Assembly (NCBI RefSeq): GCF_037996645.1
Contig: NZ_JBBMXV010000007.1
Span: forward strand, 1 to 32,971
Direction: 5' to 3'
DNA from: Halalkalicoccus tibetensis
GTDB lineage: Archaea; Halobacteriota; Halobacteria; Halobacteriales; Halalkalicoccaceae
Length of the DNA: 32,971 nt
In this document: positions 1 to 32,971 of the stretch, piece by piece
How positions within the stretch are numbered: position 1 is the stretch's first letter
Layout: each line of letters starts with the position of its first letter
Notes under the pieces: model-generated
Seen by the model: only the letters and a program-made list of their open reading frames with translations
Databases searched by the model: none
Told to the model about the DNA's origin: nothing
Program-made: the position numbers and the translations under genes

Positions 1-1319
1 CGGACTGTCCCCAGCGCGACGAGCGCTTCGGCTGGACCGGCGACGTCCACCAGAACGCTCGTGCCGACTTCTACAACTTCGATGCACTTCGGTACCACGA
101 GAAGTGGATGCGCGACCACGACGACGATCAGCGCGAGGACGGCACCCAGAGCGACGCGATCCCTCATGCCGTCAGCGGGCCGAATCCGGACCCGAACTGG
201 GCGAAAACGCGGGTGATCGTTCCGTGGCATATGTATCTTCATACGGGTGACGAACGGTTTCTCGCGGACCGATACGAGGGAATGCGGGACTACGTCGACT
301 TCTGGCACGAGAGCACCGACGCACACATCGTCCCCGAGGAGATGGCCCACTACGGCGACTGGCTCTCCGTCGAGGACCAGCGCTCCGATCCGTCGTTGTT
401 CGGGACCTTCGCTCACTACGAGACGACCGACCGCTTCGCACGGATCGCAGCGGTGTTAGGCTACGACGACGATGCGACCGCGTATCGCGAGCGCGCCGAC
501 GCGATCGCCGAGGCGTTCCACGACGAGTTCTTCGATCCCGAGATGGACAGCTACGGAACCGGTACGCAGACGACGTACGCCCTTCCGCTCTCCGAGGGGA
601 TCGTCCCGGACGAGCACGAGTCGGCCGTCGTTGAGACGTTCGTCGAGAAAATCCGGAGCGAAGACGACGAGAAACTCCAGACCGGCTTCATCGGTACTCG
701 GCCGTTGATCTACACGCTAGTCGACTACGGCTACGCAGAACTAGCCTACTCCATCGTGAGCCAGCCCGAATATCCGGGCTGGGTGTACATGGTCGAGCAG
801 GGGGCGACGACGATGTGGGAACACTGGGACAGCGACGACCAAGTCGGCTCCGGAATGAATTCGCTAAACCATCGCCCCTGGACGCTGATTTCGGAGTGGT
901 TCTACCGCATCCTGGCAGGGATCGATGTCGGCGAACCCGGCTTCGAGCACGTCGAGATCACACCCACGGTCGTCGACGACCTCGAGTGGGCCGAGGCCGA
1001 GACGAAGACGGTCCGCGGCGTGGTCGCCTCGCGATGGGAACGGGTCGAGACGCCCGGCAACGGTCGTGAGAATGACGGGCTGACGCTCGAAGCGACAATC
1101 CCCGGTAATTCGTCGGCGACGGTCGAGATCCCGACCCTCGGCGGTAATGCCGTTCGCGTCCGCGAGGATGGAAAAACGATCTGGAACAACGGGAACCAGA
1201 CGCGACCAGCCCATCCCGGTATCGAGTCGATCTCCCGCGATGGCGAGAAGGTTGTCCTCGAAGTCGGTGCGGGCGAGTACGACTTCGAACTTGAGCAACT
1301 CGGTACCGTCGACCGATAA
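1..1319 (+). CDS. Alpha-L-rhamnosidase, GH78 (5' end outside window)
   Basis: This is the C-terminal part (about 438 codons, frame starting at base 3) of a glycoside hydrolase that releases terminal alpha-L-rhamnose. The first codons already carry the GH78 catalytic-loop signature DCPQRDERFGWTGD, which supplies the general acid and neighbouring acidic residues. The second conserved acid is the Glu of MWEHW at 819-821. The rest is the (alpha/alpha)6 barrel and a C-terminal beta domain ending in a tail (IPTLGG...GKTIWNNGN...PGI...GEYDFELEQLG) that recurs in the next two genes. It is closely related to the following gene: bases 1-83 are identical to 3467-3549. The N-terminal domains and any Tat signal lie outside the window. 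The product is probably exported, by analogy with its neighbours. The family call is firm; the exact substrate is unknown. Confidence 0.93.
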   Translation, partial: DCPQRDERFGWTGDVHQNARADFYNFDALRYHEKWMRDHDDDQREDGTQSDAIPHAVSGPNPDPNWAKTRVIVPWHMYLHTGDERFLADRYEGMRDYVDFWHESTDAHIVPEEMAHYGDWLSVEDQRSDPSLFGTFAHYETTDRFARIAAVLGYDDDATAYRERADAIAEAFHDEFFDPEMDSYGTGTQTTYALPLSEGIVPDEHESAVVETFVEKIRSEDDEKLQTGFIGTRPLIYTLVDYGYAELAYSIVSQPEYPGWVYMVEQGATTMWEHWDSDDQVGSGMNSLNHRPWTLISEWFYRILAGIDVGEPGFEHVEITPTVVDDLEWAEAETKTVRGVVASRWERVETPGNGRENDGLTLEATIPGNSSATVEIPTLGGNAVRVREDGKTIWNNGNQTRPAHPGIESISRDGEKVVLEVGAGEYDFELEQLGTVDR

Positions 1320-1390
1320 CCGGGCGACCGGTTCGGCTCGATCCACCCTTCTGCTCCCGATGCCTTTCGAACAAACTGCTAAACAATAAT

Positions 1391-1399
1391 TTTATATAA
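1391..1399 (+). promoter_or_regulatory. TATA box for the second rhamnosidase
   Basis: TTTATATAA lies 42-50 nt before the ATG at 1441, inside an AT-rich pocket of the 121-bp gap between two GC-rich genes. This fits a haloarchaeal TATA element giving a short 5' leader. It suggests that the second rhamnosidase has its own promoter and is not only read through from the first. Confidence 0.55.
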
Positions 1400-1440
1400 G
1401 TAGTTATCATACCGTGAACTACATCACGAAGTGTTAGTCA

Positions 1441-4400
1441 ATGACAGACACAGACAATTCCCAACGGAGTGAACAGCGATCACGAGCGGTTACCGATCGG
1501 AGTGCCCAGAAGCGAGCGCCCGGGCTCGACCGACGAGAGTACCTGAAGTACACTGGCACGATCGCCAGCGTGCCGATCGTCGCGAAGAGCGTTCGGGGAA
1601 GCGAAGGAGACGCTGTCGCCAGCGGACCGGACGAGGGCGCGGTGCCAGCCCCTATCGGCCTGCGCATGGAGTACGAACACGAACCGACGAACCTCCTCCC
1701 AGCGGCGGATCGACCGCCAAGACTGTCGTGGCGCTTACCGAGGCATCGGGATGTCGAGCAGACAGCCTACCGGATCCGCGTGGCAACCGGCGCCGATGCG
1801 CTGCCTGACGACGGAACGGTCTGGGACAGCGGGCGAGTCAACTCGAGTCGGTCGACAGCGATCGAATACGGCGGTGAGCAACTCGAGTCCGATACGACCT
1901 ACTACTGGACCGTTCGGGTTTGGGACAATAATCAGGGAAGTGACTGGAGCGACCCAACCCGCTTTACAACGGCGATTCCTGACGACGAGCACTGGGAGGG
2001 CGAGTGGATCGGCGCCGAGACACCGGAGCAGGACGTGCTAGAAAATGCCGACCAGAACTACCCTGCAGCGCTCCACGATGTCGACACGCTCGGGCAGTCG
2101 TTCAAGGTTGATTTCGAATTCGTGCGCGTCGGCGGGCAATTTCCCACGTGGAGTGCTCCCGACTCAGCGGTCACGGTGTCATTGTACGAGGGCGATCCTG
2201 AGGGTGAGTTACTCGCCCGCGATCGGATCTCGCCGGACGCTGCGGAGAACTTCTTGTGGTACTTTCTCGAACTCGACGAGCCCCTGCCAGCGGGGACGTA
2301 CTTCTTCGAGCAATCCGAACCTGAGGAGACGGTTGGCTGGCGAAGCCATACCGACAGTACTTTCAAGGACGGTCAGGCGTTCGAAGACGGCGCACCAGTT
2401 GACGGCGACCGCACACTGCGCGTCGAAGGTGAAAACGTGTCCGACCCCTCGCCACTGTTGCGGACCGAGTTCGGCCTCGAGAAGGAGGTCAAGTCGGCCC
2501 GAGCACACGTCGTCACGCTAGGATACGGCGAGCTGTACGCTAACGGCCAACGGATCGGTGACGAGCAGCTGAATCCCGCGTGGACGGAGTACGAGGAGAG
2601 GACGCTCTACACAACGTACGATCTCGAAGATGCTCTCGAAGCAGGCGAGAACGCGCTCGGGCTCTGGCTCGGTCGCGGCTGGTACGGACTTAATGCCGAC
2701 GATACGGCCCACTACGTCCAGTGGGATGCGATCGGCCCGCCGGCGGCGCTGGTACAGCTGAACGTCACGTACGCGGATGGGACGACGGCCACCGTTACGA
2801 CGGACACGTCGTGGACGACGACGCCGAGTCCGATCGTCGAGAATCATATCTACGACGGGGAGACGTATGACGCGCGCGAGGAACGATCCGGGTGGACCGA
2901 GCCCGGTTTCGTTGAGAAGTGGGATACCGTCAATCTGCTCGAACCGCCGAGCGATGACTTCGAACTTCGTCCGCAGCGTCTCCCGCCGACACGGGTAACC
3001 GAGACGTTCGGTCCCGAGGCGATCGTCGAGCGTGGAGACGCCTATCTCGTCGACTTCGGACAGAACCTGACGGGGTGGATCGAGCTAACCCTCCGTGAGA
3101 CAGACGCCGGTGACGAGATAACGCTCCAGCATGCCGAAGTCTTGCTCGACGAAGACGACGAGCTTACCCGGGATCTCGAGACGGGGACGCTCAATACGAA
3201 GGACCTTCGGGAAGCCGACGTGACGGACGTCTATACTGCGCGTGGCGACGGCGTCGAGACCTACGAGCCCCGATTCACGTATCACGGCTTCCGGTACGCG
3301 TCTGTCGAGGGCTACCCCGGCGAGCTAACGGCAGAGGACGTGACTGCAAAGGTGGTCCACACGGATTTCGGCGAGACCGGTTCGTTCGCGTGCTCGAACG
3401 AGGATCTGAACCAGGTCCAGCACAACGCCGTCTGGGGACTGCGCGGTAATGCGCATGGAATCCCGACGGACTGTCCCCAGCGCGACGAGCGCTTCGGCTG
3501 GACCGGCGACGTCCACCAGAACGCTCGTGCCGACTTCTACAACTTCGATCCCGTTCGATTCCACGAGAAGTGGATACAAGACCACGACGACAACCAGCGC
3601 TCGGAGGGTCACGTGACCAACACGATCCCGTTCGCCCGGCATCGAGAGGACGCCGAGGACGATCCGTTCTGGGAAGTTGCCGATCCCAACTGGGGGAAAA
3701 CGTACGTGATCGTCCCCTGGCACGGGTATCTCCATACTGGCGATAAGCGACTTCTCGAAGAGCACTATGGAGGGATGCGCAACTACATCGACTTCTGGCA
3801 TGATCAAGCCGAAGAACACGTAATCTCGGAGGAGATGACGAAGTTCGGCGACTGGCTCTCGTTCGAAGATCAGGAGTCGGATCCATCGTTGTTCAGTACC
3901 TTCGCTCACTACGAGACGACGGATCGCTTCGCCCGGATTGCGGACGCGCTCGGGTACGACGAGGACGCGCAAACCTACCGCGAGCGCGCCGACGCGATCG
4001 CCGAGGCGTTCAACAACGAGTTCTTCGACCGGGAGACGAGCAGTTACGGGACGGGAACGCAGGCGACCTTTGTCCTCCCGCTGTCGGAGGATATCGTCCC
4101 CGACCAGTATGAGGAAGACGTAGTCGAAACACTTGTCGAGAAAATCCGCAAGGAGGACGACGGGAAACTCCAGACCGGCTTTATCGCGACACGTCCGCTC
4201 ATCTACACGCTCGTCGAACACGGATACGGGGAACTCGCATACAACGTGATCAGTCAGCCGGAACAACCCGGCTGGGTGTACATGGTCCGCCAAGACGCAA
4301 CGACGATGTGGGAACACTGGGACAGCGACGACCAGGTTGGTTCGGGAATGAATTCAATGAACCACCGCCCGTGGACGCTGGTCTCTGAGTGGTTCTATCG

Positions 4401-4803
4401 TGTTCTGGCCGGCATCGACGTCAGCGAACCCGGCTTCGCGCACATCGAAATCTCTCCGACGATCGTCGATGATCTCGAGTGGGTCGAAGCCGAGACCGAG
4501 ACCGTTCGCGGGACGGTCGCCTCACGCTGGGAACGAGTCGAAACACCCGGTGATCGCGGGGAAGCTGACGGTCTCCGCCTTGCGGTGACAATTCCAGGCA
4601 ACTCGACCGCAACGGTTGAAATCCCGACCCTATCTGGCGAGCGCGTGCGTATCCGCGAAGATGGGAAGACGATCTGGAATAACGGCAACCGAACCCGACC
4701 GAATCACCCCGGCATCGGGGACATTTCCCGCGAGAGCAACCGCGTCGCGGTCGAGACCACCAGCGGCGAGTATGCGTTCGAACTCGAACACCTCGGTAAC
4801 TGA
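1441..4803 (+). CDS. Secreted alpha-L-rhamnosidase, GH78, with an extra inserted domain
   Basis: This 1120-residue enzyme is predicted to hydrolyse terminal alpha-L-rhamnosides outside the cell. Residues about 30-50 form a Tat signal (DRREYLKYTG, then a hydrophobic stretch). Next come an Fn3-like domain (about 70-180), a beta-rich insert (about 185-335, including SLYEGDPEGELLAR and LPAGTYFFEQ), the rhamnosidase N domain (about 350-510), a beta domain (about 515-640) and the (alpha/alpha)6 barrel (about 645-1010). The barrel carries the acidic signature D677-CPQRDERFGWTG-D690 and E958 in MWEHW. A C-terminal beta domain and the shared tail close the protein. The insert is absent from the 974-aa paralogue and may bind carbohydrate (inference). 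The ATG at 1441 is preceded by a good TATA box and puts the Tat motif at the expected distance. Substrate specificity cannot be read from the sequence. Confidence 0.95.
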   Translation: MTDTDNSQRSEQRSRAVTDRSAQKRAPGLDRREYLKYTGTIASVPIVAKSVRGSEGDAVASGPDEGAVPAPIGLRMEYEHEPTNLLPAADRPPRLSWRLPRHRDVEQTAYRIRVATGADALPDDGTVWDSGRVNSSRSTAIEYGGEQLESDTTYYWTVRVWDNNQGSDWSDPTRFTTAIPDDEHWEGEWIGAETPEQDVLENADQNYPAALHDVDTLGQSFKVDFEFVRVGGQFPTWSAPDSAVTVSLYEGDPEGELLARDRISPDAAENFLWYFLELDEPLPAGTYFFEQSEPEETVGWRSHTDSTFKDGQAFEDGAPVDGDRTLRVEGENVSDPSPLLRTEFGLEKEVKSARAHVVTLGYGELYANGQRIGDEQLNPAWTEYEERTLYTTYDLEDALEAGENALGLWLGRGWYGLNADDTAHYVQWDAIGPPAALVQLNVTYADGTTATVTTDTSWTTTPSPIVENHIYDGETYDAREERSGWTEPGFVEKWDTVNLLEPPSDDFELRPQRLPPTRVTETFGPEAIVERGDAYLVDFGQNLTGWIELTLRETDAGDEITLQHAEVLLDEDDELTRDLETGTLNTKDLREADVTDVYTARGDGVETYEPRFTYHGFRYASVEGYPGELTAEDVTAKVVHTDFGETGSFACSNEDLNQVQHNAVWGLRGNAHGIPTDCPQRDERFGWTGDVHQNARADFYNFDPVRFHEKWIQDHDDNQRSEGHVTNTIPFARHREDAEDDPFWEVADPNWGKTYVIVPWHGYLHTGDKRLLEEHYGGMRNYIDFWHDQAEEHVISEEMTKFGDWLSFEDQESDPSLFSTFAHYETTDRFARIADALGYDEDAQTYRERADAIAEAFNNEFFDRETSSYGTGTQATFVLPLSEDIVPDQYEEDVVETLVEKIRKEDDGKLQTGFIATRPLIYTLVEHGYGELAYNVISQPEQPGWVYMVRQDATTMWEHWDSDDQVGSGMNSMNHRPWTLVSEWFYRVLAGIDVSEPGFAHIEISPTIVDDLEWVEAETETVRGTVASRWERVETPGDRGEADGLRLAVTIPGNSTATVEIPTLSGERVRIREDGKTIWNNGNRTRPNHPGIGDISRESNRVAVETTSGEYAFELEHLGN

Positions 4804-5523
4804 ACTCGAGCCCTGCCGCCAACACCGCCGCACAAAGCGGACCCCGCTTGTTCTCCGATCTCCGTACGTTTCCACCGAACGAAAATCGTTGCCGCTCCCT
4901 TCGTACAGTTATTCTTCGTATTCTACGACAGATATCTCGAATACGGGACTGAGCGCCAGTCCAAGGGCTCAGACCGTCTCGTATTGCTCATCTTCGTCCG
5001 GTGTAACCGGAAGTTCAGTGAAACGACCCGATGGACGGTAGTCTCAAACAAAGATTGTCTAAAATTACAACCATACATTTGTAACAGAAGACGACAGAGA
5101 AGACGTGATCCATCCGGTGCTCCCGGACGGACTACCATGGCCAGATTACTGTCTCGCATCGATGAGCGTCAAATCAAGAAGCACATAGCCGAAACGATTC
5201 GGTGTGACCGGATGTCGCCACCCTTAGGGTCGGGACTCCCGAAGCAGCAAACCGAGGATAGCACTGGTGGTCATGGTACTACGGAATGTCGATCCGTCAC
5301 GATAACTACCGAACCCACGTTCGCGTTCGTCTCCACAGATTAACTTGTGGCCTATCCGCTTTTTTACTGGCCATGGGTCGCTATTCTTCGGTGAGAATAT
5401 GGGAAATACTTATCTACTTTCGTGTTGATTGCTCACATGCACCTAGAACGAAGCAATAGGAAACACGACGGTTGACTCGACCACAGATAGCGCGATCGAC
5501 CGAACGGCGCATCAGAGATAAAT
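4804..5523. other. 720-bp intergenic region between rhamnosidase genes
   Basis: I see no gene here. The open frames present (for example 4984-5343, +) are Arg/Ser-rich and lack recognisable domains. The right end should hold the promoter of the third rhamnosidase; an AT-rich stretch around 5403-5420 is the best candidate. Two copies of a short palindrome-like motif lie in the middle and are listed separately. Confidence 0.6.
4998..5211. promoter_or_regulatory. Two copies of a CGGT-GTR-ACCG motif, possible operators
   Basis: Copy 1 (4998-5010) is a perfect palindrome, CCGGT-GTA-ACCGG. Copy 2 (5200-5211) is CGGT-GTG-ACCGG with the same spacing and a similar 3' flank (GGAAGT and GGATGT). They lie 313-526 bp upstream of the third rhamnosidase start. 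A sugar-responsive regulator could bind them, but two short GC-rich matches could also be chance. Confidence 0.25.
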
Positions 5524-8448
5524 ATGAGCGAAAAACAAACGACCAAATCGACAGACGAACCGTCTTCCTCTCAACTTTCGGCCAAACGCACTTTCATTGA
5601 CCGACGAGATTACCTCAAATTCACCGGTGCAGTCGCGGGCATGCCGATTGTGGCGGGGCAACTCGGCGGTGCCACCGGTGACGTCCCTCAATCGACGGAT
5701 TGGGATGATCCGATACCGGTGGACCTTCGCGTCGAGTATACGCACGATCCGTTCGGAATCGACAACCCCGACCCTTTCCTGAGCTGGCGCATTCATTCTC
5801 AAGAGCGAGGAACGACACAGACCGCCTACCGCATCCTCGTTGCCTCGAGTCCGGACGAACTGACCAACGGCACCGGCGACGTCTGGGACTCGGGCCTCGT
5901 TGAATCGAAGTCGATGAACGCCCGCTACGGCGGGCCGTCGCTCGACTCACGCGAGCGGTACTACTGGAGCGTCCAGATCGTCGATCAAACTGGCGACGCA
6001 TCCGACTGGAGTGAACCGGCATGGTGGGAGATGGGCCTCCTCGACGAGGACGACTGGGAGGCCGAGTGGATTCGTAAACCCCGCGATGATGACGATCTCT
6101 TCGAGTTCAACTTCTTCAGGACTGAGTTCGAGCTTGAGGAGACATCCATTGACCGCGTTCGGGCCTACGTTTCTGCGTACCACCAGTACGAACTGCGGCT
6201 CAACGGCGAGGCGGTCGACATGGGCCCCTCGTTCAACTACCCCGACCGCCAGTACTACAAGGTGGTCGACGTCACCGATCAGTTGGTGGCCGGTGAGAAC
6301 GCCATCGGTGTGCTCCACAACTGGAGCGGCGGCGGACAGGGACGACCACACGGCGAACCGGGCCTGATCGTCCAACTCGAGATTGAGTACGAGGACGGAA
6401 CGACTGAACGCGTAACGACGGACGACACATGGCGGGTACGCGCCGGTCCGTGGCAGACGACCGGCGACGACCTCATTCGAGCGGGGAGTTCGCAGGATCC
6501 CGTCGAAGTTATCGACGGCCGCGATCTGCCGCGCGGCTACGCGGAGTCCGGTTTCGATGACGACAACTGGGACGACCCCGAGATTCTCGGCACCCATCCG
6601 ACGGAGCCGTGGGAGCGGTTGATCAGTCAGGAGCGGGAGGTAACCGGCGAACTCATCGAAGAACCCGAGACGTTGACGCGCCTTGATAACGGCGACTACG
6701 TGGCCGACTTCGGCAAGGTGTACTCCGCAATCCCTCGGATCAGGTTCGAGGACGGAGAGGAGGGCCGCCACGTCGAGATGGTCGCCGGCTACCGCCTCAC
6801 TGACGATGGGCAGGTGGACACGGAGCGCGGCGTCCAGAGTACGGACATGCGCTACGAGTACACCCAGCGCGACGGCGAACAGGTGTTCCGGCCGTTCCTC
6901 TATCTGGGCTACCGGTACTTCCAGATCGAGGACCCGGGCGAAGAGCTCGAGAAAGACCAGGTACAAGCGTTCGCCCGGTGGAACGACGTCCCGGACACGC
7001 ACGCGGCGACATTCGAGTCATCGAACGAGATGTTGAATGACGTCTGGGAGCTGTCCCGCCGTTCGCTGCAGTACGCCTCCCAGGAACAGTTCGTCGATAC
7101 GCCAACTCGCGAGAAGGGACAGTTCCTCGGTGACGCCTACAACATTTCCTGGGCGACGATGCAGACGTTCGAGGAGCGAAAGCTTTCCCGACAGGCCCTC
7201 CGCGAGTTTTTTGACTCGCAAGAGCGGTTCTGGTCGGACGGTCGGCTCAATGCCGTCTACCCGACGGGCGACGGGGCACGCGACATTCCGGACTACTCTC
7301 AGAAGTTCGTCGACTGGGTGTGGCGCTACTACCACATCACAGGCGACGAGGAACTGCTCAAAGAGTCGTATCCCGTGATCAGGAACGTCGCGGAGTACGT
7401 GGATGACCACGTCAACGAGAACGGACTGGTCGTCGACCTCTCCGGTGGCGAAGGATTCCCCTACGAGTACGGAATCGTCGACTGGCCGGACGAGATGCGG
7501 TACGACTACGACCGCGAGACGGGCGCGATGACGACCGTCAACGTCTACGGCGTGGCCGTCTTCCGACGAGTCGCACAGGTCGCCGAGATTCTCGGACGGT
7601 CGGACGACGTCGACGAGATGCGGGCCAAAGAGGGAGCGCTGACCGAAGCGATCAACGAGCACCTTGTCCGGGACGGCGGCCTGTACGTCGACGGCCTCCA
7701 CTACGACGGCTCACAGAGCGACCGGGTCTCCCAGCATGCCAACGCGTTCGCCCTGGCGTGGGACATCGTCCCCGCCGAGAACGTCGAGACGGTCGCCGAT
7801 CACGTCGTCGACCGGGGGGTCGAGATGGGGCCGGCGACGATCCAGTGGCTGCTGTACGCCCTCCTAGCGGACGACCGGTACGACGCGCTGGTCGACGTGC
7901 TGACCGATCCGAGCCACGACGGTTGGGCGAGGATTCTCGACGAAGGCGGCACCTTCCTCTGGGAGAGCTGGCACGGACTCGAAGCCGACGAGTGGAACCG
8001 GAGCCTCTCGCATGCGTGGGCCGCCGTTAGCAACGTCATGATGCAGGAGGGGCTGCTCGGTGTCACGATCGAGGCGCCCGGCGCGACGGCGCTCTCGATC
8101 ACACCGCCGCCGGCGGGACTCGATTCGGCGTCGGGTATCGTCCCGACGGAACACGGCGACGTCTGTGTCTCATGGGAACGGACCGAAACTCCCGGCGAGG
8201 GTCGATCCGACAACGGAATAGAGCTGTCGACGTCAATTCCCGCGAATACACCCGCGACGGTGCGGATTCCGACCCATGGAAGCGATTCGGTTCGCGTCTG
8301 TGAGAACGGGAAGACAATCTGGAACAAAGGGAATAGAACGCGGCCGGAGCGTCCGGGCATCGAGAATATCAACCGAACTGACGAGCATATCGTTGTTGAG
8401 GTGACGTCGGGCGAATACGTGTTTGAACTCGAGCAGCTTGGAAACTAA
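5524..8448 (+). CDS. Secreted alpha-L-rhamnosidase, GH78 (974 aa)
   Basis: This is a second complete GH78 enzyme, more distant from the other two than they are from each other. A Tat signal is seen at residues about 28-48 (DRRDYLKFTGAVAGMPIVAG). An Fn3-like domain, the rhamnosidase N domain and the (alpha/alpha)6 barrel follow. The catalytic loop is a variant, DTPTREKGQFLGD, keeping D525, E530 and D537. The distal acid is E814 in LWESW. It lacks the roughly 150-residue insert of the 1120-aa paralogue. The C-terminal tail (GKTIWNKGN...PGI...GEYVFELEQLGN) is nearly the same as in the other two, so the tail evolved with the cluster or was spread by recombination. It is probably exported folded through Tat to act on extracellular polysaccharide, perhaps with a different linkage preference (inference). 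Confidence 0.94.
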   Translation: MSEKQTTKSTDEPSSSQLSAKRTFIDRRDYLKFTGAVAGMPIVAGQLGGATGDVPQSTDWDDPIPVDLRVEYTHDPFGIDNPDPFLSWRIHSQERGTTQTAYRILVASSPDELTNGTGDVWDSGLVESKSMNARYGGPSLDSRERYYWSVQIVDQTGDASDWSEPAWWEMGLLDEDDWEAEWIRKPRDDDDLFEFNFFRTEFELEETSIDRVRAYVSAYHQYELRLNGEAVDMGPSFNYPDRQYYKVVDVTDQLVAGENAIGVLHNWSGGGQGRPHGEPGLIVQLEIEYEDGTTERVTTDDTWRVRAGPWQTTGDDLIRAGSSQDPVEVIDGRDLPRGYAESGFDDDNWDDPEILGTHPTEPWERLISQEREVTGELIEEPETLTRLDNGDYVADFGKVYSAIPRIRFEDGEEGRHVEMVAGYRLTDDGQVDTERGVQSTDMRYEYTQRDGEQVFRPFLYLGYRYFQIEDPGEELEKDQVQAFARWNDVPDTHAATFESSNEMLNDVWELSRRSLQYASQEQFVDTPTREKGQFLGDAYNISWATMQTFEERKLSRQALREFFDSQERFWSDGRLNAVYPTGDGARDIPDYSQKFVDWVWRYYHITGDEELLKESYPVIRNVAEYVDDHVNENGLVVDLSGGEGFPYEYGIVDWPDEMRYDYDRETGAMTTVNVYGVAVFRRVAQVAEILGRSDDVDEMRAKEGALTEAINEHLVRDGGLYVDGLHYDGSQSDRVSQHANAFALAWDIVPAENVETVADHVVDRGVEMGPATIQWLLYALLADDRYDALVDVLTDPSHDGWARILDEGGTFLWESWHGLEADEWNRSLSHAWAAVSNVMMQEGLLGVTIEAPGATALSITPPPAGLDSASGIVPTEHGDVCVSWERTETPGEGRSDNGIELSTSIPANTPATVRIPTHGSDSVRVCENGKTIWNKGNRTRPERPGIENINRTDEHIVVEVTSGEYVFELEQLGN

Positions 8449-8642
8449 ACACCGCGTCGGATCCTATAGGAGAATAACATCGCATTCGTCTAATTTTTTG
8501 TTAATTTGGCAGCACACCGTACTGGCATTGGAACCCTTAGAATCATTGCACTGGATCTATGAGCTGTACCATAGACATTAGACCGCGCTCGAGTAGCGCC
8601 TTCAACTGTTCATGACACGGCAGTTCTTAAAGCAATAACCCT

Positions 8643-8735
8643 CAGATCGTAGTATTCGTGTTTATAGCCGAAACTACCGGCCATACCGCAGCACTCAATA
8701 TCGGATGTTGTCAAATCGTAACTGGCACACTTGGG
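8643..8735 (-). pseudogene. Remnant of a cysteine-rich (CCG) domain, Fe-S oxidoreductase type
   Basis: About 31 codons read SYDLTTSDIECCGMAGSFGY then KHEYYDL, the conserved C-terminal CCG motif of GlpC/glycolate-oxidase-type Fe-S oxidoreductases. Recognisable sequence stops on both sides: after YYDL the frame goes into unrelated sequence, and before it the frame is antisense to another fragment. This is a scrap of a redox gene left at the edge of the sugar cluster. The motif match is clear, but which oxidoreductase it came from is unknown. Confidence 0.5.
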
Positions 8736-8814
8736 TACCTCAGTTCTATGTATGTCGAGAATAGACTCACGAATTGCCACTGTAATGCGGTACTTGCAGG
8801 CTCCATCGCGGTAG

Positions 8815-9021
8815 ATCTCAGAGGGACATTCACAGGCGACTGAAATCGTTCGCGAGAAAGCCGCTGAAATAGCTGCCGCACAGGCGGATCGGTTTGGCGT
8901 GATCAAATTCCATGACTGTGTTGCCTACTGTCTCGTCGAAAGTGCCGCTTTTGAAGCTAATGTCGAAGTAATGTTCTCTAAAGTAGTATCTCAACTGATC
9001 AGAAACTCAGCCGTTCTATGA
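8815..9021 (+). pseudogene. Coding-looking fragment without a start codon, unknown family
   Basis: An open frame of 68 codons plus stop reads SQATEIVREKAAEIAAAQAD then RFGVIKFHDCVAYCLVESAA. It has protein-like composition but no plausible start after the in-frame stop at 8812-8814. It overlaps the upstream end of the CCG-remnant frame, so the two fragments look like pieces brought together by deletion. I do not recognise the family. Confidence 0.3.
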
Positions 9022-9128
9022 GATTTTGAGTGAAACTCGACTCTGTTGTCATCATTTTCGATAAGATTGGCCACCAACATGATACGAATGACGAGTCAGT
9101 CTAGTTCTCAGGAATATTACCAAAGAAG

Positions 9129-9968
9129 TTACGACGGCGGTCCATCCCATTCCTCGCCGTCGTCCTGTGGGTCATAATTAATTTGAGAGCGAGCGTGTTC
9201 AAGATCGAACCATCGGCGACGATTATTGCTTACGCCAAAGAATACGCCGTACTCTACGCTGCTATCAATGAGACAGCAGTCGACTTGGTGAGCGAAGTCC
9301 CGACGAGACTGCCAAGTGCATTTCATCCGTGCGACTTCTTGTTCGTATTCAGAACTACCCTGTTCGAAGTTATCATTGTCAACGGCTGACTCAGCATCGC
9401 CATATGGATGGTCATACTTAGGCATATTGACTGTCCCAGTCCGGAGCGAATAGAATCGTTGAGGATATTCATATGTCTCAACGTAATAACGTCCCAGATC
9501 CTCGCCAAAACTTTTTGATACGCCATAATAGGAATCTGGACGGACAGGGTCTCGGTGGTCGACAACAAGACTGTAGTCACGGCCGTAGAGATCAGGTGCA
9601 TGTTCGGACTCATACTTGCCAACGACGTGGTTCGATGACAGGAAGACTACTGATTTAATCTCCTCTTTCCGAGCAACCTCCAGCGCGTTATACATCCCAA
9701 TGATGTTTGGTTCAAAAATATCGCCCCAGTCGCCAGTAGGGCTGGGGTAGGCAGCCATATGGACCATAGCGTCTTGCTTCTCGGAGGCTGCTTGTAGTTT
9801 TACAGCATCAGTGATATTGCCCACAATAGTGTCGTAACCGCCGTAAGGGTGGTTATCGGGTCTATCTGACCGATTGTAGTAGGTGAAGTTATATCCATCT
9901 CGATCGTGTAGATGATCAATTAGCGCCGTTCCACAACGGCCGTATGCACCTGTAACTAGTACATTCAT
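9129..9968 (-). CDS. NAD(P)-dependent SDR sugar dehydrogenase/epimerase-like protein
   Basis: This 279-residue extended short-chain dehydrogenase has a nucleotide-binding motif at the N terminus (TGAYGRCG, the GxxGxxG pattern), a catalytic Ser region (VFLSSNHVVG) and the YxxxK pair in YYGVSK. All three signatures are intact, so the enzyme is probably active. The architecture resembles uronate/aldose dehydrogenases and nucleotide-sugar epimerases. Beside rhamnosidases and upstream of a broken sugar-acid dehydratase-like gene on the same strand, oxidation of a released sugar such as L-rhamnose is a reasonable inference, not proven. The ATG at 9968 has a TATA-like ATTTTAATAG about 28 nt upstream, suggesting a leaderless transcript. 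GC content is visibly lower than in the rhamnosidase genes. Confidence 0.8.
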   Translation of the reverse strand: MNVLVTGAYGRCGTALIDHLHDRDGYNFTYYNRSDRPDNHPYGGYDTIVGNITDAVKLQAASEKQDAMVHMAAYPSPTGDWGDIFEPNIIGMYNALEVARKEEIKSVVFLSSNHVVGKYESEHAPDLYGRDYSLVVDHRDPVRPDSYYGVSKSFGEDLGRYYVETYEYPQRFYSLRTGTVNMPKYDHPYGDAESAVDNDNFEQGSSEYEQEVARMKCTWQSRRDFAHQVDCCLIDSSVEYGVFFGVSNNRRRWFDLEHARSQINYDPQDDGEEWDGPPS

Positions 9969-9989
9969 GCTTGATTCGAATGGACACCA

Positions 9990-10000
9990 ACTATTAAAAT
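9990..10000 (-). promoter_or_regulatory. TATA box for the SDR gene
   Basis: On the minus strand the sequence is ATTTTAATAG, centred about 28 nt before the ATG at 9968. This is the spacing expected if transcription starts at or next to the start codon, a common haloarchaeal arrangement. The gene therefore appears to have kept a promoter separate from the broken gene upstream. Confidence 0.5.
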
Positions 10001-10051
10001 ACTGGCTTCAGAGAACCTGAGCACGATGAAACATCTGTCAACCATTCAAAT

Positions 10052-10835
10052 TTATCTACTGTTGCTGTATTGCTTGACAGCATCTTCGTCTACGCTGATT
10101 CCGAGCCCAGGTTTCTGCGGAACAGTCAACTGGCCGCCGTTCGGATCAAACGGTGCCTCTAGCAGATCGTCGCGCAGCGGATTTGGACTCCGATCGAACT
10201 TGATCATATTGGATCAGGGATGTAACGCGTATGAGGATAATCGCTAACACTGGCAGCGAACTGGACAGCAGCAGCAGCAAGTCCGACTGCGTTATTCCAG
10301 ATGTGGGGGCGAACAGCGATATTCTCCGTTGAAGCGAGATCAGCGATGCGCCGCGCTTCTGAGAGTCCACCGCAGCGTGCGAGATTCGGCTGGACAATGT
10401 CGACGAGTCGGTTATCAATTAAGCGTTTGAACGAAAAACGGCCATAGTGTGCTTCACCGGCTGCTATTGGTATATCCACTTTCTGTTTGAGTTCATGGTA
10501 GCCGAGTGGTTCTCTGGTGGAACCGGCTCTTCGATCCAGGTTATTTTGTACTCCTCAATAGCCTTTGCTGTTCGGAGTACTTGGTCAGGTCGGTAATTTC
10601 CATTCATATCTACCATTAAACGCGCATCATCGCCGAGTATCTCTCGTGCTGTCCGAACGCGCTTAACGTCTGTGTCTGGGCTAGATCCTATTTTAATCTT
10701 CACAGCCGCAAACCCCTCATCAACGGCCTCGTGGATCGGTTCCACGATAGGACGATTGCGTTGGGTATAGTACAATGTAGATGCGTAGAGGGTGAGTTCC
10801 TCGCACTTGGTGCCACCGAGCAGATGATGGATAGG
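10052..10835 (-). pseudogene. Enolase-superfamily (MR/MLE) sugar-acid dehydratase/cycloisomerase-like, frameshifted
   Basis: Three pieces in three frames join into one mandelate racemase/muconate lactonizing enzyme-like protein. Piece 1 (10835 down to about 10505) has NRPIHHLLGG, the KIKIG lysine motif, VDMNGNY and WIEEPVPPEN. Piece 2 (about 10505-10212) has GYHELKQKVDIPIAAGE, VDIVQPNLARCGG and VRPHIWNNAVGLAAA. Piece 3 (about 10212-10052) has KFDRSPNPLRDDLLEAPFDP and ends QKPGLGISVDEDAVKQYS then a TAA at 10052-10054. The two frame changes each need a single-base indel. The first ~100 residues are missing because the 5' end meets unrelated sequence near 10835. L-rhamnonate dehydratase belongs to this superfamily, so a lost step of rhamnose breakdown is possible. 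A D-galactarolactone cycloisomerase-like role fits the motifs equally well. Confidence 0.8.
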
Positions 10836-10837
10836 AC

Positions 10838-10946
10838 GATTGACGACCTACTGCCGGGCACGCGAGTATGGGTAACTGTTATCGGAATCGGGTTGCTACT
10901 CGGCGGATTCTTACTATGGGCTCGGCGGGCTAGTGAATGGTCCTAA
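10838..10946 (+). pseudogene. C-terminal fragment of a membrane protein
   Basis: The frame reads DDLLPGTRVWVTVIGIGLLL then GGFLLWARRASEWS and a TAA. It is a clear transmembrane helix followed by a basic end, typical of the last helix of an integral membrane protein. It starts exactly where the antisense dehydratase-like homology stops, so it is read as the surviving 3' end of a deleted gene. No family can be named. An upstream in-frame ATG exists only inside the neighbouring pseudogene. Confidence 0.35.
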
Positions 10947-12790
10947 TGGTTTTCACAATGTTCGCACCCAAGTGGTGTAGAACTATTTTCTCTGCGATAA
11001 TCACCTTCATGACAGTTTTACTACTAATTATGGACTCATCCGGGAAATTTTGAGAGTAATCACACGCGAACAGATCCGGCCGTAAGCCGGTAACCGGGCT
11101 TCATACTGTCTAATCCACCGGTCCTTGGAGTAGGGGTTCCAAGCGGGCTGACAACGTCAACGATCTTCTCAGTCAGTATCCGACGTCGTAGCTGGGCCAT
11201 TGTAGATCTCGCCGAGCGACTAAGCTCCGAGTCCATAGTCTGAGTAACGACAGCTCAGTGTGTCTGAACAAGCTGATCTCTTAGCCAGCAATTTGCTTTG
11301 AATAGGTACTGAGATACCCTTCGTCTGAGGAGCTGACACGTACAATGGTTCCGTGGTGGGCTCAAACTCATGAGCGATTGTGTTTCGATAGCAGTGGGGG
11401 ACCACATTACTCAGAGCAGACTGGGATCCCACACTACAGCTCGCATGGGGTCCACTCTTTTCAGCTCGTTGTCGCCGATCAATACAGAGAGTACGCTAGA
11501 CTACACACTACTGGAGTTCATTAATAGAGACTGCTCAGACAGTAGATTGTCTCTCACCCTTCAGTGTCAGAGGCCTTGTTCTCACCTCCCCGGATACTCA
11601 CAGCATGTCCAACGGCCAGAGTAGGACCTGTCTCAGTAATACTACGAGAAGTCACCTACCCTCTTAGCAGAAACGGTTGAAAACCACCAGCGGCATCTGA
11701 GCGCCGCCACCGTCGTTCTCACACAGCTCGCATGGGGAGTCAGGAGGCTATCGCTTACTGGGAGTCCCACCCCATAGATCGATTCCACTGATAGAACTCT
11801 CCTTTGGGAGTCGACCAGCTGTACTGTGACAGTGTCGGTGCTTTTGCTGATGATCTTGTCCAGTCTCGTGCTGGTAGCTGAGACAATGGGTCTCTCAATA
11901 CTGATTTCTTCTGAGCAGCTTCGCTGACTACAGAGTCATCGATCCGACTGTGAGTATAGATAGTGTCTCTAACGCTGTTGGTTATTGGTAATCCTTTGTC
12001 CCTACTTCGCTGATGAGGTACCCCGCTTCGAAGACAGATGGATACCCAGACTCTGCTGCAACCGACTGAGAGATCGTGCCTTGAGGCGCCCCCACTGTTC
12101 TTCTATCTTCGCTCGTGGGGACCCCACACTTGCTTCGCTCTTCTTGGACCCCTACCGGTGCTCGCTCACCTAGTCCGCAATGTGAAGCTCGTGCTATCTT
12201 CCTGGTCGCTTATTCTCAAGGATACTTCTGTACCAGTGGGAGTATTGACTATCTGGAGTAGTGAACGAGATTTACTACTACTCTATTAGAACACAGCGCT
12301 TCCGATGAACAATTACTTATTCCAACACTATTTGAGACACTCCTTTCTCGAGGTGAAGATCCCTTTGTCTTGCACTGATCGACTCCCCATTGCTGCTGTA
12401 TCGCTCCCCGCTTCACCAGTGCTGGATTGGCCCTGTCTCACCGCCTTCTCAGAGCCACATAGTTATTCTCTGATTGATTAGGTGTCTTCTCTCGTTGTCT
12501 AGTTCAGCGCTATGAGGTCTGCTCTTGTGTTGATGCTCTCGCTCTCGGGACTCTCCCTTGTTTGAGCTTGGTCTGACTCCCAGCATTGCTGTCTCGAGGT
12601 GGACTCCCAGGGATCTCTCTTCACTGATTCATCTATGTTTTCTAAGGGTCTGTTGGCCCGCTTGTGCACCAGCCCCTGGGGTATCCTTCGTTTCGACCTA
12701 CTGGGTACCTTTCCCTACTCTTAGCTAACGCGCCGCTTTACTGCCCGAGAAACGCCGAGAAATATTCGAAGAAATATCCTTACGAGACTC
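10947..12790. other. About 1.8 kb with no recognisable gene
   Basis: I found no credible coding sequence on either strand. The open frames are short (longest about 84 codons), overlap one another and have no motif; 12038-12289 (+) is only hydrophobic noise. Composition differs from flanking genes, with many CTCTC, GTCTC/GAGAC and GACTC/GAGTC words and several CTAG sites. A short phrase, AGCTCGCATGGGG, occurs at about 11439 and 11722. The region may be decayed mobile or viral DNA, or hold untranslated RNA that cannot be seen by eye. Confidence 0.5.
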
Positions 12791-12836
12791 TTCTCCAAGA
12801 ACTCTTCTTCGAGAACATTCTTGAAGAAGATATATC
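12791..12836 (+). promoter_or_regulatory. Three tandem TTCTNNNAGAA palindromes and a TATA box
   Basis: Three 11-mers sit in a row at 12791-12801 (TTCTCCAAGAA), 12805-12815 (TTCTTCGAGAA) and 12818-12828 (TTCTTGAAGAA). They are spaced 14 and 13 nt from start to start. A TATA-like GATATATC follows directly at 12829-12836, about 28 nt before the ATG at 12861. Regular palindromes abutting the TATA/BRE position look like an operator array, possibly for the winged-helix protein encoded just downstream. Confidence 0.5.
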
Positions 12837-12860
12837 TGTCTGGTTCTAGTATAATTCGAT

Positions 12861-13286
12861 ATGAGCACTGCCGCTGACTCGCTTGACTGGAAATCAATCG
12901 AGATCCTTCGCGCGCTTGCCGACGCCGAGACAGCACTCACCACAACGGAGGTCCGGGAGGCAACCGACCTTAGCGAGAATCGGATTATCCTTTATCGGAT
13001 TACTGAATATTTGGAGCCACAGGGACTCGTCTCAACCTATCAACCGGAGGCCACTGGGACGGTCGTTCCTGCTAAGGAGATCTCGCTCACAGAGTCCGGT
13101 CACGAGCTCACGACTGATCTCGAGACAACAGACGAGACTGGGCTGACGCTCTCCGATCTCCCAGAAAAAGTACACCACGCGCACTCTGTCCAACGAGATC
13201 CTTACGAATGTCGCCGACTAATGGTCCAAGGGTATTGTCAACGATATACTCGACGACGTATTCCGGTGTGTAGTAGGATCCAGTAG
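12861..13286 (+). pseudogene. Winged-helix DNA-binding protein, 3' end lost
   Basis: Residues 1 to about 105 form a MarR/PadR-like winged helix (DWKSIEILRALADAETALTT, then TEVREATDLSENRIILYRI and a wing), ending ELTTDLETTDETGLTLSDLPEKV. Beyond about base 13165 the frame runs antisense through the truncated restriction-modification gene and becomes Arg-rich nonsense (ECRRLMVQGYCQRYTRRRI). The original C-terminal part, probably a coiled coil in such haloarchaeal proteins, is therefore missing. A shortened protein could still be made. The start at 12861 is supported by the TATA box about 28 nt upstream and the tandem operator-like palindromes. It may have been autoregulatory (inference). Confidence 0.6.
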
Positions 13287-14724
13287 CTTTCCGCTCACCA
13301 GAGCCTGTTGTAAGATAGACCTCTCCTGTTTCCACGATGATCTCATCGCCTTCATCGGGAATTACGTACTCGCCATCATTGAGCGCTAACGGTTCATCGG
13401 CTACATTGAGTTGATACTCGAGTAGACCTTCGTAGATACTCCCAAGATGGCGCACGTCGAGCGATGAGTAATCGACGAATATCTTTCCACCCTCGCTCTG
13501 ACTACGAGTGAGCAATTCGATCACGCGGGCGAGATACGCATTACCGACCTCGTGGTTAGCGAGAAAGCGCGCTTCTTGGCTGTCGTTCGTATCCGGATCT
13601 GTACGGAATAGCCCACCGTTGTAGGCTGGAATATAGAGGTCTTCCTCTGGAATACCCCGGGACCGACTACCCTGATCGATAAGCTTGAACAGCTCCTCCA
13701 AGCGGGACCAGAGGTTATCCTGCCAATTTCGATACTTTGGATCCGCGCTATCGAGTTCCTCGGCGATTTCCTGTTTGAGCGAGTTCAGGCTGTATGACTG
13801 CTCGTAGATCTCGTTGTCCGTATTGAGCAGGTCACGTCCTTCACTCTCGGCATACAGGACGAAGATAAGCCGATACAGATAGATGAGCGAACTATCGTGT
13901 ATCTGATCGAGATCGTCTTCGTCGAGGTCATTCTCCGGATACTGGAGGAAGCCTTCGGAGAGGACCTTGATCGCCTCGTAGATGTTGTCCTGAAGGTCCT
14001 CCCCTAATTCCTGTGCGAATACGTTGCTCTCCCCGTAGACGTCGTCAAGGAAACTATCACCGCTTGCGTCCTCGAGAAACGCTTCGTGGCGGAAAAACAG
14101 GTAGAAATACTTGAAGTCCTCGAGATCGCCCTTTTCAAGGACGGTCGGAAGATCGATCTCATAATAGGAGTCCAATCGATGACTCGTAGGGCCGTAGTAT
14201 AGTCGCCATTTCTGTCCATCGGTGAGTACAGCCCACTGCGCGTCATCGACTTCCTGTAGGTAGACGTGAATCTGGTAGCTCGGGTTCTCGAAGTCACGTT
14301 CGTGCTCACCACTTCCACGGGTATCGAGCGGCCGCCCCCATCGTTTTGCGTCTGCAACGGCGACGGCGTTCTTGTAGAAGTCGCCACCCTCTTCACGACG
14401 TTCGAACGCGCCGCGGGCCGCTTCCTCCGATTCGAAGAAGCCGTAATCGGGTCGGCGCTGGGTTCGGCTGGTACTCTCTTCGACCTCGAATGGAATACCC
14501 AGCTTCCGGAACATCGGCCGGATGAACTTCTCTTCAAGCTGGGATTCGTTGCGTTTGGGTGCTGTACTCTTCTCGCGTTCCCAGAGCTCGTTGATCTCCT
14601 CGTACGCCTCGAGGAGCTCGTCTTCGCTGATCTCGTCCCATTCTTCGGTTTCGGGGAGGTGCTCATCAAGATAGTAGTTAGAAAAGAGGTCACGATTCGT
14701 TCGGTAGCTGAGTGCTGTCTGCAT
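13108..14724 (-). pseudogene. Type II restriction-modification protein, methyltransferase part lost
   Basis: The first ~520 residues are the N-terminal part of a fused restriction-methylation enzyme of the Eco57I/type IIG kind. A nuclease-like core is visible with RPDYGF followed by VAVADAKRW, a PD...(D/E)xK pattern. A helical region follows, then the typical lead-in to the methyltransferase (GSYYTPEYVVEYIVDNTLGP then LVGDIRKDLVGQSA). The frame then leaves homology near base 13180, before the SAM-binding motif, and ends in unrelated sequence antisense to the winged-helix gene. The methyltransferase and target-recognition domains are gone, so the product cannot modify DNA and probably does not cut specifically. 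The start ATG at 14724 lies 5 nt past the stop of the AbrB-like gene, so the two form an operon. Confidence 0.8.
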
Positions 14725-14729
14725 GGTAG

Positions 14730-14921
14730 TTAAACTGGAGTGACGATGAGAAACTGGTCGGAGTCTTTGCTGTTGATGAGTGCGTGTGCGATCTCTTTGG
14801 TCTCAGCGACATCGATCTCGATTGTGTCGCCAATTTCGATTCCGAGCTCGCTGAGTTCGGATCCGGAGAGATTAACGCGACCGGAGTGCCCGGTATTCTG
14901 GCTGACTTGCTTGCGGGCCAT
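14730..14921 (-). CDS. AbrB/SpoVT-like small DNA-binding protein
   Basis: This 63-residue protein starts MARKQVSQNTGHSGRVNLSG and has the swapped-hairpin pattern of AbrB/MazE/SpoVT domains (a GRVNLS strand, then LGIEIGDTIEIDV). An in-frame ATG eight codons earlier (14945) is possible. The inner ATG is preferred because homology-like sequence starts there and it fits the promoter better. It ends 5 nt before the restriction-modification gene, so it was probably a controller or antitoxin-like partner of that system. An 8-bp inverted repeat in its promoter suggests self-repression (inference). It now outlives a truncated partner. Confidence 0.7.
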   Translation of the reverse strand: MARKQVSQNTGHSGRVNLSGSELSELGIEIGDTIEIDVAETKEIAHALINSKDSDQFLIVTPV

Positions 14922-14952
14922 CAGTACTACTGGATATCCTTTCAACCGATGT

Positions 14953-14976
14953 ATATAGTCTTTTCTTAGACTATAT
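14953..14976 (-). promoter_or_regulatory. Inverted repeat in the promoter of the AbrB-like gene
   Basis: ATATAGTC at 14953-14960 and GACTATAT at 14969-14976 are perfect inverted 8-mers separated by 8 nt, 32-55 nt before the ATG at 14921. The arms contain the TATA-like sequence, so a protein bound here would block initiation. This fits autoregulation by a dimeric AbrB-type protein, though this is not shown. Confidence 0.45.
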
Positions 14977-15147
14977 TCAGAATATTAGATATTTGCCACT
15001 AACTGTGTATAGTCCCCTACTTCTAGAGGAGTGTCTCCCTTATGCAACATCTACGTCCAAGAGATGATTTGTTGAACAAGGTGGATAGCCAAGAGATCAT
15101 ACTCAGCACACCCAATTGAATCTACCAATATCACCGTACAACTCTGA

Positions 15148-16956
15148 CTAAGCAAACTCGCTGAATGTCTCTTTGATGTGCTCGCGAATAAGTTGTTCCC
15201 GCTTGTCAAGGAAGTCAAAGTAGTTCTCAATTATATGGAGATCCGGATCGCTTGGAATGAGGTGCCGGTCGTAGTATTCCTCGTTTCGACTAGAGAGCCA
15301 CTCTCCGAAGGATTTGTCCTGCTTACCCGCATTCTCTCCTTCCGTAATTAGCTGCAGATTCGAGATAGAATGACGGCTGTTCTCGTACTGTTTAGCCACA
15401 GAACGCTCAAAGCCATACTCTTCAACGAGCACATCAGCTTCAAGCTCCTTTTGCGGGAAAATATGGTCTCGATGGTAGTCCACCCCTTTCCGCACGGCAC
15501 TCGGGAAATAGATCAACGAAAGCAATAGGAACGACTTCTGGGACCGATAGGTCGTGTCCTCAAGCAACGAATCCACAACTTCTTCGCTGAACCCAACGAC
15601 TTTCCCTCGACCACGCATCCGGCGATGAATCTCCTCAAGCGGGAAGCTGCCATCCGATTCTTGAATAGCTATTCTGGCATCTGCCAGTACTTCGTCTGGG
15701 CGGGAATTGAACGTCCCATTGAGTAGCGCGGATGTTAGCCAGTAGTGGATACGGCGTCGTATCTCCATTCCGTGTTGCGAATCCCAGCTGAGGTCCGGGT
15801 TCTGATAATAGAGATAGTACGCAATCGGGATGAGTGCGTTATAGCTGGTCAGACTCCGTCTGCTAAGACCGAACTCCACAACAAGATCAAGAGCACTCTC
15901 AATTGCATCCTTGTATCTCCCCGATAGCCACGTATCCTTCATCACACCAAGATTGTGGTTAGTGAAGTTCGCGATCCGATACTGCGGATCAAGATCAGAG
16001 AGAACGAGAAGCGACTTTAGAACGAAGTCAATCCCAAATCGGAAGTTCTTGTCCTCGTGGCGTTCGTTCAGTGAATCCACGAAATCCGTGATCTGCTCGC
16101 GAGCATCTATCCCGTCTTCACCTTCCGTCCACCGTGCTGTCGCCATCGAAAGCAAGATTTCAGACTTGCTTAGCGGCGTTCCGCCATCGTTCGTCCGAAT
16201 GAAGATATCAAGAACCCGCTCGTGATTTTTCGTCGTCTCTTCGTGGTACTGGAGACTTGCACTATCGGTAATAGAGTTGTGCAGCGTGCGGAGGTTCTCA
16301 CTCGCAACCCACCATTTGTCTTTCCCGAAGTCTTTGAGGTCGAGTTCGTTGATGAGCTCCCGGACGTCTTCCTCAGGATCCAGCTCGAGGATATCACCAA
16401 CAGGGAACCAGTATGTATTGTCAGTTGGCTCCGGTTGTTGGCGCTTGAAATCGAACTCGTACTTCAACCCCATCTCGTCATCCAGTTCCTCATCAGGATC
16501 CAAAAACAGGTTAAAATAGAGCTGTTTGTTACTCCACGCGCTGGCATTCCGCCGTTGAGCGTATTTTTTCTTCTCAGCATATGTGCCTTTCAGTCCAATA
16601 TAGAATGCAGTGAGGCGTTGCTGACCGTCGAGAACTAGCTTCTGAGTCTCTGGAAGTTTTTCTGTCGTAGGAACCTTCGGGTTGTGGTAATCAACATGCT
16701 TGAAGTTCGGGTCGTCCGGGTAGACGCTATCGTTGATGTAATTTCTAATGAATTTGTACTTTATCTGATCGTCAGCTGTTTCGTCTTTAACCCGCCAAAG
16801 GAGGAACGATCCTATCGGATAGTCTCTGAGTACCGAATCAAACAGCTTGATAATCTGCTCTGTATCCCAGACGAATTCACGCTGGATCGCCGGAAGAAAG
16901 ATAGATTCGTTGAGATCATCAACAGCCTCACGAATACTCATCGACTTGTGAGCCAT
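15148..16956 (-). CDS. DUF262/HNH (GmrSD-like) protein, putative type IV restriction
   Basis: This 602-residue protein has both halves of a GmrSD-type enzyme. The N-terminal DUF262 domain shows QREFVW (25-30), DYPIGSFLLW (45-54), DGQQRLT (110-116) and RTNDGGTPLSKSEIL. DUF262 proteins are ParB-like and use NTP hydrolysis. The C-terminal DUF1524/HNH-type nuclease (about 490-560) shows HRDHIFPQ, followed by NSRHSISNLQLI and a GKQDKSFGEWL segment. Known GmrSD proteins cut glucosylated or otherwise modified phage DNA, so a defence role is likely. The gene stands alone with its own upstream gap and looks intact. The ATG at 16956 gives the expected N terminus. Confidence 0.85.
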   Translation of the reverse strand: MAHKSMSIREAVDDLNESIFLPAIQREFVWDTEQIIKLFDSVLRDYPIGSFLLWRVKDETADDQIKYKFIRNYINDSVYPDDPNFKHVDYHNPKVPTTEKLPETQKLVLDGQQRLTAFYIGLKGTYAEKKKYAQRRNASAWSNKQLYFNLFLDPDEELDDEMGLKYEFDFKRQQPEPTDNTYWFPVGDILELDPEEDVRELINELDLKDFGKDKWWVASENLRTLHNSITDSASLQYHEETTKNHERVLDIFIRTNDGGTPLSKSEILLSMATARWTEGEDGIDAREQITDFVDSLNERHEDKNFRFGIDFVLKSLLVLSDLDPQYRIANFTNHNLGVMKDTWLSGRYKDAIESALDLVVEFGLSRRSLTSYNALIPIAYYLYYQNPDLSWDSQHGMEIRRRIHYWLTSALLNGTFNSRPDEVLADARIAIQESDGSFPLEEIHRRMRGRGKVVGFSEEVVDSLLEDTTYRSQKSFLLLSLIYFPSAVRKGVDYHRDHIFPQKELEADVLVEEYGFERSVAKQYENSRHSISNLQLITEGENAGKQDKSFGEWLSSRNEEYYDRHLIPSDPDLHIIENYFDFLDKREQLIREHIKETFSEFA

Positions 16957-17415
16957 GGCTAATACAGGCGAAGTCCAACCAATGAATCTTTGCTAAGTCT
17001 TCCTACTGAGGTACGGCTCAAGAGAGATTGATTACCGCTGATAACGCGTCACTTACTCCAATTCCAAAGAAGATACCAATATAATTCTACTCGTACCCGA
17101 TATGGATGATCCCAGTATCGGGGGTCAGTCTGATAATCTTTACCTACAAGGCGCCGAGGTTCTGATTCGTTGAGATACTAGTAGTGCGCGTTGCCTCTGA
17201 GGAACGCATTGCTTGTCTCGCACTCATAGCAGCAACAGTCCTTAAGGAGCCGTGCAATTAGCAACCAGTCTATAGACAGTCATTCGTCGAGAGTCACTGG
17301 AGGCATAGCGGGAGTAGTCCCATCATCCAATATGAACTCTCGTCAGGAACTCCTAGTGACTACTCGCATCTTTCGTACATCTCGTTTTAATCCGTCTTCT
17401 CTTTTCTGCTAGTGG
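16957..17415. other. 459-bp gap without a recognisable gene
   Basis: No open frame with protein-like sequence is visible. The left end should carry the promoter of the DUF262 gene on the minus strand. The rest is moderately AT-rich with no clear hairpin or repeat. Confidence 0.5.
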
Positions 17416-17958
17416 TTATAGAGCCCGTCTTCCAGTTAGGACTTCTTGCGCGTAATAGACAGCTCCATATGAGAGGTCTTCGTCCGTAGATTCGATCTTT
17501 TTCCTCAGGTTCCGTGCATTCTCATTGGTCTTCTCAGCCTGTTCTCGCAATTCTATTTCTTTCTCTCTTTTATGTTGTTCAGGTTCCGTAAAATGCAGAT
17601 GAGCAACTATATCTCTCCCGTCGGTAACTATCTCTCTTGCTCGCTGTCGTTCTTCTCGCCGGTAGTTAGGATACTCTCCTTCTATGTGTTCCTCAAGTTC
17701 GTCAACACATTGGAAAATATCATCTAATATTGGCGATGATTCTTCTTCCTCCTCATACATGTTGAGTTCTTCAAGAGCTTCATCAAGTTCTTCATATCTC
17801 TCATGCAAACGTCGACACCATTTTCTGTCGGTTTGATATTCATCTTTCATCACTGGTTTTATCACTCCGATGATGTAGCCGAATACTGTACCAATGATAC
17901 CAATTCCTAGCTCAAGTAATCCTATCCCGAAAATGCCTATTTGCAACATATAGAACAC
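17416..17958 (-). CDS. Membrane-anchored coiled-coil protein, unknown function
   Basis: This 180-residue protein has a hydrophobic N-terminal segment (residues about 4-36, rich in Gly/Ile, perhaps one long or two short helices) and then a highly charged, mostly helical cytoplasmic part. Strong coiled-coil character is seen in RYEELDEALEELNMYEEEEE and in REQAEKTNENARNLRKKIES. I recognise no family. The start is GTG at 17958; ATG three codons later (17949) is an alternative that keeps the membrane segment. Position between a GmrSD-like gene and a CBASS operon suggests defence-island cargo, but nothing in the protein itself shows a role. Confidence 0.6.
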   Translation of the reverse strand: MFYMLQIGIFGIGLLELGIGIIGTVFGYIIGVIKPVMKDEYQTDRKWCRRLHERYEELDEALEELNMYEEEEESSPILDDIFQCVDELEEHIEGEYPNYRREERQRAREIVTDGRDIVAHLHFTEPEQHKREKEIELREQAEKTNENARNLRKKIESTDEDLSYGAVYYAQEVLTGRRAL

Positions 17959-18110
17959 TGCTCTACTCCTATATTCTCACTAACACAGGAAAACTGATTC
18001 GCCTCAGATCAATCTCTTTGTGCAGCGGATCGCCCTCGAAGGACAGGCGATGTCACAAGGAATGGGCTCGATTACCGCACACCGATCGAGACCATCGTCT
18101 GCACACTGAC

Positions 18111-18464
18111 TTACAGCGTACGACCGCGATCGGGGGGTACCCCTTTTGGCGACTGGTGGCCCAAGAACATCTGAATCAAGCCCCGGATAAAATCCCCATG
18201 CTCGATCTCGGAGAACAATGACCGATTCGAGTCATAGCGAAGGAGCTCAGTCCTGATCCCCTCCTGTTCCGGTGGGTCCCACGGATGCGGTCGATCAGCT
18301 GGAAGCTTCTCTCGGTAGTCCTCTTCCAAAAACGTCGCGACAGTTCGGGATGCAATCTGACGAAGGTAGCTGAAATCAGTCTAGTAAGCTGCACTCGACA
18401 TACATCCCATAATGTGTTTGATCAGCAAATCACCAATCTCGCGAAACTCGTCGATGCCGTCTCC
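18111..18464 (-). pseudogene. Broken gene with an in-frame stop, unknown family
   Basis: One frame reads DEFREIGDLLIKHIMGCMSS then AAY, a TAG (18381-18383), and continues in the same frame as TDFSYLRQIASRTVATFLEE, DYREKLPADRPHPWDPPEQE and LFSEIEHGDFIRGLIQMFLG. The sequence on both sides of the stop has strong protein character, so this looks like a gene with a nonsense mutation. Its 5' end runs into the end of the Cap15-like gene without a clear start. The last ~15 codons (QSPKGVPPDRGRTL) look unrelated to the rest. I do not recognise the family. It could be a former third or fourth gene of the CBASS operon. Confidence 0.4.
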
Positions 18465-18511
18465 TGAGAAAACCACCAGCCGCAAGTTCCAAGCCAAGTA
18501 GTGTATTAACA

Positions 18512-19198
18512 CTATTTCTGGGGCTCGTCGCTCACGCGAGTGAATTCCGCCGCCCCATATGTCGTCTTTTGGCCACCGTCCTGCTCCGAGGCACGGGCTG
18601 GCCCGGTGTAGTAATAGCCCACGAGTCGGTCGTCCGACTCCCGATACGTGAACCGTGTCGTCCCGTCGTATGGTCCTTCATCATCCGCCTGCTCGTCAAC
18701 GTCTGCACCCTCGTTCTCGAACAGGTAGGAGAGCTTTGGATGGAGTATCCCCTCGGTCTGGAAGTGGGCTCCTGTGCTGACCGATGGGGAGCGCTCTGTT
18801 TCGAAGTGGATGATGATTTTGCTCCACGTCTGCTTGATGTTCAGAGTAGCAATCATCGGCTGGTAGCCGCCATCGGCAAGGTAGTCGTCCGGGATTTCGC
18901 TCTCGTAGCTGGTCCTGATTTCGCCCTCCCAGTGACCGGTGAGATCGGGAACGGCGACAATGAAGTCTGGCATCCAGGGCTTCTTCCAGAGATGTTGGTC
19001 GAACACGCGACGGAACAGACCAAATACGACCCCAAAGGCCAAGCCAGGAACTACCAGCGGTGGAATCTCGAACGGTATTTGCTGGTAGAGCCACGGGAAG
19101 ACGTAAGCGTTCAGGGCGACCACGACGACGAACGCGACAACGCCCAGGATCGCCAGAAAAGTCGAGCGGAACTCGTTATCGCTGGAATAGACGTGCAT
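18512..19198 (-). CDS. cap15: CBASS effector Cap15-like (2TM plus beta-barrel)
   Basis: This 228-residue protein has the Cap15 (S-2TMbeta) layout. Two transmembrane helices (about 13-36 and 46-64) are followed by a beta-rich domain starting with the conserved LTGHWEG (86-92). Further typical strands are NIKQTWSKIIIHFETE.S, ILHPKLSYLFEN and RLVGYYYTGP. Known Cap15 effectors bind a cyclic dinucleotide in the barrel, oligomerise in the membrane and disrupt it, causing abortive infection. The start ATG (19198) lies within the end of the CD-NTase gene (23-bp overlap), so the pair is translationally coupled, which strongly supports a CBASS operon. No missing domain is seen. The match is from fold layout and motifs, not a search. 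Confidence 0.82.
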   Translation of the reverse strand: MHVYSSDNEFRSTFLAILGVVAFVVVVALNAYVFPWLYQQIPFEIPPLVVPGLAFGVVFGLFRRVFDQHLWKKPWMPDFIVAVPDLTGHWEGEIRTSYESEIPDDYLADGGYQPMIATLNIKQTWSKIIIHFETERSPSVSTGAHFQTEGILHPKLSYLFENEGADVDEQADDEGPYDGTTRFTYRESDDRLVGYYYTGPARASEQDGGQKTTYGAAEFTRVSDEPQK

Positions 19199-20087
19199 TC
19201 ATACTATTGGTGCTGGCGTTCTCCCAGTACGTTTCCAAGGCATCGACAAACAGTTTAGCGTGCCAGGTGTCCCATTTCGTGCGACCACTCCCGAAAAGGT
19301 CGGTCACGCCATTCTGACACTTCCACCCGGAGAAGTCTGTATCTTTCAGATAATTAACGATCTTGACGTATCGTTCCTGCAGGTCGTCTACGTACCGGCC
19401 CGGCGGGACGTTGTACAGGAGACACTCGATAAAGTAGGACGCCACGATGTCGTCTGTGATGTACCCATCTGCGACGATCTCCTTGCGGGCGTTTTTGAAC
19501 ATCCGCACGGTCTCTTTATACAAATCGTCGGTGTCGTCCTGTTTGTCCGACCCGTGGTCCCGATGGAGTGTCGGATAATTTATGACCGAAGAAATCGAGT
19601 CAGTTGGCCAGAAGATGATTCCGTCGTAACCTTGGGGATAGTTGTAGTAATGTTTGTGTTGGACACACACCAGCACGTCAGCGTCAAGTGGGAGGCCAGG
19701 TGCCGAAACCTCGATAGCGTTCCCGGACGGGTCAAACGTCCCCTCGGGGTACGTATCCTGCAGAACGCTTGATACATCGTCCCGAAATTCGTTGTAGTCA
19801 TAATCGTACTCTTTGACGTCCACGTCCTCCTGGTCTTCCGGATCAAGGTCGTGGAGGTTGAAGTACTGGAACTCGTCGAGCCGAACGATGATATCGACGT
19901 CGCTCGAATCGCGGATGATCGTGTTGTTCGCGTACGACCCTTGGAGGAAGTCGTGGAACTCGACGTTGTCGAGCGTGTCGCTGTCATTGAGTGCGTTCCG
20001 AATCTTCGTGTGGGTGTCCTGTGCTGACTGGAGAGCGGCTCGTTTCGGGTCAGTCCAGCTTTCGAGCGTGTCCTCATTGATCGCCAT
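19176..20087 (-). CDS. CBASS cyclic (di)nucleotide synthase, CD-NTase family
   Basis: This 303-residue protein is a cGAS/DncV-like nucleotidyltransferase that makes a cyclic oligonucleotide alarm signal during phage infection. The polymerase-beta-type active site is complete: G50-S51, the acidic pair D63 and D65 in SSDVDIIVRLD, and a third acid in LPLDADVLVC (D137 most likely). The C-terminal helical half (KETVRMFKNARKEI..., DIVASYFIECLLYNVPP) fits the SMODS/OAS-like core. It overlaps an upstream 111-aa gene by 14 bp and the Cap15-like effector gene by 23 bp. No ancillary Cap2/Cap3 or HORMA/TRIP13 gene is visible, so this looks like a minimal type I CBASS. The product nucleotide cannot be told from the sequence. 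Confidence 0.88.
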   Translation of the reverse strand: MAINEDTLESWTDPKRAALQSAQDTHTKIRNALNDSDTLDNVEFHDFLQGSYANNTIIRDSSDVDIIVRLDEFQYFNLHDLDPEDQEDVDVKEYDYDYNEFRDDVSSVLQDTYPEGTFDPSGNAIEVSAPGLPLDADVLVCVQHKHYYNYPQGYDGIIFWPTDSISSVINYPTLHRDHGSDKQDDTDDLYKETVRMFKNARKEIVADGYITDDIVASYFIECLLYNVPPGRYVDDLQERYVKIVNYLKDTDFSGWKCQNGVTDLFGSGRTKWDTWHAKLFVDALETYWENASTNSMNARLFQR

Positions 20088-20409
20088 AGTAGCCTCCGAG
20101 GGAAACTGGCATCATTTCGAGGATGGGCACGAAGGTCACAACTCCCGAATTCGCCTTGTTAAGACCTCTCTGTAAGTGCCGATTGATAGCTGAACTCGCT
20201 CCAGTCCTCTCTTGCTCTAGCAAGCGGCTGTCAACTTCCCGATAAAGTTCGTTGATCCCGCGACTTGTTTCGCTAACTTGTTCACGCGTCTTTCGAATAG
20301 GAATCGCCTTTGTGGGAGTGCGAACCGATTTCTCTCCAATTCGGAGGGTGCGATGAGGGAGAAGGATATCGTCCGCAAATGAGTCGGTCGTGATCTCGAG
20401 GGCAGTCAT
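20074..20409 (-). CDS. Small unknown protein, first gene of the CBASS operon
   Basis: This 111-residue protein begins MTALEITTDSFADDILLPHR and has the phrase IGEKSVRTPTKAIPIRKTRE, then a charged helical part (INELYREVDSRLLEQERTGA). It ends with MPVSLGGYYGDQ inside the first codons of the CD-NTase gene (14-bp overlap). I do not recognise a family. The abrupt hydrophobic end (SGVVTFVPILEM) suggests it may be the N-terminal piece of a longer ancestral protein, cut when the CD-NTase gene was joined. As the leader gene of the operon it may also be a CBASS-specific regulator or inhibitor. The ATG at 20409 follows a plausible TATA box about 28-33 nt upstream. Confidence 0.6.
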   Translation of the reverse strand: MTALEITTDSFADDILLPHRTLRIGEKSVRTPTKAIPIRKTREQVSETSRGINELYREVDSRLLEQERTGASSAINRHLQRGLNKANSGVVTFVPILEMMPVSLGGYYGDQ

Positions 20410-20531
20410 CTGTTAGCACCTGCTAATTGGGGTCGTTGCATTATAGTCATTATGCTGTCAATGACGTAGCTATCGATAGTGACGTAACAAACAGCACAAT
20501 CGTAAATAGATAGCAGTGAGGGGAAGTAAGC
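20410..20531. promoter_or_regulatory. Divergent promoter between CBASS operon and CARF-like regulator
   Basis: This 122-bp region has a TATA-like TAAATAG at 20503-20509 for the plus-strand regulator and an AT-rich CTATAATGC (minus strand, about 20436-20444) for the CBASS operon. Between them, the perfect palindrome CTATCGATAG (20470-20479) is flanked by direct repeats TGACGTA at 20462-20468 and 20480-20486. The symmetric arrangement suits a shared operator at which the divergent winged-helix regulator could control both directions. Confidence 0.5.
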
Positions 20532-21353
20532 ATGGATGTTGAGCAACGGTTGCACCTCATGCCGCTTGGCTACGAGTATGATCGTATCGTGGAGGCGGCT
20601 GATCAGCAACAAGCCGATTTTGTGATTCTCTTAGATTATCAGCAGACGGATGCCGCGAAAGAGGACGACGATATCGTTGCGCCGGAATATCACGATGATA
20701 TCCGGGAGGATCTGAAGGAGAGGGGAATCGGAGTCGCAACTGTCCCATGCGATCTATTCGATCTTTATGAGTCACTTGGCACAATCGCGGAAATTGCAAC
20801 AGCATTTGAGGATCATAACGTGCACGTGAACCTCGCATCTGGAAGCAAAGTTACTGCTATCGGTGGGATGATCGCCTGTATGGCAACCGGGGCACGTCCG
20901 TACTATGTTTCAGCAAAAGACTATGCTGGTGGTACTAAGGAGCCGGTAGCAGGAAACGTTGGAGAGGTCTATGAGTTATCGAAATATCCGATCCAACCCC
21001 CTGAACCTCAGCAAATTTCATGTCTTGAATACATTGTTGACGAAGGACCTGTTGCCAAAAAACGGCTGATTGAACACGGAGAGAACATAGAGCTCCCATT
21101 CGTAGCGTATTATGACGCATCAGGCGTGAAAGATGAGGTCCGTGGGAAGTATCGCCGACTCCAGTCTCAGATCATAAAGCCTCTATTGGAACAAGAATAC
21201 ATTACTATTCAAGAGCGAGGTCGCCATCAGTTCGTCAAAGCCACAGAAAGCGGCAAGAATACCGTTGAAGCGTTTCATTACCTAATAAACGGAGAGATTG
21301 AGGAAATAGGACTTGACCTCTCTGACTTCCCATTTCTATCGGAAGACGACTGA
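20532..21353 (+). CDS. CARF-like / winged-helix regulator (HFX_2341/DUF6293-like)
   Basis: This 273-residue protein has an N-terminal Rossmann-like CARF-type domain (about 1-150). It starts RLHLMPLGYEYDRIVEAA, with a DFVILLDY strand and the ligand-loop-like VHVNLASGSKVTAIGGMIAC. A C-terminal winged helix follows (about 160-265: QQISCLEYIVDEGPVAKKRL, then RRLQSQIIKPLLEQEYITIQ). CARF domains bind cyclic oligonucleotides, best known from type III CRISPR. Here no CRISPR genes are present; instead the gene is divergent from a CD-NTase/Cap15 operon, 122 bp away. A regulator that reads the CD-NTase product, or a related one, and switches the operon is a reasonable inference. The ATG at 20532 sits about 26 nt after a TATA-like box. 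Similar regulators are common in haloarchaea elsewhere, so linkage by chance is possible. Confidence 0.75.
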   Translation: MDVEQRLHLMPLGYEYDRIVEAADQQQADFVILLDYQQTDAAKEDDDIVAPEYHDDIREDLKERGIGVATVPCDLFDLYESLGTIAEIATAFEDHNVHVNLASGSKVTAIGGMIACMATGARPYYVSAKDYAGGTKEPVAGNVGEVYELSKYPIQPPEPQQISCLEYIVDEGPVAKKRLIEHGENIELPFVAYYDASGVKDEVRGKYRRLQSQIIKPLLEQEYITIQERGRHQFVKATESGKNTVEAFHYLINGEIEEIGLDLSDFPFLSEDD

Positions 21354-21512
21354 ACTGGATATCTATCAGTCGTAACCTAGGTCTGATTTTACGTGCGGCT
21401 AGAACCTTGACAGTTTGGTTTGTGAAGCGGAGACGAGATTCGAACTATTCACCAGTAAACCGGCGCTCTCGCGCTTCAGTATCGGACGAAGGTCGAAAGT
21501 CAATACCGCTAT

Positions 21513-21797
21513 TCAGGCTTCAAGTGCCCGCGCAGCGTCCGCAGAAACGATGACGTTCCAATCCGAGCACGTCACCTGCTCGTCGCTCACGTCCGCGATC
21601 AGCGCTGCGAGCGCGTCAAGGTAGTCCGTCGACCGATCGTCTCGGAAGTGAATCGTGGCCTTGTGATCGTAGCGTTGGCCCCGATTTTTGAGATAAACAT
21701 CGACGAACTCCCGTCGGATCGATTCGGGAGCACCGTCAAGATAAAATGGAAGCGTGATCGCGGCATCGGTGTTATACTTTTGATATGACGTCGTCAA
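21513..21797 (-). CDS. Small protein overlapping the HEPN-type gene
   Basis: This 94-residue protein (for example LPFYLDGAPESIRREFVDVY, then ATIHFRDDRSTDYLDALAAL) has normal protein character and an acidic haloarchaeal composition. No family is recognised. The only start is a TTG at 21797, just after an in-frame stop. It lies 26 bp inside the end of the 973-aa gene, so translation is probably coupled. The tight overlap suggests a functional pair such as effector and small partner or antitoxin (inference). It could also be the remaining end of a longer gene. Confidence 0.55.
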   Translation of the reverse strand: MTTSYQKYNTDAAITLPFYLDGAPESIRREFVDVYLKNRGQRYDHKATIHFRDDRSTDYLDALAALIADVSDEQVTCSDWNVIVSADAARALEA

Positions 21798-24693
21798 GTC
21801 CCTTCAGTACTTCACAGTGTACGATCTCGCTGCTAGTTAACTCAGGTTCTTCTGCCGATGGCTCGAGGTCAGGAGGTAGATAATAGATCTCCTGTTCTTG
21901 GAGTTCGCCGGTATACTGTATTTTTGTACGATCCGGCTGTGCTTTTCTTAGCAACCGGAGATAGTATCCATCGTCTAACCAGCGATCTATAATGACAGCC
22001 GTTGGAGTCACAGTGAACAATAGTTTCAGCAGTTCAATCAGCTTTTCACGGATCTGTTCATATTCAGTTTCCGAGTCCGCAACTCGCAACGTGTTTCCAT
22101 GAGCGATATCATTCCGGATCTTATTTATAGAGATACCATGGATTATCTCCTCCTTATCTAGCTCGATAATTCTATCAGCACAGTCCAACTGTTGGCCGGG
22201 TTCCAACCTGAAGAACCCTAAGAGGTCTCCTAGTGCGGGATCTTTCCAACTTGGTTTATCGATTCCTTGTCGTTCATAGAGTTCCGTTTTCCAAGCGTCC
22301 CCCCACTGCTTCTTACCATGGTACTCTACAACGGCAGAAAGCTGTCTATCTAGACAATACACCGCTAGATCCCAGACTAAGCTATCGTAGCGAACAGTGT
22401 TTCCTTCATCTTCCTCAACTCTCACTAACCCATCGTAGACATTCAGTGGCAGCTCCCTCTTCCACCGATCCGCGATTGACGCCTTTTGCAGCGGCAGGAG
22501 ATCCTCTAGCTCGCCGCTATCAATCTCATCTATGCTCGCTGGGATCAACGAGTCTTTCAGAGATTGTTTTACCAGTCTGTCTAGTAGTTCTTCCTTAACC
22601 TCCCATCCGCGGAGCCGCTGCGCAGCAAGGATTTGGGTTACAGCTGCTGTATAATCACTCGGAATGTCTAAGATGTGCTCGTCCTGGGCAACATCACCTC
22701 CTAACTCGTGGTACACTTCAGACGGATCAGATAGCTGCCCCTCGTGATAATCTGTCGATGTATCGGCTAGGATGCGAAGAATCCGTTGATCTCTATCCAA
22801 GGACGCGAGCGTTTCGATCTCCTCGATCTTCTGGGCTGCCTGCCGATAATCGCCTGCGAGGAGTGCCCCTCTCGCCCGACAGGTAAGAGCTGCTCGCGTA
22901 TGATAGCCGCTTCCCTTGGACTGCGGGAACTGGTCGGCATACTGTTCATGAATATCGGCCGCTTCGTCAAACTCCCCCTGGAATTCGGCCTCAACGGCTT
23001 CCAGTTCAGTAATACGCCCACGTACCCCATTTTGGAGGTCATCACGGTCAACGCTGTCAAAATACCCGTTTGCCTCGCCGAACTTCTGCTTTGTCTCTGC
23101 TACCACGTCGCCCAGTTCTTGTGACTTTAACAGGTGATGTGCCTCCAGTTCTGCCTGCCAACCTCGTAACAAGTTCAACGCGTATTCTTGCTGGTCCGGG
23201 TTGATATTCTTTAAGTCCGTCAGGAGGTCAATACGTTTTTTGAGGATATCGACTCCCTCTTCGAACTTCTCCTGTTGCTTGTAGATAGTGACATCGGCCT
23301 CTGTTTTATGCCGGACAGGAGGGATCAGATAATTGTATCGGGATCCGATCCATGCAGAATCCTGTCGTTGAGCAATATCGATCGCTCGCCGATATTGACT
23401 CGCAGCCCGTGACGGATTGTGAAATTTGAATAGATGGCCTTCCGTCAGGTTTGCATAATAGTTGGCCCGTTCTTCGATCTCGGTCAGCCCACCTAGTATT
23501 TGAGCGACGGCGTGCGCGCTCGAAAAGAGCAGTGGCTGCAGATCCATGTACTGACTTCTTGCTTCGTAGTCTCTGCCCCGCCAATACAGGTAATTCACTA
23601 AGATGAATTTAAATTCGTGATCGGATTGCTCGGCTGCTTCAACGAGGAGTGGCCGGAAGCCATCTGCTTTATCACCATATTGGTCCCGATCGAGTAACCC
23701 CTCTTTCGTAGTCTTGTAATCCAATCCCTCTGGAACGTCTACCCATGTCTCGATAAGTACTCGTGCCGTTGCTAGATCTCTCTGCTCCACCAGTGAGGCC
23801 AAATGGACAGCGAAGTAGGGTTCCGGAATATCCGAGCAGCATTCAAGAAATTCTGTCTCATAAATCACAGGTTCGAGGTACTTGCGCCTATTCTCTTGAT
23901 ACAGCGCCTCTGGGTTTTCCGTATAACGATATTCAAGAAAATGCATCACCACCTCTGGTTTCTTGATCTCCGCTAAGTTAGGGAACTGATTGTAAGTGGA
24001 TACTCTTTCCCACAGCTCAAATGCAGTGCAGAGCTGCTGATGTTTGCCCTTGCTGTTGGCAGTAATCATGTTTCGAAAAGAGTCAAGCCGGCTCCCCTCC
24101 AAGGCGTGTTTCAACCGTCCCGAATATCCCATAAGCCGGTTTCGCACGGTAAGATAATCTTTAAAATTGAGACAGATGGCTGCATCACGGAGAATACGAT
24201 AGAAGACCGCTACTGGCGTTTTATCGTACAGTGCCTCTGCTTGTTCAATTATTGGTTCTAATTCCTTTCCTTGGACGATATCCTGACAGAGATGCAGCGC
24301 TTCAACAGAAGGGATAGTCAACTGTAGTTGCTCCTCGAAACGCTCTCCGACCACATTTACTGTTATATTCTGTGAATCCCTCTCCTGCAAAGGGAATAAT
24401 TCGAGAGATAGTGCAGTATTCCTATTAGCCAACGATACACGGGCTGGATTGAGGATCAAGTTCTTGCCTGTTTGAATTAGAACTTCCGCCCGTATGCATT
24501 CAGCGCCTGTAATAGTGAGATTCAAATCTAACAGCAGTTTATTAGTATCAAACGGACTTTCGGTCTCGGCGAATCGATAGACTGCATCATATTCGAGGTC
24601 CTCTCTGGGAGACCGTCTCCATGATTGGTACTGCATGAGTGATGTGACAATGACCCATACATCCTCTTGAAATCTACGGAGCCCTGTGTCCAT
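21772..24693 (-). CDS. Large helical-repeat protein with a C-terminal HEPN-type motif
   Basis: This 973-residue protein matches no family I can name. Residues about 1-140 are beta-rich (NKLLLDLNLTITGAECIRAE, RDSQNITVNVVGE). Residues about 150-720 look like an alpha-solenoid of TPR-like helical pairs (RAASQYRRAIDIAQRQDSAW, EFQGEFDEAADIHEQYADQF). The C-terminal part (about 770-900) contains INKIRNDIAHGNTLR, giving R860-N861-xxx-H865, the RNxxxH active-site pattern of HEPN RNases, between predicted helices. HEPN domains in defence systems cut RNA after activation. A large sensor-like repeat region plus a C-terminal HEPN, next to CBASS and a CARF-like regulator, suggests an abortive-infection effector (inference). 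HEPN-like folds without RNase activity also exist. The ATG at 24693 is clear. Confidence 0.65.
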   Translation of the reverse strand: MDTGLRRFQEDVWVIVTSLMQYQSWRRSPREDLEYDAVYRFAETESPFDTNKLLLDLNLTITGAECIRAEVLIQTGKNLILNPARVSLANRNTALSLELFPLQERDSQNITVNVVGERFEEQLQLTIPSVEALHLCQDIVQGKELEPIIEQAEALYDKTPVAVFYRILRDAAICLNFKDYLTVRNRLMGYSGRLKHALEGSRLDSFRNMITANSKGKHQQLCTAFELWERVSTYNQFPNLAEIKKPEVVMHFLEYRYTENPEALYQENRRKYLEPVIYETEFLECCSDIPEPYFAVHLASLVEQRDLATARVLIETWVDVPEGLDYKTTKEGLLDRDQYGDKADGFRPLLVEAAEQSDHEFKFILVNYLYWRGRDYEARSQYMDLQPLLFSSAHAVAQILGGLTEIEERANYYANLTEGHLFKFHNPSRAASQYRRAIDIAQRQDSAWIGSRYNYLIPPVRHKTEADVTIYKQQEKFEEGVDILKKRIDLLTDLKNINPDQQEYALNLLRGWQAELEAHHLLKSQELGDVVAETKQKFGEANGYFDSVDRDDLQNGVRGRITELEAVEAEFQGEFDEAADIHEQYADQFPQSKGSGYHTRAALTCRARGALLAGDYRQAAQKIEEIETLASLDRDQRILRILADTSTDYHEGQLSDPSEVYHELGGDVAQDEHILDIPSDYTAAVTQILAAQRLRGWEVKEELLDRLVKQSLKDSLIPASIDEIDSGELEDLLPLQKASIADRWKRELPLNVYDGLVRVEEDEGNTVRYDSLVWDLAVYCLDRQLSAVVEYHGKKQWGDAWKTELYERQGIDKPSWKDPALGDLLGFFRLEPGQQLDCADRIIELDKEEIIHGISINKIRNDIAHGNTLRVADSETEYEQIREKLIELLKLLFTVTPTAVIIDRWLDDGYYLRLLRKAQPDRTKIQYTGELQEQEIYYLPPDLEPSAEEPELTSSEIVHCEVLKGLDDVISKV

Positions 24694-24981
24694 CGTAGGA
24701 TCATTGGTATTCGGTTAGTACTGAATGGCCCTACGAGAAAGTGTGGCAGCTGCCAGACCGAGACGACGATCACCAAGAGAAAGCCGACTGCGCCGACGAC
24801 TCGACAGGGATTCGCCCCCCGTGACCGAAGATATACTCGATGGGCGATCGTTCGCGGTGTCAACCTGGGGGGTGAACGTGTTGCAACCGGTATCCTCCGG
24901 TGTCTCTTCGCTCCATTGGAGAATGGGTAGTCGGACGCCAAGGTCCAATGGCTGACGGAATGTTAAACGACCCGCGGGGGG

Positions 24982-25626
24982 TTAACTTGCGGCGTCCTCC
25001 CATTCATCTGACACTGCAAGCCGATTCTCGAACAAGGACTCAACGGACGTCCCATTTCGCTCTGCCAGCGCTCTCATCTGGTCCGTTCGTCTCGCCAAGT
25101 CGGAGAGGATCGAGACAATCGGCGGGATATAACTACTCGGCAGTGTCTCGGCTGGTTCGGCTACAGCTACCGTCTCTGGCTCTGGCTCCGGATTCGCCTC
25201 TACCTCCGCCTCTTCGCGGTGTTGCCAGTAGTAAAAGACATGTTCGATATCCCAGAGATGGATATCCTCGCCGGTATACTCAGTAAGGATGTCGCGCATC
25301 CGTTCGTTCAGCGCGCGAAACTGAAGGTACATCTCTGCAAGATCCTCTGCTGGCTCCCAGATCGCTAAGTCCGACAGTGCCCGCCGCATCGAAGTATAGT
25401 AGACTGGGTGCGTATCCGGACTCTGTAGCTGCCAGAAGTACGAGAGAAAGTATGGAATTGAACCGAGTCGCGGCGCACTTCGAATTGCAGCTCTCTTTGG
25501 TAACGACCGAGCCCTCGACCTTCTGACTACCCGCGACTCCTCACTGAACTCCGTAACCGAAACCCGGGCGAGTTCGATCTCCGGACTGTCGAGAAGGCGT
25601 ACTACCAACAGTATCGAGCTACACAT
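24982..25626 (-). pseudogene. Internal fragment of a restriction-endonuclease-like protein
   Basis: About 165 codons have strong protein character: YFLSYFWQLQSPDTHPVYYT, IHLWDIEHVFYYW, an Ala/Glu-rich linker, and PPIVSILSDLARRTDQMRAL then GTSVESLFENRLAV. The last part resembles the lead-in to a PD-(D/E)xK nuclease domain in some haloarchaeal proteins, but the frame ends about 10 codons later (SDEWEDAAS), so any nuclease domain is missing. The first ~55 codons (Arg/Ser-rich) are antisense to another fragment and are not native. The gene therefore appears truncated at both ends. The restriction link is from memory of similar sequences and is tentative. Confidence 0.4.
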
Positions 25627-25749
25627 AGTGTTGGCCGTTGGTACGGAACGGATCCTCTATTGAGAACAAACGGGTCTCCTCATTCTAGAAGCGACTCGCC
25701 TTGTGCAACGTCGGTGCTAAAACTACGCCGTTGCACAAGGTACAACTGA
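25504..25749 (+). pseudogene. Coding fragment antisense to the previous remnant
   Basis: The plus frame reads SDYPRLLTELRNRNPGEFDL then RTVEKAYYQQYRATHSVGRW between about 25519 and 25645, with good protein character and no start codon. It then runs through the first palindromic element and stops at 25747-25749. It marks the joint where two oppositely oriented truncated genes meet. Family not recognised. Confidence 0.3.
25699..25740. repeat. Palindromic element, copy 1
   Basis: CCTTGTGCAACG (25699-25710) and CGTTGCACAAGG (25729-25740) are perfect 12-bp inverted arms with an 18-nt loop. The same 11-bp core arms recur at 26530-26574 and 31570-31617 with unrelated loops. Conserved arms with variable loops point to protein recognition or mobility and not to a simple terminator. 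Confidence 0.8.
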
Positions 25750-25946
25750 AAAGGAACAATGGAGTTAAATCGCGCCACCCTGTACCACGATTGTCGACGG
25801 ACCACCTGCCGTCGACAGAGATTGCTGTCGGCCCTTGGCCCCAGGGGCCGATTTCCACGCGTACTCCCACTCGATTACTGCCCACGTTCGACTACCACCC
25901 CAGACCCTCCGAGAGTGTATCCCAGAAGACGGACCCACCCAGGCGT

Positions 25947-26129
25947 ATGCCCGCCGGAACCCCCGACGAATAGCTGTTCGAAGACTGGCAACTGATCGCC
26001 CGCGCACTCACCGCCACAATACACGAGGACTGCCGGTGCTACGAGTGTGATACAATCGATGCCTTGCTCTGCGATATTGCTCACCACTGGGACCTCGACG
26101 ATCAGAAACTAACCCAGCTACTGCACTGA
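25947..26129 (+). pseudogene. 61-codon small gene with an in-frame stop
   Basis: ATG at 25947 reads MPAGTPDE, then a TAG (25971-25973), then in the same frame LFEDWQLIARALTATIHEDC, RCYECDTIDALLCDIAHHWD and LDDQKLTQLLH to a TGA at 26127-26129. The reading after the stop is clearly protein-like, with a CxCYxC cluster, so one nonsense substitution seems to have broken a small acidic protein. A downstream CTG could conceivably act as a start. Family unknown. It lies between palindromic elements 1 and 2, with the 86-aa gene following on the same strand. Confidence 0.5.
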
Positions 26130-26225
26130 CGACGAACCGCCGGGAAGCGGTCGGAGGCACCTCCCCAATCAGATCCACTATACCCAGCGATAGACTGATA
26201 CGCCACATCGAACCACCCCATAGTA

Positions 26226-26486
26226 GTGGAAGATATCCCTCAACCAGCACCGGACCCCTACGCCCCAGGCGAGACGGTCCAAATCTACCTCGATCCAGCT
26301 GACCCGGATGCCCACTCCCACGGCACGGTTTGTGAAGTCGTCGACGTATTGGCCGACGATCTCGACAGCCACACCGATCGTCCAACGGATGCCTACTCCT
26401 ACAGACTCGAAGAACTCGAGACCGGCGAGACACTCCCTCTCGCATTTCGTCACCAAGACCTCGTGCCCGCCGAAAACACCCAGTAA
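26226..26486 (+). CDS. Small acidic protein, unknown function
   Basis: This 86-residue protein reads PDPYAPGETVQIYLDPADPD, CEVVDVLADDLDSHTD and YSYRLEELETGETLPLAFRH then QDLVPAE. It is a compact beta-rich, Asp-rich protein of a kind common on haloarchaeal accessory DNA. The start is GTG at 26226, four codons before the PxPxPDPYAPG segment. It follows the broken 61-codon gene by 96 bp and ends 43 bp before palindromic element 2. The two genes and two palindromes look like one cassette. No catalytic motif is seen, and a role cannot be given. Confidence 0.65.
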   Translation: MEDIPQPAPDPYAPGETVQIYLDPADPDAHSHGTVCEVVDVLADDLDSHTDRPTDAYSYRLEELETGETLPLAFRHQDLVPAENTQ

Positions 26487-26529
26487 ACCCGCCCTTGACC
26501 CACGGAGAACCATCCAGAAGCAGAGTCCA

Positions 26530-26574
26530 CCTTGTGCAACCCACTCCATCAACTGGCTAATTCGTTGCACAAGG
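26530..26574. repeat. Palindromic element, copy 2
   Basis: CCTTGTGCAAC (26530-26540) and GTTGCACAAGG (26564-26574) are perfect 11-bp inverted arms with a 23-nt loop. It lies between convergent genes (86-aa protein, plus; DUF7521-like, minus). GCAACTCG just outside it (26578-26585) resembles GCGACTCG just outside copy 1 (25691-25698), perhaps a worn target duplication. Confidence 0.8.
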
Positions 26575-26638
26575 CAGGCAACTCGACTACTATGACCGAT
26601 CAGCGCTACTCCTCGCCGTTACCCCCGATTCGTTATCG

Positions 26639-26917
26639 TTAGTTCTCAATATAGAGAGAATACATAATAATCCCAAATCCGATCGCGACGAGAACGCTGT
26701 TGATGAGCACACCCATCTCTAGCGAAACGGAGAAGAGTTGATCAGCAACACCCGCGAGGAGGGCCCCTAGCGTTATACTGGTAAAGCCGATACCGAGCGC
26801 TCGTAATGAGGATGATCCTGTTCGACGGTACGCTTTATATGCGATATAAGTGATTCCAGCCCCCAACAACAAGATCACCGTTTTGACGATAACAATAGCA
26901 GTTCCGATCCAGATCAT
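26639..26917 (-). CDS. Small membrane protein, DUF7521-like
   Basis: This 92-residue protein has about three transmembrane helices (IVIVKTVILLLGAGITYIAY; GIGFTSITLGALLAGVA; LINSVLVAIGFGIIMYSLYI) and a basic loop (YKAYRRTGSSS). The layout matches a haloarchaeal family usually encoded directly after a winged-helix gene. Here its ATG overlaps the stop of the upstream regulator (4 bp), so the two are co-translated. The function is unknown; the regulator may respond to a membrane state through this partner (inference). Confidence 0.7.
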   Translation of the reverse strand: MIWIGTAIVIVKTVILLLGAGITYIAYKAYRRTGSSSLRALGIGFTSITLGALLAGVADQLFSVSLEMGVLINSVLVAIGFGIIMYSLYIEN

Positions 26918-27294
26918 AGTTCATCACTCATCTGTGACCAGATATCTGCGAGTCGTTCGTCTGCGTTTCGTGGTGGCCGCTGGACTGATACCGACAGTCC
27001 ATTCTCGGTAGTAGGATCCATCGAAATAGTCACATCACTGAAATTCCGCACATAGTATGTCGTTCGGCCTCCACTTGGATTGATCTGATCGCTCTCGCGG
27101 ACAAGCGAGGCGTTACTGAGTACGTCTAATTTTCGGTACAACGTTGACTGAGGGATGTCACACGTATCGCTGAGTTCGTTTGCGGTCATAGGGTGTTCCG
27201 TCTCACGGAGAATAGCCTGGCAGTTAGTGTCATTCAGCGCATCAAGGACCATCTGTAGGGATGGCGAATCCTCCGATGATGCTGAATCACCCAC
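26914..27294 (-). CDS. Winged-helix transcriptional regulator (ArsR-like)
   Basis: This 126-residue protein has a clear helix-turn-helix (MTANELSDTCDIPQSTLYRK then LDVLSNASLVRE) and a beta wing containing GGRTTYYVRN. A short C-terminal beta/helix part follows (VTISMDPTTENGLSVSVQ, ADERLADIWSQMSDEL). The start is GTG at 27294, preceded by a good Shine-Dalgarno-like AAAGGAG about 7 nt upstream and a TATA-like ATATAATA around 27320. It is followed with a 4-bp overlap by the DUF7521-like gene. It probably regulates this pair or a nearby target; the ligand is unknown. Confidence 0.78.
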   Translation of the reverse strand: MGDSASSEDSPSLQMVLDALNDTNCQAILRETEHPMTANELSDTCDIPQSTLYRKLDVLSNASLVRESDQINPSGGRTTYYVRNFSDVTISMDPTTENGLSVSVQRPPRNADERLADIWSQMSDEL

Positions 27295-27506
27295 TATTGT
27301 CTCCTTTGAGTAGTCGGTATTATATTCGGCCCGATTCTACGTCAGACAGGATACGCAGCATCAAACAGATACCCCGCTTCGATCTCCCGTATTCCGTCCA
27401 CTAGACCGTATCCTGCTTCTTGGACAGGAGATGTACGTCTGTTTACGAAGAACCGTCTGCAGTCGGTTAATTAGTAGTGGGAATTGTTCGAGTGTCATAG
27501 GAAAAT

Positions 27507-28487
27507 TCATGCAGTGTTATCCTCAGCACCGTATATCTCAAGGAGCTCTTGGTAACGGGCACGGATTGTCATTCTACTTATATCCGTTATCTCACTTACT
27601 GTTTGTTGGGTAGCTTTTTCATCGGTCAAGCGGCTCGCTGCATAAAGTGCGCCTGCTGCCAAACCAGCAGGTTTTCTGCCACTATGGGCGTTTTGATCCT
27701 TTGCAACAGTAAGGAGCTCTCGGGCTTTGCGGAGCACGTCATCGCTTACCTCAAGCGCCGATCCGAACTGAGATACATACTGGATCGGATCTGTCGGTTT
27801 GATTTCTAATCCAAGTTCACGGGAGAGATACCAATATGCGCGCTGAATAGGGAGTTGTTCAACTCGGCTGACAGTCGCACACTCTTCTAGCGTACGTGGT
27901 ACCTGATGCTGTCTGGCCGCTGCATACAGTGATGCTGTTGACATCGCTTCGATGGACCGGCCGGGAAGCAGATCGTTTTCGACGGCCCGACGATAGATGA
28001 TTGCTGCCGTTTCCCGAACTGGCTGTGGTAGTCCAAGCGCAGATGCCATTCTCCTAATCTCTCCGAAGGCCTGTTTGAGATTCCGTTCGCGGGCGTTCTT
28101 TGTTCGAAATCGTTCGTCCCATTGACGAAGCCGTTCTAATTTCGCTCGTTTTTCCTCTCCTACTATCTGTCCGGATGCATCTTTGTTTTGCCATCCAATT
28201 GTCGTACTAAGACCGTTGTCATGCATTAGAGGTGTTGTCGGCGTGCCAACCCGGCTCTTTGCATCTTGTTCCGTGGCATTGAACGCACGCCACTCGGGAC
28301 CGTGATCAATAGTATCTGCATTAAGGATAAGACCACATTCCTCACACGCTTTCTCTCCATGCTCATCATCAGACACGATTCGACCTCCACACTCCGGGCA
28401 TGATGCGATTGACTGAGACGCTGGCGCTTGTGTTTGCTCATCAGTCCGGTCGTCTTCGGTAGTGAGTTTCGTATGAGTCAGTTTCAT
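27507..28487 (-). CDS. tfb: Transcription initiation factor IIB (TFB)
   Basis: This 326-residue archaeal TFB recruits RNA polymerase to TBP-bound promoters. The zinc ribbon is complete (C30, C33, C48, C51 in CPECGG...CEECG). It is followed by the B-reader/linker region (DHGPEWRAFNATEQDAKSRV, GTPTTPL, GLSTTIGW) and two cyclin folds (about 130-220 and 225-322) ending with a helix-turn-helix for the BRE (QTVSEITDISRMTIRARYQE). The ATG at 28487 gives a normal N terminus. A GTG at 28571 would add 28 residues and sits where a TATA-like box (minus strand, about 28597-28612) would place a leaderless start, so the longer form cannot be excluded. It is divergent from a TBP gene, suggesting a dedicated accessory factor pair. 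GC and codon use are lower than in core genes. Confidence 0.93.
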   Translation of the reverse strand: MKLTHTKLTTEDDRTDEQTQAPASQSIASCPECGGRIVSDDEHGEKACEECGLILNADTIDHGPEWRAFNATEQDAKSRVGTPTTPLMHDNGLSTTIGWQNKDASGQIVGEEKRAKLERLRQWDERFRTKNARERNLKQAFGEIRRMASALGLPQPVRETAAIIYRRAVENDLLPGRSIEAMSTASLYAAARQHQVPRTLEECATVSRVEQLPIQRAYWYLSRELGLEIKPTDPIQYVSQFGSALEVSDDVLRKARELLTVAKDQNAHSGRKPAGLAAGALYAASRLTDEKATQQTVSEITDISRMTIRARYQELLEIYGAEDNTA

Positions 28488-28747
28488 TTTGACTTTTTGT
28501 ATCTTCGGTCGGTCCAGGCGATTGCTGACTGCTACGAGTGTTCGGATCAAGAGCGCAGGGCGGATTCCCACACGATGGGAATGCGGTGTTTCCAGCTCTA
28601 TTTAGATGCAGTGTAGAATGTCCTCTACGTTCTTTGCCCAAACAAAAATCAAGAAGAGATACTCAAGGAGGGCTTCTTATTATCTTTCAAAGCTACCAAT
28701 CCACACCAATAGGAACGTCTAAATAAGTCATCTTCAGAAAGTTCAGT

Positions 28748-28878
28748 TATGGTTGAGGACTTGCAGGGAAAGCAAGTCCCGGCAAAAGCCGACCAAGTTG
28801 GGTGACTCTTCGATCGTCTTAGGTAGGACGACCGTCACAGTCGTTCTCGCAGTTCATGATCTGACGACTCTCATGAGT
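28748..28878 (+). ncRNA. Candidate structured RNA or leader between TFB and TBP genes
   Basis: Several perfect hairpins occur in about 120 nt. A is GGACTTGC/GCAAGTCC (28757-28779, 7-nt loop). B is CGGC-AAAA-GCCG (28780-28791). C is GTGAC/GTCAC enclosing TCGTC/GACGA (28802-28838). D is AGTCGT/ACGACT enclosing CAG/CTG (28839-28869). E is ACTC-TCAT-GAGT (28867-28878), which competes with D. A TATA-like TCTAAATAAG at 28719-28728 would place a transcript start near 28750, just before hairpin A. It could be a stand-alone small RNA or the 5' leader of the TBP gene (ATG at 28959). I recognise no known RNA family. The hairpins were found by eye; no folding energy was calculated. Confidence 0.5.
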
Positions 28879-28958
28879 ATAGAGTGAAAATCCATATATT
28901 ATTATCAGCTATCAGATTCCTAAAAGGACTTTGTATCTCGGTGTTGTAGCTACTCACG

Positions 28959-29513
28959 ATGGCTCCTTCAACGTCAGTGGAGGTCCAGAATATCGTCGCT
29001 TCAACAAAGATCGCTCAAGAGGTTGATCTCGATGCTCTCTGCCAAGATCTCGACAATGCACAACACAGCACAGGAGCAGTTACCTGTCTAACCTACCGAT
29101 TACAAGAGCCAAAAATAGCAATCAACATTCATCAATCTGGAAAACTCATCATCACGGGTGCAAAATCAGTTCAAGACGTTTATACAGGGTTCTATTGCCT
29201 GTTTGATGAACTGCGAGAGCTACATATTGATCTATTGGATCCACCGCACATATCTATTGACAATGTAGTAACTAGTGCTGATCTTGGTCAGTCAGTCGAC
29301 CTTGCTACGGTTGCTATTAAATTAGGAGTCGAGCAGATAGAGTATGAACCAGAGCAATTTCCAGCACTTATCTATTGGCTCGAAGAGCCAAATGCAGTTG
29401 TAATGCTATTTGCAAGTGGGAAGATGGTTATTACTGGCTGTACAACAAAAAATACGGCAATAAATGCATCGGAAATGGCATCATCTCAAATTCTTAACGA
29501 TAATCCTTTGTGA
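28959..29513 (+). CDS. tbp: TATA-box binding protein (TBP), divergent first lobe
   Basis: This 184-residue protein is a two-lobe TBP, close to the usual length. Lobe 1 reads VQNIVASTKIAQEVDLDALC and YRLQEPK, then SGKLIITGAKSVQDV. Lobe 2 reads IDNVVTSADLGQSVDLATVA, then GVEQIEYEPEQFPALIYWLE and LFASGKMVITG. In normal TBPs each lobe inserts two Phe into DNA. Lobe 2 keeps them (F134, F151). In lobe 1 they are replaced: the FPG position is VTC (V41) and the IF-x-SGK position is IHQSGK (H58). The last helix is also shortened and Ser/Asn-rich. It is divergent from a TFB gene, with a structured region between. It is probably an accessory TBP with altered promoter choice or weaker DNA bending (inference). 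It lies on low-GC accessory DNA. Confidence 0.92.
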   Translation: MAPSTSVEVQNIVASTKIAQEVDLDALCQDLDNAQHSTGAVTCLTYRLQEPKIAINIHQSGKLIITGAKSVQDVYTGFYCLFDELRELHIDLLDPPHISIDNVVTSADLGQSVDLATVAIKLGVEQIEYEPEQFPALIYWLEEPNAVVMLFASGKMVITGCTTKNTAINASEMASSQILNDNPL

Positions 29514-30029
29514 AGATGCGTATTTTCTGCCAGCATGATTATGGCCAATTTCTTGCCCATATCTATAGTTGGAATAGAGAACAGATGCATGGCTTCGACG
29601 AAGGTTTTCAAGCGATCCTCTTGTGAGTATCGGCAGAGTCGGTCCGCATCTAACACGAAGACAACGACCGACGAACGCCATCAAAGCAGTCCAGCCCCAT
29701 ACCGTCGGTCCTATTAGTCCCCTCACTGCACGGAACAAGCTTACCACTGATTATCAACGAAGTCCGCGAGAGCCACTACGTACAACATCAAATACAAAGA
29801 ATACAATCAAAATGGCCGACGCCACAAACGAGATGATCGACCGGGGGTTCGCATTGTCGAATACAACACCGTGGCGGTGCTCAAGTTTCGAGGCTACCCG
29901 TCGTCATATGTTCAATCTCCAATGATAGGAATTCGCTGCTGTGATATTCACTTGCGAGAGGTCGACGTTACGTCCGAGAGCACTCCTAAATAGAGTAGCA
30001 CAAAACTACATCCCGGGAGCAGTCTGCAG
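29514..30029. other. 516-bp gap with at most one gene fragment
   Basis: I see no complete gene. Frames 29623-29925 (+) and 29481-29747 (-) lack motifs and overlap. The only protein-like stretch is listed separately at 29751-29993. A TATA-like CTAAATAG near 29986-29993 may serve the PP-loop gene downstream. Confidence 0.5.
29751..29993 (+). pseudogene. Possible protein fragment without a start codon
   Basis: An 80-codon open frame between stops contains YNIKYKEYNQNGRRHKRDDR then PGVRIVEYNTVAVLKFRGYP and ends HLREVDVTSESTPK. The middle part has a natural-looking beta-strand pattern, but there is no in-frame start near its beginning. It may be the tail of a deleted gene. Family unknown; chance is not excluded. 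Confidence 0.25.
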
Positions 30030-31415
30030 GTGGCTCGTCGTCGATCCTCATTCCAGAAATTGATAACAGCGGGAGGTCAAGCGACGCGGATGAGGCCGCG
30101 AATCACTGTAGACGAAATCTCCGTTCACGACCGGACCGAGGTCCAATATAGCGTGTCGTATTCACGGCGTCTCCAGCGGTTTCTGCGGGACATCGATCCG
30201 TATATACGGTACTCGGAGGACGTCTCCGACGTTCCCGAAAGCATTCTCGCGGTTCCCCTTTTGGCAACGTTATCTCCCGTCGCCTGGATCAGAGGCGCCG
30301 ATATTTATATCGATGAGATAGACGAGAGTTTCCGTCGGGCGCTTCCTAGACTCTACGATGGGTACGCGCAATTGTATCCAAATGCACCATTCGAAGCGAA
30401 AAGTTCCCTCCATTACAAGGACCTCGTCGATAACGGCTCACCTAACCCCGATTCGGAAGAGAGTCGTTCAGGAGTCCTCTTTACAGGTGGTGTCGACTCG
30501 ACAACGACGTATCTTCGCCATCGCGACCAGCAGCCACACCTCATCACGGTCCGAAAGGAAACGGAAACTCGAGAGAACGCATGGAAGCAACAGCGGCGGA
30601 TGATCGACGCTTTCGCGGCCGAAAATGAGCTCACAGCTCATGCGATCGAGACGAACATCAAATCGATAGTCAAGAAGTTCATGGTGAACCTCTATCATCG
30701 CCACCAGCTCAACGAGTCCTGGGATCGGGCGATGTTCTTCGGAATCGGATATCCCGGCTTTACCGCTCCTCTCGCCTACAAACATGGCCTTACAAACATC
30801 TACCAGTCAGCGGATTATCTCCCTCACAAGCGATATCCAAAATCGACACAGCCACTGTTGGTTGACAATCTCCGATGGGGGGAAACGAGAGTTAAATCGG
30901 ATGCAGGCGAACTAACGCGTCAAAACAAAATCGAACTCCTCGGTACTCACTTCGCGGACAAAGAGACGAATTGGGAGGTCAGTAGCTGTGACTACGGCGG
31001 CGATGCGTCGTTATCATGCAATCACTGTGAGACCTGCTTTCATACGATCACAGGCTTCATCGTCGCGAACTATGATCCAGCGGCGTTCGGATTCGAGGTC
31101 GATACAGGAACGTTCGAAGAGATCAAATCCCACCTGAATGATCGAGAGTTCGATTCGGACAGCGGGAAACTGCGCTTCTGGCTCGAGCTCCAAGAGCGGG
31201 CCGACCCCTCACAGATCAATCTCCCCTACGAGGGAGTAACAGATTTCGTCGCCTGGCTCGCCGATGCAACGATCGCCGAAGAGTGGAGCCGACCGTTACC
31301 AGTGCCCAAACCGGAGTATGAGAGCAGTATGAAACGACGGCTCTGCATAGCACTCCCGTATCCTCTCGATGCATGGCTTATTCGGTGGTATTTCGACAAA
31401 TCGGACAGACGATAA
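30030..31415 (+). CDS. QueC-like PP-loop ATPase, unknown role
   Basis: This protein has up to 461 residues. The N-terminal ~145 residues are an unfamiliar domain. The PP-loop ATP-binding motif follows (GVLFTGGVDSTTTY, TGGVDS at 152-157), then a Rossmann-like core (HLITVRKETETRE; FGIGYPGFTAPLAYKHGLTN). A four-cysteine zinc site C320-x9-C330-x2-C333-x2-C336 matches the QueC pattern. QueC makes 7-cyano-7-deazaguanine; QueC-like proteins also occur in anti-phage systems such as Qat. No other Qat or queuosine gene is near, so it stands alone. The start is uncertain: GTG at 30030, or ATG at 30090, which follows a GGAGGT sequence 12 nt upstream and would give 441 residues. An activating or adenylating role is likely; the substrate is unknown. 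Confidence 0.75.
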   Translation: MARRRSSFQKLITAGGQATRMRPRITVDEISVHDRTEVQYSVSYSRRLQRFLRDIDPYIRYSEDVSDVPESILAVPLLATLSPVAWIRGADIYIDEIDESFRRALPRLYDGYAQLYPNAPFEAKSSLHYKDLVDNGSPNPDSEESRSGVLFTGGVDSTTTYLRHRDQQPHLITVRKETETRENAWKQQRRMIDAFAAENELTAHAIETNIKSIVKKFMVNLYHRHQLNESWDRAMFFGIGYPGFTAPLAYKHGLTNIYQSADYLPHKRYPKSTQPLLVDNLRWGETRVKSDAGELTRQNKIELLGTHFADKETNWEVSSCDYGGDASLSCNHCETCFHTITGFIVANYDPAAFGFEVDTGTFEEIKSHLNDREFDSDSGKLRFWLELQERADPSQINLPYEGVTDFVAWLADATIAEEWSRPLPVPKPEYESSMKRRLCIALPYPLDAWLIRWYFDKSDRR

Positions 31416-31569
31416 CGGATACTGGGCATCAGTTGAACGGTAAAGTGAGGTCTCATACCGGTAACGAGGCGAGAGGCAATTCAAGAGCTCGAACCCTTGA
31501 ATCGGGCCCGTGCTCGATGATCTCAACTCCCTCTGAGAGCACCAGCAACCCATTCAAGCAGTGATATTT

Positions 31570-31617
31570 GCCTTGTGCAACAGCAAGCGATCTATAGCAG
31601 CGGGTGTTGCACAAGGC
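31570..31617. repeat. Palindromic element, copy 3
   Basis: GCCTTGTGCAACA (31570-31582) and TGTTGCACAAGGC (31605-31617) are perfect 13-bp inverted arms with a 22-nt loop. It lies between the convergent PP-loop gene and the small Cys/His protein gene. The arm core is identical to copies 1 and 2 about 5-6 kb away; the loop is different. Confidence 0.8.
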
Positions 31618-31758
31618 AAGAAGAACACCATGCGTCTAAGACTACCTCCTGATTAGTTAGGTCAGAAAAATCGCGTCAATTAATCACACGATCTCTTCTA
31701 AAGTAGAACTCGTAGCCAGCTCGAAACGGAAGAGAACTCGAGCGAGGAATTTGCTACT

Positions 31759-31959
31759 CTATCTGAATATGGACTCTGCTCGGAGGACGTGATGGCAGTT
31801 CGAAGACTCACAATGACGGCAGTAAGACTCTGTAGTATCGATCTCCACAACGGCGCGGGTAAAGCGCCCTTTGACGACGACTGTCTCGACATCGTCTCGA
31901 GTCGTAATCTCAGCTGTAGCGAGTCGGCTACCGCTCTCGTCGAAATATGTCATACTCAT
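31759..31959 (-). CDS. Small Cys/His (zinc-ribbon-like) protein
   Basis: This 66-residue protein has an N-terminal beta-rich part (SRLATAEITTRDDVETVVVK, GRFTRAVVEID) and a C-terminal metal-site-like cluster, YCRHCESSNCHHVLRAESI, with C-x2-C-x4-C-H-H spacing. The ATG at 31959 is chosen; a second ATG two codons later is equally possible. The short length and single metal cluster suggest a nucleic-acid-binding or structural accessory protein. The family is not identified and the neighbours give no hint. Confidence 0.55.
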   Translation of the reverse strand: MSMTYFDESGSRLATAEITTRDDVETVVVKGRFTRAVVEIDTTESYCRHCESSNCHHVLRAESIFR

Positions 31960-32227
31960 AAGTGGTCAGCCCACAGTCGAATACTCGATTCACGAGTGCC
32001 GACAGGAGGTCTACAAGTGGTTATCGAGACGTACACGCTTACTCTGTCGGCTTCCAGCAAGATATACAGAACAAGTAGCATGACTTTCACAGACACCACT
32101 AAGCGGATAATTCACGCTCAACGAGTTATTCTCGTAGGTTGTCTGGGGTTTTGAAGACATAGGTGTGTACACTTGATACCAAGAGACACTACTATGTCAA
32201 TCCGGATAGGCAACTACTAGAGTGAGA

Positions 32228-32377
32228 ATGGCACCTCCACCCAAGGAGAAATACACCCTATCGTTGCAACGAGCCGAACAGTGGACGCTCCATCACGTAT
32301 TGCTTCATCGGCTTGAGCAAGGTTTCTCCGATTCGACGAGCGCGCCTCCACTGACTGATGTATTTGAATCGATGTAG
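32228..32377 (+). CDS. 49-residue protein, DUF7853-like
   Basis: An ATG at 32228 opens a 49-codon frame reading KEKYTLSLQRAEQWTLHHVL, then LHRLEQGFSDSTSAPPLTDV and FESM before a TAG. The pattern (LSL-R-E-WxLHHVLLxR then PP-xxVFE) resembles haloarchaeal DUF7853-type small proteins. Those are usually longer, so this copy may be cut short at its 3' end. The sequence after the stop shows no clear continuation in any frame. Role unknown. Confidence 0.5.
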   Translation: MAPPPKEKYTLSLQRAEQWTLHHVLLHRLEQGFSDSTSAPPLTDVFESM

Positions 32378-32512
32378 CGCTCGTGAATCAACCGTATAAA
32401 CGAAACTGTAACTGCAGTAGAATCAACGTGTTTCACCCAGAACCGCTCTCTCATCAGTTATGAGCGTGTTTCGTCGGTAATCTCCGTATCCGAAACGAGG
32501 TCAATTCCCAAA

Positions 32513-32531
32513 CAGTTATTGAGAGTAACTG
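32513..32531 (+). promoter_or_regulatory. Inverted repeat before the PadR gene
   Basis: CAGTTA (32513-32518) and TAACTG (32526-32531) are perfect inverted 6-mers with a 7-nt spacer, 15 nt before the chosen ATG at 32546. A looser GTTTCG/CGAAAC pair lies just upstream (about 32468-32496). PadR proteins often repress their own gene, so this may be the operator. Confidence 0.4.
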
Positions 32532-32545
32532 TCTCAACCGAGAGG

Positions 32546-32908
32546 ATGTCAGAGGCACAATCGACACCCGACAGAGAGGGGCGTACCGCGCACGATTTGA
32601 CCGCATTCCAGCAAACGATCCTCACCGTCCTTGCTGAGGAAGCTCGGTACGGGCTTGCAGTTAAAGGTGAACTCGAGGAGTACTATGGCAACGAGGTCAA
32701 CCACGGCCGGCTCTACCCGAACCTCGATGACCTTGTTGAACGCGACCTGATCGCGAAAAGCGAACTCGATAAGCGCACCAACGAGTACGAGCTCACTAAC
32801 GAAGGCTATGAGCTACTGCTGGGCGAACTCAACTGGGAGGTTTCAAAGATTGTGACTGGCGAGGAGCGCGCAGACGATATCGGCCAGTTACTCGACGACG
32901 CTGCGTAG
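32546..32908 (+). CDS. PadR-family transcriptional regulator
   Basis: This 120-residue winged-helix protein is of haloarchaeal PadR type. It has DLTAFQQTILTVLAEEARYG, then LAVKGELEEYYGNEVNHGRL with the recognition helix, then YPNLDDLVERDLIAKSELDK and a wing (RTNEYELTNEGYELL). A short C-terminal helix follows. The ATG at 32546 is preferred over a TTG at 32519, because the added residues are not family-like and a putative operator lies between them. PadR proteins bind DNA as dimers and usually repress, releasing on a small-molecule signal. A short coding start (32937) follows on the same strand, so it may lead an operon. Confidence 0.85.
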   Translation: MSEAQSTPDREGRTAHDLTAFQQTILTVLAEEARYGLAVKGELEEYYGNEVNHGRLYPNLDDLVERDLIAKSELDKRTNEYELTNEGYELLLGELNWEVSKIVTGEERADDIGQLLDDAA

Positions 32909-32936
32909 ACAGCTGACTGCTGTATAACCAACTCTC

Positions 32937-32971
32937 ATGAAGGCAGTCGCGGAGTTCAGTCGAACGAATAG
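32937..32971 (+). CDS. Possible start of a gene running off the window
   Basis: ATG at 32937 opens the frame MKAVAEFSRTN to the window edge, 28 bp after the PadR stop. There is too little sequence to name a family or to be sure it is a gene. Confidence 0.25.
   Translation, partial: MKAVAEFSRTN

Follow-up and report, generated by a model that had tools for sequence, protein, structure and literature searches.

A divergent CARF-wHTH regulator and a minimal CBASS operon in Halalkalicoccus tibetensis: probable capture of the operon by a conserved bidirectional promoter

The window (the whole 32,971-nt stretch analysed, contig NZ_JBBMXV010000007.1 of Halalkalicoccus tibetensis) carries a CD-NTase gene and a Cap15-type effector gene and, facing away from them, a gene for a regulator with a CARF domain and a winged helix (wHTH) (Table 1). 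A preliminary description, made from the sequence alone, had recognised the overlapping CD-NTase and 2TM effector genes, and this is borne out by matches to PF18144, PDLC00788 and PF18153 and a 23-bp overlap; its reading of the divergent gene as a regulator with a CARF-like domain and winged helix agrees with matches to PF19810 and PF22665 and with an AlphaFold2 model of CARF fold. GmrSD-like and other defence-type genes are also found near this locus. Rfam and tRNA scans gave no matches.

Table 1. Features of the CBASS/regulator locus (positions in the window).
Feature	Position	Strand	Basis or remarks
Cap15-type effector, 228 aa	18512-19198	-	membrane N-terminus and cyclic dinucleotide receptor domain; PF18153 2.1e-18; PADLOC 2TM effector 1.7e-33
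CD-NTase, 303 aa	19176-20087	-	SMODS PF18144 4.2e-9; PADLOC cyclase PDLC00788 1.7e-87
CBASS block	18411-20120	-	86% DNA identity with G125 and G258
ORF, 111 codons	20074-20409	-	start (~96 residues) of a haloarchaeal protein of ~400 aa, then ~15 residues from the CBASS-block leader
Junction, regulator/promoter/ORF block to CBASS block	20113-20130		two homology limits meet
Putative TATA-like element, ORF-CBASS transcript	20441-20446	-	sequence and haloarchaeal promoter spacing
Candidate operator, imperfect palindrome, 52 bp	20449-20500		centre 20474.5; encloses CTATCGATAG and both TGACGTA repeats
Putative TATA-like element, regulator gene	20502-20508	+	sequence and haloarchaeal promoter spacing
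CARF-wHTH regulator, HFX_2341-like/DUF6293 family, 273 aa	20532-21353	+	PF19810 7.8e-39, PF22665 6.1e-25; AlphaFold2 model

The CD-NTase retains its catalytic motif (G50-S51, D63-x-D65 and D137, invariant in eight aligned sequences) and is adjoined by an effector gene, which is the make-up of a minimal type I CBASS. Gene pair and order match nearly all related loci, nine of 28 of which have two CD-NTases of this type where the window has one, but the region upstream is swapped for the ORF/regulator block. Cap15 is 82-87% identical to its counterparts in four close relatives. Differences fall mainly in the third codon position for the CD-NTase compared with a relative (20, 5 and 93 by codon position), with 16, 13 and 55 for Cap15, indicating that both genes are under purifying selection. 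Type IV CBASS has a TGT-like accessory gene and a CD-NTase whose sequence opens with MG.. (MGGS motif) (PMC13279940). This type was ruled out for the window, as none of the nine ORFs scanned there has a TGT match; none was found either in seven full-length relatives of the ORF at 20074-20409, and the CD-NTase begins with MAIN and lacks the MG.. start.

The preliminary description placed the regulator 122 bp from the CD-NTase. That distance is real (20410-20531), but the neighbour at its far end is an overlooked ORF (20074-20409) that overlaps the CD-NTase start; the CD-NTase start codon lies 444 bp from that of the regulator. The ORF belongs to a family present in 13 other genomes of 391 (a stub in H. 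jeotgali included). It was ruled out as an intact CBASS gene, since a profile of 13 family members identifies it as an N-terminal fragment (positions 1-96 of 400, E 8.5e-26); the C-terminal part of the family was not found in the window. A profile comparison of the family with the TGT-like family (0.6%) and a search of the PDB gave no credible match, and none of 23 pattern matches in viral contigs was confirmed. DNA homology to the CBASS of the two nearest relatives stops at 20120, while that to most members of the ORF family stops at ~20116-20134. Upstream of its start the CD-NTase gene shares ~33 bp with the two nearest relatives and ~57 bp with G233, and GGAGG stands immediately before the start codon, so that the CBASS operon may depend on a promoter further upstream. 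Short repeats at both edges of the CBASS block were limited to an 8-mer, and the left flank (16957-18600) matched plasmid DNA in one record, over 7% of the query.

Within the 122-bp intergenic stretch, CTATCGATAG (20470-20479) and the flanking TGACGTA repeats (20462-20468 and 20480-20486) are present as first described. The significance of CTATCGATAG by itself was rejected, with one match at ≤1 mismatch in the window against 1.27 expected by chance, and it proves to be the core of the larger 52-bp palindrome, in which 19 of 26 pairs match. Mononucleotide shuffling of the interval did not give this value once in 20,000 trials. The H. jeotgali counterpart has 18 of 26. Exact TGACGTA-N11-TGACGTA occurs once in the 3.6-Mb assembly; allowing ≤2 mismatches gives 30 matches, and 17 when the reversed control is searched. 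The palindrome is placed symmetrically between two TATA-like elements, which, from the spacing of haloarchaeal promoters, we take to serve the ORF-CBASS transcript and the regulator gene. Sigma-70-type matches (two found, 2.8 expected) were discarded, as this is not the archaeal promoter type. The stretch differs from that of H. jeotgali at 8 of 122 positions (93.4% identity) and the regulator gene at 50 of 111 fourfold sites (Fisher p 4e-12), so by this comparison conservation is much stronger in the promoter than at neutral positions.

The regulator belongs to the HFX_2341-like/DUF6293 family, with both domains above their curated cut-offs (PF19810 133.3 bits against a cut-off of 30, PF22665 88 against 27), with the CARF domain at ~residues 4-152 and the wHTH at ~152-257. 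Its differences by codon position (23, 11 and 125) indicate purifying selection. Structure prediction had been suggested at the outset, and in the resulting model (pLDDT 90) the closest PDB chains are cA4- or cA6-bound Can2 (Z 14.9, rmsd 2.3, 121 residues), Cam1 (Z 14.6, rmsd 2.9, 133 residues) and Csm6, with Csa3 among the Foldseek matches; the model thus shows the type of CARF fold known to bind cyclic oligoadenylates. N100 is invariant across 58 aligned sequences, which is compatible with cyclic oligonucleotide binding but no proof of it. The regulator scores 20.9 bits with TIGR01884 (Csa3), below the cut-off of 60.2, and the four Pfam families listed do not include a WYL sensor domain. The assembly, 97% complete, yielded neither Cas10 palm2 (PF22335) nor Cas1 (PF01867), and hence no evident type III CRISPR system that could supply cyclic oligoadenylate.

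The preliminary description had expected its proposed feedback loop to be reflected in a linkage conserved among haloarchaea, and for this pair it is not. A PF19810 gene lies near the window-type CD-NTase in two of 28 genomes, a count that omits three genomes with CD-NTase matches at E 5e-4 to 9e-4 and includes loci at contig ends (G051, G104, G307). One of the two is the window's own; in the other, G199, the regulator belongs to another clade of the tree (for which seven rows, including the G322 regulator, were dropped beforehand), leaving one in 28. No window-type CD-NTase occurs near 80 other CARF loci (13 with short flanks), in a survey that looked for this CD-NTase, Cap15 and the ORF family only, nor near the 20 loci of a second CARF set with partly shared species. 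Where the same CBASS block is found elsewhere, a second CD-NTase-Cap15 pair occupies the regulator's place, and there is no PF19810 gene on the CBASS-block contigs of G125 and G258. The closest relative of the regulator is on plasmid 1 of H. jeotgali B3, where regulator, promoter and ORF start all recur but lead into a helicase/MazG/Schlafen-type operon instead of CBASS. From these comparisons the exact pairing looks recent and unique, and the view of regulator and CBASS as an evolved pair is not supported; as the regulator's lineage occurs without CBASS, co-evolution of its pocket with this CD-NTase is improbable.

The wider expectation of linkage did find a parallel. CARF-wHTH genes of a separate clade face TGT-containing (type IV-like) CBASS operons in nine of 24 loci, against ~0.1 expected from a simple density estimate. 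The 24 loci include near-duplicates (G107 and G087) and a close pair (G224 and G114), and so do not count as independent; it was mostly with profiles built in this analysis that their TGT, CD-NTase and SLATT genes were labelled. The notion of an accident without parallel was abandoned when this clade was found beside SMODS operons. As in the window, a CARF-wHTH gene faces a CD-NTase operon, but that operon begins with a TGT-like gene (PDLC00912) rather than a member of the ORF family, and where SMODS enzymes are present the effector is SLATT-like. The same arrangement occurs on a Halomarina plasmid (nine of 11 plasmid records were inspected, H73 and H74 being left out), and in Halomarina sp. 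BND7 the order is CARF, TGT, two CD-NTases, Cap15. Some frames are damaged: TGT and CD-NTase are broken in G322, whose CARF gene is divided between the two ends of a circular plasmid record, the CD-NTase is split in G114 and the TGT in G035. PF18144 matches occur in 74 genomes, 37 of which were searched for PF19810; the others comprise five with the window type (covered by the window-type survey, or the window's own) and 32 with weak matches only. By coordinates, no PF19810 gene lies within 30 kb of twelve SMODS loci of the ~382-aa class. Ungapped palindromes in 14 other CARF-gene intergenic regions (13 TGT-linked, one ORF-linked) were weak or null, with scattered low values (lowest shuffle fraction 0.011 in 42 tests), and no common 9-mer stood out upstream of the 13 TGT-linked genes (at most six sequences, against five in shuffles). 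No report of a CARF-wHTH gene facing CBASS was found in the open-access literature searched.

The probable explanation of the locus is that the CBASS operon has been captured by a CARF-regulated bidirectional promoter, with the regulator acting at the palindrome on both sides. In this view, recombination would have fused the CD-NTase-Cap15 pair, a minimal CBASS operon, with the 5' portion of a different gene; the operon would thereby have come under one side of a bidirectional promoter, the regulator being transcribed from its other side. The regulator, probably as a dimer, would bind the 52-bp palindrome between the TATA boxes and control its own gene and an ORF-CD-NTase-Cap15 transcript together, the CARF domain tuning this control on a nucleotide messenger. 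Repression seems the likelier sign, by analogy with HFX_2341 and CapW. Against such a capture stand the single occurrence of the pair, the lack of a comparable palindrome before the other regulators tested, the chance of an unseen promoter within the ORF that could drive CBASS, and a possible assembly error at the junction. The last of these is very improbable: a second copy of the junction was not found in the searches made, but the reading frame of the ORF is open across it, and homology to the ORF family extends well beyond the point where H. jeotgali diverges. It is somewhat doubtful that these are chance neighbours in a defence island, with the regulator controlling itself (and once also the truncated gene) and CBASS using another promoter. 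The linkage in one genome, the fragmentary ORF and the defence-type genes nearby would fit such an origin, but the ORF that begins at the conserved promoter is followed in the same direction, and with an overlap, by the CBASS genes, which have kept little of their relatives' upstream DNA.

The feedback loop of the preliminary description, in which the cyclic nucleotide made by the CD-NTase is itself the ligand of the CARF domain and its binding readjusts the operon, we consider unlikely. The similarity to cA4/cA6-bound proteins, the invariant N100, the lack of an apparent CRISPR source and the independent clade facing CD-NTase operons are in its favour; against it are the regulator's lineage without CBASS, the helicase operon in H. 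jeotgali and the result from the 80 other CARF loci. Cap15-type systems, moreover, use cyclic dinucleotides, while CARF domains mostly bind larger rings. It is also improbable that the regulator senses the housekeeping signal c-di-AMP made by DacZ, tying CBASS expression to osmotic or general stress: the assembly has a DAC-domain gene (PF02457), and DacZ is discussed as the signal source for HFX_2341 (PMC11434293), but the regulator's clade differs from the widespread chromosomal form sampled.

CBASS effectors are able to kill their own host, and the literature drawn on holds nothing on how archaea restrain them. Should CARF-wHTH proteins sense a CBASS messenger and alter transcription, alarm signalling by nucleotides would also reach gene regulation, and would do so outside CRISPR. 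Cultivable haloarchaea offer a direct test of this at the nine TGT-CBASS loci where a CARF gene is divergent, and the window would illustrate the exchange of a defence operon downstream of a conserved and probably regulated promoter.

As far as the accessible parts of the reports cited here go, several known regulators resemble that of the window. HFX_2341 (crr) of Haloferax mediterranei, after which PF19810 is named, shares the haloarchaeal CARF-like and DNA-binding domains and is a predicted nucleotide-responsive, global regulator tied to cas genes and transporters, its overexpression lowering cas transcripts; no CBASS partner is described in that part of the report (PMC11434293). CRISPR-associated Csa3 (CARF-HTH; PDB 6wxq, 2wte, 6w11) has a CARF domain, a winged helix and a matching fold (PMC8844856, PMC8699464), but is set apart by the score and the missing Cas1 given above. 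MM_0565 of Methanosarcina mazei is likewise an archaeal CARF protein acting on transcription, of casposon cas1 rather than CBASS (PMC7465815). CapW, a divergent wHTH-WYL gene product, represses CBASS via a palindrome in the shared promoter; a wHTH gene upstream of and opposite to CBASS and a palindrome are common to both, but CapW has a WYL sensor in place of CARF, an additional ORF precedes the CBASS genes in the window, and the CapW linkage is conserved (160 CBASS systems) where ours is a single case (PMC9122588). Tentatively, DUF6293 CARF-wHTH proteins could be a recurrent archaeal counterpart of CapW that is encoded opposite CBASS operons, reads a nucleotide messenger and, through a bidirectional promoter, controls CBASS and other defence genes that can be swapped behind it. 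In that case the window would show an independent capture of a new CBASS operon by a promoter that in the sister species serves the helicase/MazG/Schlafen-type operon.

In the window, a CBASS operon has come to lie behind the conserved promoter of a CARF-wHTH gene, a capture that is so far a one-off case. In the preliminary description the CD-NTase and Cap15 genes overlap and the regulator, a CARF-wHTH protein of the HFX_2341-like/DUF6293 family, is divergent from them; that arrangement stands, but the gene 122 bp from the regulator is an overlooked ORF and not, as had been stated, the CD-NTase. The catalytic residues of the CD-NTase do not vary in an alignment of 8 sequences.

Features of the regulator and CBASS locus
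Feature	Position	Strand	Remarks
Cap15 effector	18512-19198	-	Overlaps CD-NTase gene
CD-NTase	19176-20087	-	Overlaps Cap15 gene
ORF, 111 codons	20074-20409	-	Between regulator and CD-NTase; start 122 bp from regulator
TATA-like elements	20441-20446 and 20502-20508		Each about 31 bp from palindrome centre
Regulator, 273 aa	20532-21353	+	HFX_2341 N-terminal CARF domain and DUF6293 winged helix

Other genes nearby include one for a GmrSD/HEC-05-type protein (15148-16956) and an apparent N-terminal part of a DrmMI/type IIG methyltransferase (13108-14724), which together suggest that this is a defence island in which members have been broken. A 973-aa protein (21772-24693) shows weak C-terminal HEPN similarity and has two distant plasmid relatives.

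Family searches gave no credible match for the ORF, which has relatives in 13 other genomes among the 391 searched. In 12 of these they are open frames of 388-516 aa, and in Halalkalicoccus jeotgali B3 a stub. A profile from 13 family proteins spans only the first ~96 residues of the ORF, and the C-terminal part of the family, searched for in the window by profile, was not found. G329 and contig 29 of G269 each carry a full-length member that is divergent from a PF19810-type gene, so that CARF genes of two clades have met this family; scanning of the remaining family loci found no CARF gene beside other members. In two loci (L120, L121) a member adjoins an integrase-like gene, as judged by eye.

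The CBASS block (18411-20120) shares 86% DNA identity with G125 and G258, and 80-82%, with slightly different ends, with G226 and G233; it ends at about the point where homology to the ORF family stops. Upstream of the block, all four of these genomes have a second, divergent CD-NTase-Cap15 pair, as does a Natronomonas marina plasmid. The stretch 20313-21337, comprising the regulator, its promoter and the first ~32 ORF codons, is an 83% match to H. jeotgali plasmid 1, where the start of the ORF lacks 2 bases and is followed by genes for an AAA_11/12 helicase, a hypothetical protein, a MazG-like protein, a Schlafen-group-3 helicase and an endonuclease/exonuclease/phosphatase. Since regulator, promoter and ORF start occur there with other genes behind them, the regulator and its promoter appear, from these alignments, to be older than their CBASS neighbour. 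The helicase operon in the place of CBASS covers 1772-7727 of L285 (H. jeotgali B3 plasmid 1), and its first helicase is MkoA-like in PADLOC. Two CD-NTases of the window type occur in 9 of 28 loci (L063-L066, L070-L075), as four divergent pairs, four convergent ones (one across two contigs) and one tandem; every enzyme of the divergent and convergent pairs is accompanied by a Cap15 of its own.

Between the window and H. jeotgali, 8 positions of the 122-bp interval differ (93.4% identity), compared with 50 of the regulator gene's 111 fourfold sites. The interval holds an imperfect palindrome of 52 bp (centre 20474.5; 19 of 26 pairs), whose score was reached in none of 20,000 shuffles and whose H. 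jeotgali counterpart has 18 of 26 pairs. The TATA-like elements, taken here as such from haloarchaeal promoter spacing, are symmetric about its centre, which suggests one candidate site serving both directions. The two nearest relatives have in common with the window only ~33 bp upstream of the CD-NTase start (G233, ~57 bp), a stretch in which a GGAGG stands near the start codon. With so little upstream DNA kept, the captured promoter may be what CBASS now relies on.

The conserved linkage of regulator and CD-NTase that had been envisaged did not emerge from a genome survey. The window CD-NTase has matches in 31 of 391 genomes, or 28 after removal of three with weak matches. All 28 contain PF19810 genes, near the CD-NTase only in the window genome and G199, and the G199 regulator falls in another clade of the regulator tree; by simple density, the chance of at least two linked loci among 28 is ~1%. 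None of 80 named CARF loci, covered to 8 kb per side at most (13 with shorter flanks), has a window-type CD-NTase, Cap15 or ORF-family gene, and neither, save for the H. jeotgali ORF stub, does any in another set of 20 CARF loci, partly from the same species. Part of the initial observation is thereby confirmed, and there is partial support for the interpretation that the regulator senses the alarm molecule and adjusts the operon.

The general CARF-CBASS hypothesis is better tested on TGT-CBASS loci, type IV-like operons with a TGT-like gene, than on the window. The SMODS CD-NTase family (PF18144) matched in 74 of 391 genomes, 47 above cut-off, and PF19810 genes, searched for in 37 of the 74, were found divergent from SMODS CD-NTases. 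In 9 of 24 loci with the gene order TGT-like, SMODS CD-NTase, SLATT-like effector (G199, G258, G224, G114, G040, G107, G220, G087 and G322) a PF19810 gene lies next to the TGT end; it is absent in 15. In G322 (Salinigranum rubrum) the PF19810 gene and the TGT end are neighbours across the point where the record of a circular plasmid begins. Chance would give about 0.08-0.15 such loci against the 9 observed, although the loci are not independent. The first divergent gene matched the PADLOC TGT model in all three cases tested (E-values 9.8e-85 and 1.1e-45 for two CBASS loci, 4.7e-23 for a locus without CD-NTase); the remaining TGT-like genes were assigned by a profile built in this analysis. A Halomarina sp. 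BND7 plasmid has the order CARF, TGT, 437-aa CD-NTase, second CD-NTase, Cap15, the second CD-NTase being 42% identical to that of the window. No CD-NTase was detected in 8 further loci with CARF and TGT. Three plasmids (L282, L283, L284) have CARF, TGT-like and further genes in CBASS-like order with no CD-NTase detected, possibly another defence module; a DsbA/thioredoxin-like gene is annotated in two of them. In a tree of 74 regulators, its nine CBASS-linked ones all fall in one part, with a widespread chromosomal form, and the window regulator in the opposite part (support 99/97 on both sides); given this separation, CARF genes and CBASS seem to have become paired on more than one occasion.

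By sequence profile, the regulator had no convincing match among PDB chains (best E 0.23). An AlphaFold2 model from 58 sequences (mean pLDDT 90), across which N100 is unvaried, shows a predicted CARF fold, which does not in itself establish a ligand. Its CARF part resembles Can2 with cA4 (Z 14.9, rmsd 2.3, 121 residues) and Cam1 with cA6 (Z 14.6, rmsd 2.9, 133 residues), its C-terminal part MarR (Z 11.8, rmsd 1.9, 76 residues), and Csa3 with cA4 is third in the Foldseek list.

Among the matches listed for HFX_2341, DUF6293 and CARF-CBASS, titles and abstract openings describe no CARF regulator of CBASS, a weak negative. The window genome has a DAC-domain gene and no match to Cas1 or the Cas10 palm; a second, partial diadenylate cyclase domain lies at G000:C6:154677-154937, the fuller one being on C1. 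HFX_2341 is described as affecting many genes and, on overexpression, repressing cas genes, and the same study considers that its signal might come from DacZ (PMC11434293). CapW, a wHTH-WYL protein whose gene lies upstream of the CBASS genes in the opposite orientation, is described as binding a promoter palindrome and repressing the CBASS operon (PMC9122588). In the eight TGT-linked enzymes whose starts were examined (seven SMODS and the 437-aa Halomarina one), the frame has, at its beginning or close to it, a start with G as the next residue (MG, once VG), which recalls the MGGS N-terminus described for the type IV CBASS CD-NTase (PMC13279940).

Follow-up and report, generated by a model that had tools for sequence, protein, structure and literature searches.

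A TBP paralog of Halalkalicoccus tibetensis without intercalating phenylalanines in its first lobe

The stretch of Halalkalicoccus tibetensis DNA analysed here (32,971 nucleotides, the window) encodes a TBP paralog whose first lobe carries neither of the two intercalating phenylalanines, while its second lobe keeps both. The protein adds an independent and unusually thorough example to a kind of one-lobe loss that is already known. It is not the first example: a 2014 paper had described haloarchaeal TBPs that have lost the N-terminal Phe pair (PMC4230888), which leaves the novelty implied by an earlier note on this DNA unsupported.

The gene and its altered first lobe

The open reading frame of the window TBP is intact (Table 1) and matches PF00352 in two stretches (E 1.1e-45; 153.9 bits, cut-off 22.9). 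When aligned with the TbpE of the same organism and with other haloarchaeal and methanogen TBPs, the two Phe columns of lobe 1 are occupied by V41 and H58, with no gap between them, and in pairwise comparisons the lobe aligns ungapped with the TBPs of solved structure from M. jannaschii, Pyrococcus and Sulfolobus. The corresponding columns of lobe 2 contain F134 and F151. Both parts of the original observation, a first lobe deprived of its intercalating Phe and a second lobe that retains them, are thus borne out. A shifted Phe or a misalignment is ruled out by the ungapped lobe-1 alignments and by a search of the lobe for Phe near the two sites, which found none; the sole Phe residues of lobe 1, F78 and F82, are located in helix H71-87 of the predicted model, and the observation stands. 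Two pairs of intercalating Phe are a trait of the TBP family, of which this protein has the lobe-2 pair, with V41/H58 in lobe 1. Because the trait varies within the family, the missing pair limits the functional claim and not the homology claim.

Val41 and His58 are equivalent to yeast F99 and F116, and the DNA-contact residues of the yeast protein are N69, V71, F99, L114, F116, V122 and T124, together with their lobe-2 equivalents. Judged against this set, lobe 1 retains N11, V13 and T66, with a conservative I64, and has lost both Phe and the Leu, N56 replacing the latter two residues ahead of the second Phe site. The basic residues R47, K52, K62 and K69 are also retained in lobe 1, and its stirrup reads QHSTGAVTC, compared with DYDPEQFPG in canonical TBP. 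Lobe 2 conserves N102, V104, F134, P135, F151, V157 and T159, that is, all of its DNA-contact positions except for a conservative Leu to Met change at 149, and the TFB-facing stirrup glutamates E130 and E132 are present as well. With both lobe-1 wedges missing and lobe 2 intact, the asymmetric TBP suggested in the earlier note is the natural reading of this sequence.

An AlphaFold2 model of the protein without DNA, obtained with an input of 41 window and locus sequences, has a mean pLDDT of 92.4, with both lobes confident and, throughout lobe 1, values of 89-98 in blocks from residue 11. The model displays the saddle fold and, compared with solved TBPs, alone and in complexes, gives TM values of 0.80-0.91 for most of them. 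On the strength of this confident model and of its match to solved TBPs, the fold of the window TBP is predicted to be intact.

Table 1. Features of the window TBP gene and of its surroundings (window positions)
Feature	Position	Strand	Basis
TBP paralog of 184 aa with two TBP repeats and no intercalating Phe in lobe 1	28959..29513	+	ORF with ATG start, PF00352
Lobe 1 (aa 6-95)	28974..29243	+	alignment, dN/dS against ortholog
Val41 codon; Ile in the H. paucihalophilus ortholog	29079..29081	+	alignment
His58 codon; His also in the H. paucihalophilus ortholog	29130..29132	+	alignment
Lobe 2 (aa 98-172), with F134, P135, F151 and EYEPEQF stirrup	29250..29474	+	PF00352 stretch 98-172, conserved columns, dN/dS
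Upstream region conserved with ortholog, contiguous with TBP gene	28872..28958	+	blastn 28872-29514, 87.6% to L267; alignment
Divergent TFB, Zn ribbon and two TFIIB repeats, likely start Met codon 28487	27507..28571	-	domain matches

Relatives and origin of the loss

A survey set of 218 distinct haloarchaeal TBPs, plus a few methanogen sequences, was gathered from about 390 searched genomes of the order; genomes rich in TBPs were favoured on purpose, and the frequencies in the set are thus not population estimates. Four Phe are present in 123 of these 218 proteins. Of the 143 clusters formed at 90% identity, 77 have changes in lobe 1 only, five in lobe 2 only and four in both lobes. Most lobe-1 changes are from Phe to Tyr, and across haloarchaeal paralogs the lobe-2 stirrup is retained while lobe 1 drifts. 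The earlier note had suggested looking for a clade sharing V41/H58: a shared site pattern does exist, as VH or IH, and among the 218 distinct TBPs it is confined to the window TBP and its ortholog. Since these residues are common to both proteins, they cannot be put down to faulty assembly or to misalignment by chance. Among the 218 TBPs, the absence of an aromatic residue at both lobe-1 sites, with lobe 2 intact, is shared by the window pair with no others than three proteins on long branches, which have HP, DP and SP at these sites and group together in the tree.

Other unusual TBPs were also identified in the survey. Mirror cases, with altered Phe in lobe 2 (FFSP, FFSA), are rarer and occur at loci L109, L201, L209, L212 and L215, two of them being altered in both lobes (AFSY). 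TBPs of the DP/SP type (L218:4479-5342, minus strand, and L134:627-1472, plus strand) have an N-terminal extension of about 100 aa with the look, by eye, of a winged helix and with no Pfam match.

In a tree of 102 rows, the window pair falls with the four-Phe TBPs, apart from TbpC (SH-aLRT 96); support was 98 once the longest rows had been removed, and 100/100 in a careful tree of 56 rows. Long-branch attraction is ruled out, as the placement of the pair did not change without the long rows. The tree requires two origins for the loss of lobe-1 aromatics with an intact lobe 2 and, from the branching of the window pair with four-Phe TBPs, the loss of lobe-1 Phe in this lineage is separate from that of the TbpC clade. 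The tree, together with NCBIfam PRK00394.1-2 (cut-off 181 bits), also rules out that the window TBP is a TbpC: it scores 173.9, below the cut-off, and the TbpC of strain NRC-1 scores 254.9, above it.

TbpC of Halobacterium is nevertheless the nearest analogue. Becker et al. 2014 (PMC4230888) describe its N-terminal Phe pair as lost and its C-terminal pair as kept, a combination shared by 18 of 21 tbpC-like proteins, and add that several TBPs outside the tbpC clade also have no N-terminal pair. These latter proteins have in common with the window TBP an independent loss of that pair, and the window lineage may be among them. The same authors left open whether such TBPs are nonfunctional or specialised. 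The tbpC gene could be deleted without a phenotype (PMC2121645); it has no known phenotype and its transcript was undetected (PMC4230888, PMC2121645).

The window TBP and the TbpC-like clade are both non-TbpE haloarchaeal paralogs with both lobe-1 Phe replaced, and with the lobe-2 pair and the EPEQF stirrup kept. The trait is thus the same, but the residues differ: the lobe-1 sites are Tyr,Tyr in TbpC of NRC-1 (L270) and Val,His in the window TBP. The two proteins are also apart in the tree (100/100), and many TbpC-like genes, including tbpC of NRC-1, follow an SNF2 helicase, whereas the window TBP gene stands alone. With TbpE the window TBP shares fold, length and lobe 2, and its pair branches with four-Phe TBPs; however, its identity to TbpE is only about 48%, the lobe-1 wedges are missing, and the organism's own TbpE is a separate gene on contig C3. 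The protein thus does not combine four Phe with a high identity to TbpE.

A large BrxHII/DrmD/HmaA-like helicase is encoded directly upstream, on the same strand, of 19 of the 92 TBPs without the full four Phe, as against none of 111 four-Phe TBPs; Tyr,Tyr is found in lobe 1 of 17 of these 19. The helicase matches are mostly strong, with three weak ones, of which two are AFSY loci and the third is a short fragment. The helicase has about 985 aa and is SNF2/BrxHII/DrmD-like. One helicase-TBP locus is L270 (NRC-1 pNRC200, 59-3540); further ones include L204, L205, L207, L208, L209, L212, L236-L238, L240 and L241. A large Eco57I/PglX-type DNA methyltransferase recurs near the helicase-linked TBPs. 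The recurrence of helicase and methyltransferase suggests that these loci are possibly haloarchaeal defence-type operons with a dedicated TBP. The eukaryotic SNF2 enzyme Mot1 acts on TBP. TBPs have also been described in other conflict systems, TOTE and TALON (PMC12458937). The window TBP gene is outside any helicase-type operon.

Conservation between two species and the surrounding locus

The sole ortholog found, from H. paucihalophilus, is 89% identical to the window TBP and has I41 and H58; none was present in five other genomes of the genus that were searched. A scan of viral contigs for carriage of the window TBP detected no relative. The genome of H. tibetensis additionally encodes a canonical four-Phe TbpE-like TBP (L001, contig C3) and, on contig C6, a TbpC-like TBP whose lobe-1 sites are Tyr,Tyr. 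Because of this separate canonical TBP, the window protein would be free to specialise.

Compared with the ortholog, dN/dS is 0.13-0.19 for lobe 1, 0.15-0.17 for lobe 2 and about 0.10-0.12 for the altered stirrup, and the deficit of nonsynonymous changes gives P values of 3e-5, 7e-4 and 0.006, respectively, in a simple binomial test, all from a single sequence pair with about 20 changes per lobe. On this one pair, both lobes are under purifying selection and the altered lobe 1 is maintained rather than drifting, which argues against decay. That the gene might be a pseudogene, the other doubt attached to the original observation, is disfavoured by intact open reading frames in both species and by dN/dS values well below 1 in both lobes.

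Conservation with H. paucihalophilus covers the TBP gene and about 90 bp ahead of it; apart from these, only short patches at a greater distance upstream are conserved. The conserved upstream region is probably the promoter of the window TBP gene; it includes AT-rich, TATA-like stretches at 28892-28905 and TTCCTAAAAGGA (28917-28928). A scan for sigma-70-type promoters, with models that do not cover archaeal promoters, produced chance-level matches only.

Elsewhere in the window, a CBASS-type pair is located at 18512-20087 on the minus strand, with a CD-NTase (19176-20087) and a Cap15 membrane effector (18512-19198). A defence island (13108-16956, minus strand, and 20532-21353, plus strand) contains a type IIG/DrmMI-like N-terminal fragment, a GmrSD/HEC-05 protein and a CARF-type HFX_2341-like protein. 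A protein of 461 aa that contains an SGGVDS-like motif (FTGGVDSTTTYLR), encoded at 30030-31415 on the plus strand, had no match in Pfam, PADLOC or NCBIfam.

A possible mode of action and its alternatives

Of the two ends of the TATA box, the C-terminal Phe kink the 5' one and the N-terminal Phe the 3' one (PMC3142196). Both sets of Phe are required for efficient bending by the M. jannaschii TBP, and the TBP of Sulfolobus does not bend DNA unless TFB is present (PMC4041446). The reading tentatively preferred for the window protein, with a little less than an even chance of being correct, is that of a functional, lopsided accessory TBP, in which lobe 2 would kink DNA and hold TFB, and lobe 1 would dock without wedging. 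The lobe-2 Phe pair would kink the TATA element at its upstream end (5', BRE-side) and the lobe-2 stirrup would bind TFB, while lobe 1, with its fold, its minor-groove Asn/Val/Thr contacts and its basic backbone contacts kept, would leave the downstream end unwedged. By itself the protein should bind weakly or cause little bending. Its activity would depend on TFB, because the single-kink complex would be completed or stabilised once TFB is bound to lobe 2, and probably also on particular promoters or conditions. It is in these terms that we infer the DNA geometry, the TFB dependence and the accessory role of the window TBP. That natural evolution has here yielded, and stably preserved, a single-kink TBP that produces a one-sided bend and is competent for transcription only with TFB, at private promoters, is conceivable, if on the unlikely side.

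The main rivals of a TFB-dependent accessory TBP are a competitor that sequesters TFB and a factor of altered specificity. Acting as a competitor or decoy, which appears unlikely, the protein would bind TFB through lobe 2, perhaps along with the upstream TATA half, without forming a productive bent complex, and would damp transcription from TbpE promoters. Such a role would be in agreement with an intact lobe 2 and TFB-facing stirrup beside lost lobe-1 wedges, and with a gene that is conserved and not decaying, but the DNA-contacting Asn/Val/Thr and basic residues kept by lobe 1 would be superfluous in a pure TFB decoy. Slightly less likely again is that V41, N56 and H58 read a non-TATA 3' half-site and so define a small private regulon; the changed residues face the DNA and are conserved in the two species as V/I, N and H. 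A dinoflagellate TBP-like factor, likewise a TBP homologue without intercalating Phe, although eukaryotic and with all four lost, prefers TTTT (PMC5029490), and ORF24 of KSHV has a polar DNA face (PMC12529657); both precedents are in line with altered specificity.

It is improbable that the gene is an ageing paralog on its way to becoming a pseudogene, its Phe lost through relaxed constraint. The stem branch of the window pair is long (0.9), the C-terminal tail, the sole loose region of the protein, differs from the ortholog in 6 of 12 residues, and the tbpC knock-out had no phenotype (PMC2121645), all of which would be in keeping with such ageing. TBP genes like this one do decay, because H. 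paucihalophilus carries a second copy (L087/L263, contig 10) of which only lobe 2 is left, in fusion with an unrelated stretch upstream; this copy stays similar to the window for about 90 bp beyond the stop codon, and no lobe-1 relic was found upstream of it. The H. tibetensis genome has its own lobe-2-only relic, of 77 aa and of a third TBP type (C7:54264-54458; L264 ~14265), whose lobe 2 resembles the NYFF-type TBP of L222. Against ageing of the window gene stand the open reading frames intact in both species, the low dN/dS of both lobes and the upstream region conserved with the ortholog.

The special partner that the earlier note had seen in the divergent TFB receives no support, and a dedicated pair is very improbable: the two genes are adjacent and divergent, but no TFB occurs in 19.9 kb around the H. 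paucihalophilus ortholog, a genome that has the TBP without a window-type TFB (best match, 59% identity); relatives of the window TFB (66-68%) are present in two congeners without a window-type TBP (G014 and G040); an 87% paralog is located on contig C6 of the same genome; and, among loci with long flanks, a TFB is near just 4 of 114 TBP loci. The ortholog without an adjoining TFB, the TFB relatives without the TBP and the 87% paralog rule out the pair as a conserved unit.

One-lobe losses separate two jobs of TBP, the kinking of DNA and the holding of TFB. To the 2014 report the survey adds that the lobe-1 'losses' of TbpC-like proteins are mostly changes from Phe to Tyr, and that the TFB-facing stirrup of lobe 2 is the part that haloarchaea keep. 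The window lineage, which has lost its lobe-1 aromatics and yet appears to be under purifying selection, provides a natural variant for testing the need for two kinks. If it is indeed a single-kink TBP, archaeal initiation at a set of private promoters would not strictly need the two-kink bend of TBP-bound DNA.
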